Below are positions 1 to 64,000 of a stretch of 64,000 nt of DNA, piece after piece (the stretch's first letter is position 1; the number at the start of each line of letters is the position of its first letter). The stretch is from Flexilinea flocculi (GTDB taxonomy: Bacteria > Chloroflexota > Anaerolineae > Anaerolineales > Anaerolineaceae): assembly GCF_001192795.1 (NCBI RefSeq), contig NZ_DF968179.1, positions 456,311-520,310 on the forward strand, in the 5' to 3' direction. The notes under the pieces were generated by a model. The model did not search any database, had not been told where the DNA came from, and saw only the letters and a program-made list of their open reading frames with translations. Both the position numbers and the translations under genes were made by a program.

Positions 1-2308
1 GTCGCTCCCCACGTGGGGAGCGTGGATTGAAATGAGGAAATTATCGGGGATGAAGTCGCGGAAAACGGTCGCTCCCCACGTGGGGAGCGTGGATTGAAAT
101 GAAGAGTTTCTGATCAGTCTTGCCAAAGGCGATAGTCGCTCCCCACGTGGGGAGCGTGGATTGAAATTTACAATCCCTCCGTGTTATATCGAAAAAACGA
201 CGTCGCTCCCCACGTGGGGAGCGTGGATTGAAATATAACCGTTGAATATTATGAACCGGACGCTGATTGTCGCTCCCCACGTGGGGAGCGTGGATTGAAA
301 TCCCCAACCTGACATAAACTTATCTGACATTGTGACAGTCGCTCCCCACGTGGGGAGCGTGGATTGAAATGAGTGTAGGCGGACTCATTACTCTGTAATT
401 TGTGTCGCTCCCCACGTGGGGAGCGTGGATTGAAATCTGTTTGTGTGGTGATACGAACCGGTATAAGTGCGTCGCTCCCCACGTGGGGAGCGTGGATTGA
501 AATCTGAGAATGACATTAATCAATCAATCAAGAACTAGTCGCTCCCCACGTGGGGAGCGTGGATTGAAATTTCAGCAAATAATAAATTTTTGGATCCTAA
601 GCAAGTCGCTCCCCACGTGGGGAGCGTGGATTGAAATCGTCAGGTTCCTGATTGCCTGGTAAAGACAGCCGTCGCTCCCCACGTGGGGAGCGTGGATTGA
701 AATATATTACCATGCAAAAAAATTTAGCATAGCACAACGTCGCTCCCCACGTGGGGAGCGTGGATTGAAATCTTCTTCCGTTTCCCCAAAAAAGTGCATA
801 CGATAGTCGCTCCCCACGTGGGGAGCGTGGATTGAAATCGGAAGCTGAGGAAAATGGATTAATGCCTGTGGGGTCGCTCCCCACGTGGGGAGCGTGGATT
901 GAAATTCTTTAGTTGCTTCACGTACTCTGGGTCGAGGAAGTCGCTCCCCACGTGGGGAGCGTGGATTGAAATTTTGTAGTGCAATCTATAGGGTAAAAAA
1001 ATATCGTCGCTCCCCACGTGGGGAGCGTGGATTGAAATACTTTCTGTTTTTTTCTAAAATTTCGAAATATACAGTCGCTCCCCACGTGGGGAGCGTGGAT
1101 TGAAATTGTCCATTATTCCCTCCGTTTCTCTCTCTTGAGGTCGCTCCCCACGTGGGGAGCGTGGATTGAAATAGATAAGGAATTATTCTGAGCGGAAACA
1201 CTTCGGTCGCTCCCCACGTGGGGAGCGTGGATTGAAATGTATACTAATCTATACATTAATTAATTAATCAATCGTCGCTCCCCGCGTGGGGGGCGTGGAT
1301 TGAAATGCAACATGAGGATTAGTTGGCTGTATCGGTCGGGTCGCTCCCCGCGTGGGGGGCGTGGATTGAAATAGCAAAATGGATTAATGCCAGTTGAAAA
1401 AGTAGGTCGCTCCCCGCGTGGGGGGCGTGGATTGAAATAAGAGACTCAGGCACTCATTTATTGCCGCTGATAGTCGCTCCCCGCGTGGGGGGCGTGGATT
1501 GAAATCAAAAAAATCTTCATCAGAGGATTCTTCTGACGAGTCGCTCCCCGCGTGGGGGGCGTGGATTGAAATGTATACTAGCCTATACATTAATTAATCA
1601 ATCAAGTCGCTCCCCGCGTGGGGGGCGTGGATTGAAATATTTTAATTGATTAATAAATTCCAGGACTCCTGAGTCGCTCCCCGCGTGGGGGGCGTGGATT
1701 GAAATGTATCACCATGCAAACAGGAGCACTTATACCGGGTCGCTCCCCGCGTGGGGGGCGTGGATTGAAATTGAAAGCAGCGCAGGAAGGCCTCCGATGA
1801 AATACAGTCGCTCCCCACGTGGGGAGCGTGGATTGAAATATCGGTCAGCCGTTTCGCCATGATGTGCGCTCAGTCGCTCCCCACGTGGGGAGCGTGGATT
1901 GAAATTGATTGAATCGGCTCTGTTGTGAGGGTGTTTATGGTCGCTCCCCACGTGGGGAGCGTGGATTGAAATGGTTAATCCAATACCGTTTGTATCATGA
2001 CGCGTTGTCGCTCCCCGCGTGGGGAGCGTGGATTGAAATTTTGTGTATCTAATATAGCATTTACCCACATTTTGTCGCTCCCCGCGTGGGGAGTTTGGAT
2101 TGAAATGAAATCCGCTGGAGTACCGTCCTCGAGGATGATAGTCGCTCCCCGCGTGGGGAGTGTGGATTGAAATATAATGTAATCAGTCAATTCATAGTTA
2201 CTATTCAAGTCGCTCCCCGCGTGGGGAGCGTGGATTGAAATATCAATGTATTAGTCTGATTAACCCTTGCAACTTGTCGCTCCCCACGTGGGGAGCGTGG
2301 ATTGAAAT
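1..2308 (+). CRISPR. Type I-C-like CRISPR array, 35 repeats / 34 spacers, continuing off the left edge
   Basis: Thirty-five 33-nt repeats start at 1, 68, 135, 202, 269, 338, 404, 471, 538, 605, 671, 739, 806, 873, 940, 1006, 1074, 1140, 1206, 1274, 1340, 1406, 1473, 1540, 1606, 1673, 1739, 1807, 1873, 1940, 2007, 2074, 2141, 2209 and 2276; spacers are 33-36 nt. The repeat opens GTCGCTCCCC, has a palindromic centre CCCCACGTGGGG and ends GTGGATTGAAAT, as type I-C repeats do, so the crRNA 3' handle places transcription left to right. The variants with point changes (2074, 2141) sit near the right end, which fits a distal trailer there and a leader plus cas genes left of base 1. Three main repeat versions occur in blocks: ACGT/GGGGAG (1-1238, 1807-1972, 2276), GCGT/GGGGGG (1274-1771), GCGT/GGGGAG (2007-2241). 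No cas gene lies in the window. Confidence 0.98.
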
Positions 2309-2342
2309 TACAGATCGGATTGTGATGGTCGATTCGCCCAGG

Positions 2343-4214
2343 CTATCGGTAGCCTTCCGCCTGCAAGTTGAACAGGCGGGCGTAAGTACCATCGAGCTGC
2401 AGCAGCTCGGCATGCGAGCCGATTTCGAGGATTTTGCCCTCGGACAGGACAACGATGCGGTCCGCCATGCGGACGGTTGAAAAGCGGTGAGAGATCAGAA
2501 CGGCGATACGGTCTCCAATTAATTCTCCAAAACGCCGAAAAACCTCATATTCGGCTTCTGCATCCAATGCCGAGGTGGGTTCATCCAGTACCAGCACTTC
2601 CGCTTCGCGCATGAACGCGCGCGCGAGGGCAATTTTTTGCCATTGTCCTCCGGACAGTTCCTGCCCTTTTTCCCAGCGCCTTCCCAGCATGGTATCGTAG
2701 CTGGCTGGCAGATTCTCAATGATGGGAGCTGCTCCTCCGCGCTGTGCGGCATCCCTGATGCGACGCATGTCCTCCAGGGCATCAACCTGGCCAAATCCGA
2801 TATTCTCCCGCACCGTGAATTGATAACGCACAAAATCCTGAAAGATAACGCCAAATCGCTGGTGCAGGCTTTTCAGATCATACTCCCGCAGATCAACACC
2901 GTCCAACAGAATCTGTCCTTCGGTCGGGTCATAGAGCCGTGTGAGCAGTTTGATCAACGTCGTTTTACCGGCGCCATTCAATCCGACCAGCGCGATGCGC
3001 TCCCCCGGATGAATGTGAAAACTGATTTTGCGCAACACGTCTTTTTCCGCTCCCGGGTAGCGGAATGAAACGTTCCTGAATTCAATTCCTTGCCGTACCG
3101 GTACAGGAGCGATGCGGCCGTTGGATGGGGTTTTCAACAGCGGTTCGAGCTGTAGATACATCATCAGGTTGTCCAGGAAAAGATTGCTTTCATACAGGTT
3201 TTTCAGGCTGTCGAGCAGCGATCGAAAGGAGGTTTGCGACTGGCGGAAGATGGACAGAAACATCGTCATATCACCCAGCGTAATGGCTCCCACGACGGTC
3301 CGCAGCACGATCCAGATGTAGCTTCCATAATAGGCGAGGTTGGACAACAGTCCCCAACTGAAGCCGGCTGCCGAGCGTTTTTCGGCGATGGCGCGGTCTT
3401 CCAGATAAAACTGCATAAACAGATCCTGATAGCGTTTGAGGAGCGGTTCGCCCAGCCCGAACAGTTTGATTTCCTTGACGGTCCCATTACCGGTCAGCAG
3501 CGTTTCCAGATAGTTTAACAAACGCGCTTCAGGGGCACGGCGGGTGACTGCTCGAAAGGCGCGTTCCGCGTATTGGGATTGTGAAAGAAAAGAGGGAATG
3601 GCGGCTGCGAAAACCAGGAAAGCCAGCCATGGACTGAATCGGATGAGCAATGCGATCAAAGAAATCAGCGTAATGACCTGCTGTGCCATCTGCAGCGTGG
3701 AATTGACAATGGCAAGTGTTCGAATATCCGCTTCGCGGCGCGCATTTTGCAGCGTATCGTAGAATACGGGATCTTCGAAGAATTGGAGGTCCAGGCTGAT
3801 CGCTTTACGGATGATCAGCGTGTTGACGTGGTTCGTGAGCTGCGACTGCAGGATCCGGTCAACCAGAGAACGCACCTGACTGACTCCTGATCCGATCAGG
3901 ATGAGTCCGAACTCGAATGCCAGATACGGGAAAACAATCTTGAGCCCTGCGGCTGGTTCCAACCCCTGACCGATCACACTGACGATGGAATCGACGATCA
4001 GTTTGCCTGCCCAGGCTTGTGCAGCCGGCATGACAGCGGAGATCGGCATCAAAAGAAACCCGGTGATTGCTGCCGGACGACTGGATGCCCAGACCAGCCG
4101 AAACGCTTCTGGAGTATTGCGCAATGCCTTCCAAAAATCATGAATTTGCCGGTTGATTCGCGCGAAAATAGAGGCTGCGTTATTATCAGCCGGCGTGGAA
4201 TTTGATGAATTCAA
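2343..4214 (-). CDS. ABC exporter, fused membrane and ATPase domains
   Basis: This is a 623-residue half-transporter of the ABCB/lipid-multidrug exporter type. An N-terminal six-helix membrane domain (about 45-340) is followed by an ATPase domain with Walker A GLNGAGKTT (about 410), signature LSGGQ (about 520), Walker B VLVLDEPTSALD (about 540) and the H-loop ISHRFSTVR (about 573). Two such subunits should form an ATP-driven exporter; the substrate cannot be read from sequence. The start is a TTG codon at 4214, preceded by GGAG seven bases upstream, because the next in-frame ATG lies inside the membrane domain. The stop codon lies 34 bp beyond the last CRISPR repeat, on the opposite strand, and no terminator is visible before the array. 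No partner half-transporter is adjacent, so it may act as a homodimer. Confidence 0.93.
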   Translation of the reverse strand: MNSSNSTPADNNAASIFARINRQIHDFWKALRNTPEAFRLVWASSRPAAITGFLLMPISAVMPAAQAWAGKLIVDSIVSVIGQGLEPAAGLKIVFPYLAFEFGLILIGSGVSQVRSLVDRILQSQLTNHVNTLIIRKAISLDLQFFEDPVFYDTLQNARREADIRTLAIVNSTLQMAQQVITLISLIALLIRFSPWLAFLVFAAAIPSFLSQSQYAERAFRAVTRRAPEARLLNYLETLLTGNGTVKEIKLFGLGEPLLKRYQDLFMQFYLEDRAIAEKRSAAGFSWGLLSNLAYYGSYIWIVLRTVVGAITLGDMTMFLSIFRQSQTSFRSLLDSLKNLYESNLFLDNLMMYLQLEPLLKTPSNGRIAPVPVRQGIEFRNVSFRYPGAEKDVLRKISFHIHPGERIALVGLNGAGKTTLIKLLTRLYDPTEGQILLDGVDLREYDLKSLHQRFGVIFQDFVRYQFTVRENIGFGQVDALEDMRRIRDAAQRGGAAPIIENLPASYDTMLGRRWEKGQELSGGQWQKIALARAFMREAEVLVLDEPTSALDAEAEYEVFRRFGELIGDRIAVLISHRFSTVRMADRIVVLSEGKILEIGSHAELLQLDGTYARLFNLQAEGYR

Positions 4215-4552
4215 TGTGCTGCTCCAAAAGAATAGGGTCGAAGTCTGGCCTCAATCATTCGAGATATGGCGGGGATTCTTTTCGCTCTCTTAAAAAGAAA
4301 GATTGTTCCAAATTACGAATGAGCGGTCTGGTAATTATACTGCACCGGCTCCGACAGAAGTTGCAGGTAAAAACAGCAATTCAAATTATGGATTGAATTT
4401 TCGAATTGCTGAGATTGGCGTAAATACTGAGAAAACGCTGGCAGTCATCAAATTTCGAATTGTTAAAATCTTTGTTCTCCCATTAAATAAAATATTAGCC
4501 TTCTTTTGATTGAAAGTTATATCTGTCCATTTTTAATAAAAATTGGTTTTTG
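4215..4552. other. Intergenic region with short repeat copies
   Basis: No gene is visible in these 338 bp. They hold a 38-bp short copy of the dispersed CAGCAATTC element (4374-4411) and a half copy around 4447-4465 (TTTCGAATTG). A TATAAT hexamer on the minus strand (4334-4339) could be the -10 box for the ABC exporter, but no good -35 accompanies it. Confidence 0.4.
4374..4411. repeat. Short form of the dispersed intergenic element
   Basis: CAGCAATTC at the left and GAATTGCTG at the right are perfect 9-bp inverted ends with only 20 bp between them. The central hairpin seen in full copies is absent. Confidence 0.7.
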
Positions 4553-5287
4553 TCAGATTTCTTTGGACATTGTTAAAATTCTGATCCCTTTTACTTGCGG
4601 AAATATTGCGCCTTCTTGGATGGTCGTAATTGCTGCTTCTTCATCAATTACTCTGGAACCAGAAAGAAAAGAAATTCCGTAATCGAATAATAGCGGAGTC
4701 ATCGGCGTGGAAGGTCCTAGTACCATTACAAGAGCTGAAGGTGGACAAAGCGAAAGTAAATTTTCGATGGAGTGGTTGATAAATGTTGTACCGCTGATGG
4801 CAACCACATCTGATTGCGGGATAAAATCTTTGGCTGCTTCTTCGGGAAAGTCATCTGCTTGTGGGCGTTTTTCAATGATCCAACAATTGCGGGCTATTGT
4901 TTTCATCTTTTCAATAAAGGGGAAATGCCCTACAATCGCCAGATTTTTATCAACGCAATGTTTCGCAATCACTTCTGATGCGTTGATCTCTTTCAATAGT
5001 TGCTCATTGAGATCCAATATGGAGTTGATGGCAGCGATACCTATACTGGCTTCTAAAAGATTATCCGAGAGAGACCATGTTGCCAGCTCCTGGGCACTTT
5101 TCTTGGTTAATTCTCCGACATCTTTTATCTTTACATGACCATGTTGTTCCTGTCCAACCATGGTAGATGCCAGTCCGCAATACTTGCTGGCTACCAATGT
5201 CCAATGAATCCCGATGATTACTTTTCGTACTTGTATCGGTTTGTCTGGAAGTGTATCGATTATTTCCTGAAGTAATTTCATGTTCAT
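4553..5287 (-). CDS. DUF4213/DUF364 protein (putative heavy-metal chelation domain)
   Basis: A 244-residue cytoplasmic protein matching the two-part DUF4213-DUF364 architecture. The N-terminal part includes the stretch around GIHWTLVASKYCGLA; the C-terminal Rossmann-like part contains the AISGTTFINHS and VLGPSTPMTPLLF segments typical of the family. These proteins are annotated as putative heavy-metal binding from structure; the reaction is not known. The reading frame is open back to 5407, but that would overlap the upstream radical SAM gene by 50 bp; the ATG at 5287 (or 5281, two codons on) gives the normal family length of about 245. It is the last gene of a leftward operon with a radical SAM enzyme and a CGGC-domain protein, which supports a role in metal or Fe-S/cofactor handling. 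That role is inference. Confidence 0.82.
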   Translation of the reverse strand: MNMKLLQEIIDTLPDKPIQVRKVIIGIHWTLVASKYCGLASTMVGQEQHGHVKIKDVGELTKKSAQELATWSLSDNLLEASIGIAAINSILDLNEQLLKEINASEVIAKHCVDKNLAIVGHFPFIEKMKTIARNCWIIEKRPQADDFPEEAAKDFIPQSDVVAISGTTFINHSIENLLSLCPPSALVMVLGPSTPMTPLLFDYGISFLSGSRVIDEEAAITTIQEGAIFPQVKGIRILTMSKEI

Positions 5288-5357
5288 TCTCTTGTTGAAA
5301 GTAAAATCCATTAAAAACTGATCTTGTTTAAAAGCGCGCTCTGTTTGGGCATGCTGG

Positions 5358-6311
5358 TTATTGTTCTTTTTGATTGTTTCTAAAATTATGCAAAAAGAAT
5401 TTTTCATTCCGATAGGATACGCAGCTGATCTTGCCGGAAGCCAGCAAATCTTCGACGATCTCCCACTTGTTTCCAGTGTTTATGACCATTTCTTTAAGGG
5501 CTTGTTCACGTAAAGGATGAACTGCGGTAATGCTGAGAACATCTTCTGCAAAATTCCCTGTTGAAACAAAATCTCCCACTTCCGTTTCAAAGAGCAGATC
5601 CAAAAAAGGAATTTGCTCAGCGCATATCTTTAGAAATTTTTGTAATGCATCCGGAGAAGGTGCAGTAATCCTCGTTTCTGCTGGTGGACGGGTCGGAATG
5701 GAAAGATAGGATTTGAAAGGGTGAAGGTTTAATAAAAATTCACACAACTGAGAAGCTGCTTTTTCATTGTCGTTTAATCCATCTGCCAGCATTGTTTCTG
5801 AAACAAGTTTCCCGCAAAATTTCTGTCTGAATTCAAGTATTCCGTTGAGAATATTGGCGAGAGACAAAGCGCGGTGCGGTCTGTCAATCATTCTCCATAT
5901 TTGTTCATCGATGGCGTCCACTTTTAAAGAAACCCAATCCGCTTGCAATAACTCTTCTTGCACATCAAGCCGATTAATCAGTGATGCATTCGAGATCACA
6001 GCGATTGGGATTTGAAATTGTTTAAGACTTTTTATGATATTTCCGAGATTAATGTCCAGCGTAGGTTCGCCATCGGGAACCAAAGTCAGGTAATCGATTC
6101 CCTTTCCAACCTGAGAGCACTCAAGAACCTTCTTTTCAACGTCGCAAATCACTTGATCAATCGGATAAAATTCTTTGCGTTCAATCTCCATTTTGTTTGT
6201 TCTGCCGACCTGGCAGTAAACGCAGGAATAAGAGCAGTGTTTGGCTGGAATATGGTTGATTCCCAAACTGTAACCCAGACGCCGGGAAGGGACCGGACCA
6301 AATGCGATCAT
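5358..6311 (-). CDS. Radical SAM protein, COG0731-like
   Basis: A 317-residue enzyme with the radical SAM cluster motif CX3CX2C at Cys26, Cys30 and Cys33 (CSYSCVYC). The N-terminus GPVPSRRLGYSLGIN and the SAM-binding DGEPTLD segment are hallmarks of the group often annotated as wyosine-synthase-like (COG0731). Bacterial members do not make wyosine and their substrates are unknown. The start is ATG at 6311 with GGGAG four bases upstream. It begins 9 bp after the CGGC-domain gene ends and is followed by the DUF364 gene, so all three are probably co-transcribed. The partners suggest a maturation or metal-related reaction rather than tRNA modification; this is inference. Confidence 0.88.
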   Translation of the reverse strand: MIAFGPVPSRRLGYSLGINHIPAKHCSYSCVYCQVGRTNKMEIERKEFYPIDQVICDVEKKVLECSQVGKGIDYLTLVPDGEPTLDINLGNIIKSLKQFQIPIAVISNASLINRLDVQEELLQADWVSLKVDAIDEQIWRMIDRPHRALSLANILNGILEFRQKFCGKLVSETMLADGLNDNEKAASQLCEFLLNLHPFKSYLSIPTRPPAETRITAPSPDALQKFLKICAEQIPFLDLLFETEVGDFVSTGNFAEDVLSITAVHPLREQALKEMVINTGNKWEIVEDLLASGKISCVSYRNEKFFLHNFRNNQKEQ

Positions 6312-6320
6312 TTTTCTCCC

Positions 6321-6767
6321 TTAGTTATAGGCTTTTCTGGTTGGTTCATCAGCGATTGAAGCTGAAAGGCGTGCTTCCCATTCAGGTCCTTTCCACGTTC
6401 CAAGTTTCGTATGTAAATCCATATATTTTTGGGGGACCGGATGGGTTCCAAATATAACTTTTACTCCGTATTTTGTCTCCAGCAGACTTTTAAATGTATC
6501 CATATATGGGCAGGGCGGATATCCCACCAGCAATCCAGTGGCCAGGTGGATGGTCTGAACTCCATTTTTGACCATCTCTTCTCCGGTATATTCAATATTT
6601 CCTCCAGGACAGCCATTACATGTTGTGTAACCTACTAATTCAATTTCTTTATCAGAATATATGCTGAAAGCGCCTTCCCGATTTCGCATGGCTCTCAAAC
6701 ACTTGCCGCCAGCACAAGTGCGGTATCGATCACAAATAATGATTCCGATTTTGGTTTTTTCACTCAT
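6321..6767 (-). CDS. CGGC domain-containing protein
   Basis: A 148-residue cysteine-rich protein of the CGGC-domain family (PF08821), predicted to bind metal or an Fe-S cluster. Cysteines lie at 12, 18 and 23 (ICDRYRTCAGGKC), 50 and 53 (CNGCPGG) and 86 (PPCPY), the pattern expected for the family. The ATG at 6767 is preceded by AAAGGAGA six bases upstream, a strong ribosome site. It is the first gene of the leftward CGGC / radical SAM / DUF364 operon and is divergent from the PadR / DUF5320 operon across a 301-bp spacer. The biochemical function is unknown. Confidence 0.88.
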   Translation of the reverse strand: MSEKTKIGIIICDRYRTCAGGKCLRAMRNREGAFSIYSDKEIELVGYTTCNGCPGGNIEYTGEEMVKNGVQTIHLATGLLVGYPPCPYMDTFKSLLETKYGVKVIFGTHPVPQKYMDLHTKLGTWKGPEWEARLSASIADEPTRKAYN

Positions 6768-7006
6768 TTTAAATCTCCTTTAATTTGATCATCAAATTTT
6801 TCTTGTTTTCCTGTAGATTGATGAAAAGAGATGATCCATGTTTGCTTTTTTCAATTTTCAGGTAAGAAAATTTAAGAATTTCTGTTTTTTATTCGCCCTG
6901 TTTTGATAATGAAAAATAATCAGACAGAATCGTCCTTTTCACATTGGAATAGAATGCATCAGAAAAAAAGCAGATATATTTTAATTGAATATTCTAAAAT
7001 TGTCTA

Positions 7007-7041
7007 TTGACATTAATAGAATAGTATGCTATTCTATTAAT
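7007..7041 (+). promoter_or_regulatory. Promoter overlapped by a perfect PadR-type operator
   Basis: TTGACA (7007-7012) and TATTCT (7030-7035) are 17 bp apart. A palindrome with 13-bp perfect arms, ATTAATAGAATAG (7012-7024) and CTATTCTATTAAT (7029-7041), separated by TATG, covers the end of the -35, the spacer and the -10. A repressor bound there would block RNA polymerase, which fits autoregulation by the PadR gene that follows. The rest of the spacer (6768-7006) is AT-rich with no further site that I can define; the leftward operon starts at its other end. Confidence 0.85.
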
Positions 7042-7068
7042 GCGAATATAAAAAAGTGGAGGATATGA

Positions 7069-7455
7069 ATGATGCCAAGACATGGAAGAGGATGGGCAAT
7101 GGGGCGTGCTCAAGGTCAGGAAGATCGACATTCACCGGTAATAGGGTCCTTGTTGGAACCTGCTTTATTGATTCTTGTGAAAGGAGCGCCAAGTCACGGA
7201 TATTCGCTGTTATCCGATCTGGGAAAAATGGGATTTTCGACCATTCATCCGAGTGTTATCTACCGTACTTTACGTGGGATGGAAGATTTGGGATGGATTC
7301 AATCAGATTGGGTAACGGATCAGACACAAGGTCCGCCTCGAAGAACTTACCATTTGACAGAGAAAGGTGAAGAGGCTTTGCAATTTTGGAAACAGGAATT
7401 ATCAAGAACCAATGCGATTATTTTACAGTTGCTTGCAAAAGAGGAATCTGATTGA
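7069..7455 (+). CDS. PadR family transcriptional regulator
   Basis: A 128-residue winged-helix regulator. The HGYSLLSDL ... HPSVIYRTLRGMEDLGWI segment (about 44-84) is the PadR DNA-binding helix and wing region, followed by the RRTYHLTEKGEEAL strand-helix and a dimerization helix. The Arg/Gly-rich N-terminus (MMPRHGRGWAMGR) is longer than usual. The start is ATG at 7069 (or 7072) behind GGAGG. A palindromic operator sits directly in its promoter. It heads an operon with two DUF5320-like miniproteins; PadR proteins next to DUF5320, CGGC or NifX-like genes are familiar in anaerobes. The signal sensed is unknown. Confidence 0.92.
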   Translation: MMPRHGRGWAMGRAQGQEDRHSPVIGSLLEPALLILVKGAPSHGYSLLSDLGKMGFSTIHPSVIYRTLRGMEDLGWIQSDWVTDQTQGPPRRTYHLTEKGEEALQFWKQELSRTNAIILQLLAKEESD

Positions 7456-7467
7456 GAGGGGGGAAAA

Positions 7468-7653
7468 ATGCCCGCTAGAGATGGGACTGGACCTTTTGGT
7501 CAAAATTTTTGGACAAGCCGGGGCATGGGACATCGTGGAAGTCTTGGACCAAGACGAGGACAGATTTTTATAAAAAATCGTTTTTCACGAAAACCATTTT
7601 CCTGGTATCACAGGATTTGGTATTTGACATTCGGCCAATTTTTGAGAGGTTGA
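7468..7653 (+). CDS. DUF5320-like Gly/Arg-rich miniprotein
   Basis: A 61-residue protein beginning MPARDGTGPFGQN and continuing SRGMGHRGSLGPRRG, a variant of the MP-DGTGP-G-GP-TGRGMG opening of DUF5320 proteins. It lacks the usual Cys after RGMG, and its C-terminus (KPFSWYHRIWYLTF) is aromatic. GGGGGG lies four bases before the ATG, and the gene starts 12 bp after the padR stop. It is paralogous at the N-terminus to the next gene. Such proteins occur beside Fe-Mo-cofactor-like and Mrp ATPase genes but have no assigned function. Confidence 0.65.
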   Translation: MPARDGTGPFGQNFWTSRGMGHRGSLGPRRGQIFIKNRFSRKPFSWYHRIWYLTFGQFLRG

Positions 7654-7703
7654 TGTATCAAAACAATAGATAGGTAAAAAAAAGTAATTGAAAGGAGAAT
7701 ATT

Positions 7704-7952
7704 ATGCCTGGATTTGATGGAACTGGTCCTTTAGGGAATGGCCCTTTTGGAAGAGGAATGGGACCCTGCGGGGGAGGTACTGTAGGTCGTGGACTGGGAC
7801 GTGGTTTTTTCCGCGGCAATTTTGGCTGGGGAGCAGGTTTTTTTTCTGCAACAATGCCTGAAGCTAAAGAAGTGATGGAACAGCGAAAGAATTGGTTGGA
7901 AAACCAGTTGGCTGTAATTAAGCAAAGCTTGCAGGATATCGAAGGGAAATAG
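7704..7952 (+). CDS. DUF5320 domain-containing protein
   Basis: An 82-residue protein with a glycine-rich N-terminus (MPGFDGTGPLGNGPFGRGMG, then PCGGG) and a C-terminal amphipathic helix (EVMEQRKNWLENQLAVIKQS). This is the full DUF5320 layout: a flexible Gly/Pro head and a coiled-coil tail. The ribosome site AAAGGAGA precedes the ATG by eight bases. It is the last gene of the PadR operon and is followed by a hairpin terminator. One cysteine is retained in the GPCGGG segment. The function is unknown; the context suggests metal or redox cofactor biology. Confidence 0.8.
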   Translation: MPGFDGTGPLGNGPFGRGMGPCGGGTVGRGLGRGFFRGNFGWGAGFFSATMPEAKEVMEQRKNWLENQLAVIKQSLQDIEGK

Positions 7953-7971
7953 ACAAGTTCTTTCAGCAAAT

Positions 7972-8004
7972 GGCAGCTCCATTACACGGAGCTGTCTATT
8001 TTTT
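7972..8004 (+). terminator. Rho-independent terminator of the PadR/DUF5320 operon
   Basis: GGCAGCTCC (7972-7980), a 7-nt loop, GGAGCTGTC (7988-7996, one G-T pair), then TATTTTTT. Confidence 0.85.
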
Positions 8005-8071
8005 AAATAATTCCATATTTAATCACTTTTTTACTTGAAGAAGTATGTTTTATAGCAACATTATTCGAATG

Positions 8072-8122
8072 AAAAAATTTTTGAGAAGCGTTTCTCTCCT
8101 CCAAATCGAAAGAGAGAAACGC
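8072..8122 (-). terminator. Terminator of the 5'-nucleotidase gene
   Basis: GCGTTTCTCTC (8088-8098) pairs perfectly with GAGAGAAACGC (8112-8122). Read leftward, the hairpin is followed after about ten bases by a run of T residues. Confidence 0.7.
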
Positions 8123-8155
8123 CATGTTGTAATTTTGTCTTCGATGAGAACAGAA

Positions 8156-9724
8156 TTATTCGTTAACCGAAATCCTTCCGTCGATTTCCACTGCTTCTGT
8201 GCCGTAAATGGACAGATAATCTGCCAGGATTTCGTCAAAGGAGGCGAACTCTCCGACCAGCGGATTATCCGCAAACATGGTGTATTGATCACCACCGATT
8301 GCCATGAAGTTGTTGGTGGCAGTGATATATGTCGCTTCGGGATCGACTGGCTCGCCATCCACCGTAAGCTCAACCACTCTGCTGCCGGCTGGTTTGGATG
8401 GATCAAATACGACCCGCATCCCTGCGATTTGCGGAAATGCTCCTTTCAGTTCCGGGTAATCGGACAATCCGTTTTCCATCGCATCGATCAGATCCTGTCC
8501 GCTGGACTCGATGGTCACGACATAGTTTCCGAACGGGAAGGTGGTGATGACCTGTCCCAGCGTGATATCCCCTGCGGGGATGGATGCCCGGATACCGCCG
8601 CCATTGGTGATGGCGACATCCGCGCCGGTCTCCAATAACATGGCCTCTGCAATCAAGTCACCCAGGTTGGTCTCACGGCTGCGATTCGTTTCCCGTTCAC
8701 CATCCAGATCGATATCAGTGTGGCCGATTACTTCGTTTGATACTTCACTGATCAGATCCTGCATCTCGCTGGCAGCCTCAAGGACGTCCGGATCTGGTTC
8801 CAGCGTCATCAGCTCTTCAAAAGAGACCAGACGGGCTGTCTTGGAGAGCACTTCGCAGCGATCTGTTCGGGCTTCGCCTGGCTGCAGGACCACATCGATG
8901 CGGTCGATAAAGCGCCCATGTTCACCGGCTTGAACGATCACGGTGTCCCCCACCGTCATGCCATCCGGCAGTTCGGTATGACTGTGACCGTCGACGATGA
9001 TGTCGATGTCCGGAACCGCTTGTGCCAGTCCTTCACTGGTGAATTGGCTGCCGGCATCCAATCCCAGATGGGAGATAGCAACCACCAGATCGACATGCGG
9101 TCTGAGGAAAGCGGTCATACGCGCTGCGGATTCATAGGGATCCAGAAACTCAAGTCCCTCCGAATTTTCAGGCGAGGATTTGTAGCGTGTTTCAGGTGTA
9201 GCCAAACCAAACACGCCGACTTTGATCTGATCGTCGATGGAGAAAATCGTATATTCCGGCAGAACACTGATGCCGGTATCGGCATAAATCAGATCCGATG
9301 CGAGAATTGGAAAATCCGCCATGTATCCCAGATCAATCAGATGCTGGTATCCATAGTTGAAATCATGATTTCCAGGTGCCATTGCATCGTAGCCACCTTC
9401 ATTCATCAGCCAGACGATGGATTCACCCTCGAGCAATGTGGCGAAAACCTGACCATGGAGCGCGTCGCCGGCATCGAATAACAGTACCGGATTTTCTTCC
9501 GCAATCTGATGTTTGTATGCGGAAATTTTGGCGTATCCGATGGATCCTGTGACGGCGGTCTGCCCTTCATCGACTTTATCCGGTGTTTCCGCATAGTAGC
9601 TATGCATGTCATTGGTTCCCAGGATGGTCAGCGTGAATGGTTCCGCTTCAGTCTGGGCCACCGCAGGAAAATACGTACCTGTAACTACGATCAGAACAAA
9701 CAACAATATGAATTTCAATTTCAT
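8156..9724 (-). CDS. Secreted bifunctional metallophosphatase / 5'-nucleotidase
   Basis: A 522-residue exported enzyme of the UshA/5'-nucleotidase family, likely hydrolysing extracellular nucleotides or nucleotide sugars to nucleoside and phosphate. From the chosen start, a signal peptide covers about residues 1-23 (cleavage near AVAQ). Metal-binding motifs follow: NDMH (38-41), DAGD (84-87), GNHD (118-121), then SHLG and DGHSH of the N-terminal phosphatase domain. The C-terminal 5'-nucleotidase domain has NLGDLIAEA, TNGGGIRA and FPFGN. The frame allows an ATG at 9739, but that ATG is part of the GGAGGG ribosome site, so the start is the ATG at 9724. It has its own terminator and appears monocistronic. 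There is no LPXTG or other anchor, so the product is probably released. Confidence 0.93.
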   Translation of the reverse strand: MKLKFILLFVLIVVTGTYFPAVAQTEAEPFTLTILGTNDMHSYYAETPDKVDEGQTAVTGSIGYAKISAYKHQIAEENPVLLFDAGDALHGQVFATLLEGESIVWLMNEGGYDAMAPGNHDFNYGYQHLIDLGYMADFPILASDLIYADTGISVLPEYTIFSIDDQIKVGVFGLATPETRYKSSPENSEGLEFLDPYESAARMTAFLRPHVDLVVAISHLGLDAGSQFTSEGLAQAVPDIDIIVDGHSHTELPDGMTVGDTVIVQAGEHGRFIDRIDVVLQPGEARTDRCEVLSKTARLVSFEELMTLEPDPDVLEAASEMQDLISEVSNEVIGHTDIDLDGERETNRSRETNLGDLIAEAMLLETGADVAITNGGGIRASIPAGDITLGQVITTFPFGNYVVTIESSGQDLIDAMENGLSDYPELKGAFPQIAGMRVVFDPSKPAGSRVVELTVDGEPVDPEATYITATNNFMAIGGDQYTMFADNPLVGEFASFDEILADYLSIYGTEAVEIDGRISVNE

Positions 9725-9836
9725 TCTTTTTCCCTCCATTTTTTTTTAACCATGAATGCTTTGATCTGTAAACAGGATCGAAGCATTAAATCCGATCTAT
9801 TCAATTATAGCGACAGATTGTGAGGAATTTTATGAA

Positions 9837-9960
9837 CAGCGATTCGAAATATGGACAAGTTTTCCGAATCGCGAAAGTAAATATCGTTGTTCTTATAGTT
9901 TTGCACTTTGCGCAAAACCATAAGAACAACAAAGAATTATTCTCATAGCTCGAATTTCTG
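9837..9960. repeat. Dispersed intergenic element, full form with hairpin core
   Basis: Left end CAGCGATTCGAAATATGG (9837-9854); right end GCTCGAATTTCTG. The core hairpin has an outer stem GTTGTTCTTAT (9886-9896) pairing with ATAAGAACAAC (9920-9930), one mismatch, then GTTTTGC/GCAAAAC and a 7-nt loop. The right end encodes the last residues (QKFEL) and the stop of the MFS gene. Confidence 0.85.
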
Positions 9961-11124
9961 AGCAACTGGCTGGAGTTTTGCTTTTCTGCGAAATCGGAGA
10001 CATACCAAAACAGCGCTGAGGACGCTGATGGCCATTAATACATAAAATGCTGACGGGATTCCCGATTGTTCGGCGATCTCTCCGGTGAACATTGGAAACA
10101 AGGTCATTCCTACAGCATAGATCGAGGCATAGTAACCCATGGCTGTTGAATGAACTGCGTCGGGCACTTCTTTCATCGCTTCTGCAGTTGTACAGGAATA
10201 CAGCCATCCCTGACTGAGGCCCGCAAGTATCTGCAGCGGGTATAGATAGACAACGGAGGACATGTTTGGCGCCAGAAAGCAATAGATTGCCAATCCCATG
10301 AAAAGAATCGGGACGATAACTCCCGGTTTTAATCGGCGGCTGTTGAAATTGGAAGAGATCACCGCTGATAAAATATAGATTAATGCGCCGATTCCAATTT
10401 GAATGGCGTTGGCGCCGACATCTTTGGCTACCTGGGTTGTAAACGAATTGGCGGTGGAAGAGACGATACCCTGCTGAACCAGGGCTACCAAACCCCAGAA
10501 GATGACGTTGGGGTTGCGGAACAGTTGGAGGAAGTCTGCTTTTGTGGGTTGTTTGGATGAATGATTGGTTTCTGCGGGCAGAAAGAACGACAAGATCAAA
10601 CCAACAAAAGATACAATGGTTCCTGCCATGCAGAGGACATTCATTCCGGCAATATCACGCAGAATCATGCCGGCGGCGAACCCGAGGAAGATACCGACAT
10701 TGTGGATGGAGATGATCATTCCCGTTGATTTGGACAGTTCCTCTTTGCTGAACAGGTTGGTATACAGTACGATAAAGCATATCCAGGAACAGGCAGCGAG
10801 TCCGGAGAAAAAATTCGCTGCCAAATAGCCGCCACCTGTCGGAAAGATCACGCGAATCAAGGAGGCGAGAAATGTGCAAAACATTCCGCCAACGATAAAT
10901 GGTTTTTGATTTCCGTATAAATCTGCAAAAATTCCGATCGGAATTCTGCCTGCGACCTGCATCAGCCCATACGTGCCGATGACGAGGCCGATGAAACCAG
11001 CTGGAACGGCGATGCCGCTCAAATACGGTGTCTGAAAAGGAACGTGGACATACAGGGAAAACCATAACAGAATTGTGATGATCAACAGTTGTTTTGCATA
11101 AGCGTCTTTTTGTGCATTTTCCAT
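9943..11124 (-). CDS. Major facilitator superfamily transporter
   Basis: A 393-residue integral membrane protein with about twelve predicted helices in two halves separated by a polar loop near residues 185-200 (AETNHSSKQPTKAD). The GLMQVAGRIPIGIFADLYG segment (about 53-71) is the MFS loop 2-3 signature. The fold predicts a secondary transporter in the cytoplasmic membrane; the substrate cannot be called. Its final codons (QKFEL-stop) are supplied by the right end of the intergenic repeat element at 9837-9960. Only a weak ribosome site precedes the ATG. It lies between the secreted 5'-nucleotidase and wecB genes on the same strand, with gaps over 100 bp, so co-transcription is uncertain. Uptake of a nucleoside released by the nucleotidase is one possibility. 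Confidence 0.88.
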   Translation of the reverse strand: MENAQKDAYAKQLLIITILLWFSLYVHVPFQTPYLSGIAVPAGFIGLVIGTYGLMQVAGRIPIGIFADLYGNQKPFIVGGMFCTFLASLIRVIFPTGGGYLAANFFSGLAACSWICFIVLYTNLFSKEELSKSTGMIISIHNVGIFLGFAAGMILRDIAGMNVLCMAGTIVSFVGLILSFFLPAETNHSSKQPTKADFLQLFRNPNVIFWGLVALVQQGIVSSTANSFTTQVAKDVGANAIQIGIGALIYILSAVISSNFNSRRLKPGVIVPILFMGLAIYCFLAPNMSSVVYLYPLQILAGLSQGWLYSCTTAEAMKEVPDAVHSTAMGYYASIYAVGMTLFPMFTGEIAEQSGIPSAFYVLMAISVLSAVLVCLRFRRKAKLQPVAQKFEL

Positions 11125-11229
11125 AACGAATTACGTGATTGTGTCTCTCTCTTTCCATAAATTATTCTGCGGTTGTTAATGCCGCGCAAAAAAATCCTGA
11201 TCGAACAGGCAGCCTGATATTTTCTTTCT

Positions 11230-12387
11230 TTATTCGAAAAGCTTGTCTTTGTCTTGAATGGCTGGACTGTTTTCGATCAGTAAATCGACAATTCGGCGGG
11301 CTGCTTTCCCGTCACCGTAGGGATTAACTGCTTTTGCCATGCTTTCCCAATCCTTCCGGTTGGTCAGCAGGTTTTTGACTTGCTCAAAAATATGCTGTGC
11401 ATCAGTTCCTGCCAATCGTATGTTGCCGGATTCCAATCCTTCCGGACGTTCCGTTACATCGCGAAGTACCAGAACAGGAATACCCAGTCCGGGGGCTTCT
11501 TCCTGTAATCCGCCGGAGTCTGTCAGAATGATTTTCGACCGTTTCATGAGTTGAACCATATCCAGATAATCCAGCGGAGGAAGCAGTGTAACATTCTCTT
11601 GATTTCCTAAAATGCCATGCGCTGTTTGCTGGACAATTGGATTTAAATGGACGGGATAGACGATGTGGACACGCTCAAAATATTCCCGGCTGATTTTTAG
11701 GATTCCGCTGCAGATGTCCTCCAATGGTTTGCCGAAATTTTCACGGCGATGGGCAGTAACAGTAATGATTTCTTTCCGGTTGAAGGGAATATCCTTTAAG
11801 GGGCTTTGGCTGAGATCAAAGGGCATTGCGGAAACTTGCTGCAAAGCATCGATCACCGGATTGCCGGTGACATAACAGATTTCTGGAGGATAATTCTCTT
11901 TGATCAAGTTTTCCCGCGCCAGGGTGGTGGGTGCGAAATGTAGATCTGCGATCACTCCGGCGATTTTCCGGTTGATTTCTTCCGGGTAAGGCGCCCATTT
12001 GTTGTAACTGCGCAGGCCGGCTTCCACATGCCCGACTTTCACATGATTGTAGAAAGCGGCAAGCGCTGCTGCCATGACAGTCGTTGTGTCCCCTTGAACC
12101 AGAATCCAGTCCGGTTTTTCCTGTTTCAGGACTTGATCCATATGGAACAAAATGGAAGCGGTAATTTCTGGCAGCGTCTGTTGATTTTTCATCAAGTTGA
12201 GATCGATGTCTGCTTTCAAATCAAACAATTCGAGCACTTGATCCAGCATTTGACGGTGCTGTGCAGTGAGACACAAGAGCGTCTCGATATTTTCTCTTCG
12301 TTTCAATTCTTGAATCACTGGCGCCATCTTTACTGCCTCAGGTCGTGTCCCGATGACTGCCATGATTTTTATTTGACGATTCTGCAT
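11230..12387 (-). CDS. wecB: UDP-N-acetylglucosamine 2-epimerase (non-hydrolysing)
   Basis: A 385-residue cytosolic enzyme interconverting UDP-GlcNAc and UDP-ManNAc, the entry step to ManNAc-containing surface polysaccharides. Family motifs are GTRPEAVKMAPV (12-23), GDTTTVMAAALAAF, HVEAGLRS with PEEINR, TAHRREN and DSGGLQEEAP. The length fits the family. The frame extends 13 codons upstream to a TTG at 12426, but the ATG at 12387 begins exactly where family members begin; neither start has a clear ribosome site. No other ManNAc gene is adjacent. The two GT4 transferases and the membrane glycosylation genes further right could use its product. Confidence 0.93.
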   Translation of the reverse strand: MQNRQIKIMAVIGTRPEAVKMAPVIQELKRRENIETLLCLTAQHRQMLDQVLELFDLKADIDLNLMKNQQTLPEITASILFHMDQVLKQEKPDWILVQGDTTTVMAAALAAFYNHVKVGHVEAGLRSYNKWAPYPEEINRKIAGVIADLHFAPTTLARENLIKENYPPEICYVTGNPVIDALQQVSAMPFDLSQSPLKDIPFNRKEIITVTAHRRENFGKPLEDICSGILKISREYFERVHIVYPVHLNPIVQQTAHGILGNQENVTLLPPLDYLDMVQLMKRSKIILTDSGGLQEEAPGLGIPVLVLRDVTERPEGLESGNIRLAGTDAQHIFEQVKNLLTNRKDWESMAKAVNPYGDGKAARRIVDLLIENSPAIQDKDKLFE

Positions 12388-12477
12388 ACTGGATTTCTTT
12401 TCTAAGCGTTTTTCTTTATGACTCAATCAATTCAGTATTAATCCAAGATTATTAGATTGATTTTATCAGACTGTTAA

Positions 12478-12533
12478 CAGCAATTTGAAATTTGATCAGC
12501 ACTTTGAAATTTGAAGTAATCAATCGAATCGCT
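12478..12533. repeat. Short copy of the dispersed intergenic element
   Basis: CAGCAATTTGAAATTTG at the left and CAATCGAATCGCTG at the right, with no hairpin core; a second CAGCACTTTGAAATTTG lies inside. It occupies the spacer between wecB and rpsU, which otherwise shows only the rpsU promoter and leader. Confidence 0.6.
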
Positions 12534-12721
12534 GGAATGTTACTGATGGAAGAGAATTTCTATTTATTATTAATCAGCAACGCGAGAAAATTTCCAGCTT
12601 AGTAAAAAGAACAAACAATGAAATACCCTCTCAATTTTTTGAAATACTGCTCTTTTCTTAAAAACTTTTCCAAATTTCGAATTAAGGAGCATTATGTCAT
12701 AAATCAAATCAGCCAGCTGAA

Positions 12722-12750
12722 TTGACAGACATTTTATTAGCGTGTATAAT
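12722..12750 (+). promoter_or_regulatory. Consensus sigma-70 promoter of rpsU-infA
   Basis: TTGACA (12722-12727) and TATAAT (12745-12750) are both perfect and 17 bp apart. The gene that follows encodes a ribosomal protein, as expected for such strength. Confidence 0.92.
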
Positions 12751-12756
12751 TTTTTT

Positions 12757-12882
12757 CGCTTAAGAAGTGTCGTATCACGACGCTTTCTTATTGTTATGGA
12801 AGGATTACCGAGATCAGCAGGAACGATGATTTGTTTGGTCAGACCTTCCGGACCCTTATAGAATGAGGGGGGGTGAATAAAA
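12757..12882 (+). promoter_or_regulatory. Structured 5' leader upstream of rpsU
   Basis: About 125 nt lie between the promoter and the GTG start. Two foldable blocks are visible: an AAGAAG...CTTTCTT hairpin enclosing GTCG-TATCA-CGAC, and GGAAGG...CCTTCC with inner ACC/GGT pairs. Just before the gene the RNA reads GAGGGGGGGTG, which includes the ribosome site. This could be an autoregulatory leader; that is inference from foldability alone. Confidence 0.35.
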
Positions 12883-13080
12883 GTGGCAAGTGTAGTTCTT
12901 CGACCAAATGAATCACAGGATTCTATTCTGAAACGATTCCGCAAGAAAGTTGTCAAAAGTGGAATTCTAAGTACTGTTCGTCAAAAACGCTGGTTCGTTT
13001 CTAAAAGCGAAACAGATCGGATCGAACGCAAAAAATCTATGCGCCGAATGAAACGGCGACAATTCGAGAAACATGATTAA
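12883..13080 (+). CDS. rpsU: 30S ribosomal protein bS21
   Basis: A 65-residue, strongly basic small-subunit protein. The opening VVLRPNESQDSILKRFRKKV followed by KSGIL is the bS21 signature, and the RKKSMRRMKRRQ tail is the usual lysine/arginine-rich end. The start is a GTG at 12883 after a G-rich ribosome site; no ATG is available in frame. A consensus promoter and a foldable leader precede it, and infA follows 41 bp later, so the two form a small translation operon. bS21 binds near the anti-Shine-Dalgarno end of 16S rRNA and aids initiation, a natural partner for IF-1. Confidence 0.95.
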   Translation: MASVVLRPNESQDSILKRFRKKVVKSGILSTVRQKRWFVSKSETDRIERKKSMRRMKRRQFEKHD

Positions 13081-13121
13081 TTCGCTCGAATTTATAATAC
13101 GCCGAAGGAAGAGGTTTAAGG

Positions 13122-13385
13122 ATGGCGAAAGAAGAAGATAGCAAAATCAGTGTTGAAGGTACGATCATTGAGGCATTACCTGGCACACAGTTTCGTGTCC
13201 GATTAGAAAACGGGCATGAGGTATTGGCATATTTGTCCGGCAGAATGCGGAAATTTTATATTCGAATTTTGCTGGGTGATCATGTGCGGGTTGAAATGTC
13301 TCCATACGACCTGACACGCGGGCGAATCGTCTATCGCCAACGAAAACCGAATGAATTCGGTGGACATGATGATGAAATGATGTGA
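13122..13385 (+). CDS. infA: Translation initiation factor IF-1
   Basis: An 87-residue OB-fold protein that occupies the ribosomal A site during initiation. The core from [19 protein letters not shown] through [19 protein letters not shown] to RGRIVYRQR is a clear IF-1 match. It carries about 15 extra C-terminal residues ([13 protein letters not shown]) beyond the usual 72. The start is ATG behind AGGAAGAGG. It is second in the rpsU operon, ends two bases before a perfect hairpin terminator, and sits outside the usual ribosomal protein super-operon, where infA is normally found. Confidence 0.96.
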
Positions 13386-13390
13386 TAGGA

Positions 13391-13415
13391 AATCCGGCGG
13401 AAGCCGGATTTTTTT
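13391..13415 (+). terminator. Rho-independent terminator after infA
   Basis: AATCCGGC (13391-13398), loop GGAA, GCCGGATT (13403-13410), then five further T residues. The 8-bp stem is perfect. Confidence 0.95.
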
Positions 13416-13539
13416 ACAATATCACCGGACTTAAACCTGTTCACGAAAAAGTAAAAACATTGGCATTTTCAACAGGATTCAGTGTTAGAAAAGACGGAAA
13501 AACGCATCGTTTTGGTGTTCTTGAATGAAGCACGAAAAC

Positions 13540-13597
13540 GTCACAATAACACATTTTCTTGATTGACTCGAAAATCAATAAAAATTAGAATTGCTTA
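13540..13597. repeat. Degenerate copy of the dispersed intergenic element
   Basis: GTCACAATAACACATTTTC followed by TTGATTGACTCGAAAA and TTAGAATTGCTT match the right half of full copies. The rest of 13416-13743 shows no gene; a CTACATGTAG palindrome (about 13709) and AT-rich sequence precede the next gene. Confidence 0.45.
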
Positions 13598-13743
13598 AAA
13601 AATCCTCCTCATCTTGCGAATTGCCGGGTCTCCTATGGTATGATTGATAATGATAGCAGTGGTTTCATTATTGAGAGAATAATTTTTCTCTTCATTTGAA
13701 GGCCGGTCTACATGTAGAATTGCTATAAATATTGAGAGTGACT

Positions 13744-14088
13744 ATGGATAATAAAATTACAATCATCGAAGGACCAACACCGACATTTGAAGCCGTAAAC
13801 TCTGAATGGGTTTCTGGGATCAGTGAATCACCGGAATATTATGACGTTGTGATGACGAATCTTCGAACGATGAATGGCGCCGGCCTGCTTGAGCGCTGTT
13901 ATCAAACCTGGAACCAGCAGGATACTATGTACCTTCATTATCGTAATACAATCGGTCTGGAACAAGAAATTCCGATTTTAGCAGCTCGTCTGGTTGAGAC
14001 GGACGAGGGAGAAAAAATTGCATTATGGGTCAGAGTGAAGCCTGAACAAATTAAACAGGAAGTTCATTTTGACGAGGATGAAGAATAA
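13744..14088 (+). CDS. Conserved hypothetical protein (Anaerolineae type)
   Basis: A 114-residue acidic, soluble protein without a signal peptide or membrane segment. The N-terminus contains IIEGPTPTFEAVNSEWVSG, and the middle has NLRTMNGAGLLERCYQTW, which reads like a compact alpha/beta domain; the C-terminus ends in an acidic DEDEE tail. I recall similar proteins only as conserved hypotheticals in Chloroflexota genomes and know no function. The frame opens at a TTG at 13732, but the ATG at 13744, with GAGAG just upstream, is the more natural start. It is monocistronic, with a hairpin terminator downstream. Confidence 0.75.
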   Translation: MDNKITIIEGPTPTFEAVNSEWVSGISESPEYYDVVMTNLRTMNGAGLLERCYQTWNQQDTMYLHYRNTIGLEQEIPILAARLVETDEGEKIALWVRVKPEQIKQEVHFDEDEE

Positions 14089-14127
14089 ATCGTTTTCCAC
14101 ATGCGGTTGTCAATGGAAAGATCAAGT

Positions 14128-14182
14128 TGAGAATTGTTTTCAACCGGTTCAAGGAGGAAAACAGTTCTCAAACTTTTTTTTA
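14128..14182 (+). terminator. Rho-independent terminator
   Basis: TGAGAATTGTTTTC (14128-14141) pairs with GGAAAACAGTTCTCA (14156-14170) with one mismatch, followed by a run of nine T (14174-14182). Confidence 0.85.
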
Positions 14183-14270
14183 CAGATCACCAGTTCTGTG
14201 GATCGCGTCATGGTCAATTTTTCAATGAAAACTTGTTTCCTCACATATTTCAAATTGCAGGATTGACCTC

Positions 14271-14374
14271 CGCGATTTGAAAGATCGGGAGGATTTTTTT
14301 ATTTTTGTAATGTTTTTTTGCCAAGCGCAAAATAACATACAACTACAAAGAATTCTTTCCGATTTTGAATCGCT
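14271..14374. repeat. Dispersed intergenic element with hairpin core
   Basis: Left end CGCGATTTGAAAGATCGGG, right end GATTTTGAATCGCTG. The core GTAATGTTTTTTTGC...GCAAAATAACATAC can fold imperfectly. A right-end remnant of another copy (CATATTTCAAATTGCAG) lies at 14242-14258, directly upstream. Confidence 0.7.
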
Positions 14375-14402
14375 GATACTGCAATACACTTATTGATATA
14401 AT
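14373..14402 (+). promoter_or_regulatory. Possible promoter of the C39 peptidase gene
   Basis: TATAAT (14397-14402) lies only 7 bp before the ATG at 14410. A CTGATA hexamer (14373-14378), formed at the end of the repeat element, is 18 bp upstream as a weak -35. If used, the mRNA would be almost leaderless; no ribosome site is visible. Confidence 0.35.
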
Positions 14403-14409
14403 AAACGAT

Positions 14410-15792
14410 ATGGATTCTGAGAAAGATTTCCGCCCTTTTTTCCTGTTTATAATCATCGTAGTACTTCTGGTTTTCATCGGCCTTTTTACACCGGCGCGAA
14501 CTCTGATCAGTTTTCATATCGATGATCTAAAATCACGTATCTTCTATCGCTACCATGCCCCGGATCAGGTGCTCTTTATCCCTCGGGAATCGTCGCCGCT
14601 TGCAGGTGTTTCTATAGATGAAAGTGCAGATCCTCTGGTAGAAAAAACACCTGTAATGCCCAATCCGACAACCACGCTGATGCCCTCTGTAACTCCATTT
14701 ATTAAGGATACAGCATCCTCAGTGGTGCGGATTGCATCCGCAGTTCCGACCTGGACACCGTCTCCGACCAGCACTGCCGTTCCCACTGCAACAGAACTCC
14801 CACTTCCGTCCAGCGCTTCCATTCAGGGAGTGAAATACGAAGATCAGCATGGTATTTGGAATTACTGCGCTCCGACAAATCTGTCGATGGCGATGACATT
14901 CTGGGGATGGAACGGAGATCGGCTTAAAGCCGGCAAATGGCTGAAACCCTTCGAAAAAGATAAGAATGTCATGTTTTACGAGATGGAAAACTTTGTTGCT
15001 GAAAACTCCGATTTGCGCTCTATTGTCCGAATCAGTGGCACTGAACAACTTCTGAAGAAGATGATTGCTTCCGGATTTCCTGTACTGATTGAGAAAGGAT
15101 CCTACATGCAGGAGGTCAGCGGCCGCCTTAGCTGGATGGGCCATTATAATATTGTTACTGGTTATGACGACGAAAAACAAGAATGGACGGTGCAGGATTC
15201 TTACTATACACCGAATTATAAGATCAGTTATGAACTGCTGCATCAGGAGTGGTTGTCGTTTAATTTCGAGTTTATGATCGTTTATCCGGGAGAGAAAGAA
15301 GCGGAATTATATGCGCTGCTGGGTCCTTATACGAACGAGGATTGGGCGATCAGAAATGCGATGAAAATGGCGGATGAACAAGTCAAATCAGCTGTGGATG
15401 ATGAATCCCTGTTTTTTGCATATTTCAATCGCGGGTCCACACAGGTGAAACTGAATGACTATTATGGTGCTGCGCAATCGTACGATATGGCTTTCGAACA
15501 CTATGCGGCTTTAGATACAAGCACGCGACCGTATCGCATCGTCTGGTATCAAACGGGTCCTTATTACGCTTATTATTATTCCGGAAGGTATAACGACGTG
15601 ATCTCTCTCGCATCCATAACATTAGCCAGCACGCAGGAACCATATCTTGAGGAGAGTTATTATTGGCGTGCCATGGCAAATGCAGCGCTCGGTGTGTATG
15701 AAAGTGCAGAATCAGATTTGCGTAAATGTTTGGAAATCCATGAAGGTTTTACTGCCTGTCAGACACTGTTGAATGATATCGGTTTGAAATAA
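14410..15792 (+). CDS. Membrane-anchored C39-family peptidase with TPR region
   Basis: A 460-residue extracytoplasmic protein. One N-terminal membrane helix (about 10-27) is followed by a Ser/Thr/Pro-rich linker (about 78-138), then a Peptidase_C39_2-type domain with Cys153 (NYCAPTNL), His245 (GHYNIVTGYDD) and Asp263 (VQDSYY) as the likely catalytic set. The C-terminal third (about 320-458) is helical with TPR-like repeats (FFAYFNRGSTQVKLNDYYGAA; SYYWRAMANAALGVYESA). The domain order suggests a surface peptidase or binding protein rather than a bacteriocin transporter, since no ABC domain is attached. Its stop is 1 bp from sbcD, so the two may be coupled, though no functional link is obvious. 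No ribosome site precedes the ATG. Confidence 0.85.
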   Translation: MDSEKDFRPFFLFIIIVVLLVFIGLFTPARTLISFHIDDLKSRIFYRYHAPDQVLFIPRESSPLAGVSIDESADPLVEKTPVMPNPTTTLMPSVTPFIKDTASSVVRIASAVPTWTPSPTSTAVPTATELPLPSSASIQGVKYEDQHGIWNYCAPTNLSMAMTFWGWNGDRLKAGKWLKPFEKDKNVMFYEMENFVAENSDLRSIVRISGTEQLLKKMIASGFPVLIEKGSYMQEVSGRLSWMGHYNIVTGYDDEKQEWTVQDSYYTPNYKISYELLHQEWLSFNFEFMIVYPGEKEAELYALLGPYTNEDWAIRNAMKMADEQVKSAVDDESLFFAYFNRGSTQVKLNDYYGAAQSYDMAFEHYAALDTSTRPYRIVWYQTGPYYAYYYSGRYNDVISLASITLASTQEPYLEESYYWRAMANAALGVYESAESDLRKCLEIHEGFTACQTLLNDIGLK

Positions 15793-15793
15793 T

Positions 15794-17035
15794 ATGTCCA
15801 TTCGTTTGCTCCATTTTGCTGATGTGCATATTGATTGCGCTGCTACAGGGAAGAAAGATCCTCAAACCGGTTTATCAGTCCGAACGATTGATTTTCTGAA
15901 CGCATTGGATCAGATTGTGGATTGCGCGCTTCATGAGTCGATCGATTTGGTCCTTTTTGCCGGAGATGCATATCGTGATCCTACGCCGGTGCCGACATTT
16001 CAACGGGAATGGGGAAAGCGGATGAAACGGTTGTCGGATGCCCGCATTCCGGTTTTAATGCTTCCGGGTAACCATGATGTGTCTCCTGCCAGTACACGAG
16101 CGAATGCACTGCAGGAATACGATACGCTGGAAGTTCCATATCTGCATCTGGCGAAGTCAATCAAACTCTGGAAACCGACTGAATTACATGGTTTGCCGAT
16201 CCAGGTCTTGGCTGTACCCTGGGTGCCTAAATCCATGATGATCGCTGCTTTTGATACTCGAAGAATGACATCGGATGAAATCCATCAACAACTGGAATTC
16301 GAAATCTCCAAAAGAATAGAGACTGCGATCGGTGAAATAGATCCGCAGATTCCGGCTGTTCTGTTGGCCCATTATTCAGTCCCTGGTGCAGAATATCCCA
16401 ATCACCAGGCAGTCTCACTCGGCAGGGAAGTAACCCTTTCTGGCGGGTTGGTGAAAAATCCCTGTTTTTCTTATACCGCTTTGGGGCATATTCATAAATA
16501 CCAGGATCTGAATGAAGGATTTCAACCGCCCGTTATCTACAGCGGTTCAATCGAACGAGTAAATTTCGGCGAATCCAGGGAAGAAAAAGGTTTCATCATT
16601 GCAGAAATCGAAAACCATCATACAACCTGTTCTTTTCGCAAATTGAGTGGACGAAAGTTTTTCAATACTGAAATTACAATCAGCAGTGCGGAATCGTTTC
16701 AACAGGAAGTATTGGATGCTTTGCCGAATCAAGTCGATATGCGTGATGCAATGGTGCGTCTGGTTGTCAATTATCCTCAGAATTGGGAATCCAGTCTGGA
16801 TGAAATGGAGATCCGCAAGAAAACGGAATCTGCACTTGAATTCCATCTCGTTCGAAAAGCTATCCAGACTCAGAGGATTCGTTTTCAGGATCATTCAGGT
16901 ATCAGCGCATTGAGCCCGATGGAACTATTAGAAAAGTATTGTGAGATTCAATCGATTGATTCCGGGGAAATCGGAGTTTTGATGTCGTTAGCGCAGTCCA
17001 TTGTGGATGAGGATCTGCAGAAATTCGAAATTTGA
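15794..17035 (+). CDS. sbcD: Exonuclease SbcD/Mre11-like subunit
   Basis: A 413-residue Mn-dependent nuclease that, with SbcC, opens DNA hairpins and degrades ends. Metallophosphoesterase motifs are DVH (Asp10, His12), GD (Asp57), GNHD (92-95), an AHYSV histidine and GHIHK. The C-terminal capping domain (about 280-413) is present. It begins one base after the C39 peptidase stop. The last residues (LQKFEI) and the stop codon are encoded inside the left end of the repeat element at 17018. sbcC follows only after an intervening CNNM gene, an unusual separation because sbcD and sbcC normally abut. Confidence 0.93.
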   Translation: MSIRLLHFADVHIDCAATGKKDPQTGLSVRTIDFLNALDQIVDCALHESIDLVLFAGDAYRDPTPVPTFQREWGKRMKRLSDARIPVLMLPGNHDVSPASTRANALQEYDTLEVPYLHLAKSIKLWKPTELHGLPIQVLAVPWVPKSMMIAAFDTRRMTSDEIHQQLEFEISKRIETAIGEIDPQIPAVLLAHYSVPGAEYPNHQAVSLGREVTLSGGLVKNPCFSYTALGHIHKYQDLNEGFQPPVIYSGSIERVNFGESREEKGFIIAEIENHHTTCSFRKLSGRKFFNTEITISSAESFQQEVLDALPNQVDMRDAMVRLVVNYPQNWESSLDEMEIRKKTESALEFHLVRKAIQTQRIRFQDHSGISALSPMELLEKYCEIQSIDSGEIGVLMSLAQSIVDEDLQKFEI

Positions 17036-17093
17036 AAAGATTGGTTGTTTTTCTTGATTGATTCGAAAGTTCTGTCCATATTTCGAATTACTG
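17018..17093. repeat. Dispersed intergenic element, core-less form overlapping the sbcD 3' end
   Basis: CAGAAATTCGAAATTTG at the left, GATTGATTCGAAAGTTCTG in the middle, CCATATTTCGAATTACTG at the right. No TTGTTG/CAACAA hairpin is present. The left end supplies the sbcD stop codon. Confidence 0.8.
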
Positions 17094-17178
17094 ATGAAAC
17101 GATATTGTTAATGGATGATATGATTTTTATTAAATCGGAATCTCATATCAGAGATTTCGTATGTGTAGGGATTTTTTT

Positions 17179-18543
17179 ATGTCAGGAAAAATAGGTGAAT
17201 TATTATTATTGGTCGTTTTGATTATCATCAACGGCCTTTTTTCGATGACGGAGACGGCTGTAGTTTCGCTGCGCAAAGCCCGGTTGCAGAAATATATTGA
17301 TGAAGGCAATAAGAAAGCATCAATTGCATTGGATCTTTCTGAAAATCCAAGCGATTTCTTTTCCACCATCCAGATTGTGATCAGTCTTGTGGGTGTTGTG
17401 ACCGGTGCATTAGGCGCATCTGCTTTTTCCGGCGGATTGGCTCAATACTTGAAAAAGATTGACCTGTTGAAGCCTGTGGCGGACACTCTGGCGCTGTTGC
17501 TCGTCTCTATCGGAATTACCTATTTCAGTCTGGTCATCGGAGAATTGATTCCCAAGCGACTGGCAATCTCCAATCCAGAAAAAATATCCATGCGTATGGG
17601 CGGATTGATGAGAAGCCTTTCAAAAGTCTCCAAGCCCTTGGTGGCTTTTCTAAGCTGGTCTACAGAACTCGGCATCAAACTCATTGGAGTTACCGAGAGT
17701 GGTGCGCTGCCGGTTTCGGAAGACGAAGTGAAAGTCATGATTGAACAGGGAAAACAAGTTGGTGTTTTTGAGGAGACGGAACAGGATATTGTCGAAAGTG
17801 TTTTCCGAATGAGCGATCGTACTGTAGATGCAATGATGACTCCGCGGACAGAACTGACCTGGATTGATTTGGATGAACCGCTCGAGGATTCGCTTTCAGA
17901 AATTCTTCACTCCGACGATGTTTTCTTTCCGACAGTGCGTGGAAATGCCGATAATGTAGTGGGAGTAATTTCCTCCAAGAAACTTCTGGATTGTTATATC
18001 CGTGGCGATCAAATTGATCTGGATACGATTTCAGAGACCCCATTGTTTATTCCCGAAAGCAAACCTGCTCTGAGCGTATTGGATGACTTGAGAGATTCCG
18101 GCAAACAAGTGGCGATTGTGATGGATGAATATGGCGGCTTTTCCGGAATGATTACGCTCATCGATATCCTCAGTGAACTGGTCGGTGAAGTCCCGGGGCT
18201 GAACGAAGGATTTGATCCTCAGATTGTCGAACGAGCTGACGGATCCTGGCTGTTGGATGGACAATTGGATGTGGATGAGTTGAAAGATACGCTTGATATC
18301 AAAGAATTGCCCGATGAAGACCGCATCGGATATCAAACACTGGGTGGATTTATTCTGAGTCAGATTGGATTTATCCCCAGTGTCGGTGATTCCTTCGTTT
18401 GGGAGGATTACCGATTTGAAATAGTGGATATGGATAACCGCAGAATTGATAAAGTACTGGTTGATCGCAATAAAAAAGATCAACCGGAAGATCACAATCC
18501 GCAATCCCCTTCCGATGATCATTTGTTGAATTCAGATCAGTGA
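17179..18543 (+). CDS. CNNM/CorC-HlyC family membrane protein
   Basis: A 454-residue membrane protein of the hemolysin C/CorC type (CNNM domain, two CBS domains, C-terminal CorC_HlyC domain), a family linked to Mg2+ or other cation export. The DUF21 membrane part covers about 1-190 (INGLFSMTETAVVSLRKARL is characteristic), the CBS pair about 205-335 with MMTPRTELTW and VMDEYGGFSGMITLIDIL, and the transporter-associated domain about 345-430. An upstream ATG at 17161 is in frame, but TAGGGAT is properly placed for the ATG at 17179. It is inserted between sbcD and sbcC and ends 7 bp before sbcC. Confidence 0.92.
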   Translation: MSGKIGELLLLVVLIIINGLFSMTETAVVSLRKARLQKYIDEGNKKASIALDLSENPSDFFSTIQIVISLVGVVTGALGASAFSGGLAQYLKKIDLLKPVADTLALLLVSIGITYFSLVIGELIPKRLAISNPEKISMRMGGLMRSLSKVSKPLVAFLSWSTELGIKLIGVTESGALPVSEDEVKVMIEQGKQVGVFEETEQDIVESVFRMSDRTVDAMMTPRTELTWIDLDEPLEDSLSEILHSDDVFFPTVRGNADNVVGVISSKKLLDCYIRGDQIDLDTISETPLFIPESKPALSVLDDLRDSGKQVAIVMDEYGGFSGMITLIDILSELVGEVPGLNEGFDPQIVERADGSWLLDGQLDVDELKDTLDIKELPDEDRIGYQTLGGFILSQIGFIPSVGDSFVWEDYRFEIVDMDNRRIDKVLVDRNKKDQPEDHNPQSPSDDHLLNSDQ

Positions 18544-18550
18544 AAAAGAA

Positions 18551-21121
18551 ATGATTCCACGTTCCATAAAGATTTCAGGCTTTTTATCCTATCAGGAAGA
18601 TGTTGAAATTGATTTCACATCCATCCATGTTGCCTGCATTACTGGACAAAATGGAGCTGGAAAATCAGCGATGCTGGATGCGATGACATGGGCGTTATTC
18701 GGGGAAGCCCGAAAGAATGATGAGTCGGTAATTAACGATTCGACCCATAATCGAAAGGCGGAAGTGACTTTTGAGTTTGAGTATGAGAAAAGTATTTATA
18801 AAATCATCCGGACTCGGGAACAGGGAAAATCCTCAACGGTTGAATTTCAGATTTGGGATGAAATGGCTGATCATTGGAGAGTGATAACTGAAAGAAGCGT
18901 ATCACTGACGAATAAGCTGATTTGCAATACCCTTCATTTGGATTATCGTACCTTTATCAATGTCTCTTTTTTCTTGCAGGGGAGAGCGGATCAGTTTACA
19001 AAACAGAATCCTACTGAACGAAAAGAAGTATTGGGCAGCATTCTAAATCTGGATCAATGGAATGACTTTCAATTAAAGACGGTTGAAAAACGCAAGGATC
19101 GTTCGAATCGTCTGGAAGTCGTTCTAAGTTTGCTGGAACAAATCGAAAGCGAACTGTCAGAGGAAGATCAAAGGAAAAAGCTGCTTGATCAGTTAACAGA
19201 AGCATTGGCTGCTGCGGAAGTGCGCACCAATGTTCGTCAGGAGGCGTGGCAAAACGCAAAAAACACGGAGCAGCTGATTTTTTCCCAGCAGGATTTGCTG
19301 AAAAAAACGGATTCGCAATTACAGACGCTTTCCATCCAGATGGATGCAGATCGGAAAAAATTGGCAATCCGATTGGATGAATCCGCACGTTTTCAGGAAA
19401 ATTTGAAAAATGAAGCCCAGATCGAAGAAAAAATCATTCAGTTAAAGCAGGCTCAAACTGAATTTGCATCATGGAATGACAAGCAGGTCATTTTTTTTGA
19501 ATTAGAAAGAAGCAAAAACGAGCTCTTATCAAAAATTCGCCAGGAACAAGCTCGATTAAGTCAGGAACAGAAAACACTGCGGCAGGATTATGAACTGGTC
19601 CAAAAAGCACAGCAAAGTATTGCACAAGAACAACAGCGCGAATCAGAACTGCGGAAGGAAATTGAATCTTTGGAGCGTGAGACGACTGCCAGAGAGGAAA
19701 TCACGGCTGCCTTAAAAATGCTAATGGAAGATATACAGGGAAAGAAGGCTGAATGCCTTCGAATGAAAAACCGCATGACTGAAATAAAAAATCAGCAGAA
19801 TAACCTGCGCGAGGCTGTCGGTGCCCCCTGTCCATTTTGCGGTACAGATCTCAACGAGGAGCATTGTCAGAAATATCTGGCTCAGCTTCAGGATGAGGGT
19901 CAAACGCTTGGAAATGCATATCGCAGTTTGAAGAGTGAGCTGGACAAACTGGATCAACAAAAACAGTCATATGAAAACACAATAGCGCAGATGACACAGA
20001 TTTCTCAAAGAATTTTGACTTTGGAGAAAGAATGTGCACCGATTTCTGCTCGAATCGTCAATGATCAGAGTATCGTTTCCCGTTGGCAGCAGATTGGTTC
20101 AAAACGGTTCGAACAGATCAATGATTGGTTGTCAAAAGAGCAGTTCTGTCTCGAAGAACGCAAATTGTTGGAAGAAATTTCAGATAAAATTACGACACTG
20201 CAATATGATGCATCGGCTCATGAGCGTTGCCGAAACCGTGTCGGCGAATTGCAGTCGATTGATACGCAATATAAGGCATTATTGAAAGCAAAGGCTGCAT
20301 TGGAACCGCTAAAACGGGAGATTGAGGATCTATCAAATCGGATTGCTGAAAATGAACAGAAACGGCGGGAATTGGAAGCGGCTCTGCTGGATCAGAAAGA
20401 ATCTCTCAACAAACTGACTGCGTTAAAAGCTGATTCCATTGAAGCAAAAAAACAGTTTGATGCTGCACAGATGGAAGAAAATACATTGCGGGCTCGCAGA
20501 GGGGCAGCAGAACAAAGTGTGGCTGCATTGGAATCGCTGAAGCAGAAAAAAGCCGTTCTTCAATTGGAAAAGGCAGAATTAAACCAATTGATTGGAAGAT
20601 TGAAAGTATTGGAAAAGGCATTCAGTAAAAATGGAATCCCGGCACTGTTGATTGAACAGGCGCTGCCGGAAATCGAAGACAGCGCAAATGAAATATTGCG
20701 CAACCTGACCGATGATAAAATGTCAATTCAACTCAACACGCTGCGGGACTACAAAGATAAGACACGAGATATAAAAAAAGAAACGCTCGATATTATCATC
20801 AGCGATGGCTTTGGCACCCGCGACTATGAGCTATATTCAGGCGGGGAAGCTTTTCGCGTGAATTTTGCCATTCGTCTGGCTCTCTCCAAACTTCTGGCAA
20901 AACGGGCGGGAGCCCGCCTGCAGATGCTTGTTATTGATGAGGGTTTTGGAAGTCAGGATGCGGAGGGACGTGAAAAATTGATTGAAACAATCACAGCAAT
21001 TCAAGATAGCTTTGAAAAAATATTGGTCATCACCCATCTGGATGAGTTGAAAGATGCTTTCCCCTCAAGAATTGAAGTCGAAAAGAATGTAAATGGTTCT
21101 CAAGTAAAGGTCATTGTATGA
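18551..21121 (+). CDS. sbcC: Exonuclease SbcC/Rad50-like ATPase
   Basis: An 856-residue SMC-like ATPase that partners SbcD. N-terminal Walker A GQNGAGKS (32-39) is followed by long heptad-rich coiled coils, a zinc-hook CPFC near residue 427 for dimerization, and the C-terminal ATPase half with signature YSGGEAFRVNFAIRLALS (about 760) and Walker B LVIDEGFGSQD (about 793). The C-terminus ends in the expected ITHLDELKDAFPSRIEV segment. It is shorter than E. coli SbcC (about 1050) because of shorter coils, closer to archaeal Rad50. It starts 7 bp after the CNNM gene and overlaps the following glycosyltransferase by 4 bp (ATGA), which implies translational coupling. Confidence 0.95.
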   Translation: MIPRSIKISGFLSYQEDVEIDFTSIHVACITGQNGAGKSAMLDAMTWALFGEARKNDESVINDSTHNRKAEVTFEFEYEKSIYKIIRTREQGKSSTVEFQIWDEMADHWRVITERSVSLTNKLICNTLHLDYRTFINVSFFLQGRADQFTKQNPTERKEVLGSILNLDQWNDFQLKTVEKRKDRSNRLEVVLSLLEQIESELSEEDQRKKLLDQLTEALAAAEVRTNVRQEAWQNAKNTEQLIFSQQDLLKKTDSQLQTLSIQMDADRKKLAIRLDESARFQENLKNEAQIEEKIIQLKQAQTEFASWNDKQVIFFELERSKNELLSKIRQEQARLSQEQKTLRQDYELVQKAQQSIAQEQQRESELRKEIESLERETTAREEITAALKMLMEDIQGKKAECLRMKNRMTEIKNQQNNLREAVGAPCPFCGTDLNEEHCQKYLAQLQDEGQTLGNAYRSLKSELDKLDQQKQSYENTIAQMTQISQRILTLEKECAPISARIVNDQSIVSRWQQIGSKRFEQINDWLSKEQFCLEERKLLEEISDKITTLQYDASAHERCRNRVGELQSIDTQYKALLKAKAALEPLKREIEDLSNRIAENEQKRRELEAALLDQKESLNKLTALKADSIEAKKQFDAAQMEENTLRARRGAAEQSVAALESLKQKKAVLQLEKAELNQLIGRLKVLEKAFSKNGIPALLIEQALPEIEDSANEILRNLTDDKMSIQLNTLRDYKDKTRDIKKETLDIIISDGFGTRDYELYSGGEAFRVNFAIRLALSKLLAKRAGARLQMLVIDEGFGSQDAEGREKLIETITAIQDSFEKILVITHLDELKDAFPSRIEVEKNVNGSQVKVIV

Positions 21122-22191
21122 AAGTCGGTTTGGTACAGCGTGTGCTTGCCGGATACAGAGTTCCTTTTTTTGATATGCTGGCGGATGCTCTGCAAGGCGA
21201 ATTACAAATTTTTTCTGGTGAATCACGTCCGAATGAGATGATTGACCATTCCAGGATACCCGTTTCTGCCAAAGTCTGGCCAGGGAAGAATTTACATTTG
21301 TTCTCTGGAAAATTTTACATCTGTCTGCAACTGGATATTCTGAAATGGCTGAAATCATGGAATCCGGACATCCTAATCCTTGAAGCAAACCGGCGTTATC
21401 CATTTTCGATTGCTGCAGCGTTGTGGATGCGTTTTCGAAGAAGGCCTGTCATTGGATGGGGACTGGGAACCGGATCCACGTTTGATGTCTCCCAATGCTG
21501 GTTTTTGCGGCTTTTTGACGCATTAATAACGTACAGCAGCGCGGGAGCCGAAGCCTATCGAGCGGCAGGTTTTTCGTCAGATCGCATTTTTATTGCAAAA
21601 AACGCTGCTGCTCCCAGACCACAAGGAAATATGCCGCAGCGTGCTTATACACCGAACTGGGAAAAATCCCCCATTCTTCTTTATGTCGGTCGATTACAGG
21701 AACGGAAGCGCGTTGATTTGCTGATCCGCGCCTGCAGTGTTTTGGAAGAATCTTTTCATCCGATTCTGTGGATTGTCGGGGATGGACCAGTACGTGAGCA
21801 ATTGGTTGAGATTTCCGCAGAATGTTTCCCAGAGACAGTTTTCTGGGGAGCTTTGTATAATCAATCGCTGAAAGAAAAATTCGATCATGCCGATCTATTT
21901 GTCTTGCCGGGAACGGGTGGATTGGCGATTCAACAAGCGATGGCATCCGGACTTCCGGTAATTGCTGCGGAAGCAGATGGTACACAGAATGATTTGATCC
22001 GTTCAGATAACGGTGTGCTGATTCGCGCCGGTGATTTGGATCACCTGGTTCAAACAATCCGGAATCTGCTTTCTGATCCGATCCGTCTTAGAAAAATGGG
22101 TGAAGCATCTTTCCGTATTGTCCATGATGAGATTAATCTGGAATCCATGACCGGCACATTTATTGAAGCGATTCATAGCGTAAAGGCATAA
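21118..22191 (+). CDS. GT4-family glycosyltransferase
   Basis: A 357-residue GT-B fold transferase. The C-terminal Glycos_transf_1 domain holds LLYVGRLQERKRVDLLIRA and DGPVREQLV, then FVLPGTGGLAIQQAMASGLP, where GT4 enzymes bind the nucleotide sugar (normally E-x7-E; here the first Glu is replaced by a Gly-rich loop). The N-terminal acceptor domain begins VGLVQRVLAGYRVPFF. The ATG overlaps the sbcC stop by four bases, so it is translated from the sbcC transcript. Donor and acceptor sugars cannot be predicted. It probably acts on surface polysaccharide together with the next gene. Confidence 0.88.
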   Translation: MKVGLVQRVLAGYRVPFFDMLADALQGELQIFSGESRPNEMIDHSRIPVSAKVWPGKNLHLFSGKFYICLQLDILKWLKSWNPDILILEANRRYPFSIAAALWMRFRRRPVIGWGLGTGSTFDVSQCWFLRLFDALITYSSAGAEAYRAAGFSSDRIFIAKNAAAPRPQGNMPQRAYTPNWEKSPILLYVGRLQERKRVDLLIRACSVLEESFHPILWIVGDGPVREQLVEISAECFPETVFWGALYNQSLKEKFDHADLFVLPGTGGLAIQQAMASGLPVIAAEADGTQNDLIRSDNGVLIRAGDLDHLVQTIRNLLSDPIRLRKMGEASFRIVHDEINLESMTGTFIEAIHSVKA

Positions 22192-22243
22192 TTTTGAGTA
22201 AATAATCAAAATTTTCAGAGACGAGACAACCAGATTGTATTTG

Positions 22244-22365
22244 TCGCTTCGAAATATCGGGAAAATTATTGTACGTTATAAAGATTTTGTGCTTTGTGTA
22301 AAAAATATCACAACAGCAAGTTTTCTCGATTGATTCATAAGGCAAGCTTTTTTTCAAATTGCTTG
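22244..22365. repeat. Degenerate full-length copy of the dispersed intergenic element
   Basis: Left end CGCTTCGAAATATCGGG; core GATTTTGTGCTTTGTGTAA with CACAACAGCAAG; right arm CTCGATTGATTCATAAGGC and right end TTTTTTCAAATTGCTTG. The hairpin has lost several pairs. Confidence 0.65.
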
Positions 22366-22438
22366 ATTTTTTTGTAGAGTGTCATCTGCGAAAAACGATT
22401 AAAACAAATCTTTTGGATTGAAAGAGCGGTTCTGATTC

Positions 22439-23665
22439 ATGAAAATTCTTGTTGTTGCTGATGGGCGCAGCCCGACTGCCAGACACTGGCTGGAAAGCCT
22501 GAAGAAGCTGAATCACCAGGTCATTCTGGTATCCAGTTATCCGTGTGAACGTCCGAAATCTCTGGAAGATTTTTATGTTCTTCCCATTGCGTTCGCTACG
22601 TTCGCTGCCAGTCAGACAAATCGTCAATCCAATCCGGCTGCAAAAAGTAACAACCGCAAGAGCCTGAAACGAATGTTGGTTGAGTGCTTTCGTTCATTTT
22701 TTCTGAAATTGCGTTATTTTTTAGGTCCGCTTGTCATACCATATTACGGAAAACAACTCTCGAAAATTGCTGCTCGTACCAAACCGGATCTGGTACATGC
22801 GCTGCGGATTCCTTATGAGGGGATGACTGCCTCCTATCTTCCAAAAAATATCCCCCTGGCAGTCAGTATCTGGGGAAATGATTTGACGCTCCATGCATCC
22901 GGCTCCTCTGCTATGAAGAAATTGACGATTCGGACACTGGAACGGGCAGATGGATTGGTAGCGGATACGCTGCGGGATATTCGTCTGGGAAAAGGCTGGG
23001 GTTTTCGCGAGAGCCGATTTACACTGGTTGTTCCAGGAAATGGCGGAATTGATTTTCCTGCGATGCGGATTATGGCAGAGCAGGAGGAAGAGAATCTGCG
23101 CTGGCTGCCAGAAAATCTGGATATTGTTGTCAATCCGCGTGGTTTTCGTCCGGGCAGTGTGCGCAATGATACATTTTTTCGCAGTATTCCGTTAATCCTG
23201 ACCCAGTGTCCGAATACGCTGTTTGTGTGTTTTTCGATGGCGAATCAACCGGAAGCGCTGGAATGGGTGAAACAGCTCCAAATCGAGCGGCAGGTTCTGT
23301 TATTGCCGCTGATGCCGCAGGAAGTTTTGTGGGCAATCTTTCGCAGGGCAAAAGTGACCGTGTCTGTCAGTCAGCATGATGGCACCCCGAATTCGCTGCT
23401 TGAAGCGATGGCATGCGGTTGTTTTCCTGTCACAGGGGATATCGAATCCATGCGCGAGTGGATTGTACCGGGGAAAAACGGACTGCTCGTGGATCCCAAT
23501 GACCCCGAAGATTTAGCGAGAGCGGTGACGATTGCGTTAACGAATGAAAATCTTCGAGATTCTGCTGCACAATGGAATACTGTCAGAATTCGTGAACGTG
23601 CCGATATTTCATCTGTATTAACAAAAATCGAAGTGTTTTACAATCAACTGAACGATCTACGATAA
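22439..23665 (+). CDS. GT4-family glycosyltransferase
   Basis: A 408-residue GT-B enzyme. The N-terminal domain starts MKILVVADGRSPTARHWLES. The C-terminal domain includes NPRGFRPGSVRNDTFFRSIPLI and a good GT4 donor-binding stretch, VSVSQHDGTPNSLLEAMACG, with E-MREW downstream. About 30 basic residues near 55-85 (PAAKSNNRKSLKRMLVECF) may be a membrane-association patch. It lies 247 bp after the other GT4 gene, with a repeat element between them, and ends 11 bp from the convergent Gfo/Idh/MocA gene. It probably builds an exopolysaccharide or cell-surface glycan. Confidence 0.88.
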   Translation: MKILVVADGRSPTARHWLESLKKLNHQVILVSSYPCERPKSLEDFYVLPIAFATFAASQTNRQSNPAAKSNNRKSLKRMLVECFRSFFLKLRYFLGPLVIPYYGKQLSKIAARTKPDLVHALRIPYEGMTASYLPKNIPLAVSIWGNDLTLHASGSSAMKKLTIRTLERADGLVADTLRDIRLGKGWGFRESRFTLVVPGNGGIDFPAMRIMAEQEEENLRWLPENLDIVVNPRGFRPGSVRNDTFFRSIPLILTQCPNTLFVCFSMANQPEALEWVKQLQIERQVLLLPLMPQEVLWAIFRRAKVTVSVSQHDGTPNSLLEAMACGCFPVTGDIESMREWIVPGKNGLLVDPNDPEDLARAVTIALTNENLRDSAAQWNTVRIRERADISSVLTKIEVFYNQLNDLR

Positions 23666-23676
23666 TTCGATACCTC

Positions 23677-24663
23677 TTATTTCAAACGTACCCACTCCCC
23701 GTTCTTTTCCGCAGATTCCATAGCAGCACAGATGACTGCCATATTGCGGCCAGCTTCGATCGCATCATAGCGCGGCGCTGTTTTATGAATCACACAGTCT
23801 GAAAAATGTTCAATCATTTTGGTATATTCATTGGTAGCGTCTTCAAAGGAAGAACGGATCCCATCGATTTCCTGGATGATTTTTCCATGTTCAACGCCCA
23901 GTCGGAAGCCATTGGAAGATACAATCCAGCCTTTTGATCCGCTGATCATGTATCCTTCCGGAGCCTGGGAGCTGAAACTGCAGATGATTTGCGCCTGTTT
24001 TCCGCTTCGGAATTTTGCATAAATCGTCATTCGGTCATCCACACACGGTTTTGTGTAATGCGCAACAGCGGAAACAGCTTCCGGTTCCTCATTGAAGAAT
24101 GTGCGGGTACAGTTGATTCCATAACAACCGACATCCATCACGGAACCCCCTGCAAGATCCGGCTGAAAACGGACATTGTCCGGATCATTCAGAACAAAAG
24201 AGAAGCAAGCCTGAATGGCATGGATATCCCCCAGTTCCCCATTATGTACCTGCCGGATGACGAACTCTGTTAAGGGATGGAACCGGTACATGAATGCTTC
24301 CATCAGCGTGACTCCGTTGGCTTTGGCGGCTGCAGCCAACTCTTCACAATCTTTTTGCGTTGGAGCCAGGGGCTTTTCGCAAAGAACGTGTTTGCCATGT
24401 TCTATAGCTTTTATAGACCATTCTTTGTGCAATCCGTTCGGCAAAGGAATGTAAACCGCATCGATATCTTTTTGGTTAAGTAATGTCTTATAACTGCCAT
24501 AAGCTTCGGGGATCTGATGATCGGAAGCAAATTGCCTGGCTTTTTCAGGATCTCTGCTGGCAACAGCAGCCAGCAAGGCATTCGATGCTCCCGTAATTGC
24601 CGGGATAAACCGCTTTTTTGCAATTCCTGCGCAACTGATTATACCGAAACGAACTTTTTCCAT
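23677..24663 (-). CDS. Gfo/Idh/MocA family oxidoreductase (paralog A)
   Basis: A 328-residue NAD(P)-dependent oxidoreductase. The Rossmann nucleotide site is FGIISCAGIAKKRFIPAI (5-22), EKPLAPT carries the catalytic Lys, and the C-terminal alpha/beta domain includes AGGSVMDVGCYGIN with the conserved Asp and Cys. Such enzymes act on sugars, inositols or nucleotide sugars. The frame opens at a TTG (24669), but AAGGAG is eight bases from the ATG at 24663, which is the start used here. It is closely related to the gene at 28812, and the two bracket a pair of membrane proteins on the same strand, so this looks like one glycan-related operon with duplicated ends. Confidence 0.92.
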   Translation of the reverse strand: MEKVRFGIISCAGIAKKRFIPAITGASNALLAAVASRDPEKARQFASDHQIPEAYGSYKTLLNQKDIDAVYIPLPNGLHKEWSIKAIEHGKHVLCEKPLAPTQKDCEELAAAAKANGVTLMEAFMYRFHPLTEFVIRQVHNGELGDIHAIQACFSFVLNDPDNVRFQPDLAGGSVMDVGCYGINCTRTFFNEEPEAVSAVAHYTKPCVDDRMTIYAKFRSGKQAQIICSFSSQAPEGYMISGSKGWIVSSNGFRLGVEHGKIIQEIDGIRSSFEDATNEYTKMIEHFSDCVIHKTAPRYDAIEAGRNMAVICAAMESAEKNGEWVRLK

Positions 24664-24844
24664 GATCAATTCTCCTTTGTTAATTCGAAATTACGGATTT
24701 GTGTTTGCCGATATCGTAACTTCCAAGAAAAGAATAACCAAAAATCATTTTTTTGCTTTATTGAAAATGTCAGTCAAAATTTCAGATGGTCGACGCTGTA
24801 AGAAATTGATGATGTCTCATCTGGCTTGATTGTAACCGGATTTT

Positions 24845-26710
24845 TTAGTTTCCTCTTGTTTCGAGATATTCGGAAGCCTGCATGTCCAAGACGCTGGATG
24901 CATCTTTTTTCAGAATCAGATACCAGTCCGGCACGAATTCGATCGTTCCATATTTTTTACTTGAAATTAAGTCAGCAATTGCTTCAAAATCCGTCGGATT
25001 GTCACTTCCGCGCAGATCCATGGCAACGTACTCAGAATCAGGATGAAATCCTGGCGAATAAATTTCATTGCGTGCGGACAAATGAGGATAAATGTGGTTC
25101 GATGCCGTCACAACCGCTTCTGTCGGAATCTTCTTCATGGCTTGTTCCATCTTTTGATAATTCGCATAGTTCTTCACAAACTCAGTATAAAATGCAGTTT
25201 TCGATATGTGATAGGAGGAGGAAAACAAGACCGCCGCAGCAAATACGGTGGAAATGAGCCATCGTCTGGTTTGTACTTGCGGTATGGATGCTATTACCCG
25301 AATGAGGATCAGACAGAATAATGAAATCGTCCCGAAATGGTATTGAAAGTCAATGGAATATTGCCCATAAAAAGTTGGAAGCAGGTTCAGAAGAACCATC
25401 GGGATGAATAAAAAAACTTCCGAAAGGCGAAACAACCCCAAAAGCGGGATCAGCATCAGCGGGAAAAAAATCCACCCCATGAATTGGAGTTTTTCTGCGG
25501 AAAAGCACTGCGAAAAAAGATAGAGCGGATTGGTGAATAAAATCTTAATGATTTGGAAAAATGAGCCATCCGTTTGCCCCGAAATTAGGTTTGCATACCG
25601 ATATGCAAAGGTATTGGTATTGAGTACGAAAACGGAAACGATGATAAAGTACAGTAAAGGAAATCCGATGATCAATAGGCAATTCCTGACAGAAAACTTT
25701 TTTTGCAGCAGCGTATAAAACCCGTAGCAGAGAATGTAAAGCATTGCATCTTCTTTGACAAACAGTGTCAAGAGGAGAAAGAGAAGCGCTTTTTTGATCT
25801 CGTTTTTCTCGAAGAAGTAGATAAAAGAAAGCAGGAAAAACGGCAGCAGCGCGTTTTCGTGAAAATCTTTGAACAGACCACCCAAAATACCGGGCTGCAG
25901 CAGAAAAACTGCTGCGATGAGAAGACTCATTCCGGAACTGATTTTTTTCAGCCGACAAAGCCGAAACAAAGGTATTGCAGCAAGGCCAGTAAAAAGCGAT
26001 TGCATGAATATCAGGTATTCCAGACTCCGAAAAATCAGATATCCGGGCAGCAGCAGATACAGAATCGGGGAAAAATGAACAGCTGTAAACTGGTTGATTG
26101 GTATTCCTGTGATGGTATTCCATGGCAGAAGCGTTTTGGACATGGAATAAAACATCTGATCGAATGTCCCAAGATCATTGCCGGAAGATAAAAAAATGCG
26201 ATGGCGAATGATTCCGACACTGGCAGAAGAAATACTGTAAAACAGGATCAGAATCAACAAACCATAAAAAGCCGACTTGCCTTCAAAATGGATCGGAAGG
26301 GAATGTTCCCTGAGTATAAAATAATAACGATTGAGAACGATCACGATGAGAAGCAGGATCATACCGGTAGGAAAAGAATCCGGTGAGAATACAGCAATCA
26401 GGATGCAACTGAGATTCCCGCCATAAAAAAGCCAATGGTCGAGGATTGTCCGTTTTTTCAATAAAAAGCAGACCACAAAGAAAAAAATAACCCACAGGAA
26501 GAGGAGAACCAAAACGAATTTTCCGTATCCGGCATTAATTTCAGCGTGGTTGACAGAAAATGGAATGCCACGGAATTGCCGATACAGTGAAAAATCAATC
26601 AGAATCAGGAAAGCGGCAGCGAAACTCACAAGGACTTCTTCGAAAACATCCTGATGGTGAATGATTTTTAATAATGGATTTCTGTTTTCAGACAACGCTT
26701 TTTTACTCAT
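24845..26710 (-). CDS. DUF2079 multi-pass membrane protein
   Basis: A 621-residue protein with about a dozen hydrophobic helices. The segment SSGNDLGTFDQMFYSMSKTLLP followed by INQFTAVHFSPILYLLLPGY is the DUF2079 signature; an acidic KEDAMLYI stretch and a soluble C-terminal domain (about 490-621) follow. The family resembles GT-C glycosyltransferases such as GT39/Wzy-like proteins, with an acidic pair in the first external loop; direct evidence of activity is lacking. It probably moves or attaches lipid-linked sugars at the membrane. It is second-to-last in the 29831-to-23677 leftward cluster. Confidence 0.85.
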   Translation of the reverse strand: MSKKALSENRNPLLKIIHHQDVFEEVLVSFAAAFLILIDFSLYRQFRGIPFSVNHAEINAGYGKFVLVLLFLWVIFFFVVCFLLKKRTILDHWLFYGGNLSCILIAVFSPDSFPTGMILLLIVIVLNRYYFILREHSLPIHFEGKSAFYGLLILILFYSISSASVGIIRHRIFLSSGNDLGTFDQMFYSMSKTLLPWNTITGIPINQFTAVHFSPILYLLLPGYLIFRSLEYLIFMQSLFTGLAAIPLFRLCRLKKISSGMSLLIAAVFLLQPGILGGLFKDFHENALLPFFLLSFIYFFEKNEIKKALLFLLLTLFVKEDAMLYILCYGFYTLLQKKFSVRNCLLIIGFPLLYFIIVSVFVLNTNTFAYRYANLISGQTDGSFFQIIKILFTNPLYLFSQCFSAEKLQFMGWIFFPLMLIPLLGLFRLSEVFLFIPMVLLNLLPTFYGQYSIDFQYHFGTISLFCLILIRVIASIPQVQTRRWLISTVFAAAVLFSSSYHISKTAFYTEFVKNYANYQKMEQAMKKIPTEAVVTASNHIYPHLSARNEIYSPGFHPDSEYVAMDLRGSDNPTDFEAIADLISSKKYGTIEFVPDWYLILKKDASSVLDMQASEYLETRGN

Positions 26711-26743
26711 TGAATAAATTTCGTATTTGTTTTTTGCAGGCTG

Positions 26744-28783
26744 TTAATCATCAGGGTTTTTTTGACTATACAGGATTAGTTTGTCCAAAAGAAGGGAAGC
26801 TTCTTTAGAAAGTGTCGTTTCCTTGGCGAATGCTGCAATTTGCTTCTGATAGAAAGCTTCGTTGCCTTCTTCCCGCATGATTTGATCTGTCCAAAGCGCT
26901 GCTGTTTCGAGGTCATTCTCTGCTAACGCGCTAAAAACGAAACTCTTCAATTCAACAGTTGTCGAAGGATAAAAGCCATTTGCCATAGCCTCTTTCCCCA
27001 TCGCGAGAGTTTCCGCCCAATTTTTATTCTGAGCAGCCAGTTCGCCTTTTTCATAATAATAACACCAGGTATGCGGCGGTTCGACTCCCATAAACTCCTG
27101 AAATTGGATTTCTCTGGTCGGCTCTGAAATGATGCGGGCAGGATTCGACAGTTTGAGACTCTGGCGTGTTACTGAATTCAGAAATGGTAAATTGACATCG
27201 TTCTTGTCCAGCACTTTCAGGCAGGTGCTGGGCGTTCCATAGATCACGAGCGAATCAGAAGTGTTCCCTTCAAAATCGTTGTGTGACACGGATTTCCCTG
27301 CATCAAAATTTTGTAAGTAACCCATACGCGCACTGATTTGAAAAAATTTGTAGGGTTCCGCATCCGGATGTTGCGGATTTTCATAATTCCAGTTCAGCAA
27401 TGCATTGAGCGAATTATCCGTGATCGAGTTGAAAGGAAGCTGATCCGTCAGCAGCATGGTGCCGGGTTGAATGTCTGGAGCTCTCCAGCGCAGTTGCCAA
27501 AAAGTATTTTGGATGATGGTCCAATCCTTCCGAAACTGATTCTGGATCAGAAATTGGTATCCAGCCATGATTGCGATGAGCAGCGAAAAAAGAACCGGCT
27601 GATACTTTTTCCGGATCAAGAGTGAAAGAACGGCGCCGAACATCAGGCTGGCTCCCAGTATGAAGGAGAGTGTGATGCGATCCCAGAACAATGATAATTC
27701 CAACTGCAGGCCGGCTGACCATGCCGGAATTCCTGAAACCAGGAAACAGAACAATCCAATCAGGAAAAAGCGGAAATTCGCTCTGTCCGAACCGGACATT
27801 GACTTTGAATGGCTGCTTCGGATACTGGAAGAATAGAGATAAAACAGCAGGAATGTGCAGAAGACGATCACGAGATAAAATATCATAGTTTTCTGCCCGT
27901 TCGGAAACCGGAAAATCAATCCCCATGCTTCGAATGCAGCCACTTTGAAGTAGTGGAATACTTTTATCAGCATTTCTGAAATATATTGCAGCGGCTGACT
28001 CGACAATCCTTGCACCACATTCGGTTGAATGTACCCGCTCTGGGAGAAAAATGCCCGCCAGATGATGAAGGTCAAAAGAACGGCTGCATATGGAAATTCC
28101 CACAAAATCAGTTTACGCAGTTTGTCTTTTTGATTGTTGATCTGGGAGAGCATTGTCCATATGAGGACAGGACGGAAAAATTCAAGACCGACAAAATACT
28201 CGATTAAAAAAAGTCCCAAGAATTCCAAAACAAGTGAAATCGGGAGAAAGATCCAGTATCTACGTTGCCGGATGATCAGATGTTGTGTGATGCGGAAGGA
28301 ACTCAGTAAAAAACAAAGTGTGGCAAAGTGAAGCGTGAATTCAACCGGGATGGATTGTTCCAGGAATCCGGGATAGAGCAGGAAGAACATCGAAATCCAG
28401 GATATGAACAACCCATTGTCCGGATATGACTTTTTAAGAATTCGGTAGACCAGAATTGTTGAAACCCATCTGAGAATGAAACACAGGATTCTCCAGGCAA
28501 GGATATGATCCTGCAGAAATGGCGAAATATATTGATAGAATAAATATCCGATTTCGCGATTCCAGCCTAAAAAAAGTTTATATTCTGCCGGCCCGGCGCG
28601 ATGATAAGCCCATAGAAAATTCGCATCGTCACCGTATAATCCGAGCTGTGTCATCAGCACTGCATAGGATAGGAATGCAGTAATAAAAGAAAAAATCGCA
28701 AAAAACAGATCAGGATGGCGATCAATTTCATCCAGGATTCTTTTTTTGATATATATTCCGGATTCTTTCGGATTAATGGACAT
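26744..28783 (-). CDS. Multi-pass membrane protein, GT-C-like
   Basis: A 679-residue membrane protein with about ten to eleven hydrophobic helices up to residue 420 and a soluble C-terminal region with TPR-like helices (about 560-679). The first external loop reads LGLYGDDANFLWAYHRAGP; an acidic DD pair in that position is typical of GT-C glycosyltransferases. I recognise no named family. It sits 29 bp downstream of the Gfo/Idh/MocA paralog B and 33 bp upstream of the DUF2079 gene, consistent with an operon. Export or polymerization of a surface glycan is plausible but inferred. Confidence 0.75.
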   Translation of the reverse strand: MSINPKESGIYIKKRILDEIDRHPDLFFAIFSFITAFLSYAVLMTQLGLYGDDANFLWAYHRAGPAEYKLFLGWNREIGYLFYQYISPFLQDHILAWRILCFILRWVSTILVYRILKKSYPDNGLFISWISMFFLLYPGFLEQSIPVEFTLHFATLCFLLSSFRITQHLIIRQRRYWIFLPISLVLEFLGLFLIEYFVGLEFFRPVLIWTMLSQINNQKDKLRKLILWEFPYAAVLLTFIIWRAFFSQSGYIQPNVVQGLSSQPLQYISEMLIKVFHYFKVAAFEAWGLIFRFPNGQKTMIFYLVIVFCTFLLFYLYSSSIRSSHSKSMSGSDRANFRFFLIGLFCFLVSGIPAWSAGLQLELSLFWDRITLSFILGASLMFGAVLSLLIRKKYQPVLFSLLIAIMAGYQFLIQNQFRKDWTIIQNTFWQLRWRAPDIQPGTMLLTDQLPFNSITDNSLNALLNWNYENPQHPDAEPYKFFQISARMGYLQNFDAGKSVSHNDFEGNTSDSLVIYGTPSTCLKVLDKNDVNLPFLNSVTRQSLKLSNPARIISEPTREIQFQEFMGVEPPHTWCYYYEKGELAAQNKNWAETLAMGKEAMANGFYPSTTVELKSFVFSALAENDLETAALWTDQIMREEGNEAFYQKQIAAFAKETTLSKEASLLLDKLILYSQKNPDD

Positions 28784-28811
28784 GTAGTGCTCTCACTTCA
28801 TCCATGCTTTA

Positions 28812-29831
28812 TCAAGTCGGAAAATCTCCGCTGGAGTAATACTGATCGGACAAATTGATCCAGGCACCGTTCTTTTTGGCGGATTCCAGCGCAGCGCAGA
28901 TGAAAGCCATATTTTTTGAGGCTTCAATCGCATCATAACGCAGCGGTTCTTGACACAGAACACAATCGGAAAAATGTTCGATCATGCGTGTGTATTCATT
29001 TGTCCCATCCTGCAGTTCCGCTTCGATTCCGTCAATTTTTCGAGTGACGGTGCCGTGGTTAATCCCGAGATGGAAACCGTATTCGGCGCGGATAAAACCG
29101 CGTGTGCCGCTGATTAAATAACCGGAAGGATAATTGGCGGTCAGACCGCAGCTCAATACTGCAGATCTGCCGCTTCGGAATCTGGCTAAAATATTCATCT
29201 GGTCATCAACGCCGTGCGGATGATAATGGGCAATGGCTGCGACAGCTTCCGGTTCTTCCTGGAATAATGTTCTGGTTATGTTTACACAGTAGCAGCCAAC
29301 ATCCATCAGAGAACCTCCGGCAAGATCTGCGCTGAGACGGACATTGGTCTGATCTGTCAATAAGAAGGAATGGGTCGATTGTATTGTGATCTGGTCTCCC
29401 AATATCCCTTGATGAACATCATGAATGATCTTTTCGGTCAGTGGATGAAAGCGGTACATGAATGCTTCCATCAGCAATACCTGATGGTCTCGGGCGGCTT
29501 TTTCCATTTCAAGACAGTCCTCTGCTGTGACGGCAAGCGGCTTTTCACAGAGGATGTGTTTCCCTGCAGCGGCGGCTTTTATAGCCCATTCCTTGTGCAT
29601 GCTGTTGGGAAGTGGAATATATACTGCATCGATATCCGGACTATCAAGTAACGCTTCATAACTGCCAAAAAAACGCGGGATACCATTTTGTTCAGAAAAT
29701 TCTTTGGATTTATCAAGATTTCTGCTTCCTACTGCAGTAATTTCCGCATTGGAAGCCAGTCTCATCGCCGGTATGAATTGTTTTTGAGCGATCCCAGCGC
29801 AACCAATAATTCCGAATCGAATTTTTTTCAT
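28812..29831 (-). CDS. Gfo/Idh/MocA family oxidoreductase (paralog B)
   Basis: A 339-residue NAD(P)-dependent oxidoreductase with Rossmann motif FGIIGCAGIAQKQFIPAM (5-22), EKPLAVT catalytic lysine segment and AGGSLMDVGCYCVN in the substrate domain. Long stretches (such as LLMEAFMYRFHPLTE and NEYTRMIEHFSDCVL) are almost identical to the gene at 23677, showing a relatively recent duplication. GGAGGG precedes the ATG. It is the first gene of the cluster, with a repeat element (29869-29991) immediately upstream. The substrate is probably a sugar or sugar nucleotide. Confidence 0.92.
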   Translation of the reverse strand: MKKIRFGIIGCAGIAQKQFIPAMRLASNAEITAVGSRNLDKSKEFSEQNGIPRFFGSYEALLDSPDIDAVYIPLPNSMHKEWAIKAAAAGKHILCEKPLAVTAEDCLEMEKAARDHQVLLMEAFMYRFHPLTEKIIHDVHQGILGDQITIQSTHSFLLTDQTNVRLSADLAGGSLMDVGCYCVNITRTLFQEEPEAVAAIAHYHPHGVDDQMNILARFRSGRSAVLSCGLTANYPSGYLISGTRGFIRAEYGFHLGINHGTVTRKIDGIEAELQDGTNEYTRMIEHFSDCVLCQEPLRYDAIEASKNMAFICAALESAKKNGAWINLSDQYYSSGDFPT

Positions 29832-29868
29832 CCTTCCCTCCTCAACAAGGTTAAATTACAGATTTCGT

Positions 29869-29991
29869 CAGCATTTCGAAATTTGGAAATACCATTTGCA
29901 TAAAGGGAGAAAAATTGTTGTTGGGTTATTTTTGCGTCGAGCGCAAAAATAACCCAACAACAAAAAATATTTTCCATATTTTGAATCGCTG
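29869..29991. repeat. Dispersed intergenic element with a perfect 22-bp hairpin
   Basis: Left end CAGCATTTCGAAATTTGG, right end CCATATTTTGAATCGCTG. The core stem runs 29915-29936 against 29942-29963, 22 bp without mismatch (outer TTGTTGTTGGG, inner TTTTTGCG), closed by a 5-nt TCGAG loop. This is the cleanest copy in the window. Confidence 0.92.
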
Positions 29992-30014
29992 AGATTTCAT
30001 TCATCATAATCACT

Positions 30015-30791
30015 TCATTTCTTTACTGCACGGGTAGCAACAAATGTCGGAATAAATTTTGCGAGTTCTCCGTAATCGTTGTAATCTTCAAATAAATCAG
30101 TCAGAGTGAAACCGGCTTTCAGTTGCCCTCCAATCTGTTCCTCGATGGTATGGCTGAATTGAATGCCGTCATTTTCCATGAACATTTTCTCCAGTTCGGA
30201 TTCATCCAGGTCTTTCAATGGATTATAGGGTAGATGATGGACCAATTTCAATTCTGTACCTTCTTCATCCTCGTCAAAAAGAAAATTGATGCCATTATCC
30301 AAACCGGCTAACAAAATTCCGTTCTTCTTTAAAACTCTGAAACATTCATTCCAAACGAATTGTACATCCTCGATATAGCTGTTTGAAACCGGGTGGAAAA
30401 TCAGATCAAAGGTTTCGTCTGCGAAGGGAAGCGGCTTTGTCATGTCCCCTTTGATGATATCGATGGAATACCGTTCTCTGTTCGCAACATCTCTTTCTGA
30501 TTGCAACTGTCTGTCTGATAGATCAAAAAGCACAACTTCTGCTCCTAATGCTCGAAAAATGGGCATTTGCTGCCCGCCACCGCTGGCAAGACCTAAGATT
30601 TTCGTGCTGGAAAAAGGCGGGAACCAGTCATGGGGAACTGGTTTGCAAGGGGTTAAAACAACATCCCATCTGCCGTTTTTTACATCAAGATATTTCTCAT
30701 GAGAAATTGGAATCGACCATTCATTTCCTTCTGATGCCCAGCGATCCCAGGTTATTGCGTTATAGTGCGTGTAGTTTTTCTTAATTTCCAT
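30015..30791 (-). CDS. Class I SAM-dependent methyltransferase
   Basis: A 258-residue cytosolic methyltransferase. Motif I is KILGLASGGGQQMPIF (about 65-80), the acidic residue that binds SAM ribose is in VVLFDLSDRQL, and the motif II/III region is GDMTKPLPFADETFDLIF (about 115-132). The N-terminus NYTHYNAITWDRWASEGNEWS is typical of a group of methyltransferases with unknown substrates. A ribosome site (AGAGG) precedes the ATG. It is followed by a repeat element and preceded by a lipid kinase gene on the same strand; no shared role is evident. Confidence 0.88.
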   Translation of the reverse strand: MEIKKNYTHYNAITWDRWASEGNEWSIPISHEKYLDVKNGRWDVVLTPCKPVPHDWFPPFSSTKILGLASGGGQQMPIFRALGAEVVLFDLSDRQLQSERDVANRERYSIDIIKGDMTKPLPFADETFDLIFHPVSNSYIEDVQFVWNECFRVLKKNGILLAGLDNGINFLFDEDEEGTELKLVHHLPYNPLKDLDESELEKMFMENDGIQFSHTIEEQIGGQLKAGFTLTDLFEDYNDYGELAKFIPTFVATRAVKK

Positions 30792-30844
30792 CGGTACCTC
30801 TGATTATTAAGAAATAGGAGAAAAGCGATTGGTCAAAAAGGATC

Positions 30845-31768
30845 TTAATGGGTTCCCAAACCGGCGATCAAGTCAACTTTCCAAGGGCAGATTGATACAT
30901 TAAAGCTTGTTCCGGATGAAAAAATGGTTTCACCATCCACCTGACTGTATAAACCTTTCCCTTCAATCTTTACTTGAAGTTTACCGGTTTTTAATGTAAT
31001 AATATCCGGATGATCTAATTTTCCTTGTATCAACCGTGGAATTAAAGGCAGAAGTCGGGAAATTGGTTGATTATTCCCTACGATGCAGACATCCAATTTT
31101 CCATCATCGATTTTGAATTTTGGCGCAAGTTTAAAACCGCCGCCTTCCCGCATGCCATTCATGGCTGCCAAGAGGAGTATTGGCATCTCAAAATTTCCCT
31201 CATCCCAGGATATTTTTGCCATCGGCTGTCGAATATCCAAAAAAATGGCTTTCAGCAAACCCCAAAGGTACGATGGAAATCCATTTAATTTCGAAACTGC
31301 GGCATGATGATTGATAGCAGCATCCACTCCAAATCCTGATCCGTTGCAGAAAAAGCGTTCAAAGGTACCATCCCCTGCACTGCCGATGTCGATAAGAATG
31401 TGATGATCCGCTTTGATCACATCTACGGCGCTTTGCAGATCTGAGGGGATTTTCATTGAAAATCCGAAATCATTGCCTCTGCCGTTCGGGATAACACCCA
31501 GACAGGCAGATCCATACCCTTTTTGTTGGGCTTTCACAAGCCCGTTGATCGCTTCATTGACAGTCCCGTCACCGCCGACTACGATGATCTTCTTATAACC
31601 GTCTTCCACCATTTTTTCAACCAATTCTATAGCATGTCCCGGATATTTTGTGAACGCGACATCCGTCTCAATTTCAGAATTCTGCAGACATTGCTGAACT
31701 TCATCCAGTGAGTGCCTTAATTTCCCTTTGTGGGCAAAACGGTTGAAAATCAGGATCGTTTGGGCCAT
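30845..31768 (-). CDS. Diacylglycerol/lipid kinase family protein (YegS/DgkB type)
   Basis: A 307-residue lipid or sphingosine kinase-like enzyme. The nucleotide site VVGGDGTVNEAINGL (62-76) and GVIPNGRGNDFGFS (about 93-106) are conserved DAGK catalytic-domain motifs; the C-terminal beta-sandwich includes DGKLDVCIVG and SQVDGE. It probably phosphorylates diacylglycerol for phosphatidate recycling, though the substrate class is uncertain. Its start overlaps the ygiQ 3' end by 19 bp, so it is translationally linked to that gene. AAAGGAAT lies upstream of the ATG. Confidence 0.92.
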   Translation of the reverse strand: MAQTILIFNRFAHKGKLRHSLDEVQQCLQNSEIETDVAFTKYPGHAIELVEKMVEDGYKKIIVVGGDGTVNEAINGLVKAQQKGYGSACLGVIPNGRGNDFGFSMKIPSDLQSAVDVIKADHHILIDIGSAGDGTFERFFCNGSGFGVDAAINHHAAVSKLNGFPSYLWGLLKAIFLDIRQPMAKISWDEGNFEMPILLLAAMNGMREGGGFKLAPKFKIDDGKLDVCIVGNNQPISRLLPLIPRLIQGKLDHPDIITLKTGKLQVKIEGKGLYSQVDGETIFSSGTSFNVSICPWKVDLIAGLGTH

Positions 31769-33465
31769 TGTTTTGTTAATTCCTTTTCAAGCACGATATT
31801 TTTCTGTTTTTGTTGATTCACCGGATCTTTTTCAACAAAGATATGCTCCATCGTAAATGGATCTGTTTCCGTTGCATACATGACAGTCGACCATGTTGAC
31901 GGCGTGGGAGTGAAGATTTGCACTTGCTCCGGTGTGATTTTTAACTCATTAGATACGAATTTTTTTAATTGCATCATATCTTTTACAGTGCAGCCTGGAT
32001 GAGCTGCAATAAAGTAGTATGTCAGAAATTGGTTTTTCCCGATGCGCGTGTTGATACGGTTAAAATCATCGCGGAATTTGATGAGCGCTTCTTTCCCAGG
32101 TTTTCCCATTAACGCCAGCACTTTCGGGCTGTCATGCTCCGGAGCTACTTTTAATTGGCCGGAAATATGAAATTCGCACAAATCCTGTAAGTATTGCGAT
32201 CCTGAACCGGGATCATGCTGCAGTAAATCGTACCGTATACCGGAACCGATAAAGATCTTCTTAACTCCCGGTATCTTTCTGGCTTTTTGCATTAAACTGA
32301 TTAACGGGTGATGGTCAATCTTCAACATCAGGCATGGAGATGGGAAAAGACAGCGCTTATTATGGCAAACACCCTGGCGTAATTTTTTACTGCATTCGTA
32401 TCCGTACATATTAGCTGTCGGACCACCCAGGTCGGTGATGTATCCTTTAAATTCAGGCATGGCTGCAATTTTCTTGATTTCATTCAAAACCGAAGTCTCA
32501 GATCGCCATTGCACGATTCGGCCTTCATGGACTGCAATCGCACAAAAGTTGCATTCTCCATAGCATCCCCGATGGGTTGTGATGGAAAACTGGATTGTTT
32601 CCAATGCTTTCACTTTGCCCTGTGCTTCATAGTATGGATGCTGCCTTCGCTCAAAGGGGAGGCCATAAATCTCATCAATTTCCTGTTGTGCAAGGATTTT
32701 TGACGGGGGATTCTGAATTAAGAACCGCGCATCATGTTTTTGCGCCAGAATTTTTCCGCTGAAAGGATCATTATTGTTGTAAAACAATTTATACGATTGA
32801 ATAAATTTCAGTTTATCATTGCTGACTTCTTCCAAAGACGGCAATAAGACACAATTTTCCGGCGCTGCAACGGACTTATATGCCAGTCCGCGAATATTGC
32901 TTATATCTTTGCCTTTTGCAAGCGCTTCTGCCAATTGCAGTACGGACGTATCAGCCATCCCATACAGCAGATAATCTGCTTTCGAATCGAACAGGATGGA
33001 GCCGCGAATCTTGTTAGACCAATAATCATAATGGGCGATCCGTCTCAGGCTGGCTTCAATTCCCCCTAAAACGATCGGCTTTGTATTTTTATAGTATCGT
33101 CGGATCAGATTGGTATAAACCAGAACCGCCCGATCCGGCCGCCGGTTGTTGATTCCTCCTGGCGTATAATCATCCTGTTTCCGGGGTTTCTTTGAAGCAG
33201 TGTAATTGGCCACCATAGAATCGACTGCGCCTGCTGAAACGCCCCAGAAAAGACCTGGCTCACCTAATCTGGTGATGTCATCCGGTGAATTAATATCTGG
33301 CTGCGCAATAATTCCAACACGATAACCGGCATTACTGAGGATATGTCCGATGACTGAAATGCCGATGTGCGGGGAATCAATATAGGAATCACCGCTGACC
33401 AGGATGACATCCAGTCTATCCCAACCGAGAGTTTCCAATTCTTTTTTTGTTGTTGGTAAAAACAT
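31750..33465 (-). CDS. YgiQ family (UPF0313) radical SAM protein
   Basis: A 571-residue member of the YgiQ family. The N-terminal B12-binding-like fold starts FLPTTKKELETLGWDRLDVI with VSGDSYIDSPHIG, and the radical SAM motif CYGECNFC lies near residue 300. The C-terminal domain has KVAPEHDSP and TYYFIAAHPGC. The biochemical role of YgiQ is not established. It is slightly shorter than E. coli YgiQ because the C-terminal extension ends soon after FVEKDPVNQQKQK. Its 3' end overlaps the lipid kinase gene. tRNA-Gln lies upstream on the same strand, with its own terminator between them. Confidence 0.92.
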   Translation of the reverse strand: MFLPTTKKELETLGWDRLDVILVSGDSYIDSPHIGISVIGHILSNAGYRVGIIAQPDINSPDDITRLGEPGLFWGVSAGAVDSMVANYTASKKPRKQDDYTPGGINNRRPDRAVLVYTNLIRRYYKNTKPIVLGGIEASLRRIAHYDYWSNKIRGSILFDSKADYLLYGMADTSVLQLAEALAKGKDISNIRGLAYKSVAAPENCVLLPSLEEVSNDKLKFIQSYKLFYNNNDPFSGKILAQKHDARFLIQNPPSKILAQQEIDEIYGLPFERRQHPYYEAQGKVKALETIQFSITTHRGCYGECNFCAIAVHEGRIVQWRSETSVLNEIKKIAAMPEFKGYITDLGGPTANMYGYECSKKLRQGVCHNKRCLFPSPCLMLKIDHHPLISLMQKARKIPGVKKIFIGSGIRYDLLQHDPGSGSQYLQDLCEFHISGQLKVAPEHDSPKVLALMGKPGKEALIKFRDDFNRINTRIGKNQFLTYYFIAAHPGCTVKDMMQLKKFVSNELKITPEQVQIFTPTPSTWSTVMYATETDPFTMEHIFVEKDPVNQQKQKNIVLEKELTKQWPKRS

Positions 33466-33491
33466 GCAATGCTCGTTTCGTGATTCTTAAC

Positions 33492-33540
33492 AAAAAATTC
33501 CGCTGTGATGTAATTCTAATCGATAAATCCAGCGGAATTT
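33492..33540 (-). terminator. Terminator of the tRNA-Gln gene
   Basis: AAATTCCGCTG (33495-33505) and CAGCGGAATTT (33530-33540) form a perfect 11-bp stem. Read leftward, the stem ends in a T run (33492-33497). Confidence 0.85.
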
Positions 33541-33561
33541 CTCTTCAATATTTTTTTGTTG

Positions 33562-33632
33562 CTGGGATACCTGGATTCGAACCAAGATCCACAGATTCAA
33601 AGTCTGGTGTGCTGCCGTTGCACCATATCCCA
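33562..33632 (-). tRNA. tRNA-Gln (anticodon TTG)
   Basis: A 71-nt cloverleaf on the minus strand. Acceptor TGGGATA pairs with TATCCCA, the D arm is GTGC/GCAC, the anticodon loop CTTTGAA gives anticodon TTG (33598-33600 on the plus strand), and the T arm CTTGG-TTCGAAT-CCAGG is canonical apart from one T-A/G-T style pair. The discriminator is G, and CCA is not encoded. The outermost anticodon-stem pair is a C-T mismatch. It decodes CAA/CAG. Confidence 0.95.
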
Positions 33633-33801
33633 TCGTTTGTTTATCCAAACGCTAAAATTCTATCACGAAATTCCAAAAAAGACAAAAACGAGTGAAAACG
33701 AATATGAGGCATTTTCTTTCAGAGTACAAAAGATTTTTTCAAAATTCCGCAATTCTATCATTATGATTTTATAAATTCATTGAGAGTCATTTTGCTGTCT
33801 G

Positions 33802-34287
33802 TTACTTGCAACGGAAACAGAAGGCGCTGATTTGATAATCATTTTCAGGAAAATCGCCAATATGTTCGAATCCGGAATTTGAATAAAACTTTCGCAGTGT
33901 GTTGTTTCCTGCCCAGCAGTTTAAAAATAGATTCATTTTCCTGGTTTGACCGAAATGGACTGCATGTTGAATGATTTGTCTACCGATTCCTTTTCCCTGA
34001 TAATCGGGATGCAAGGCGATCCGGTATACATATAAGAAATCATCGTGTATCTCCGATGCCCAAGGATAGGATTTTATTTGCTTTATCGAAAACGTACCGA
34101 TGATTCGTCCGTCGATCAACAGTATTTTGACCGAATTCTGTGAAATGTCCTGTTCGATCACCGTTTGGTCCCAGGGATACTGCCATTGCATGATCGATTT
34201 TTGATGCAGCCACAATGTGACTGCATTCAATAATTCCGTGATTTCACGAGCGTTTTCAGTTTTTGCTATATCAAAATCGATGTTCAT
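33802..34287 (-). CDS. GNAT family N-acetyltransferase
   Basis: A 161-residue acetyltransferase. Motif A is RIALHPDYQGKGIGRQIIQHAVHFG (the Q/R-x-x-G-x-G/A acetyl-CoA loop), followed by the strand LFLNCWAGN and FYSNSGFEHIGDFPEN. The upstream in-frame TTG at 34311 is less likely than the ATG at 34287, which starts MNIDFDIAKTEN like other family members. The acceptor substrate is unknown. It lies between tRNA-Gln and lpdA, separated from lpdA by a repeat element, and appears monocistronic. Confidence 0.85.
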   Translation of the reverse strand: MNIDFDIAKTENAREITELLNAVTLWLHQKSIMQWQYPWDQTVIEQDISQNSVKILLIDGRIIGTFSIKQIKSYPWASEIHDDFLYVYRIALHPDYQGKGIGRQIIQHAVHFGQTRKMNLFLNCWAGNNTLRKFYSNSGFEHIGDFPENDYQISAFCFRCK

Positions 34288-34323
34288 AATTTGATCTCGC
34301 GAGCAATTCAAATCTTCTCAGAC

Positions 34324-34398
34324 CAGTAATTTGAAATATGGATTGATTTTTCGAATTATCAATGAACAACAATGAATTCTTTTCATATTCCGAATTAC
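34324..34398. repeat. Dispersed intergenic element, internally deleted
   Basis: CAGTAATTTGAAATATGG at the left and CATATTCCGAATTAC at the right. Only the right half of the hairpin base remains (AACAACAATGAATTC), so no stem can form. Confidence 0.75.
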
Positions 34399-34403
34399 AA
34401 TTT

Positions 34404-35771
34404 TCAGACGGTTTCCATCAGGATTTCGCTGAGTGTCGGATGTGCAAATATGTTTTTGTGTATATCCTGGATAGTTAGTCGATTTTTTGCAGCAAGTGTC
34501 AGTATGGGCAGCATTTCACTTACTTCCGGACCGATTAAGGACGCTCCTAAAATAATTCCGGTGGATGCATCCGCGATAATCTTTGCCCAGCCTTCGTTTT
34601 CTCCTATTCCAAGCGCTTTTCCGTTAGCGATGAAACTCGCTTTTTTAATTAGAACTTGCAAGCCTTTTTCGGAAGCAGTGTCTTCAGTCATGCCAAAGGA
34701 GGCAATTTGCGGAAAGCAAAAAGTTGTGTGCGGTATCAGGTTCGCATCTAAAGTTTCCGGTTCCAACCCTGCAATTTTTTCCGCTGCGATTTTTCCCATT
34801 GCTGAAGCTGAATGGGCGAGCAAGTATTTTCCAGTGAGGTCCCCTATGGCATAGATTCCCTCAATATTCGTCTGGCAATCATCATCGGTTAAAACCCAAC
34901 CCTTTGGATGGAGAAGAATCCCAGTTGATTCGAGCCCGATTCCGCTGCTGTTCGGTTGGAATCCGATTGCAATCAAGACTTGCTCGGCATCGATTTTCAT
35001 TTCTCCATTTTCGGAGCGGACGTGGACAGCGACACCAGCGTCAGTCTTGTCCACACCGATTAATGCTGTACCAGTTTTAATCTTAATCCCCTGTTTTTTA
35101 AACATGCGTTCAAGCTCAACACTAACCTCGGAATCTTCATTGGGAACCAGATGGTTTTTCATTTCGACAACGGTCACTTCCACACCGTATGCATTCCAGA
35201 TGGTGGCAAATTCAACACCGATCGCACCTCCTCCAATAATTACAACCGATTTAGGGAGTCTGGTTTGCAGGATTGCCTGTTGGTAATTCAATATTTTCTC
35301 CCCATCGGATTCCATTCCCGGCAATTCGATGGAATGGGCGCCTGTCGCCAGAATGATCGATTTTGTCATCAATTCTGTCAATCCTCCGGTTTTGTTTTGA
35401 ATCGTGATTTTCTTATCCTGATCGATGGTTGCATTGCCTTCAAAAACATCAACCGAATGTGTTTTCAACAGCGAAGCAACACCCATACATAATCGTTTAG
35501 AGGTTTTTCTGCTTCTTTCAACTGCCGCGGCATAATCCAACTGGAGGTTCTCAAAACTGATCCCAAAGGTTTTTGCATTTTTTCGGAGCATCCGTGCAAT
35601 TTCTGCATTTTTCAATAAGGATTTTGATGGAATACAACCTACATTCAGGCAGACACCGCCTAAATTTTCTTTTTCAATAATCGCTGTTTTCTTACCGAGC
35701 TCAGAAGCTCTCAGTGCTGCCACATAACCGCCGGGGCCGGCTCCGATGACGATCACATCGTATTGGTTCAT
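34404..35771 (-). CDS. lpdA: Dihydrolipoyl dehydrogenase
   Basis: A 455-residue flavoprotein disulfide reductase that reoxidises lipoamide in 2-oxoacid dehydrogenase or glycine cleavage complexes. The FAD site is GAGPGGYVAALRASELG (10-26), the redox-active disulfide is Cys41 and Cys46 in GGVCLNVGCIPSK, the NAD site is IGGGAIGVEFATIW, the second FAD motif is GIYAIGDLTG, and AHPTLSE provides the C-terminal catalytic His-Glu pair. No E1/E2 or gcv gene is adjacent, so its complex is encoded elsewhere. AGAGGAA precedes the ATG by six bases. Confidence 0.95.
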   Translation of the reverse strand: MNQYDVIVIGAGPGGYVAALRASELGKKTAIIEKENLGGVCLNVGCIPSKSLLKNAEIARMLRKNAKTFGISFENLQLDYAAAVERSRKTSKRLCMGVASLLKTHSVDVFEGNATIDQDKKITIQNKTGGLTELMTKSIILATGAHSIELPGMESDGEKILNYQQAILQTRLPKSVVIIGGGAIGVEFATIWNAYGVEVTVVEMKNHLVPNEDSEVSVELERMFKKQGIKIKTGTALIGVDKTDAGVAVHVRSENGEMKIDAEQVLIAIGFQPNSSGIGLESTGILLHPKGWVLTDDDCQTNIEGIYAIGDLTGKYLLAHSASAMGKIAAEKIAGLEPETLDANLIPHTTFCFPQIASFGMTEDTASEKGLQVLIKKASFIANGKALGIGENEGWAKIIADASTGIILGASLIGPEVSEMLPILTLAAKNRLTIQDIHKNIFAHPTLSEILMETV

Positions 35772-35796
35772 AAAATGTTCCTCTTTCGTGTATAGT

Positions 35797-35920
35797 CAGC
35801 AATTCGAAAGATGACGAGGATTCTTTGTTGTTGTGATGGCTATGCGTTTCGCACAAAGCCATCACAACAACAAGTTCTTCCCGATTGATTCGAATAGCAA
35901 TTCGATATTTCAAATTACTG
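35797..35920. repeat. Dispersed intergenic element, full form with long right arm
   Basis: Left end CAGCAATTCGAAAG; core stem TTGTTGTTGTGATGGC (35825-35840) pairs perfectly with 35858-35873, with inner TGCG-TTT-CGCA. The right arm CCCGATTGATTCGAATAG precedes the right end GATATTTCAAATTACTG. Confidence 0.92.
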
Positions 35921-36000
35921 GTTTTTTTGTAAATTCATTACGAATGAATTCTGCTGTCTAATCCCTTTTCCATCTTTTGTTGCAGAAATAGGAATTTTGA

Positions 36001-36080
36001 AAAAAGGGAGAAAAACTGTTGTTATGTTGTTTCCCGCATTGAGATAAAACTCTACAACAGCAAATAGTCCTTCCCCTATT
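36001..36080. repeat. Degenerate second copy of the intergenic element
   Basis: GGGAGAAAAACTGTTGTTATG and CTACAACAGCAAATAGTCC match the hairpin core and flanks, but the outer ends are eroded. It follows the copy at 35797 in the same 512-bp spacer between lpdA and the lacI-type gene; the remainder of the spacer holds the lacI promoter. Confidence 0.5.
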
Positions 36081-36150
36081 CCCTATCGTTGTATTTATTG
36101 TAATCTGCAAATTGTTCCAGAATAGCGTTTTTCGGATGAATCATCACTTT

Positions 36151-36198
36151 GTTATCGATAACGGTAACGTTCACAATTTCTTCTTATCAATGTATAAT
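36151..36198 (+). promoter_or_regulatory. Promoter and operator of the LacI-family gene
   Basis: TTCACA (36170-36175) and TATAAT (36193-36198) are 17 bp apart. Directly upstream, GTTATCGATAAC (36151-36162) is a perfect 12-bp palindrome that continues into GGTAACG, typical of LacI-family operators. A related site lies in the chvE promoter (41642-41665). Confidence 0.8.
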
Positions 36199-36283
36199 TC
36201 ATTTATTAGAAAACACAAATCAATTCTTTAACCAATTATAAAAAATTTTAATAAATGAAAGTGTAAAAATACAGGGGAAGCAG

Positions 36284-37309
36284 ATGCCGTATAAACGCGG
36301 AAGAAAAACCACAATCACAGATATTGCAAATCGTTGTGCGGTTTCAACACAAACTGTATCCCGCGTGATCAACAATAAACCGGATGTTTCTGATGAAACA
36401 AGAGCAAAGATTCAGTCTGCGATCAAAGAGATGAATTATTATCCGAGTGCGGTTGCCCGAAGCTTAGTAAAACAGCACAGTCTGACGATTGGTGTTGTTA
36501 TTGGTGGTTTACGATATTCAGGCGTTGCAAATACGTTGGACGGAATTACAAAAGCTTGTGAAGAAACAGGATATTCTCTGATTATTATTCAAGAGTTCCA
36601 GATTGATTCTCCGAATATTGTCCAATCCATTGAGACGCTGCTGGAACGGCAAGTCGAAGGAATTATTTATGCAGTACCGGACGTGAAAGGCAGCATCCGA
36701 CAAACCCAGGAAAGGCTTCCCTCATATTGTCCGCCCATTGTCTTCTTAAAGTGCGAACCGGATCAGAACTTTACAACGTTGTCACTTAACAACTATGGCG
36801 GCGCCCGAAAGGCTGTCGAGTACCTTTTTACTATTGGACGAAAAAATATCGGGCTTATTGCAGGACCTTTAGATTGGCTTGAATCGCGGCAGCGAAAACA
36901 AGGCTGGGAAGACGTTTTAAGAGAACGTGGGATTGAGCCTTCTCCCAATAAATGGGTGGAAGGGGACTGGTTGGCGGAGAGCGGTGAATCTGGTTTTCAT
37001 AAATTATGTCAAAGTTATCCAGAAATGGATGCTGTTTTTGTCAGCAATGATACCATGGCATTGGGCGCGATGCATTACGCAAGCACACATGGACTCCGTA
37101 TACCACAGGATTTCGCTGTGATCGGTTTCGATGATTTGCCGGAAGCAGCTTTTTTTATTCCATCTTTATCTTCGGTTACACATCCATTGCGCGAATTGGG
37201 GAGAAAATCGGTACGGATTCTTGTCGAACAGATTCAGAATAAAAGTCAGACATATGCCAATCAGACTATCGTACTCGATACTGGCCTGGTGATTCGAGAG
37301 AGTACATAA
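36284..37309 (+). CDS. LacI family transcriptional regulator
   Basis: A 341-residue regulator. The DNA-binding helix-turn-helix is TITDIANRCAVSTQTVSRVINN (about 9-30) followed by the YYPSAVARSLV hinge helix; the remaining 270 residues form a periplasmic-binding-like sugar-sensing domain (IGVVIGGLRYSGVANTLDGI ... DAVFVSNDTMALG ... AVIGFDDLPEAAFFIPSLSSV). AGGGGAAG precedes the ATG. Its operator-like palindrome recurs before the convergent ChvE-type transporter operon, so it most likely represses that operon and itself, relieved by the transported sugar. Confidence 0.95.
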   Translation: MPYKRGRKTTITDIANRCAVSTQTVSRVINNKPDVSDETRAKIQSAIKEMNYYPSAVARSLVKQHSLTIGVVIGGLRYSGVANTLDGITKACEETGYSLIIIQEFQIDSPNIVQSIETLLERQVEGIIYAVPDVKGSIRQTQERLPSYCPPIVFLKCEPDQNFTTLSLNNYGGARKAVEYLFTIGRKNIGLIAGPLDWLESRQRKQGWEDVLRERGIEPSPNKWVEGDWLAESGESGFHKLCQSYPEMDAVFVSNDTMALGAMHYASTHGLRIPQDFAVIGFDDLPEAAFFIPSLSSVTHPLRELGRKSVRILVEQIQNKSQTYANQTIVLDTGLVIREST

Positions 37310-37335
37310 ACTTTGCAATAGGTTTGAAATCCGTA

Positions 37336-37397
37336 TCGCTAATTTGAAATTATTATTTCTTGATTTAAAAAAAGCCAATCCATATTTCAAATTGCTG
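37336..37397. repeat. Short copy of the dispersed intergenic element
   Basis: CGCTAATTTGAAATTATT at the left and CCATATTTCAAATTGCTG (37380-37397) at the right; no hairpin core. Confidence 0.7.
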
Positions 37398-37426
37398 AAT
37401 AGGAATCCGTTACGATAATCAAATAT

Positions 37427-37468
37427 AAATAAATAGACACTCCGAAAAACTGGGGTGTCTATTTATTT
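37427..37468. terminator. Bidirectional terminator between lacI-type gene and permease gene
   Basis: AAATAAATAGACAC (37427-37440) pairs with GTGTCTATTTATTT (37455-37468), a 14-bp perfect stem flanked by A-rich and T-rich sequence, so it can serve both convergent transcripts. Confidence 0.9.
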
Positions 37469-37499
37469 TGGGAAAGGAGATTAACGAAAAAAAAGGAGA

Positions 37500-38666
37500 T
37501 TATTTTCCGCTTTTGTTTTTCTGTTTTACATCAAAGAAAACTGCCATCAGGAGTACCATGCCTTTAATTACTTGCTGCCAGTCAATGTTGATACCCATGA
37601 TGGACATACCATTGTTGAGAATACCCATGATAAAAGCGCCTACCAGCGCTCCGACAACCGTACCCACACCACCTGTCGTGGAAGCACCGCCGATGTAGTT
37701 CGCTGCAATCACATCCATTTCAAAGCTGTTGCCGGCTTTGGGAGTGGCTGAATTCAAACGGGCAGCGAAAACCATACCTGCCAACGCTGAAAGGACGCCC
37801 ATATTCATAAAACAGAAGAAAGACAGTCTGTCTGTGTTAATACCGGATAATTTTGTTGCTTTTTCATTGCCGCCCATTGCATAGATTCTGCGTCCTAAAA
37901 TCGTTTTATCCGTAATGATTGTGTAAATGACTGCCAGAACTCCCATCAGAACCAGGACATTCGGCAGACCTTTGTAGGAAGCCATGACGATACACAATCC
38001 CATAATTGCAGCTACGACAACCAGGTTTTTAACGATAAAGAACGGCAACGGGAGAACCTCAAATTCATATTTTTGATTATTTCTTCTGCTGCGGAAATCT
38101 AAAAATACGATGATGATGGAGAGAATGACTCCGATTACAATTGAGGTTAAATGGAATCCGGGATTATGGAAAAAGTCGGGAATAAAACCGGATGCAATCC
38201 GCTGAAATTCTTCCGGGAAAGGACCGACTGATTCTCCGCCAAGAAGCCAAAGAACAAGTCCGCGGAAGATCAGCATTCCTGCAAGCGTGACGATGAATGC
38301 GGGAATCTTCTGATAAGCAACCCAAAAGCCATTCCAGGCACCGATAGCGGCGCCAACGGCCAGACAGATCAGCATGGTTACATACACATTAAAATGATAT
38401 CTGACCATCAGAACGGCTGCAAGCCCTCCGATAAATCCACAGACTGAGCCAACGGACAAATCAACGACACCAGTAACAATGATCAACAGCATACCGATTG
38501 CCATAATGATAATGTAGCTGTTTTGGAGCAGAAGATTCGTAATATTGACTGGCCGCATTAGAATTCCATCCGTTGAAATCCAGAAGAAAATCATAATGAA
38601 TACCAGCGCTATCAACATACCATATTGGCGGATATTATTCTTGATAATGGACTTAAATGTATTCAT
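37500..38666 (-). CDS. Sugar ABC transporter permease (GguB/XylH-like)
   Basis: A 388-residue inner-membrane permease of the branched ribose/xylose/multiple-sugar family (BPD_transp_2). About ten helices are predicted; characteristic stretches are ITGVVDLSVGSVCGFIGGLAA, IPAFIVTLAGMLIFRGL and YIGGASTTGGVGTVVGALVGA. The start codon overlaps the ATPase stop (TAATG), so the two are translationally coupled. Together with the ATPase and the ChvE-type binding protein it forms a complete importer, likely for xylose, arabinose or galactose-type monosaccharides. It is the last gene of the operon, followed by a bidirectional terminator. Confidence 0.93.
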   Translation of the reverse strand: MNTFKSIIKNNIRQYGMLIALVFIMIFFWISTDGILMRPVNITNLLLQNSYIIIMAIGMLLIIVTGVVDLSVGSVCGFIGGLAAVLMVRYHFNVYVTMLICLAVGAAIGAWNGFWVAYQKIPAFIVTLAGMLIFRGLVLWLLGGESVGPFPEEFQRIASGFIPDFFHNPGFHLTSIVIGVILSIIIVFLDFRSRRNNQKYEFEVLPLPFFIVKNLVVVAAIMGLCIVMASYKGLPNVLVLMGVLAVIYTIITDKTILGRRIYAMGGNEKATKLSGINTDRLSFFCFMNMGVLSALAGMVFAARLNSATPKAGNSFEMDVIAANYIGGASTTGGVGTVVGALVGAFIMGILNNGMSIMGINIDWQQVIKGMVLLMAVFFDVKQKNKSGK

Positions 38667-40204
38667 TAGCCCATAACCTCCTGTGTTAACATAATTCTTT
38701 CCATGATCTTCTCTTGCGAAGCTTCCTTTGCCGGCATTTCACCAACAATTTTTCCTTCATTCATGATATAAATTCGATCACAAACGCCAAGAATTTCTGG
38801 TAATTCCGATGAAATCAGAATGATTGCTTTTCCTTCGCTGGCAAGTTTGTTAATGATCGTATAAATTTCAAATTTTGCGCCCACATCAATGCCGCGTGTG
38901 GGTTCATCCAGAATTAGTACTTCCGGATCAGCAAACAGCCATTTACTGATGACCACTTTTTGCTGATTCCCACCGGAAAGATTGACCGTTTTCTGCATAA
39001 TATTGGAACAACGGATACTAAGCTTATTTTTATAGTATGTTGCAGCCTGCAGTTCTTTGTGGGATCCGATGAACATTCCATCTTTAATGTTTTCAAGATT
39101 TGCCAACGTTACATTACTTTTAACGTCCTGGATCAAAACCAGCCCCAACGATTTACGGTCTTCGGTCGCATAAGCAATTCCGTTTTTTACTGCCTTTTCA
39201 ACAGAACTGACATCAATTTCTCTGTTATGCAATAGTACCTTTCCGGTGATGTGTCTGCCATATGCATGCCCGAAAATGCTCATTGCCAGTTCCGTTCTGC
39301 CTGCTCCCATTAGTCCGGCAATTCCGACGACTTCGCCTTTTTTGACGGATAAGTTTACTTCCTTGCAGACTTTTCTGTCACTATGTGTTGGATGATATAC
39401 ATTCCAGTCGCGGACTTCGAAAATTGTTTCCCCGATTGTCGATTCGCGTGGTGGAAAACGGTGAGTCAGATCGCGTCCCACCATATCGCGGATAATCCTT
39501 GATTCAGTAATTTCATCCCGATTTTTTTCAAGAGTTTCGATGGTTGCACCATCGCGCAGGATGGTAATTACATCGGCAACTTTTTTGATTTCCTGAATTT
39601 TATGAGAAATCAGGATGGAGGTCATGCCATGTTTTTTGAACTCAACTAACAAATCCAGGAGTTTTTCACTGTCTGTTTCATTGAGTGAAGCTGTGGGTTC
39701 ATCCAGAATCAATAGTTGAACTTTCTTGGAAATCGCTTTGGCAATTTCAACAAGCTGCTGTTTACCGAGTCCCAAATCGGAAATCAGCGTCTGCGGTGAT
39801 TCTCTTAACCCGACGGTCTTCAGCAATTCTTTGGATTTTTGTACTTCTTCATGCCAATTCACGATCCCGTTTTTGCGGGGTTCATTTCCCAGGAAAATGT
39901 TTTCTGCAATCGAGAGCATAGGAACAAGGGTCAATTCTTGATGGATGATTGCAATTCCGACGGATTCGCTGTCAGCAATATCTTTAAATTGTCTTTCTTC
40001 CCCCAGGAAAAAGATTTGCCCTTCATAACTGCCGTGAGGATATACTCCGCTCAAGACTTTCATCAGGGTGGACTTACCGGCGCCATTTTCACCCACTAAT
40101 GCGTGGATATCGCCTTTCCGGACAGAAAAACTTACATTGTCGAGCGCTTTTACGCCGGGGAAGGTCTTTGTGATGTTCCGCATTTCCAGGATAACTTCAG
40201 ACAT
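38666..40204 (-). CDS. Sugar ABC transporter ATP-binding protein, two ATPase domains (GguA/MmsA/XylG-like)
   Basis: A 512-residue cytoplasmic ATPase with two tandem ABC domains. The first has Walker [17 protein letters not shown] and Walker [12 protein letters not shown]; the second has a degenerate Walker A ([13 protein letters not shown]), signature [15 protein letters not shown] and Walker [15 protein letters not shown], the pattern of monosaccharide importers. An ATG at 40225 is in frame but has no ribosome site, while AAGGAAAA precedes the ATG at 40204, which begins [17 protein letters not shown] as in homologs. It is second in the chvE operon, about 300 bp after the binding-protein gene, with a hairpin and a repeat element between. 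Confidence 0.95.
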
Positions 40205-40295
40205 ATTCAATTTTCCTTGTTTCATTTTTGTTAAGAAGCATACTTGTGGATTCTTCTCGGTCTAAAAAAGAAAAGCCACGCAGGCAGCTTCTTTT

Positions 40296-40421
40296 CAGTA
40301 ATTCGAAATATGGAATGGATTTTTTTATTGTTTTTTTGTTCTTACGCTTCGGGGAAAAAACAAAAGAACAATAATTATTTTCTCATGATTCGATAGGTCT
40401 CGTTTAATTTCGAATTGCCTG
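40296..40421. repeat. Dispersed intergenic element with hairpin core, within the sugar transporter operon
   Basis: Left end CAGTAATTCGAAATATGG; right end TAATTTCGAATTGCCTG. The core ATTGTTTTTTTGTTC...CAAAAGAACAATAAT pairs imperfectly around ACGCTTCGGGG. It sits between the binding-protein and ATPase genes of the same operon. Confidence 0.85.
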
Positions 40422-40445
40422 TTCTTCTCTTTAACACTGAATGAT

Positions 40446-40484
40446 AAAAAATGAACTGGTGTGCGTTTTTTTACACACCAGTTC
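40446..40484 (-). terminator. Attenuating terminator between chvE-type gene and ATPase gene
   Basis: GAACTGGTGTG (40453-40463) and CACACCAGTTC (40474-40484) form a perfect 11-bp stem with T residues following on the minus strand. It should lower downstream expression, giving an excess of binding protein over transporter. Confidence 0.85.
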
Positions 40485-40499
40485 CCTCAAAGAATCAAT

Positions 40500-41564
40500 T
40501 TATTTCAGTTGATCTTCAGTAATATAACCGCTGTCGATCAATTTTTCTTTGTAGTTATTGATGTCAATGCTGTATGGGGTCAGCAGATAGGACGGGACAA
40601 CTTTGACGCCATTGTCATAGGTGGTTGTATCATTGACAGGAACTTCCTTGCCGTTTAATGCTGCATCAACCATTGTGGCAGCCTGTTTTGCCAGTTCGCG
40701 AGTATCCTTGTAAACAGTGTATTTCTGTTCGCCGGAGATGATCATTTTTACGGAAGCAACTTCAGCATCCTGTCCAATAACAACCGGCCAAGGCTGGTCA
40801 GCTGTACCATAACCTACACCGCGAAGAGAGGAAATGATTCCACGGGAAAGTCCATCGTACGGAGAAAGAACTGCGTCAACACGTTTGTCGGTATAATAGG
40901 CACTCAGCAGGTTATCCATACGAGCCTGTGCAACTGCACCATCCCAGCGGAGAATACCGCAGGTGTCCAAACCCATCTGGCCGCTTTGTACAACCAGTTT
41001 GCCAGAATCGATATAAGGCTGCAGAATAGACATAGCGCCGTTATAGAAATAGGCTGAGTTTGTGTCATCCGGTGAACCGGCAAAGAGTTCGATATTGAAT
41101 GGGCCAGCCTGGTTTTTCAGATCCAAACCTTCTTCGATCTGTGAACCCATGATGACACCCACACCGAAGTTATCGAAGGTTGCATAGAAATCGACATCAG
41201 CAGTTTTGGAAATGAGGCGGTCATAAGCAACTACCAGCACACCTTGTTCTTTGGCTTTTGCCAGCACGTCGGAAAGTGTGGAGCCGTCAATTGCAGCGAT
41301 AACAAGCACATCTGCGCCTTTTGCTACCATGTTCTCGATTTGAGCAACCTGGTTCGGAATTTCATCCTCAGCAAATTGCAGATCGGCTTTGTAACCCATT
41401 TCTTCGAAGACTGCTTTCATGGTTTCGCCGTCTTTAATCCAGCGTTCTGATGATTTTGTCGGCATGGAAATACCGATCAGTTTCTGATCTGCCGCAGAAA
41501 CGGAGACAAAGGCGCCCAAAAGAATGGACAAAACTAATACTACTGCAATAATACTTCTCTTCAT
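40500..41564 (-). CDS. chvE: Multiple-sugar-binding protein (ChvE-type)
   Basis: A 354-residue secreted periplasmic-binding-type protein. A signal peptide covers about residues 1-24 ([10 protein letters not shown], then ADQKL); there is no lipobox Cys. The mature part matches ChvE/xylose-binding proteins: [66 protein letters not shown] and [14 protein letters not shown]. It is the first gene of the transporter operon and is followed by an attenuating terminator. AAAGGATC precedes the ATG. Regulation by the nearby LacI-type repressor is likely from the shared operator motif. Confidence 0.93.
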
Positions 41565-41641
41565 TGATTGATCCTTTCGTTATAAAAAGAAACTATTTTT
41601 TCCCCAGTCAGAAGAAAATCCCGGGATTTTTTTGCCGCATT

Positions 41642-41694
41642 GTTATCGTTCACGGTATCGATAACATCTTATCACATCAAAAAAAATGAACCAA
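41642..41694 (-). promoter_or_regulatory. Promoter and LacI-type operator of the chvE operon
   Basis: On the minus strand TTGGTT (41694-41689) and TAAGAT (41671-41666) are 17 bp apart. Immediately downstream, GTTATCG (41642-41648) and CGATAAC (41659-41665) form an inverted repeat over the transcription start, resembling the palindrome before the lacI-type gene. The rest of 41565-41906 carries only the ribosome sites and a TTGCG-TAT-CGCAA palindrome (41832-41844) upstream of the comM-like gene. Confidence 0.7.
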
Positions 41695-41906
41695 TATGAT
41701 GAACGTCATATTTTTGAAAATACATTTTTTTCTATGCTGAATTTTTCCAACAAAAAACGGAAATAATTGATATTGGATCATTTGACTTGTGCCAACCAGG
41801 GGAATTTTTATGAAAAAATTGCTATGACGAATTGCGTATCGCAACTTTAAGATCGATATATAATAATATCAATACAATGCACAAAATAACATAAAAGGAA
41901 GCGATA

Positions 41907-43430
41907 ATGCTTGCAAAAATTTATTCTTGCGCTGTTACTGATTTGAATGGAACGATTATCGAAGTGGAGGTGGATGCATCTTATCAGTCAATGCCGTATA
42001 CGGTCATTGTCGGACTGCCTGATATCGCAGTTCAGGAAAGCAAGGAACGCGTCCGTTCTGCAATCCGAAATTCTGAGCTTGAGTACCCGCGCAAGAAGAT
42101 TACGATTAATCTCGCACCGGCAGAATTGCGAAAGGAGGGACCTTCTTTTGATCTTCCAATTGCTGTTGGAATACTTCTGGCAAGCGGTGTGATTCCTTCC
42201 GATTCTTTAGAAGATAGTTTGATCATCGGAGAACTTTCTTTGGATGGTTCTGTGCGGCATGTTCGCGGGGTCCTTCCAATTACTGCCTGTGCGAAAGAGT
42301 CCGGCTTCAAACGTGTTTTTGTTCCAGCCGTTGATGCAAAAGAGGCGGCGCTGATCCCCGATATTGACGTTTATCCAGTCAGTACACTGTTGTCCTTATA
42401 TCAGCATTTATCCGGTTTGAGCCAGATCGTGTTGCAAGAATCAATGAAAATCACGCAGACAATTCCCGATGTCCTTACCGATTTCAGTGAAATCAAAGGG
42501 CAGGAACATGTCAAGCGCGGATTAGAGCTTGCGGCTGCCGGTTCTCATAATGTGTTAATGATCGGTCCGCCAGGCACCGGAAAAACACTGATGGCACGGG
42601 CTCTCCCTTCAATCCTTCCAGCGCTGAGTATTGATGAGGCATTAGATGTAACCAGAATTTACTCGATTGCCGATCAATTGCCGTCCGATATGCCCCTGAT
42701 TCAGAGTCGTCCATTCCGATCACCGCATCATACAATCAGCAATGTTGGTTTGGTGGGCGGTGGAAATCATCCGCATCCTGGGGAGATCTCTATGGCACAT
42801 CGCGGTGTCCTCTTTCTGGATGAATTTCCGGAATTTGGTCAGCGCGTGTTGGAAGTGTTACGGCAGCCGCTGGAAGATAAAGTAGTAACGATTTCCAGAG
42901 CCTCCGGATCGGTTTGTTTTCCGGCAAATTTCATGCTGGTTGCTGCCATGAATCCTTGTCCTTGTGGAAATTATGGCGACTCCGGCAGAGCTTGTACTTG
43001 TTCTGAGAGGATGATTACGCAATATCAAAAACGAATTTCTGGACCTCTGATGGACCGGATTGATATACATCTTGAAGTGCCAAGAGTCGATTTTCAAAAA
43101 TTAAGTTCGGTCCAGATTGGCGAATCATCCGCAACGATACGGGCGAGAGTGGAAATCGCCCGCGAGATTCAGCGGCAGCGTTTTATGGATAATGCTGCGG
43201 TGACCTGTAATTCAGAGATGCGGCCGGCGGAAATTCGAAAATTCTGTAAATTGGATGCTGATGGAGACCGCTTTATGCGTGCAGCAATGGATCGTTTCCA
43301 GTTTTCAGCTCGTGTCTATCATCGACTGCTGAAACTTTCCCGGACAATAGCCGATCTGAATCATGATTCTGAAATCAGATCGGAATGCGTTGCCGAAGCG
43401 CTTCAATATCGTCCGAAACGAACGGATTAA
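41907..43430 (+). CDS. comM: YifB/ComM family Mg-chelatase-like ATPase
   Basis: A 507-residue AAA+ protein. The N-terminal ChlI-like domain (about 1-165, LAPAELRKEGPSFDLPIAVG) resembles Lon protease folds; the AAA core has Walker A GPPGTGKTLMARALPS (about 220), Walker B GVLFLDEFPEF (about 293) and a four-cysteine stretch NPCPCGNYGDSGRACTCS; the C-terminal part has the Mg_chelatase lid. In Vibrio and other competent bacteria ComM is a hexameric helicase that extends heteroduplex during transformation; outside such species its role is less certain. AAGGAAG precedes the ATG. No competence gene is adjacent. Confidence 0.93.
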   Translation: MLAKIYSCAVTDLNGTIIEVEVDASYQSMPYTVIVGLPDIAVQESKERVRSAIRNSELEYPRKKITINLAPAELRKEGPSFDLPIAVGILLASGVIPSDSLEDSLIIGELSLDGSVRHVRGVLPITACAKESGFKRVFVPAVDAKEAALIPDIDVYPVSTLLSLYQHLSGLSQIVLQESMKITQTIPDVLTDFSEIKGQEHVKRGLELAAAGSHNVLMIGPPGTGKTLMARALPSILPALSIDEALDVTRIYSIADQLPSDMPLIQSRPFRSPHHTISNVGLVGGGNHPHPGEISMAHRGVLFLDEFPEFGQRVLEVLRQPLEDKVVTISRASGSVCFPANFMLVAAMNPCPCGNYGDSGRACTCSERMITQYQKRISGPLMDRIDIHLEVPRVDFQKLSSVQIGESSATIRARVEIAREIQRQRFMDNAAVTCNSEMRPAEIRKFCKLDADGDRFMRAAMDRFQFSARVYHRLLKLSRTIADLNHDSEIRSECVAEALQYRPKRTD

Positions 43431-43463
43431 TGACTATCTGAATTTCCAGATTTCCAATATATT

Positions 43464-45266
43464 TTATTGATTCACTGTATCTAAAACTTCTTCATAAGAG
43501 CTGGCGCCGGGCATATCGGGAACGACTTCATAAAGCAGCCATTGATGGATGAAGCTGCTCAGATCATAACCGGCAGTTTCGCTGAAAACGCGGATGAAGT
43601 TTTCTGTGTCAATTACCCTATATGCATATTCCTGAACGATCGTCCGCATTGCTTTTTGGAATATCTCATCTCCCAGTTCGTTGTTTAATGCCTGATAAAC
43701 CAAAGCGCCGCCCATGTATGCTTGTGGTCCATACATGTTCTCATAGTCGTGGTCAATCGATTTCGGACCAATCAGTTCTGTTTTCCTCTGATGATCTACG
43801 GATTGAATGCCAAGAAAATTCTTGATGTTATTTTTTTTGATCGGATCCATTTTGATTGTTTTGCAAGTTTGCGGGATATATTCCCAGAATTCGTTTTCTG
43901 AAACAGGACCTTTTATTAGAGTGTTTTCGATTTTCTGCTGAACTTCCAGCTCTGGCTTCTGGCTGCAGATCAGCTCCAAACCTTTTAAAATGTGTTCGGA
44001 ATCAGTAAAAACGATCCCGGAAGATCCGATTTCGGTCTGAAATTTCTGCGCGTATGCCTCCGCATCATAGAGATGGATACTGGAATTCGCGATGATGGCA
44101 TAGTTGTCCTGTAACGCTTGCTCGAAATCCTCTTGCCTTCCGGCGCAGCGATGCCATAGCGCTTCTGCATAGGTAGCAAAACCTTCTTTAATCCAGAGAT
44201 CGCTCCAGTCTGAAATGCCGACCAGATCGCCAATCCATTGATGGGCAATCTCATGTGCAAAACCAATTTCTCCTGCGTAGCTCATTTCGATTCCGTAAAC
44301 AGAACGTGTTTGATTCTCCAGCGCGCCGCCGATTTCTTTATTGACAACAATGCTGCCGGAATCTGCAAAGGGATATTTCCCGAGGAACGGTTCAAAGCAG
44401 GTAATCATTTCAGAAGAGAGCGCTGCCCATTCTTTAAATTGTTGGAAAGTTTTTATATCCTTCTGTAAAAAATCCAATTGAACGATGCCATCACTTGAGG
44501 TTTTTTGTTCCACGTCAAACGAATCGATGCAGACTGTATACAGATAAGCAGCCATCGGTTCACTGACCTCATACGTAAATGTTGCTTTACCCTCTGCTTG
44601 GTCATCTACCGAAAACTGAAAATCTTTTTCAGGAATCATCAACTGCCCGTCTGGCAGGAGGATGCTTTTCAGACGTCCATTGCTTGCTGCAGCAAAACGA
44701 GCAGGAATGGTAATTTCTGTTGAATAAGTAGCTTTGTCTTGCAGGAAATCGTTACAGGGGAACCAGTCAGCGGCAAAATTAGGTTCATTGATCATGCAGA
44801 ATGGTTTGTAATCCTTTTGTACTTTCGAAGCGGGAGCAGAGATTAGTATAAAATTTTCTTCCGCCAGACCGGAATACAGAATTCTGATAAGCGTCGATTG
44901 CCGTGGAGAAAACGATCCATGAATGGTTAAATTGTCCTGATCCTGAGAAAACGAAGGTATGATCCCGTCAACACTGATTTCAAGAATGTTGAAATGGCTG
45001 CTGAAATCAAGCTTCAATTCGGTCAATTCCTGTTGAATATTAATTTTTAGTTGAACATCAGCATTCAGAATGTTCGTCTGATCATCCCAGTCAAATGAAA
45101 TGTCGTAATGTTCCACTTCATAACCACAATTGCCAGACTCGGGAAAGAAAGAATCCGGTGTGCATGAATCTTCAGGTGTAATTGCGTTGACGTTTAGGAA
45201 CGAGAAAAGTGGATACAGCAGTATCAGCAGGATGTACATCGTCGTATCAAATATTCTTTTCCCCAT
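43464..45266 (-). CDS. Secreted M1 family metallopeptidase
   Basis: A 600-residue exported aminopeptidase-like enzyme. A signal peptide/TM covers about residues 8-29 (MYILLILLYPLFSFLNVNA). The zinc site HEIAHQWIGDL lies near 337-347 with the third ligand Glu in KEGFATYAEALW about 18 residues later; GGALENQTRS (near 315) matches the exopeptidase GxMEN motif with Ala and Leu replacing the usual Met, as in the cold-active/human A-type variants. The family ERAP-like C-terminal domain is missing, which is common for bacterial secreted members. GGAAGGAT precedes the ATG. It lies alone, with an intergenic spacer of 369 bp upstream. Confidence 0.88.
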   Translation of the reverse strand: MGKRIFDTTMYILLILLYPLFSFLNVNAITPEDSCTPDSFFPESGNCGYEVEHYDISFDWDDQTNILNADVQLKINIQQELTELKLDFSSHFNILEISVDGIIPSFSQDQDNLTIHGSFSPRQSTLIRILYSGLAEENFILISAPASKVQKDYKPFCMINEPNFAADWFPCNDFLQDKATYSTEITIPARFAAASNGRLKSILLPDGQLMIPEKDFQFSVDDQAEGKATFTYEVSEPMAAYLYTVCIDSFDVEQKTSSDGIVQLDFLQKDIKTFQQFKEWAALSSEMITCFEPFLGKYPFADSGSIVVNKEIGGALENQTRSVYGIEMSYAGEIGFAHEIAHQWIGDLVGISDWSDLWIKEGFATYAEALWHRCAGRQEDFEQALQDNYAIIANSSIHLYDAEAYAQKFQTEIGSSGIVFTDSEHILKGLELICSQKPELEVQQKIENTLIKGPVSENEFWEYIPQTCKTIKMDPIKKNNIKNFLGIQSVDHQRKTELIGPKSIDHDYENMYGPQAYMGGALVYQALNNELGDEIFQKAMRTIVQEYAYRVIDTENFIRVFSETAGYDLSSFIHQWLLYEVVPDMPGASSYEEVLDTVNQ

Positions 45267-45396
45267 TTTAATAATCCTTCCCTGATGCTTTCAGTTAAAA
45301 AAGCCTTCAAACCTTCGATAGTATGAAAGAAATGAAGAAACTGCTTTTCAGCAGCTTCTTCATTATACACGGCTATAACTTTGTTTTCTTTCAGTG

Positions 45397-45540
45397 CAGT
45401 AATTCGAAATATTGTTTCTATTTGAATCAATCGTGCAAATAAAAATCCGCCCAATATTTCCAATTGCGTTTTTTCAGCGCTGAAACTTGAAATAAAGACT
45501 ATCCTTTCGAATTCGTTCTTCCTCGAATTTCTAATCGCTG
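45397..45540. repeat. Two adjacent short copies of the dispersed intergenic element
   Basis: Copy one (45397-45468) starts CAGTAATTCGAAATATTG and ends CCAATATTTCCAATTGCG; it contains TTTGAATCAATCG, so its long arm is on the left, meaning it is inverted relative to most copies. Copy two (45475-45540) is degenerate, with CAGCGCTGAAAC... and TCGAATTTCTAATCGCTG. The rest of 45267-45635 shows no gene. Confidence 0.65.
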
Positions 45541-45635
45541 TAACTCATATCTTTTATTAGAAAATTAAATCGTATATATATCGATTTTTACTGATCATGG
45601 AAAAAACGGATGGAAATTGATGATTCGCCTTCGTT

Positions 45636-46793
45636 TTATCTCCATGGCATCGGCAGAATTCCTTTTTCGCGAGCTTCATAAATATTTACCCAGTCATAAC
45701 CGGATTCTCCATCATCGACATACGGCCGATCCTCATCCCAATTCGCTTCTCCTTTTGTTAATGCTTCTGAAAAATCCGTTCTGCCGATTAATGTTGTTTC
45801 AATGAAATAATACATAGCATTCTCTTGATCTGTGCGTACTGCAAGATATGCATGACCAGGAATGAAGATTATTGCCGCTTCCAGATCAAGTGCTTCAGCG
45901 GCTGACGCATACAGAGCTGCCAGTTCAATGCAATTTCCACTGGATTGCTGAAGGACTTCATACGGTGTGCGCATTCGTTGAACAGTACCCGGGCTGAATG
46001 CCAGCATTGTACTGACATAGATCAAATCGTATTCTTCTTCCGCACGCCAAATCGCTTGCAGACGGTCTAAAACACTGCCATCCTCATCGTTAATACTGCT
46101 GCCATATCCGCTGGTTATGATTCCGGTTTCGGTGTAATCTGCCGCTCTACGAATTAATTCTTCCACTGCAGGATCGTTGGGTGTAACATAGGCTGCATAT
46201 AACTCCATCGACTGATGGTAATCGAAATTGTCAACGCCCCAGACAACGTCACGCCGCGAATACAAGAGGATTTCCTGCGTTTTCCGAATAAGAACATCAT
46301 CCTCCCCATCATTGAGCTGTGTAATGCAAATACTCAACAATCCGGGCTGCTGTGAATTTAAATTGTTGACCGATGATGGAATCAATCTCGGATTCTGATG
46401 AACCTCAACCTCTTCATTCGGCTGGATGATCACCGTATCAAAAACCGAGCCGCTGTAATTGAGAATTTTAGTTTCAACGAGGATGGTTACTGTTTCAGTT
46501 CCACGATTGGTCAGATAAATATCAATTAAATCCGACAGCACATTTCCGTACAGATGATATAGCGAAGTAATTAAACCATCTTTGTATACATAATGAATTC
46601 CAATATCTCCGACAAAGTAATAATCAATGTCAGACCCTTGTGTTGATTCAGCAGAATCGGATGGATCAGTTAGATTATCCTTCAATAAATCATTCTGGAA
46701 ACTGAAAGTATCAGTTCTATGTTCTGATTGAGCTGAAACACCTACAGTACAAATCAATAGCATAAACAATAACAATAAATGAAATCTTTTCAT
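45636..46793 (-). CDS. Secreted transglutaminase-like protein (paralog 1)
   Basis: A 385-residue exported protein. A signal peptide covers about residues 1-21 (LLLLFMLLICTVGVSA). The C-terminal third has a transglutaminase-like/papain-type core: SSGNCIELAALYASAAEAL supplies the Cys, PGHAYLAVR the His and YYFIETTLI the acidic partner. The N-terminal half (about 50-200) is beta-rich with FVGDIGIHYVYKDGLITSLYH, probably an Ig-like domain. AGGAACC precedes the ATG. The gene at 46960 is a close paralog in tandem. The activity (protein cross-linking, peptidase or a non-catalytic role) cannot be decided. Confidence 0.85.
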   Translation of the reverse strand: MKRFHLLLLFMLLICTVGVSAQSEHRTDTFSFQNDLLKDNLTDPSDSAESTQGSDIDYYFVGDIGIHYVYKDGLITSLYHLYGNVLSDLIDIYLTNRGTETVTILVETKILNYSGSVFDTVIIQPNEEVEVHQNPRLIPSSVNNLNSQQPGLLSICITQLNDGEDDVLIRKTQEILLYSRRDVVWGVDNFDYHQSMELYAAYVTPNDPAVEELIRRAADYTETGIITSGYGSSINDEDGSVLDRLQAIWRAEEEYDLIYVSTMLAFSPGTVQRMRTPYEVLQQSSGNCIELAALYASAAEALDLEAAIIFIPGHAYLAVRTDQENAMYYFIETTLIGRTDFSEALTKGEANWDEDRPYVDDGESGYDWVNIYEAREKGILPMPWR

Positions 46794-46815
46794 AGAAGGT
46801 TCCTGTGTCCGAGTT

Positions 46816-46937
46816 CAGTGATTCGAAATTTGGATTGATTTTTCAAATGAAGAAAGGAAATTGTTTGTTCATATGGGTTTACGCTTAACCCCAACCATAT
46901 GAACAACAAAGAATCCTTATCCATTTTCGAATGGCTG
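46816..46937. repeat. Dispersed intergenic element with hairpin core, between the two paralogs
   Basis: Left end CAGTGATTCGAAATTTGG; right end CCATTTTCGAATGGCTG. The stem TTGTTCATATGG (46865-46876) pairs with CCATATGAACAA (46895-46906), a middle-stem sequence not found in other copies. Confidence 0.9.
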
Positions 46938-46959
46938 GTCATTGTTGGATACGCTGGAT

Positions 46960-48138
46960 TTATCTCCAGGGCATCGGTAAAATTCCTTTTTCGCGAGCTT
47001 CATAAATATTGACCCAGCCGTAGCCGGAAACTTCAGCATCTACGTAAGGACGATGTTCTTTCCAGTTTTCATTTCCTTTTGCAACTGCATCCGAAAAATC
47101 AGCTCTTCCTATTAATGTCGTTTCAATGAAATAATAAAAAGCATTTTCTTGGTCGGTGCGGATTGCGACATAGGCATGACCGGGAATAAAAATGAGTGCA
47201 GCTTCTAATTTCAGCGCTTCTGCAACGGACGCATACAGAATTGCCAATTCAATGCAATTCCCGCTGGATTGCGATAAAACTTCATAGGGAGTACGTGCTC
47301 TCTGCCTGGTCCCTGGACTGAATGCCTTCATTGTGCTGATATATGTCAGGTGATATTCTTCTTCTGCCTTCCAAACTGCCTGCAACCGGTCCCATACGCT
47401 TCCATCCTCATCATTGATCACCCCGCCATATCCATTGGTAATAATTCCGGATTCTGTGTAATCGGCTGCTTTGCGAATTAATTCTTCCACTGCCGGATCA
47501 TTGGGAGCTACCCAGGCAGCATAAAGTTCTTTGATTTCTTTCCACTCAAAACCTTCTATCCAGACGACGTCTCGCCTGGAATAGATAAGAATTTCTTTGC
47601 TTTCTTTTAGAATCGTATCGTCCCCTCCCTCTTTGAGTTCAGTAAAGCTGATTGTAAAATATCCAGGCATTTGGGAGTTTAATTGATCAATCGCCTCGGT
47701 ATTCAGACGGGGATTTTGATGAATCTCTACAGCTTTGTTCGGATAGATCACAACTGTGTCCGAAACGGGTGTACTGTACCCGGATATTTCACTTTCGACA
47801 TACATGGTTATCGGTTCTGTTCCCGTATTTGTAAGATAGATGTCCACAAAGTGATCCAAAACAGTTCCATACAGGTGATAAAGCGATGTGACTAATCCTT
47901 CGGTGTAAACGTAGAAAACACCAATATCTCCAAAAAATGCGTATTCAATGTTTTCCGAATCATCCGTTTCATCCTGTAACCAATTTTCAGTCTGATTTTG
48001 GGCTTGCCCTGTCCCTTTTATAGGAACAAATGATTCCGTACCGGATGAATTCGCTTGAGTTAACGCAGACTGCCCTGAAGCTTGCGAAGTGATCATCACT
48101 GCCAACAGTAAAATGAGAAAGAAAATGTTTTTATTCAT
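46960..48138 (-). CDS. Secreted transglutaminase-like protein (paralog 2)
   Basis: A 392-residue protein, tandem paralog of the gene at 45636. Signal peptide NIFFLILLLAVMITSQASGQ is at the N-terminus when translation starts at the ATG at 48138; the frame extends to 48189 (MFLFHKSSSYRS...), but that would place 17 extra residues before the signal. Shared blocks include FFGDIGVFYVYTEGLVTSLYH, SSGNCIELAILYASVAEAL, PGHAYVAIRTDQENAFYYF and the identical C-terminus EAREKGILPMPWR. Cys, His and acidic candidate residues are conserved in both, so both may be active. No ribosome site is evident at either start. Confidence 0.83.
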   Translation of the reverse strand: MNKNIFFLILLLAVMITSQASGQSALTQANSSGTESFVPIKGTGQAQNQTENWLQDETDDSENIEYAFFGDIGVFYVYTEGLVTSLYHLYGTVLDHFVDIYLTNTGTEPITMYVESEISGYSTPVSDTVVIYPNKAVEIHQNPRLNTEAIDQLNSQMPGYFTISFTELKEGGDDTILKESKEILIYSRRDVVWIEGFEWKEIKELYAAWVAPNDPAVEELIRKAADYTESGIITNGYGGVINDEDGSVWDRLQAVWKAEEEYHLTYISTMKAFSPGTRQRARTPYEVLSQSSGNCIELAILYASVAEALKLEAALIFIPGHAYVAIRTDQENAFYYFIETTLIGRADFSDAVAKGNENWKEHRPYVDAEVSGYGWVNIYEAREKGILPMPWR

Positions 48139-48203
48139 GGCGCGAATCCGTATTGATCTGTAACTTGAAGATTTATGGAAAAGGAACATCTGAGATTATC
48201 AAT

Positions 48204-48366
48204 AATTCAAAATCAGATGGTTTTTATAAAGAGAGAGGAAGCTTGTTGTTGTGTTTTTTTTCCAGCAAACCGAAATTTAAAGAGGATTCATAATTGTTTT
48301 GATTTTTTTGCGCTTCGTGCAAAATTAACATAATTCCAATTATTGGTTCTCATATTTCGAATTGCT
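48204..48366. repeat. Nested pair of dispersed intergenic elements
   Basis: The outer copy begins AATTCAAAATCAGATGG and reads to CTTGTTGTTGTG; at 48263 a second element starts CAGCAAACCGAAATTT and ends CATATTTCGAATTGC (48351-48365) with its own core TTTTTTTGCGC-TTC-GTGCAAAA. The arrangement looks like one copy inserted into another. Confidence 0.65.
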
Positions 48367-48447
48367 ATGGATCCATAATGAAAATACTAAAAAAATAATG
48401 ATTATATTTATCATAAATGATTTTTCCGATTTTTCAACCATGCAAAC

Positions 48448-48571
48448 AGCAATTCGAATGATGCAAAAAATTATAGGATGTTGTGTTGATTTTTGCGCTT
48501 AACTTAAAGCCATTACAACAACAAGTTTTTCCCGATTGATTTGAATAGCAAATCCGGGTTACGAATTACGG
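48448..48571. repeat. Dispersed intergenic element, full length
   Basis: Left end CAGCAATTCGAATGATG; core GTTGTGTTGATTTTTGCGC with AAAGCCATTACAACAACAAG (degenerate pairing); right arm CCCGATTGATTTGAATAGC and right end TTACGAATTACGG. Confidence 0.8.
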
Positions 48572-48642
48572 TTGTAATTAATCATCTATTGTCAATCGGC
48601 TATCGTGAGCATATAATCAAAAAAAACACGGAGACTGAAATC

Positions 48643-49569
48643 ATGCCATTTGATATCCAGATTCTGCTTGACCTTGAACAAATCCGCAATCCAATTTTTA
48701 CAAAAATTTTTCTCCTTATGACGCAATTTGGCGAGGAATTGATATTGCTTCCTCTGATGTGTCTGGTTTATTGGTGCTTCAATAAAAGGCTGGCATGTTT
48801 TGCTGCGCTGAATTTTTTTAGTGCTCTATTAGTCAATCATGTTTTAAAAATCACCTTTTGTGTGAATCGACCCTGGATTCGAAATACACAGTTATCCCCG
48901 GTTCCCGATGCGCTGGACAGTGCAACAGGATTTTCTTTTCCAAGCGGACATACTGCGAATGCAGTATCGATTTACGGTTCTGTACTTTTATGGTTTCGCA
49001 AACACATCTGGATAGTGATTTTAAATGGCTGTTTTATTCTTCTGATAGCCTTCTCCAGATTATATCTGGGAGTACATACGCTGCAGGATGTTGCGGTTTC
49101 TCTGATTGCCGGTTTCATACTTCTTTTTTTCAATCAATGGATTTTTAAAAGGATCGAGAAAAATCCAGAGAGAGATCGACTGTATTTAGGTTTGATTTTT
49201 GCATTGGCAGTACTTTGCGCACTTTACACTATTCTAAAACCTTATCCGGATGGAACACAAGATGCCTTAAAAGCAGATGGTATGAAAACACTGGGCGCGA
49301 TGGTCGGCACAGTTTGCGGAGTTTATTGGGATTTCAGAAAAATCCGGTTTTCAAAATCCGAAAAGCCGTGGATCAACATGGTTCGATTTATTATCGGTTT
49401 GGCTGTTTTACTCTTCTTAAAGCCGATGTTGAAAAGTCCCTTGAACCAATATTTTGGCTTGCTTTTGGGGAGTTTTATCCGTTATTTCATTTTACTCTTT
49501 TGGATTTTTGGCTTATATCCATTTTTGTTTACTCTTTTAAATACAGCCCGCCGTAATCTTAATGAATGA
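48643..49569 (+). CDS. PAP2-superfamily membrane phosphatase
   Basis: A 308-residue multi-pass membrane phosphatase, acting on phosphatidate, undecaprenyl pyrophosphate or similar lipids. The three PAP2 motifs are present: KITFCVNRPW (K-x6-RP), PSGHT, and SRLYLGVHTLQDV (SR-x5-H-x3-D). About seven hydrophobic helices follow the pattern of the family, with several more at the C-terminus. The open frame begins earlier (48541), inside the repeat element, but ACGGAGA precedes the ATG at 48643. The 3' end overlaps the following GNAT gene by 8 bp, so the two are coupled. Confidence 0.9.
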   Translation: MPFDIQILLDLEQIRNPIFTKIFLLMTQFGEELILLPLMCLVYWCFNKRLACFAALNFFSALLVNHVLKITFCVNRPWIRNTQLSPVPDALDSATGFSFPSGHTANAVSIYGSVLLWFRKHIWIVILNGCFILLIAFSRLYLGVHTLQDVAVSLIAGFILLFFNQWIFKRIEKNPERDRLYLGLIFALAVLCALYTILKPYPDGTQDALKADGMKTLGAMVGTVCGVYWDFRKIRFSKSEKPWINMVRFIIGLAVLLFLKPMLKSPLNQYFGLLLGSFIRYFILLFWIFGLYPFLFTLLNTARRNLNE

Positions 49570-50521
49570 TCAGTCCGCTTATCGAATTCGCGAAATTGAT
49601 GCGCGAAAGGATATTTTTCAGATTCCTGACTTGATTGAGTTTTGTTTCCGCGCATATCTTGATCCGGACGGGATTGAATTTATCAAAAAATTACGTTCAG
49701 CCGCTGAATCTTTGAAAAAGCAATCATTTTATTCATTTTTCCCTTTCAATGAAATGAACATCAACGGATATCTCTGTGTCAATCATGATGGCGTAATTAT
49801 TGGAAATGTCAACTTATTCCCGGTTCGGGTTATGAATCATTTTGCCTACTTAATTGCCAATGTATGTGTCCATCCGGATTATCGACGGCAAGGAATCGGC
49901 CGTTCATTGATAGAATCTGCATTGAAATATGCAAAGTCACATTTTGTTGATACTGTTTATCTTCAGGTGCGGGAAGAGACTGATGATGTCATCCGCTTAT
50001 ATAAAAATCTTGGCTTTCGTGAAGATGGACGGAGAACAAGCTGGATCTGTCCTATCAATGGTTCCAGGGAAAAGAACCTTATTGAATTGCGGCATGAAAA
50101 AACTTTTTTGAAGGAAAAACGGGAGTATCAAATCTTTTTCAGGCGATGGTATCCGGAAAAAATCATTTGGAATTTGAATTATGATCCCGGATTATTTCAA
50201 TTTGGATTATTTCATCGAATATTTCGGAGCATATATCAAAAAAAGGCTGAATTCTTTAAGATTTTAGATTCCGATAAGCGGATATTATGCTGGATTGGTT
50301 GGCAGCCGACGAATACTTTTTCAAATACTTTATGGTTTGTTCCCACAGATTTTTGTGATGAAAACCAGGCGATTTCCATTCTTCTCAGTTTGAAGAATTC
50401 CTATTCCATCGAAAAACCTTTTCAAATCAATTTTCCGAAAGGCAGTTATGCCGAATCCTTTTTGACTGCCGGCTTTTTTGTACAAAGCCGGTTGGTGTGG
50501 ATGAGTAAAGTTGTACGATGA
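49562..50521 (+). CDS. GNAT family N-acetyltransferase
   Basis: A 319-residue protein. The first half (about 1-170) has a clear acetyl-CoA domain with NVCVHPDYRRQGIGRSLIESALKYA and VYLQVREETDDVIRLYKNLGFREDG. The second half (about 180-319) shows no recognisable motif to me, although a two-domain layout with a degenerate second GNAT fold is possible. It overlaps the PAP2 gene by 8 bp. Its substrate is unknown. A strong terminator follows at 50594. Confidence 0.85.
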   Translation: MNDQSAYRIREIDARKDIFQIPDLIEFCFRAYLDPDGIEFIKKLRSAAESLKKQSFYSFFPFNEMNINGYLCVNHDGVIIGNVNLFPVRVMNHFAYLIANVCVHPDYRRQGIGRSLIESALKYAKSHFVDTVYLQVREETDDVIRLYKNLGFREDGRRTSWICPINGSREKNLIELRHEKTFLKEKREYQIFFRRWYPEKIIWNLNYDPGLFQFGLFHRIFRSIYQKKAEFFKILDSDKRILCWIGWQPTNTFSNTLWFVPTDFCDENQAISILLSLKNSYSIEKPFQINFPKGSYAESFLTAGFFVQSRLVWMSKVVR

Positions 50522-50593
50522 TAACTCATCGATCTCTATTGGTGTGATTTTCAAAATTTCATCGGATCAATGTAATAAATGAATTACGAAATA

Positions 50594-50653
50594 AAACAGT
50601 GGATTTGTCATCATGTAAGATACAAGAACAAATCCACTGTTTATGTTTTTTTT
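50594..50653 (+). terminator. Rho-independent terminator
   Basis: AAACAGTGGATTTGT (50594-50608) pairs perfectly with ACAAATCCACTGTTT (50628-50642), 15 bp, followed by an 8-T run (50646-50653). Confidence 0.92.
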
Positions 50654-50655
50654 GC

Positions 50656-50778
50656 CAGCAATTCGAAAAACGGGGAGGATTCTATGTTGTTGTGATGGCT
50701 TTACAGGAAGCGCAAAACCATCACAATATCACGTTTTTCCCGATTGATTCGGATTGCATGTCAATATTTCATATTGCT
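50656..50778. repeat. Dispersed intergenic element, abutting a terminator
   Basis: Left end CAGCAATTCGAAAAACGGG; stem TTGTGATGG (50690-50698) pairs with CCATCACAA (50718-50726); right arm CCCGATTGATTCGGATTGC and right end CAATATTTCATATTGCT. The element begins 3 bp after the T run of the preceding terminator. Confidence 0.88.
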
Positions 50779-50795
50779 AAGAATAAACCGAAAGA

Positions 50796-53700
50796 TTATT
50801 TTTCTTTCAATTCCGGAAGTACAAATTGATTGACATGATTAGCAAATGTGTCAACAACCCAGACAGATCCCTCAGCATCAACCGAAATTCCGGTTGGCAT
50901 GGAGGTGTTGTCAATATTTCCACCTCCTCCATTCCATGATCGGATTAATTCACCCTGCGGGGTGTATTCCCAAACCAGATATCCTTCCGGATCGGTAATC
51001 AGGATATTTCCCGATGGGAGGTATGCAATGTAAGGCTTGTTATCTAAAGATTGCGAATACCAGGCTTGGACTTCAAATGACGCGACAACCTGATAGGTAG
51101 GATGGGCACCTTCCACGTCAAAAATTTGTACTCGCTGATTCCATGTATCCGCGACTGCCAGGCGTTTATCCTCAAATAATGCAATTCCTACCGGTTCATC
51201 CAGTTCACCGGTGCCCATGCCGGGAGTTCCGAATTTATCGATAAAATTCCCGTTCTGGTCGTATATCATGATTCTTTTATTTCCAGTGTCCGAGACAAAA
51301 ACTCTGCCATTTGAGTCCACGGCAACCGAGCGTGGTCCATAAAAGGATTTTGTTATATCTGCTGGATCATTTGCATACCATTCTGTGAGAAATGTCCCGT
51401 TTTCATCGAATTTCAACATGCGATGATTCCATGTATCAGCCACATAGACACTGCCATCCGGTCCAACTGCAATACCCCACGGCTGGTTAAATCCACCTCT
51501 CTCTGCAGCGTTCCACATTCCTAAAAATTCACCTGTCTTAGAGAAGTATTGCACTCGATGATTATCGGAATCCAGAACATAGATTCGCCCGGATTTTGAT
51601 ACTGCAACGCCTCTGGGCGCTGTAAACTGACCTTGTTCAACACCTTGGGATCCGATGGTAACGAATGGATCGATTTCAGAAAATTTCTCATCACTGATAT
51701 ATTCAGTCTCATCATCCTGGGGCTGCGAAAGATCATCGATATTCCCTAACGACCACATTTTCTGCAGAAGGTCTTTTTTCATATATACAACCATCCGGGC
51801 AGAAGGTTCCCAGGTCTCTTTCGTTAATGTATAAGATCCAGTAACTTGCGCATATTTCTTATAATCGCGATTCAACCAGATATCAAACAATGCAGAACGC
51901 ATATCCGGATTCAAAAGTGCATTTGCGATTCTGGCTGGTGTCAGATTCCAATAATCCTGATTAGGCCACCACAAACGAATATACTCAAATCGATAATACC
52001 CGTTTTGGACAATTGGTTTCAAACGGCTTTCTTTGGTTGTATTTGCGATAATAACATCATAATTCCGAAGTTCTCTGGTTGGATTGTCTTCACCGAAATA
52101 AAACTTCGAACTGTAATCCCGGAAATACCACCAGTAGGGATACAGCGCATCGTTGTCATATGCGACCTTGATGGTTTTTCCTTGTCCGGTTCTGGCTGCG
52201 ATTTCTTCAATCTGTTTCAGTGCGATTTTTGGACCAGGTCCGGCATGTGCATAAACGAGCAGCTCGTTTGCATAATCATAATTGATAAAAGAAGCATTAT
52301 ATGCGGTTCTTGCTTGCAGAATCGCCAGGATACCAATTAAAAGCAATGTATAAAACTTGAATGTATCCTTTTTAAACCATTTCCGGCAGATTTGTACCAG
52401 AAAAATCATTACAGTAATCAGGACAATCGCTGAGAGGATAAATTGATTCGTGCTTTTTAATTGCGTTAATTCTTTTCCAGAGAAAGGTTTAACGGCGCCT
52501 CGGATGGATGAGTCGATACCGATCAATGCAAAAATACCGGTTATCGTTCCGGCTAATGCTGCCAGACTGTACCATGAGATTATTTTCTTCCATGCTATTG
52601 TTTCAAGTAAATAACCAATACCCCAGGCTGCTGAAAGAGCAAGCGGGATTGCAATATGAACAGTCAGCCAGGGCATTTTTTCGCCGGCGATTGAATACGC
52701 CAGCAACGCAGACAATGACCAGAAAAGGAACAGCGTCAGAGTTGGAATTTTCCCGTCTTGCCAGAGCGGTTGAAGACCCGGTTCTTTGATTTCATTAAGA
52801 TCAACAGTGAAATTGGATTCGAACGATGCTTTTTCTTCCTGTAGGATGGAATCGGGTTCTGTAACTGTTTCATTTTTTACATTGGGAAACTTTTCCGGTT
52901 CTACAACAGCTTTTTCATCATCCGGATTTTTTTTATCGTTTTCAAACGATTCCGAAAGAACCAGGCATGGCTTTTGGAAAAACTTATGGTATTTGGAAGC
53001 AAAATAAATAGCAGCAATAGTACCTGCAACGGATAAGAATTCATAGAGTGGAATTAAGATCATCCCGTAATAGTAGAATGGTTGTCCGCCGCGTTGTACT
53101 TCCTGTTGAGACAGCCAGTAACCGAGTGAACCGATAATTCCGGTGAAAAATCCTTGGCCGTTTGAAAAAAACGTTGTATAGAATGTTACAAAAATAAGGT
53201 AAAAAAGGGCAGCAGCTTTCAGGAATAATTTTCGATACCACCAATAACCGATCAGGAGAGATATGACAAACAGAATTGCGAGGAAAATTCCTGTTCGAAG
53301 CATACCCTGAGCCGAATAATCCAAAGGATCCCATCCGATCAGTTTAACCGGAAAAGCGGTCAGCTGCGGCAGAATGAGCGCGCCGACAAAAACGATCAAG
53401 TTAAAAGCAGGCAGTTCACGTAGTGATAACCAGCCAATTTTTAATAATAATTGAGCAATTGCTGCGATGAACCCTAAACCGCCAATGACTGATAGAACGA
53501 TAGAAGCAGTGAATATCATTCGGTCAGGGTTTTCACTTTGGTTGTTCAAACTGAAAACCATGACTCCAATTATGAATAATAATGCGGTACTGAATAGCAG
53601 AAGCAAACTTTTTCTGCGATTTTTCTTTTCCGATTGCAGAATTTTCCATAGATCCACGACCAACAAAATTCCGCAAAAAAGTAAAAATTGTGCCGTGTAA

Positions 53701-54284
53701 ATGAACGCGACTTCTTTTGTTACAAATTGGAGAGCTGTGACTACAGCGATCAAATACAAAGAAAAATGATCCCGCTTTTCAAAATATCTCAGGAGTCCAT
53801 ACAATGTCATCACCGCGAAGAGTTCAATAAAGCCTTCATTGCGGGTATACCTTCCATAAAAAAGGAGAAAAGGAGAAATTAAAAAAAGAACTCCACCAAT
53901 CAGAGCACCAATTCTTCCCAGGTACCGTTTGAATGCAAATATTACGAAAATAATCGCAGCAACACTGAATAAAGCTGCCGGAACTCTCGATGCGAAATCA
54001 TTGTCACCGAAGAGAAAATATGCAAGTGCCAGAACGTGAAATTGAAATGGACCATGGGTGACAGGATCATGCGCGTAACCCATACCTTTATAAAGGTTAT
54101 ATGCTGGTACAACGTGATTGACTTCATCGTGAGACATAACGCGGTTTCCAAGCAGTAAAAACCGGCTCAGGATTGCAAGGATGATGATGAGAGTAATGAT
54201 CAATTTTTCTCTGGAAAATCCGGGAAATGCTTTTATTACCGGACAATCCAGCCAATTCTGCTCAATTCTTTTTTGATTTTCCAT
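50796..54284 (-). CDS. Agl23/TIGR03663-type membrane glycosyltransferase fused to a six-bladed NHL propeller
   Basis: A 1162-residue fusion protein. Residues about 1-670 form a multi-pass membrane region of the TIGR03663 family (flippase activity-associated Agl23), with the acidic external loop NRVMSHDEVNHVVPAYNLYKG and GPFQFHVLALAYFLFGDND typical of GT39/PMT-like enzymes. A charged, Lys/Glu-rich linker lies near 440-490. The C-terminal part (about 880-1160) contains six NHL blades, for example FNQPWGIAVGPDGSVYVADT, YGPRSVAVDSNGRVFVSDT and MPTGISVDAEGSVWVVDTF. The propeller should lie outside the membrane and may bind a protein or glycan acceptor. TIGR03663 proteins occur in archaea and Chloroflexota; the fusion makes an exported glycosylation role likely. 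AAAGGG precedes the ATG. Confidence 0.9.
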   Translation of the reverse strand: MENQKRIEQNWLDCPVIKAFPGFSREKLIITLIIILAILSRFLLLGNRVMSHDEVNHVVPAYNLYKGMGYAHDPVTHGPFQFHVLALAYFLFGDNDFASRVPAALFSVAAIIFVIFAFKRYLGRIGALIGGVLFLISPFLLFYGRYTRNEGFIELFAVMTLYGLLRYFEKRDHFSLYLIAVVTALQFVTKEVAFIYTAQFLLFCGILLVVDLWKILQSEKKNRRKSLLLLFSTALLFIIGVMVFSLNNQSENPDRMIFTASIVLSVIGGLGFIAAIAQLLLKIGWLSLRELPAFNLIVFVGALILPQLTAFPVKLIGWDPLDYSAQGMLRTGIFLAILFVISLLIGYWWYRKLFLKAAALFYLIFVTFYTTFFSNGQGFFTGIIGSLGYWLSQQEVQRGGQPFYYYGMILIPLYEFLSVAGTIAAIYFASKYHKFFQKPCLVLSESFENDKKNPDDEKAVVEPEKFPNVKNETVTEPDSILQEEKASFESNFTVDLNEIKEPGLQPLWQDGKIPTLTLFLFWSLSALLAYSIAGEKMPWLTVHIAIPLALSAAWGIGYLLETIAWKKIISWYSLAALAGTITGIFALIGIDSSIRGAVKPFSGKELTQLKSTNQFILSAIVLITVMIFLVQICRKWFKKDTFKFYTLLLIGILAILQARTAYNASFINYDYANELLVYAHAGPGPKIALKQIEEIAARTGQGKTIKVAYDNDALYPYWWYFRDYSSKFYFGEDNPTRELRNYDVIIANTTKESRLKPIVQNGYYRFEYIRLWWPNQDYWNLTPARIANALLNPDMRSALFDIWLNRDYKKYAQVTGSYTLTKETWEPSARMVVYMKKDLLQKMWSLGNIDDLSQPQDDETEYISDEKFSEIDPFVTIGSQGVEQGQFTAPRGVAVSKSGRIYVLDSDNHRVQYFSKTGEFLGMWNAAERGGFNQPWGIAVGPDGSVYVADTWNHRMLKFDENGTFLTEWYANDPADITKSFYGPRSVAVDSNGRVFVSDTGNKRIMIYDQNGNFIDKFGTPGMGTGELDEPVGIALFEDKRLAVADTWNQRVQIFDVEGAHPTYQVVASFEVQAWYSQSLDNKPYIAYLPSGNILITDPEGYLVWEYTPQGELIRSWNGGGGNIDNTSMPTGISVDAEGSVWVVDTFANHVNQFVLPELKEK

Positions 54285-54397
54285 AAATATGCCCTTTGAT
54301 TGACATTTTATAAAATGTCCGAAGTATCAATAATCAAGTAAACAACTTTCTGTTTCTACCCTATTTTACTCGTTATATACTGCAACGCTGAAGAGTT

Positions 54398-54485
54398 CAG
54401 TAATTGGAAATATGAGGAGAGTTCTTTGTTATTGTGGTCTTCTTCCCGATTGTTTCAAATAACAAGTCAATATTTCGAATTTCTG
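54398..54485. repeat. Dispersed intergenic element with deleted hairpin
   Basis: Left end CAGTAATTGGAAATATG; half core CTTTGTTATTGTGGTC; right arm TTCCCGATTGTTTCAAATAAC; right end CAATATTTCGAATTTCTG. The right half of the stem is missing. Nothing else is visible in the spacer between the CAT-like and Agl23 genes. Confidence 0.8.
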
Positions 54486-54558
54486 TGAAGCGTTGTATAG
54501 CAATAATAATTCTTTCTGTTGTGGCAGCTTTTTTCAGGAAACAATAATAGTTGTACGG

Positions 54559-55182
54559 TTATGCTGCCAGTAAACTCTCCAATTTTATAAAAAACTGTGA
54601 AATATGAAAACCATCGATTAATGCGTGATGAGCCAATACGGATACTGGTATTAGCGTTTGGTTATTTTGTTGCATATATTTTCCCCAGGTAAATCTTGGA
54701 TTGCTGTCTGGCGGAAATGGAACAGCCTGCGTAATCGATGTATAGGATACCCAGGGAATGCAGGAAATAAAGAAAAGTGATTCAACGTCATCGTTCTCTT
54801 GAATATTCCCTTTGTCCTTTGCTCTTTCAATGCTTTCTCTCCCTTCGGTAAGAAAAACAGAGAACGGTTTGCTGCAGTCAAGCGTGCAGTACGCAAAGGA
54901 ATTGTCATTCTTGAGAATTACGTTGGAAGCTTTGCAATAGTCATATTCAACAATCCCGTCATTTTCAATTCTTCTGCGGAATTCGGGAATTGCATTGGCG
55001 GCATTTACAACGCGATATAGAAATGATAAGTAGAATGGATTCCCTGTTGCTTTCAAATTCTGTAAAAAATGGGTAATATCGAGATTAACAGTTAACCCGA
55101 CATATGGATAACCTATATTTTTAAAGTAAAGAAAATGCTCTTTTCTGTTGGTGTCTTGTATTGAAATTATTTTTTTATTCAT
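54559..55182 (-). CDS. Chloramphenicol-acetyltransferase-family protein
   Basis: A 207-residue member of the CAT fold. The active-site motif HHALIDGFHI lies near the C-terminus (the HHxxxDGxH signature with catalytic His), and the N-terminal portion has VNLDITHFLQNLKATGNPFY. The length is close to the 210-220 of classical CAT trimers. The open frame extends back to 55344 across the end of the upstream gene, but the ATG at 55182, behind AAAGAG, gives the family start. Chloramphenicol resistance is possible but unproven; many CAT-like proteins act on other acceptors. No mobile element surrounds it. Confidence 0.88.
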   Translation of the reverse strand: MNKKIISIQDTNRKEHFLYFKNIGYPYVGLTVNLDITHFLQNLKATGNPFYLSFLYRVVNAANAIPEFRRRIENDGIVEYDYCKASNVILKNDNSFAYCTLDCSKPFSVFLTEGRESIERAKDKGNIQENDDVESLFFISCIPWVSYTSITQAVPFPPDSNPRFTWGKYMQQNNQTLIPVSVLAHHALIDGFHISQFFIKLESLLAA

Positions 55183-55282
55183 ACGAACTCTTTCAATAAT
55201 TGAAATTTCGATCATGTATTCTGGCAATTCTAAATTTTGATAAGCATTGGAAAAAAAGTGTGAATATTTCGAACCGCTGAAT

Positions 55283-56764
55283 TTATCCCAGATTGGGATT
55301 GAAAAATTGATATACCACGCCGGATATCTGAGAAGCCATAACATTCACGGGGTCAAAAACCAACTGGTTCGCATCATAGAAGAACATCGTAAAAACATAG
55401 GTTGCATTCGGAGAATATACAATTCCTGCATCACTGATACAGTGGATCAATCCGTCACTTTCAAGAATCCAGCCATGTTTGTGAGCAATTTTGGTGGTTT
55501 CAGGGATACCTGCCTCCAATAATACGGCTGTTTTATTAGCCGAAAGCAAATCCAGCATGTATTTGCATTCAGATTGTTTGATTGCATCGCCGAAAACTGC
55601 CCGCAAAGCTCCGCCTCCATAATTTGCGCATTGATAGATGTCGTCCAAAATCTGTGAGATTTCCGCCGGAGTTGTCTGATTGTATGGATCTGGATTTGTG
55701 TTGACATCAGTTCTGGAATTCGCAGGAGTCTGGTACCGTTTTAACAATGGCGCTCCATTATAAAAATATCCTGCAAGAAATGTGTTTTTGTAACCAAGTT
55801 CATTCAGATTTTCTGTTAATGTCAGTGGCGCAAGGGCTCCGCCTACCGATTCAAGGAGATCATCCGCAGGAGCATTTTCAGAGATCTCAATCATTAATTC
55901 AAGGTCTTTTTGAATTTTATTGGGTAGAGGTTCTTCCCGATAATGGTAGGTGTAAGCCATAATCGGTATTTTTATCGTACTGGCAGCAGTAAATGCTATA
56001 TCACTTGGAACGGATTGTCCATTTGAATAAGCAAAACTGATTTCGTCTCTTTTTTCCAAATCCATAATATAAAACTCAGCAACGCCGTCAAATTTATTTT
56101 GAAGCAAAATCTGACGTATCATGTATGACAGATTTTGTGAAGACGCTCGAGATGGTAATGTCTTGTTATAGGGGAGACTGACACTGCGATTGGTCGGTGA
56201 GGTAAGCGCTTTCGTAATTAAGATTACGGATTGATCAATATCCAATTCTCTCCCTGGTTCTCCCTGCGTGAATCGCGATCCACCTTGTTCCGGTATCGGT
56301 TCGCGTGCCGGTATGTCATATCGGGGGACTATTTCATTTTGCAGGTATGCAGTCAACCTTTCCTGCGAAATATCAGCGGAAAGCGGTACCGGTGTAGGCT
56401 CAGGTAACGTATTCCAAAGAAAGTTCCAAAAACCAATCCAGAATTCCTGCTTGATTCGCTGTATATCGGCTGCCGCAAGCATCGTATCCAGATTCAGCGT
56501 AAAACCTATCGCTGAAGGTCTGACTTGTATCAATGAATTTCCATATACCAGTTCGATTGGGATACCATATGCCTGGACAAGTCGCTCACCGGCTTGCGTC
56601 GCATTTAATCCTCCGACAGGAACACCACCCATTGTAAGGCTGGAGGGAAAAGTGGAACGCATGCGGCTGTATAAAATCAGCTCTAAACCCAACAGTAAAA
56701 CGGTTGTAAAGATGAGAATTAAGGATAACCAGCGCAAAATGGCAACGGAATTTCTTTTTTTCAT
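55283..56764 (-). CDS. PG-binding domain plus class A beta-lactamase-fold serine hydrolase
   Basis: A 493-residue membrane-anchored extracytoplasmic protein. An N-terminal helix (about 8-31) is followed by a putative peptidoglycan-binding domain (PG_binding_4-like, about 50-205, beginning FPSSLTMGGVPVGGLNATQA) and a class A beta-lactamase-like domain (about 215-490) with Ser262-x-x-Lys265 in STIK, SEN at 295-297 and KHG near residue 435. This trio is the classical catalytic set of serine penicillin-interactive enzymes. It may be a cell-wall D,D-peptidase or a beta-lactamase; the anchored PG domain favours a cell-wall role. The ribosome site is weak. Confidence 0.9.
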   Translation of the reverse strand: MKKRNSVAILRWLSLILIFTTVLLLGLELILYSRMRSTFPSSLTMGGVPVGGLNATQAGERLVQAYGIPIELVYGNSLIQVRPSAIGFTLNLDTMLAAADIQRIKQEFWIGFWNFLWNTLPEPTPVPLSADISQERLTAYLQNEIVPRYDIPAREPIPEQGGSRFTQGEPGRELDIDQSVILITKALTSPTNRSVSLPYNKTLPSRASSQNLSYMIRQILLQNKFDGVAEFYIMDLEKRDEISFAYSNGQSVPSDIAFTAASTIKIPIMAYTYHYREEPLPNKIQKDLELMIEISENAPADDLLESVGGALAPLTLTENLNELGYKNTFLAGYFYNGAPLLKRYQTPANSRTDVNTNPDPYNQTTPAEISQILDDIYQCANYGGGALRAVFGDAIKQSECKYMLDLLSANKTAVLLEAGIPETTKIAHKHGWILESDGLIHCISDAGIVYSPNATYVFTMFFYDANQLVFDPVNVMASQISGVVYQFFNPNLG

Positions 56765-56939
56765 GAATTTTCTCTAAGATAACGCTTAGTTCTTTTATAA
56801 GCCGAATTTTTCAATGTGAGTAATTTTCGATTACTATATAAATGTATCATTTATCATTAAGCCGATAATACAGTTGTTCGATTGTTTAACCGGCTCTTTA
56901 ATTTTACCAGACAGCTTTTTCCGCTGATTACGTACGTAT

Positions 56940-57060
56940 CAGCAATTCGAAATATAGAAAAAATAAATTGTTGTTGCGGCTTTTTTACACTTTGCGTAAA
57001 AAAGCCGCAACAACATATTTTCTCTTTGTTCGAAAAGCTTGTCCATATTTCGAATTGCGG
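56940..57060. repeat. Dispersed intergenic element with a perfect 19-bp hairpin
   Basis: Left end CAGCAATTCGAAATATAG; core stem 56970-56988 (GTTGTTGCGGCTTTTTTAC) pairs without mismatch with 56996-57014, loop ACTTTGC; right end CCATATTTCGAATTGCGG. The rest of 56765-57140 carries only the terminator at 57083 and AT-rich sequence. Confidence 0.92.
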
Positions 57061-57082
57061 ATTTTCGGAAATTAGAAATAAA

Positions 57083-57120
57083 AAAAACAATCCTAAGAGA
57101 TACATTTCAGGATTGTTTTT
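57083..57120 (-). terminator. Terminator of the SDR gene
   Basis: AAAAACAATCCT (57083-57094) pairs with AGGATTGTTTTT (57109-57120), 12 bp, 14-nt loop; T run on the minus strand follows. Confidence 0.88.
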
Positions 57121-57140
57121 CGGTAAGCGAAAAAATAAAG

Positions 57141-57917
57141 TTAGACGATCGATAAACCGCCGTCTACAAGTAAATATTGTCCTGAGACATATCCGGCTCC
57201 TTCGGAGGCAAAGAAAAGAATTGGGGCGTTCAATTCTCCTTTTGCTCCTGGCCGCGAAGCCGGGCAAAGTGCGTTGTACATATGTAGAAAGTCTGTCGCT
57301 TTAAAAAGTGTGTTTTCGGTCATTTCAGTTTCAAATAATCCCGGGCAAATGGCATTGGTTGTAATTCCGTACTGCGTATAAGAAGCGGCCATGCCTTTTG
57401 TCAGTCCGATGACTCCGGCTTTAGTCATATTGTAAGCATGTCTCCATAATGCAGCCGGTTTATCGGCAATAATGGCATTCACGGAAGCAATATTGATAAT
57501 GCGTCCATATTTCCGTTCACGCATTCCAGGAATAATATATTTACACGTATGAATGATTCCCTTCAAATTGACATCGATTGCTCTATCCCAATCCGCATCA
57601 TTCATCGATTCAACAGATCCTCCGAATGCCACACCGGCATTGTTCAGTAAAATATCTATTTTGGAATAATGATTTAGTACGACATCGACAGCAGCCTGGG
57701 TATTCTTTTCATCTGCGACATCACATGCTACTGCAAATGCCCTGCCGCCATCTTTTTGATTGATTTCTTCGACAAGCGAGTCCAATTTTTCTTTCCTGCG
57801 GGCAAGAAGTGCAACATCTGCTCCATGTTCAGCGAATCCTCTTGCAGCATCAGCTCCCAACCCGCTGGAAGCTCCGGTGATTACAGCAACCTTGCCTGAA
57901 AAGTTAAATAGATTCAT
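57141..57917 (-). CDS. Short-chain dehydrogenase/reductase
   Basis: A 258-residue NAD(P)-dependent classical SDR. The nucleotide site TGASSGLG lies at 15-22, the structural NNAG near 94-97, the catalytic Ser in INIASVNAI and the Tyr-x-x-x-Lys in AYNMTKAG; the C-terminus has the usual SGQYLLVDGGLSIV. Closest in style to 3-oxoacyl-ACP reductase or gluconate 5-dehydrogenase types, but the substrate cannot be assigned. AAAGG precedes the ATG by six bases. It is monocistronic, with a terminator right after the stop. Confidence 0.92.
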   Translation of the reverse strand: MNLFNFSGKVAVITGASSGLGADAARGFAEHGADVALLARRKEKLDSLVEEINQKDGGRAFAVACDVADEKNTQAAVDVVLNHYSKIDILLNNAGVAFGGSVESMNDADWDRAIDVNLKGIIHTCKYIIPGMRERKYGRIINIASVNAIIADKPAALWRHAYNMTKAGVIGLTKGMAASYTQYGITTNAICPGLFETEMTENTLFKATDFLHMYNALCPASRPGAKGELNAPILFFASEGAGYVSGQYLLVDGGLSIV

Positions 57918-58110
57918 GGTGGGCCTTTCTTTTTTATCATATTGTGAAATTTGTAACTATATTGATAATTATAGTCGGTTTTTTTGTCACGGATATTAAG
58001 TGGTGACATCTATCAATTTAAGTAAAAGGCGTATCCGAGTCTGTTTATTAGGAGAAGCATGTGTGTAGTACTATATTGATTCCTTATTGAAATACCTGTA
58101 TCGCTGATAA

Positions 58111-58145
58111 ACAACAATTATTCCTTTCCATATTTGGAATTGCTG
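58111..58145. repeat. Right-half remnant of the dispersed intergenic element
   Basis: ACAACAATTATTCC followed by CCATATTTGGAATTGCTG. The left half is gone. The remainder of the 388-bp spacer 57918-58305 holds no other feature I can define, apart from a GCCGAGGCAGC stretch (about 58201-58211). Confidence 0.6.
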
Positions 58146-58305
58146 AAATTTGAAAACCTTAGTTGCGGCTTTTTATTCATCATGTTAAACTAAAAAGTTG
58201 CCGAGGCAGCATCTTTCTGCAATTTGAGGAACTTAACGCAGAGAAACAAGAGTATTTTTTGCTGAAAAATGTTGTTTCGAAATTTATGAAAGGGAGTTGC
58301 AATTA

Positions 58306-58470
58306 ATGGAAACGATTGTCCCGACAGAAATCCATCTGCCGGTTTCAAATCCGGCAGCTGTCAACAGTCTTGAACTTGGATTGGTTATTTTATTTTCGAT
58401 TCTGGTGACAATTTTGATCTTTTTTGTCGTGAAGATCATCATCGATTTTCGGCGATTTCGTTATCATTAA
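58306..58470 (+). CDS. 54-residue single-span membrane miniprotein
   Basis: A 54-residue peptide: a polar N-terminus (METIVPTEIHLPVSN), one long hydrophobic helix (LGLVILFSILVTILIFFVV) and a basic C-terminal tail (KIIIDFRRFRYH) that should remain in the cytoplasm. A ribosome site AAGGGAG lies seven bases before the ATG. It ends 8 bp before the pth start. pth itself has no ribosome site, so coupling through this gene is likely, and the peptide is probably real. I know no family for it. Confidence 0.65.
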   Translation: METIVPTEIHLPVSNPAAVNSLELGLVILFSILVTILIFFVVKIIIDFRRFRYH

Positions 58471-58478
58471 TTTTTTTT

Positions 58479-59117
58479 ATGGAAAAATTTTTTAATTCAC
58501 TGCGAAAAAAAACGATAATACAGGATGAATCTATTTCTGGTGTTCCCTTTTTAATTGTGGGATTGGGAAATCCCGGAAGAGAATATCGGGAATCAAGGCA
58601 CAATTTCGGCTTTATGGTTGTTGATCGAATTGTCGGACAGCTTAATTCTGAGTTCGCAAAAGTTCAATTAAAATCACTGATTTCGCAGGTATCTTATCAG
58701 GGGGAACGAATTGTCTTTGCGAAACCTCAGACGTTCATGAATCTTTCCGGACAAGCTGTTATTCCATTGATGAACTATTATAAAATTCCGCAGTCAAAAC
58801 TCCTGGTGATTCACGATGACCTTGATCTTCCTTTTTCTACACTGCGGATGCGCCCATTCGGTGGAAACGGCGGTCAAAAAGGATTAGGTTCCATCATCGA
58901 ACAACTGGGAAACCAGGACTTTGCTCGACTCCGCTGCGGAATCGGGCATCCTCAAGGGCAGATGGATGTAAAAGATTATGTGTTAAGCAAGTTTTCGAAA
59001 GAAGAACTTGAGTTTCTTCCGTCGGTGATTGATCGGGCAGCCGAAGCAGCATTGACATTTGTTACCGATGGACTCCAGGCAGCGATGACTCGGTTTAATG
59101 GTGTTGTGGAAGGGTAA
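58479..59117 (+). CDS. pth: Peptidyl-tRNA hydrolase
   Basis: A 212-residue enzyme that releases peptides from peptidyl-tRNA after premature termination. Conserved residues include Asn31 in LIVGLGNPGREY, His41 in SRHNFGFMVVD, the second Asn in TFMNLSGQAV, and Asp in VIHDDLDLPF; the C-terminal helix continues normally. It carries about 20 extra N-terminal residues (MEKFFNSLRKKTIIQDESIS) compared with E. coli Pth. The ATG at 58479 has only a T run upstream. It lies between the miniprotein and mfd, a common pth-mfd order. Confidence 0.95.
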   Translation: MEKFFNSLRKKTIIQDESISGVPFLIVGLGNPGREYRESRHNFGFMVVDRIVGQLNSEFAKVQLKSLISQVSYQGERIVFAKPQTFMNLSGQAVIPLMNYYKIPQSKLLVIHDDLDLPFSTLRMRPFGGNGGQKGLGSIIEQLGNQDFARLRCGIGHPQGQMDVKDYVLSKFSKEELEFLPSVIDRAAEAALTFVTDGLQAAMTRFNGVVEG

Positions 59118-59123
59118 CCATTT

Positions 59124-62100
59124 GTGATTCAACAAATTATTAGAACATCCGCCTGGAAAGAATTTATCAATCAAATTGATTTAAAAGCCTCGTTATCTTT
59201 AGGCCTAATTCGATCTGCACGATATCCGGTTGTCTCAGCGTTATTGCAGGATTGCCGCAGACCGGTACTATTGATAACTGACAAGACAATTCATGGATTA
59301 TTGACCAATGATGAATTGGGCTATTGGAATCCTGATTGCAGCCGGCTTTTTTTCCCTGCATCGGATCCCCTTTTTTATGAACAGGCTTCTTGGAGCAGCG
59401 CAGTCAGAAGGGAAAGAATACAGGTTCTGACACAGCTTGTTCGATATTCTCTTCCGACGAGTGATCAGTCTGACTATTATCCGGTGATGATTACTCCAAT
59501 CAGAGCGTTAATGACTAAGACGCTTGAAAAAAGAGTTTTTATTAAAGCTTCGCGAACTCTCCGCTGCGGACAAGAAATCACACCCGAAGTATTAGTTCGG
59601 TCATGGGTTGAAACTGGATACGAGTCCGTTGAAATCGTTTTGGACACTGGCCAATTTTCCAAAAGAGGCGGTTTGTTGGATATTTGGCCCCCATCGGAGC
59701 AATACCCCATCCGGATTGATTTTTTTGGAGATGAAATTGAGACAATTCAGTGTTTCGATCCTTCGACACAGCGTAATATCCAAAAAATCAGTAAAGTATT
59801 GATTACTCCTGCCAGAGAAATCTTAGTGGATCCAAGTTCCGAACAAATTCCGACATTTACGAGTTATCCTGAATTCTTCATACCGAAAGTATATAAACAC
59901 CCGGCTTGTCTGATGGATTTTCTGCCAGAAAATACGTTGATCATTATGGATGATTGGGACATGATTCGGATGAACGCTGAGGAAATCGAAGAACAAGCCG
60001 AGAATCTGCGAAAACAAAGCATCCGTGAGGGAACGCTTCAGGAAGATTTTCCGATTCCATATATCAGCATCTCAGAAATTTCGGATTATTTGGAGTCTTT
60101 CCAGCGCATCAATCTCGGCCGTCCGGAGACCGGAAACATGCTGGAAATTCCGAAGCTTGCATCTCGATTTGAACCTGTTGATCGATTTGGCGGAGAGATC
60201 CAGACGTTTATTGATACCCTTTTCCAAAAATTTTCCAATCATGAAATGGTAACGGTTGCCAGTCGACAGGCTCAGCGTCTACAAGAATTATGGAAGAAAA
60301 TCGAAACCGACTCCTCAGATCCATTTACACCTCGAATTGAATCCGCATCAATCAGTGAGGGATTTAAATTTTTGGGGGATGATAAGAAATATTCGTATTT
60401 CTTTACGGACAGTGAAATTTTTGGATGGGAACGTCCTTTACCGCGAAAAAGCCAAAAACAGGTCGTGGAAACTCCTGAAAAGTATTTCTCGGATTTTGTG
60501 CCAGGGGAATTTGTTGTGCATGTCGATTACGGAATCGGGCAATATACCGGATTGGTAAGCCGCACAATTGATGGTGTGGTAAAAGAATTTCTTTGCATCC
60601 AATACGATCGGGGTGATCAGCTTTTTGTACCGGTTCATCAGGCAGACCGCCTCACGAACTACATCGGACCGGATAGCAGGAAACCGGATCTGACGCGGTT
60701 AGGTACTCAGGACTGGCTGACCGTAAAACAGCATGTTCAAGAAAATGTCCTCAAAGTCGCTGAAGAATTATTGGATCTGTACACGAAGCGCCAGATTGCA
60801 CAGGGATTCGCTTTTTCACCGGACTCTGCATGGCAGCAGGATATGGAAGGATCATTCCCGTATGTTGAAACGGAAGATCAAAAATTAGCAATTCGTCAGG
60901 TTAAGGAAGATATGGAAAAACCCAGACCGATGGACCGATTAATTTGCGGTGATGTCGGTTACGGAAAAACTGAAGTGGCACTTCGAGCTGCATTTAAAGC
61001 GGGGTGTGACAGCAAACAAGTCGCTGTTCTGGTTCCAACGACCGTTTTAGCACAACAGCATTATGAAACTTTTAAGAAACGTTTTGCCGCTTATCCAATC
61101 AATGTGGAAATGCTTTCCCGATTTCGTACATCCAAAGAGCAAGATCAGATTCTGAAACGTCTATCGGATGGCGAAATCGATGTGATTATTGGAACCCATC
61201 GTCTGGTCTCTGCGGATGTCAAGTTTAAGGACCTTGGTCTGGTTATCATCGATGAAGAACAGCGTTTTGGCGTGGCACAAAAAGAATACTTGAAGAAATT
61301 GCGGACAGAAGTGGACGTCTTGACCATGACAGCAACACCTATTCCGCGTACTCTATATATGGCATTAACCGGCGTCCGTGATATTTCGAATATTAATACG
61401 CCCCCGGATGAACGAATTCCGATTATCACCTATGTCGGATCATATTCTGATCAATTGGTGAGACAGGCTGTTCTGCGGGAGTTAGAACGGGATGGACAGA
61501 TCTTTTTTGTGCATAACCGTGTACAGACGATTTATGCAATTGAAAACCATCTAAAAAAACTGCTTCCGGAGGTTCGAATCGGAGTCTGTCATGGACAGTT
61601 ACCAGAGAAGCAGCTTTCTGCGGTTATGGATCAGTTTTTGGAACATAAAATTGACCTGCTGCTTTGCACATCGATTATTGAATCAGGGTTGGACATTCCA
61701 AATGCCAATACTCTGATTATTGACCGGGCGGATACACTGGGATTATCTCAACTTTATCAAATTCGGGGAAGAGTTGGCAGGAGCTCACAAAGGGCGTATG
61801 CTTATTTTTTCCGCCAGCGAAACCATCAACCTACTGATGAAGGATTGGAACGCTTGGAGGTAATTGCTGAAAACACACAACTCGGTGCAGGATATTCAAT
61901 CGCGATGCGCGATCTTGAAATGAGAGGTGCGGGTGAAATTCTAGGTAATCGACAACACGGATCCATTGCATCGGTTGGATTCCACTTATATACGCGATTA
62001 TTAGCGCAGGCTGTACGAAAATCACGTTCTGCGAGAGGAATGAATATAACGGATGAAGAGATCGGGATTACGAAGGAAATGGCTTATATTTTTAACCCGA

Positions 62101-62543
62101 TTACCGTTGAACTTCCTCTCAATATTGGAATTCCAGAAGATTTTATCAGTGAACAGAAATCGAGAATTAAACTTTATCGCAGAATGGCATCCATCCACGA
62201 TGAATCCGGTTTGGATGCTTTACGGGATGAATTTATTGATCGATTCGGTTCTCTTCCTGAAACGGTCGAAAACCTCTTTTTTCAGATTTTTTTGAAGATC
62301 AAAGCAGAGAAGATCGGGTTAACAGGGATTATCAAAGAAGGCGACAATATTGTTCTAAAATTTCCGCCTTTACCTGAGGGTTTTGAATCGAGAAATTTAC
62401 CGTCAATTGGAGGCAATGTGCGAATCGGCAAAAACGCTTATTGGTTGACAGGGCTGGATTTTGATTCGGATTCCTGGAAAACATCATTGATTGAGAAAAT
62501 TGGATGGATCGAAGATCGAACGGATCACACGCTTATTGTTTGA
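59124..62543 (+). CDS. mfd: Transcription-repair coupling factor
   Basis: A 1139-residue ATP-dependent DNA translocase that removes stalled RNA polymerase and recruits UvrABC. Order: UvrB-like N-terminal modules (about 1-400), the RNAP-interacting domain beginning FVVHVDYGIGQYTGLVSR (about 470), the RecG-like helicase core with Walker A GDVGYGKTEVALRA (about 607), DEEQRFGV (Walker B) and TATPIPRTLYMALTGVRD, and the TRCF C-terminal domain (about 1000-1115). The start is a GTG at 59124 with GGAAGGG upstream. It follows pth by 6 bp and is probably co-transcribed with it. Confidence 0.96.
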   Translation: MIQQIIRTSAWKEFINQIDLKASLSLGLIRSARYPVVSALLQDCRRPVLLITDKTIHGLLTNDELGYWNPDCSRLFFPASDPLFYEQASWSSAVRRERIQVLTQLVRYSLPTSDQSDYYPVMITPIRALMTKTLEKRVFIKASRTLRCGQEITPEVLVRSWVETGYESVEIVLDTGQFSKRGGLLDIWPPSEQYPIRIDFFGDEIETIQCFDPSTQRNIQKISKVLITPAREILVDPSSEQIPTFTSYPEFFIPKVYKHPACLMDFLPENTLIIMDDWDMIRMNAEEIEEQAENLRKQSIREGTLQEDFPIPYISISEISDYLESFQRINLGRPETGNMLEIPKLASRFEPVDRFGGEIQTFIDTLFQKFSNHEMVTVASRQAQRLQELWKKIETDSSDPFTPRIESASISEGFKFLGDDKKYSYFFTDSEIFGWERPLPRKSQKQVVETPEKYFSDFVPGEFVVHVDYGIGQYTGLVSRTIDGVVKEFLCIQYDRGDQLFVPVHQADRLTNYIGPDSRKPDLTRLGTQDWLTVKQHVQENVLKVAEELLDLYTKRQIAQGFAFSPDSAWQQDMEGSFPYVETEDQKLAIRQVKEDMEKPRPMDRLICGDVGYGKTEVALRAAFKAGCDSKQVAVLVPTTVLAQQHYETFKKRFAAYPINVEMLSRFRTSKEQDQILKRLSDGEIDVIIGTHRLVSADVKFKDLGLVIIDEEQRFGVAQKEYLKKLRTEVDVLTMTATPIPRTLYMALTGVRDISNINTPPDERIPIITYVGSYSDQLVRQAVLRELERDGQIFFVHNRVQTIYAIENHLKKLLPEVRIGVCHGQLPEKQLSAVMDQFLEHKIDLLLCTSIIESGLDIPNANTLIIDRADTLGLSQLYQIRGRVGRSSQRAYAYFFRQRNHQPTDEGLERLEVIAENTQLGAGYSIAMRDLEMRGAGEILGNRQHGSIASVGFHLYTRLLAQAVRKSRSARGMNITDEEIGITKEMAYIFNPITVELPLNIGIPEDFISEQKSRIKLYRRMASIHDESGLDALRDEFIDRFGSLPETVENLFFQIFLKIKAEKIGLTGIIKEGDNIVLKFPPLPEGFESRNLPSIGGNVRIGKNAYWLTGLDFDSDSWKTSLIEKIGWIEDRTDHTLIV

Positions 62544-62794
62544 TCTGTTTTCTCATTTCATACAGCGATCGATTTGCAAAAGAAATATCCTGGCAGCTGC
62601 CGGCGACATCATGAATTTTCAAGAATGGTTAGTAACTGAAAATACATATCTTTAGTTACAAAAGTAATATATATTTAATAAATATTCCTTGTTATACTCT
62701 GTTAATTAGAGTAAGTAGCTTTTACGATCAAGTATTTTTTCACAACTGGTATGAGTGGTTTTTTCCAGTGAATCAAAATAATGGAGGATAAAAA

Positions 62795-63688
62795 ATGAAG
62801 AAATTTGGTTTTATTGTTATGATTGTTGTCCTGTTGCTTGGGATTGCGGCATGTGATTCGGGAAAACTGACCGCAAAAGAAACTGAAATTGCTGCTTCTT
62901 TTAAAACGCAATTAGATGATGCGCTTGCTGCAAAAGACCAATTGATTGCGGAGACTCAGAAGAAATTAGATGATGCCTTGGCCGCAAAGGATGATCTGGC
63001 TGAAGAATCAAAGAAAAAATTGGATGATGCTTTAACTGCTAAAGATGCACTCATCGAGGAAAAAGACAAACTCATCGAAGAGGGAAAAACCGCGCTTGAT
63101 AATCTGAAGGCAGAAGTGGATTCCAAATTAGCTGATAAAGATGCCTATTCCGGTTCGCTTGAGACTGTCGTTGGAAAATTGAATGCAACTATTGAAGAAA
63201 ACAAAACAACCATTAGCGATCTCCAGAAGAAACTGGACGATGCGCTATTGGCTGCAAAAGACAGTCAAGAAAAAATCAGCACATTAGAAAGCGAGTTAGC
63301 TACTTCTTCAGAAGGAGAATCAGAAAAGGTCGATTACCAGCAACTGTTGGCAGACAAGGATGCATATTCCAGTTCTTTGGAATCTGTCATCGGAAAATTG
63401 AATGCAACAATTGAAGAGAATGCCGCAAAAATTTCCGATTTGCAGCAAAAATTAGATGAAGCTTCTGCGTTACTTGAAGAAGGCAAAACAAAAATTGCCG
63501 ATTTGGAGACCAAATTAACCCAGGGTGACGAAAAACTTGCTGCAAAGACCGGTTACATTGACTCTTTGGAAAGCATCGTTCGAAAAATGAATACAACAAT
63601 TGGCGATCTGAAAAAGGCAAATACAGAATTACAAACGAAATTGGACGAGGCGCTGACTGCTGAAAAACCGGAAGAAAAGAAAGAATAA
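62795..63688 (+). CDS. Repetitive coiled-coil lipoprotein
   Basis: A 297-residue surface lipoprotein with lipobox LGIAAC and lipidated Cys20. The rest is one long alpha-helical coil rich in Ala, Lys, Glu and Asp. Two repeat layers are visible: an 18-residue unit x3 (39-56, 57-74, 75-92; each reads like KLDDALAAKDxLxEExxK) and a longer unit of about 38 residues x3 centred on Tyr118, Tyr191 and Tyr254 (D-K-DAYSGSLETVVGKLNATIEEN-type). AATGGAGGA precedes the ATG. It may act as a rod or stalk on the cell surface. A strong terminator follows. No family name can be given. Confidence 0.85.
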   Translation: MKKFGFIVMIVVLLLGIAACDSGKLTAKETEIAASFKTQLDDALAAKDQLIAETQKKLDDALAAKDDLAEESKKKLDDALTAKDALIEEKDKLIEEGKTALDNLKAEVDSKLADKDAYSGSLETVVGKLNATIEENKTTISDLQKKLDDALLAAKDSQEKISTLESELATSSEGESEKVDYQQLLADKDAYSSSLESVIGKLNATIEENAAKISDLQQKLDEASALLEEGKTKIADLETKLTQGDEKLAAKTGYIDSLESIVRKMNTTIGDLKKANTELQTKLDEALTAEKPEEKKE

Positions 63689-63717
63689 TTAAATAAAATT
63701 TTGTAGGGATGTGTTTT

Positions 63718-63751
63718 CCGTGCTGAGAGAAAATCTCAGCACGGTTTTTTT
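63718..63751 (+). terminator. Rho-independent terminator of the lipoprotein gene
   Basis: CCGTGCTGAGA (63718-63728), loop GAAAA, TCTCAGCACGG (63734-63744), then seven T. The 11-bp stem is perfect. Confidence 0.95.
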
Positions 63752-63832
63752 AACGATTTCGAGTTTCTCATTACTTCACACTTCCAAATTCACGAGAAAG
63801 AAAGGAAGGGGCATGAAAAAAGAAGAAAGTAC

Positions 63833-63860
63833 TTGACAAGAAAAAGGAAAGACATATAAT
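63833..63860 (+). promoter_or_regulatory. Very strong promoter reading off the right edge
   Basis: TTGACA (63833-63838) and TATAAT (63855-63860) are perfect consensus boxes 16 bp apart, preceded by an AG-rich tract. Confidence 0.9.
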
Positions 63861-64000
63861 AAAGCCTTGCCGTTGGGAAACAGAAAAAAGAGAAAAAAAG
63901 ACGGTGAAGCAGAACCTTGACAATTGAGAAGCAGCAGAAATAAAAACAAACCAGACAATTCCGGCGAATCGAAGCGAAGAAAAAAACGGTTGAAAGACCG
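63861..64000 (+). other. Non-coding transcript leader, possibly of an rRNA operon
   Basis: No ORF follows the promoter in 140 bases. The AT-rich leader contains ACCTTGACAATTGAGAAG and later GGTTGAAAGACCG, reminiscent of pre-rRNA leader sequence. A 16S gene just beyond the window would explain it; this is inference. Confidence 0.4.

Follow-up and report, generated by a model that had tools for sequence, protein, structure and literature searches.

A divergent CGGC and PadR-DUF5320 locus of Flexilinea flocculi: probable outer arms of an ORP-like metal-sulfur-cluster gene cluster

The operons of the ORP complex of Desulfovibrio vulgaris Hildenborough were reportedly the subject of a study by Fievet in 2011. 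According to the accessible part of a paper on these operons (PMC6345978), Orp3 and Orp4 form a pair of P-loop ATPases bearing two 4Fe-4S motifs, Orp8 is a NifX-type protein, Orp9 is a Mrp/NBP35 protein, and the two divergent operons are controlled by the sigma-54 regulator DVU2106; to judge from the same part, the route by which ORP-like NifX/MinD proteins acquire their metal centres in anaerobes is mostly open. For the DUF364 family, the available portion of the paper on the Dhaf4260 structure (3l5o) proposes heavy-metal chelation and names PadR among the associated regulators (PMC2954201). Literature searches, outside which most subscription papers lay, returned nothing on "CGGC domain", alone or with radical SAM, only other topics (judging by title) for DUF5320, and only a Nanoarchaeum proteome paper for dinitrogenase cofactor with MinD and PadR. 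Nothing on the present unit appeared among the best 12 of 648 results for MrpORP, orange protein complex or gene neighbourhood, or among the best 15 of 20 for Nitro_FeMo-Co with PadR and radical SAM.

Gene content of the locus

The window, that is, the whole stretch of 64,000 nucleotides that was analysed, carries three genes on the minus strand (DUF364, radical SAM and CGGC) and three on the plus strand (PadR and two DUF5320-type miniproteins), which diverge from a spacer of about 300 bp; the layout given in the first-pass annotation is thus borne out.

4553-5287, minus strand: DUF4213/DUF364 protein, open frame reaching 5407 (Pfam, in 4553-5407: DUF4213 at 66.8 bits, cut-off 23.5, and DUF364, PF04016, at 124.3 bits, cut-off 23)
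5358-6311, minus strand: radical SAM protein with CxxxCxxC in its translation (Pfam Radical_SAM, PF04055, 49.7 bits, cut-off 29.5)
6321-6767, minus strand: CGGC protein (Pfam PF08821, 102.7 bits, cut-off 27; invariant Cys/His; AlphaFold2 model)
6768-7068, no strand: divergent spacer, whose equivalent place is occupied by core genes in relatives
7069-7455, plus strand: PadR-family regulator (Pfam PF03551, 59.8 bits, cut-off 27); the second ATG, at 7072, is the start in most relatives
7468-7653, plus strand: first miniprotein, DUF5320-like by place and sequence, below the Pfam threshold (17.9 against 27 bits for PF17253)
7704-7952, plus strand: second miniprotein, DUF5320 (Pfam PF17253, 45.3 bits, cut-off 27)
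7972-7996, plus strand: terminator-like hairpin 3' of DUF5320

Two gene sets diverging from one spacer are a mark of ORP-type loci, and the gene order, known from the genes alone, has this form here. From comparison with relatives, we infer that the true start of the DUF364 gene lies nearer 5287 than 5407, in which case it no longer overlaps the radical SAM gene. The four larger genes look constrained: for changes unique to the window, the ratios of first plus second to third codon positions range from 0.68 to 1.28, an unconstrained gene being expected to give about 2. The first miniprotein is taken as a real gene because a similar miniprotein lies at the same place, 12 to 23 nt after padR, in relatives (genomes G018 and G019, loci L104 and L116). 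PadR itself is 52-69% identical at eight places in seven genomes, and it adjoins DUF5320 in 12 of the 18 genomes that have DUF5320.

In an alignment of the window CGGC protein with 40 of 80 sequences (L182, which has a stop, L155 and L167 were left out), C12, C18, C23, C50, C53, C86, H74, H109 and H119 are invariant, and the window keeps all of them, as it does in a seven-row alignment. The AlphaFold2 model of this protein (pLDDT 86) has no confident fold match, the best Foldseek E-value being 7.5e-3 and the best Z-score, 7.2 for Argonaute MID domains, falling below the tool's own mark of 8. The protein has no sequence relative among solved chains and a single match on plasmids (31% identical). 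A radical SAM gene lies on the same strand at most 400 bp downstream in 11 of 80 CGGC loci. The radical SAM protein has relatives 52-66% identical in three genomes (G014, G025 and G051) and no solved relative at E 0.01; it was rejected as TYW1 (TIGR03972, 25.5 bits against a cut-off of 317.95) and as prokaryotic viperin (NF038283, 44.7 against 180). The solved relatives of the DUF364 protein are 3l5o and 3npg.

The CGGC and radical SAM genes are absent from all 13 other genomes of the genus, which fits transfer as well as repeated loss. A search for the empty site with 11 window proteins in six genus-mates, some with short contigs, turned up the 5'-nucleotidase and, next to it, no more than one 27% ABC-transporter match. 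A foreign origin is not indicated by base composition: the GC content of the cluster (40.8%, with 21% of 3.4-kb stretches as low or lower) is ordinary for the window (42.8%) and so says nothing about origin.

Core genes in relatives and on another contig

In close relatives, the cluster has a core of NifX, two MinD/ferredoxin ATPases and MIP18, often with an HTH-cupin-NifX regulator, Mrp and a molybdenum hydroxylase. The order in L116 is DUF5320-DUF5320-PadR / NifX-NifX-MinD-MinD-MIP18-CGGC-radical SAM-DUF364-TrmO, so a DUF364-kind protein lies two genes after CGGC there too; L104, L105, L111, L106/G019 and L131/G018 resemble it but lack, or end before, some of the tail genes. The same cluster lies between the two arms in L104, L105, L111 and L116, and also in G018/L131 and G019/L106, where radical SAM is not next to CGGC. 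In these comparisons L106, L131, L135 and L115 are taken as the same loci as in G019, G018, G023 and G017 and not as new evidence, and the PadR tree shows L104 and L105 to be near-copies. The first-pass suggestion that the two arms belong together is upheld by this gene neighbourhood, and its metal or Fe-S theme is likewise supported; the idea of a compact stand-alone system is not, for what the window holds appears to be the two flanks of a larger cluster that lacks its core here.

Searched by tblastn over 3-10 kb, the window yielded no adjacent pair of MinD-like ATPases with ferredoxin motifs and no NifX/ORP-type protein; nor did any scar or vestige of the core turn up, which weighs against its loss. 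The window PadR groups with the core-bearing L104 and L105 (support 97/93), and its radical SAM protein groups with L103, L104, L105 and L109, likewise core-bearing (91/77, under the tree tool's strict mark). The core/no-core label, which like the phylum labels is our own assignment, is scattered over 13 padR loci (4 changes, and as few in every one of 500 shuffles). Given this scatter and the sub-threshold radical SAM support, core loss is preferred to gain by parsimony, not by proof.

This genome has a single MinD pair, on contig C3 (L094), in the set DUF5320-DUF134-NifX-MinD-MinD-MBL-Mrp-NifX; sets like it are found in G010 and G009, the DUF5320-like protein of G009 being matched by a custom profile and not by Pfam. 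This CGGC subfamily occurs in 7 of 61 genomes of a first sample and 3 of 301 of a second (eight different genomes), and the MinD pair, found in 15 and 16 genomes respectively, is present in all eight. The co-occurrence has a P of about 1.5e-5 in the first sample if genomes are independent, which they are not. Counting against the association, CGGC is not always beside a core: of 80 CGGC loci, 27 have strict MinD-ferredoxin genes no further than 5 kb away (23/42 Chloroflexota, 0/23 Desulfobacterota-like and 4/15 others, by our phylum labels). The six genes are probably the outer arms of an ORP-like gene cluster by which anaerobes assemble or move metal-sulfur clusters and which has lost its core in this lineage; as an accessory module they would now serve a remote core in trans; the function of the arms is assigned by association.

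Control region and alternative readings

The spacer contains the following elements.

6978-7006, minus strand (read 7006-6978): possible weak CGGC-arm promoter TAGACA-17-TAAAAT, overlapping the predicted operator
6990-7023, no strand: padR footprint half-sites TATTCTA ... TAGAATA, once in the window
7007-7035, plus strand: padR promoter TTGACA-17-TATTCT, its -10 preceded by TG, a like sequence being at the same place in relatives
7011-7042, no strand: perfect 14-4-14 palindrome covering the padR promoter and likely to be the PadR operator, with a related pattern in relatives

Of 13 padR loci, 11 share TATTCT at one fixed distance, the other two having TATTCC; the 12-row footprint alignment omits L111, whose first base differs. 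A promoter scan gave 6 promoter-like sites in the region against 4.0 +/- 1.8 by chance, not clearly above chance. A second palindrome lies before CGGC (6782-6798).

The first-pass annotation had supposed one regulator shared by both arms. An extension of this idea, a self-contained metal-stress or metal-cofactor system in which one metal-sensing PadR releases the promoters of two operons, could appeal to the position of the palindrome and half-sites between the two start points and to the minus-strand TAGACA-17-TAAAAT, the only hint of shared control. Nevertheless, the related PadR motif has 9 occurrences, spread over 8 of the 10 genomes searched and always immediately before a close padR (reversed control, 0), so that PadR looks self-regulating. 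The two directions have separate conserved elements in relatives: a core promoter element, TATAGTA, is present at all 9 padR loci next to a core and at none of the 4 without one (9 and 0 also when searched first as three nine-letter words). A one-mismatch form at -291 in the core-less G035 counts against the outer-arm reading. In G032 the gene preceding padR has the same orientation, and the upstream half-site is still present there; this half-site hence belongs to padR. As the core is moreover part of the unit in relatives, a self-contained system seems rather unlikely; sharing of the regulator, with PadR governing the CGGC arm as well, is not supported.

Two further scenarios concern the missing core. 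The arms could be a decaying remnant, left jobless and on their way out, as might be suggested by the absence of the core, by a first miniprotein that has lost both its Cys and its basic tail, and by a CGGC codon-position ratio of 0.85 against 0.41 in a relative, which could mean relaxed constraint. Yet the four larger genes are open besides looking constrained, every invariant CGGC residue is kept, and the palindrome is the most perfect of 12 upstream regions scanned; decay is judged unlikely. Alternatively, the two-arm layout could be older and the core inserted between the arms in other lineages. PadR-DUF5320 pairs without adjoining core exist in G032, G035 and G042, which have no MinD pair at E 1e-20 (G035 being 64% complete), L108 has CGGC-radical SAM-ZIP-DUF364-TrmO without the MinD pair, and the scattered core/no-core label points the same way. 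Against this, the nearest rows to the window are core-bearing in both the PadR and radical SAM trees, and the core is present at 9 of 13 close padR loci; an ancestral two-arm layout is judged very improbable.

On the favoured reading, with an ORP-like (NifX / paired MinD-ferredoxin ATPase / Mrp) core lost in this lineage, PadR would bind the palindrome on its own -35/-10 region, a site picked out by conservation, and would thereby limit padR and the two miniproteins. From the families and their co-location, CGGC may hold a metal or Fe-S centre through its invariant Cys and His at the rim of a Rossmann-like fold, which the radical SAM enzyme and the DUF364 protein may help to make or load. The NifX-MinD-MinD-Mrp set that is left on C3 would be the client of the arms in trans. 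A broader and more doubtful proposal is that CGGC, radical SAM and DUF364 form a separate movable module making or carrying a special metal-sulfur centre for NifX/MinD (ORP-like) complexes, functional in trans when unlinked from its client, with PadR and the DUF5320 miniproteins as a feedback sensor. The comparison names CGGC, this radical SAM subgroup, DUF364 and DUF5320 as candidate partners of the ORP-like NifX/MinD proteins, and partners and core, lying on different contigs, are experimentally separable in this genome.

Comparison with known systems

The C3 cluster of the same genome shares a DUF5320 miniprotein with the window; its 16 kb that were read contain no PadR, CGGC, radical SAM or DUF364, and DUF134 is in the place of PadR. 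The window DUF364 protein matches Dhaf4260 (3l5o) at E 6.9e-17, although the context there is metal transport, a NifX/MinD/CGGC context not being mentioned in the available portion of the paper (PMC2954201). As regards the ORP operons, the accessible part of the account (PMC6345978) lists no CGGC, radical SAM or DUF364 protein as an ORP component. All core parts are absent from the window, whereas the core of the relatives has the same kinds of parts as those the account describes: paired ATPases, a NifX-type protein and Mrp/NBP35. The regulator is DVU2106, of the sigma-54 type, in the operons covered there and PadR in the window; several relatives also have the HTH-cupin-NifX protein, which could sense the cluster.

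The window cluster and its larger counterpart in relatives

The cluster is best read as the accessory arms of a cluster resembling the orange protein (ORP) complex, after loss of its local core. Gene calls and Pfam bear out the gene order and strands given by the first-pass annotation.

Genes of the window cluster
4553 to about 5287, minus strand: DUF4213/DUF364 protein
5358-6311, minus strand: radical SAM protein
6321-6767, minus strand: CGGC protein
7069-7455, plus strand: PadR
7468-7653, plus strand: first miniprotein, 61 residues, under the Pfam cut-off for DUF5320
7704-7952, plus strand: DUF5320 miniprotein (Pfam)

A terminator-like hairpin lies directly 3' of the DUF5320 miniprotein gene. 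Proteins resembling the first miniprotein occur 12-23 nt behind padR in two genomes (G018, G019) and two loci on relatives' contigs (L104, L116). Together with the window copy (7468-7653) they form a distinct short family, which in relatives (L083:3909-4115, L116:5789-5995) ends in a WG-RVWN-TFGRLF-RRR-like sequence.

CGGC, DUF5320, the radical SAM protein and PadR were searched in 61 genomes (the window's own and 60 relatives). Of the 18 genomes with DUF5320 (E 0.001), 12 have PadR next to it in the same orientation, no more than about 0.5 kb away, and a larger gene cluster surrounds many of these pairs. The fullest counterpart, L116 from a Leptolinea MAG, has DUF5320-DUF5320-PadR running one way and NifX-NifX-MinD-MinD-MIP18-CGGC-radical SAM-DUF364-TrmO running the opposite way. 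L104 and L105 carry DUF5320-PadR on one side and, on the opposite side as far as the sequence reaches, HTH-cupin-NifX, NifX, MinD, MinD, MIP18, Mrp, molybdenum hydroxylase, CGGC and radical SAM. In example proteins, Pfam identifies the MinD pair as two CbiA/ParA ATPases with 4Fe-4S motifs in each, alongside FeS_assembly_P (MIP18), Nitro_FeMo-Co (NifX), a Mrp-type NUBPL ATPase, a molybdopterin-binding hydroxylase, TrmO, a metallo-beta-lactamase fold (MBL), ZIP, an ARMT1-like protein and peptide deformylase. In the window both arms are present and the middle is absent, and tblastn found no remnant of core genes there. The compact unit proposed earlier is real as a unit but larger than thought; in relatives the arms flank a core.

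Single-chain regulators combining HTH, cupin and NifX (Nitro_FeMo-Co) domains were seen at L084:13260-14255, L092:3688-4737, L104:2290-3339 and L131:2843-3892; three of the four head the core operon, and direct sensing of a metal-sulfur cluster by these proteins is conceivable. Other genes found repeatedly next to CGGC or its companions, in changing combinations, encode peptide deformylase, a ZIP transporter, a molybdenum hydroxylase and an alanine-racemase-N protein, which we take to be YggS-like (L085, L091, L107, L112, L131).

Regulation of the two arms

The 64 kb contain three perfect inverted repeats with arms of at least 12 and loops of at most 10. One of them, a 14-4-14 palindrome at 7011-7042, lies upstream of padR and overlaps a promoter-like TTGACA-17-TATTCT. 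Anchored, gap-free comparison of 12 padR upstream regions gave the majority pattern TATTCT-8-CTATTGAC-3-AA-n-AGAATAG-2-TG-n-TAT. A search pattern derived from it (at most three mismatches) gave nine matches in eight of ten genomes, every one immediately upstream of a close padR, with two sites in G020, which has two such genes; it was not found in G010 and G023, and the reversed pattern matched nowhere in the ten. Matches lie solely at close padR genes, and PadR-family genes in the ten genomes that are more distantly related have no such site; the most likely targets of PadR are therefore its own gene and those of the miniproteins.

Shared PadR control of both arms, as supposed in the first-pass annotation, is unproven: in the ten genomes the pattern occurs at padR only, and the opposite, core direction has a separate element, TATAGTA. 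This element lies 128-168 bp before padR in all nine core-adjacent loci, among which L104 and L105 are near-copies, and in none of the four core-less padR loci, window included; core-less G035 has a longer core word with one mismatch at -291. CGGC lies 50-75 bp behind the preceding gene in L104 and L116 and is there probably transcribed without a separate promoter. The window's CGGC arm would thus have required a new one; the sole candidate seen is weak.

Immediately upstream of the CGGC start is a perfect palindrome, AATTTGAT-G-ATCAAATT (6782-6798), with a weaker repeat at 6902-6914; it is a possible site for another regulator. Elsewhere, a 15-base repeat core occurs 23 times, counting both strands, at window positions 1-2300, and its first copies are spaced 67 bases apart; translated ORFs give ISIHAPHVGSD/FNPRSPRGER, and we read these repeats as a CRISPR-like array.

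Probable loss of the core and linkage of CGGC with the MinD pair

The window's PadR groups with core-bearing L104 and L105 (branch supports 97/93), and its radical SAM protein with L103, L104, L105 and L109 (91/77), G014 being next (88/91). Because both group with core-bearing loci, loss of the core in the window lineage is favoured over gain elsewhere, even if the core/no-core label is scattered over the 13 close padR loci and losses and gains are not separable from the tree alone. A second core-less case is G032, 99% complete and without the MinD pair, in which DUF364 and an HTH-cupin-NifX protein adjoin the PadR-DUF5320 pair. L108 carries CGGC-radical SAM-ZIP-DUF364-TrmO plus HTH-cupin and NifX, and no MinD-ferredoxin pair was found within 20 kb of sequence.

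The (first+second)/third codon-position ratio of window-unique changes, expected to be about 2 without constraint, is 0.85 for CGGC (0.41 in the compared relative), 0.68 for radical SAM (0.81), 1.28 for PadR (1.20) and 1.12 for DUF364 (0.92); the four genes look to be under selection, an argument limited in that part of the window branch may be older than the core loss. In an alignment of 41 CGGC sequences, among them that of the window, six Cys and three His are invariant. In a structure model, least certain at loop 53-55 (pLDDT < 50), these residues sit where the strands of a Rossmann-like sheet end: C12 follows strand 5-11, C50 follows 42-49, H74 lies in 72-76 and H109 follows 103-106. We infer a metal or Fe-S site in CGGC and, likewise, the function of each arm protein.

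A scan of species genomes yielded at least 542 confirmed CGGC relatives, of which the best 80, those nearest to the Chloroflexota query, were analysed. Within 5 kb of CGGC in these 80, where many contigs stop short, were MinD (32), radical SAM (27), NifX (23), MIP18 (21), Mrp (15), MBL (13), DUF89/ARMT1 (11), TrmO (10), DUF364 (5), DUF5320 (5) and PadR (4). Under a strict rule (100 bits, 8 Cys), MinD was near CGGC in 27 of the 80: by our own group assignment from record titles, 23/42 in Chloroflexota, 0/23 in Desulfobacterota-like genomes and 4/15 in others; among loci having 5 kb on either side the count was 8/21. Given these counts, linkage to MinD is frequent in Chloroflexota without being a general rule. 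The association is closer at the level of whole genomes than at that of the locus: all seven CGGC genomes of the 61 belong to the 15 that carry the MinD pair (hypergeometric 1.5e-5, relatedness ignored), and in 301 genomes from the phylum the three with CGGC all fall within the 16 that carry it; with G000 and G023 common to both samples, this makes eight different CGGC genomes. CGGC and the pair are on separate contigs in G000, G017, G023 and G255. A possible client of the window arms is the NifX/MinD set encoded on contig C3 of the same genome.

Comparison with the ORP complex

The relatives' core, rather than the window, resembles the ORP complex of Desulfovibrio. Passages of PMC6345978 describe Orp3 and Orp4 as having two 4Fe-4S motifs apiece, Orp8 as homologous to Mo-Cu sulfide cluster proteins, Orp9/MrpORP as an Fe-S carrier and the genes as two divergent operons, the regulation of which is treated in parts of PMC3897727 and PMC4641369. 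The window itself lacks the ORP core features and is not classed as an ORP member; its genes look like accessory parts of Chloroflexota relatives of an ORP-like system.
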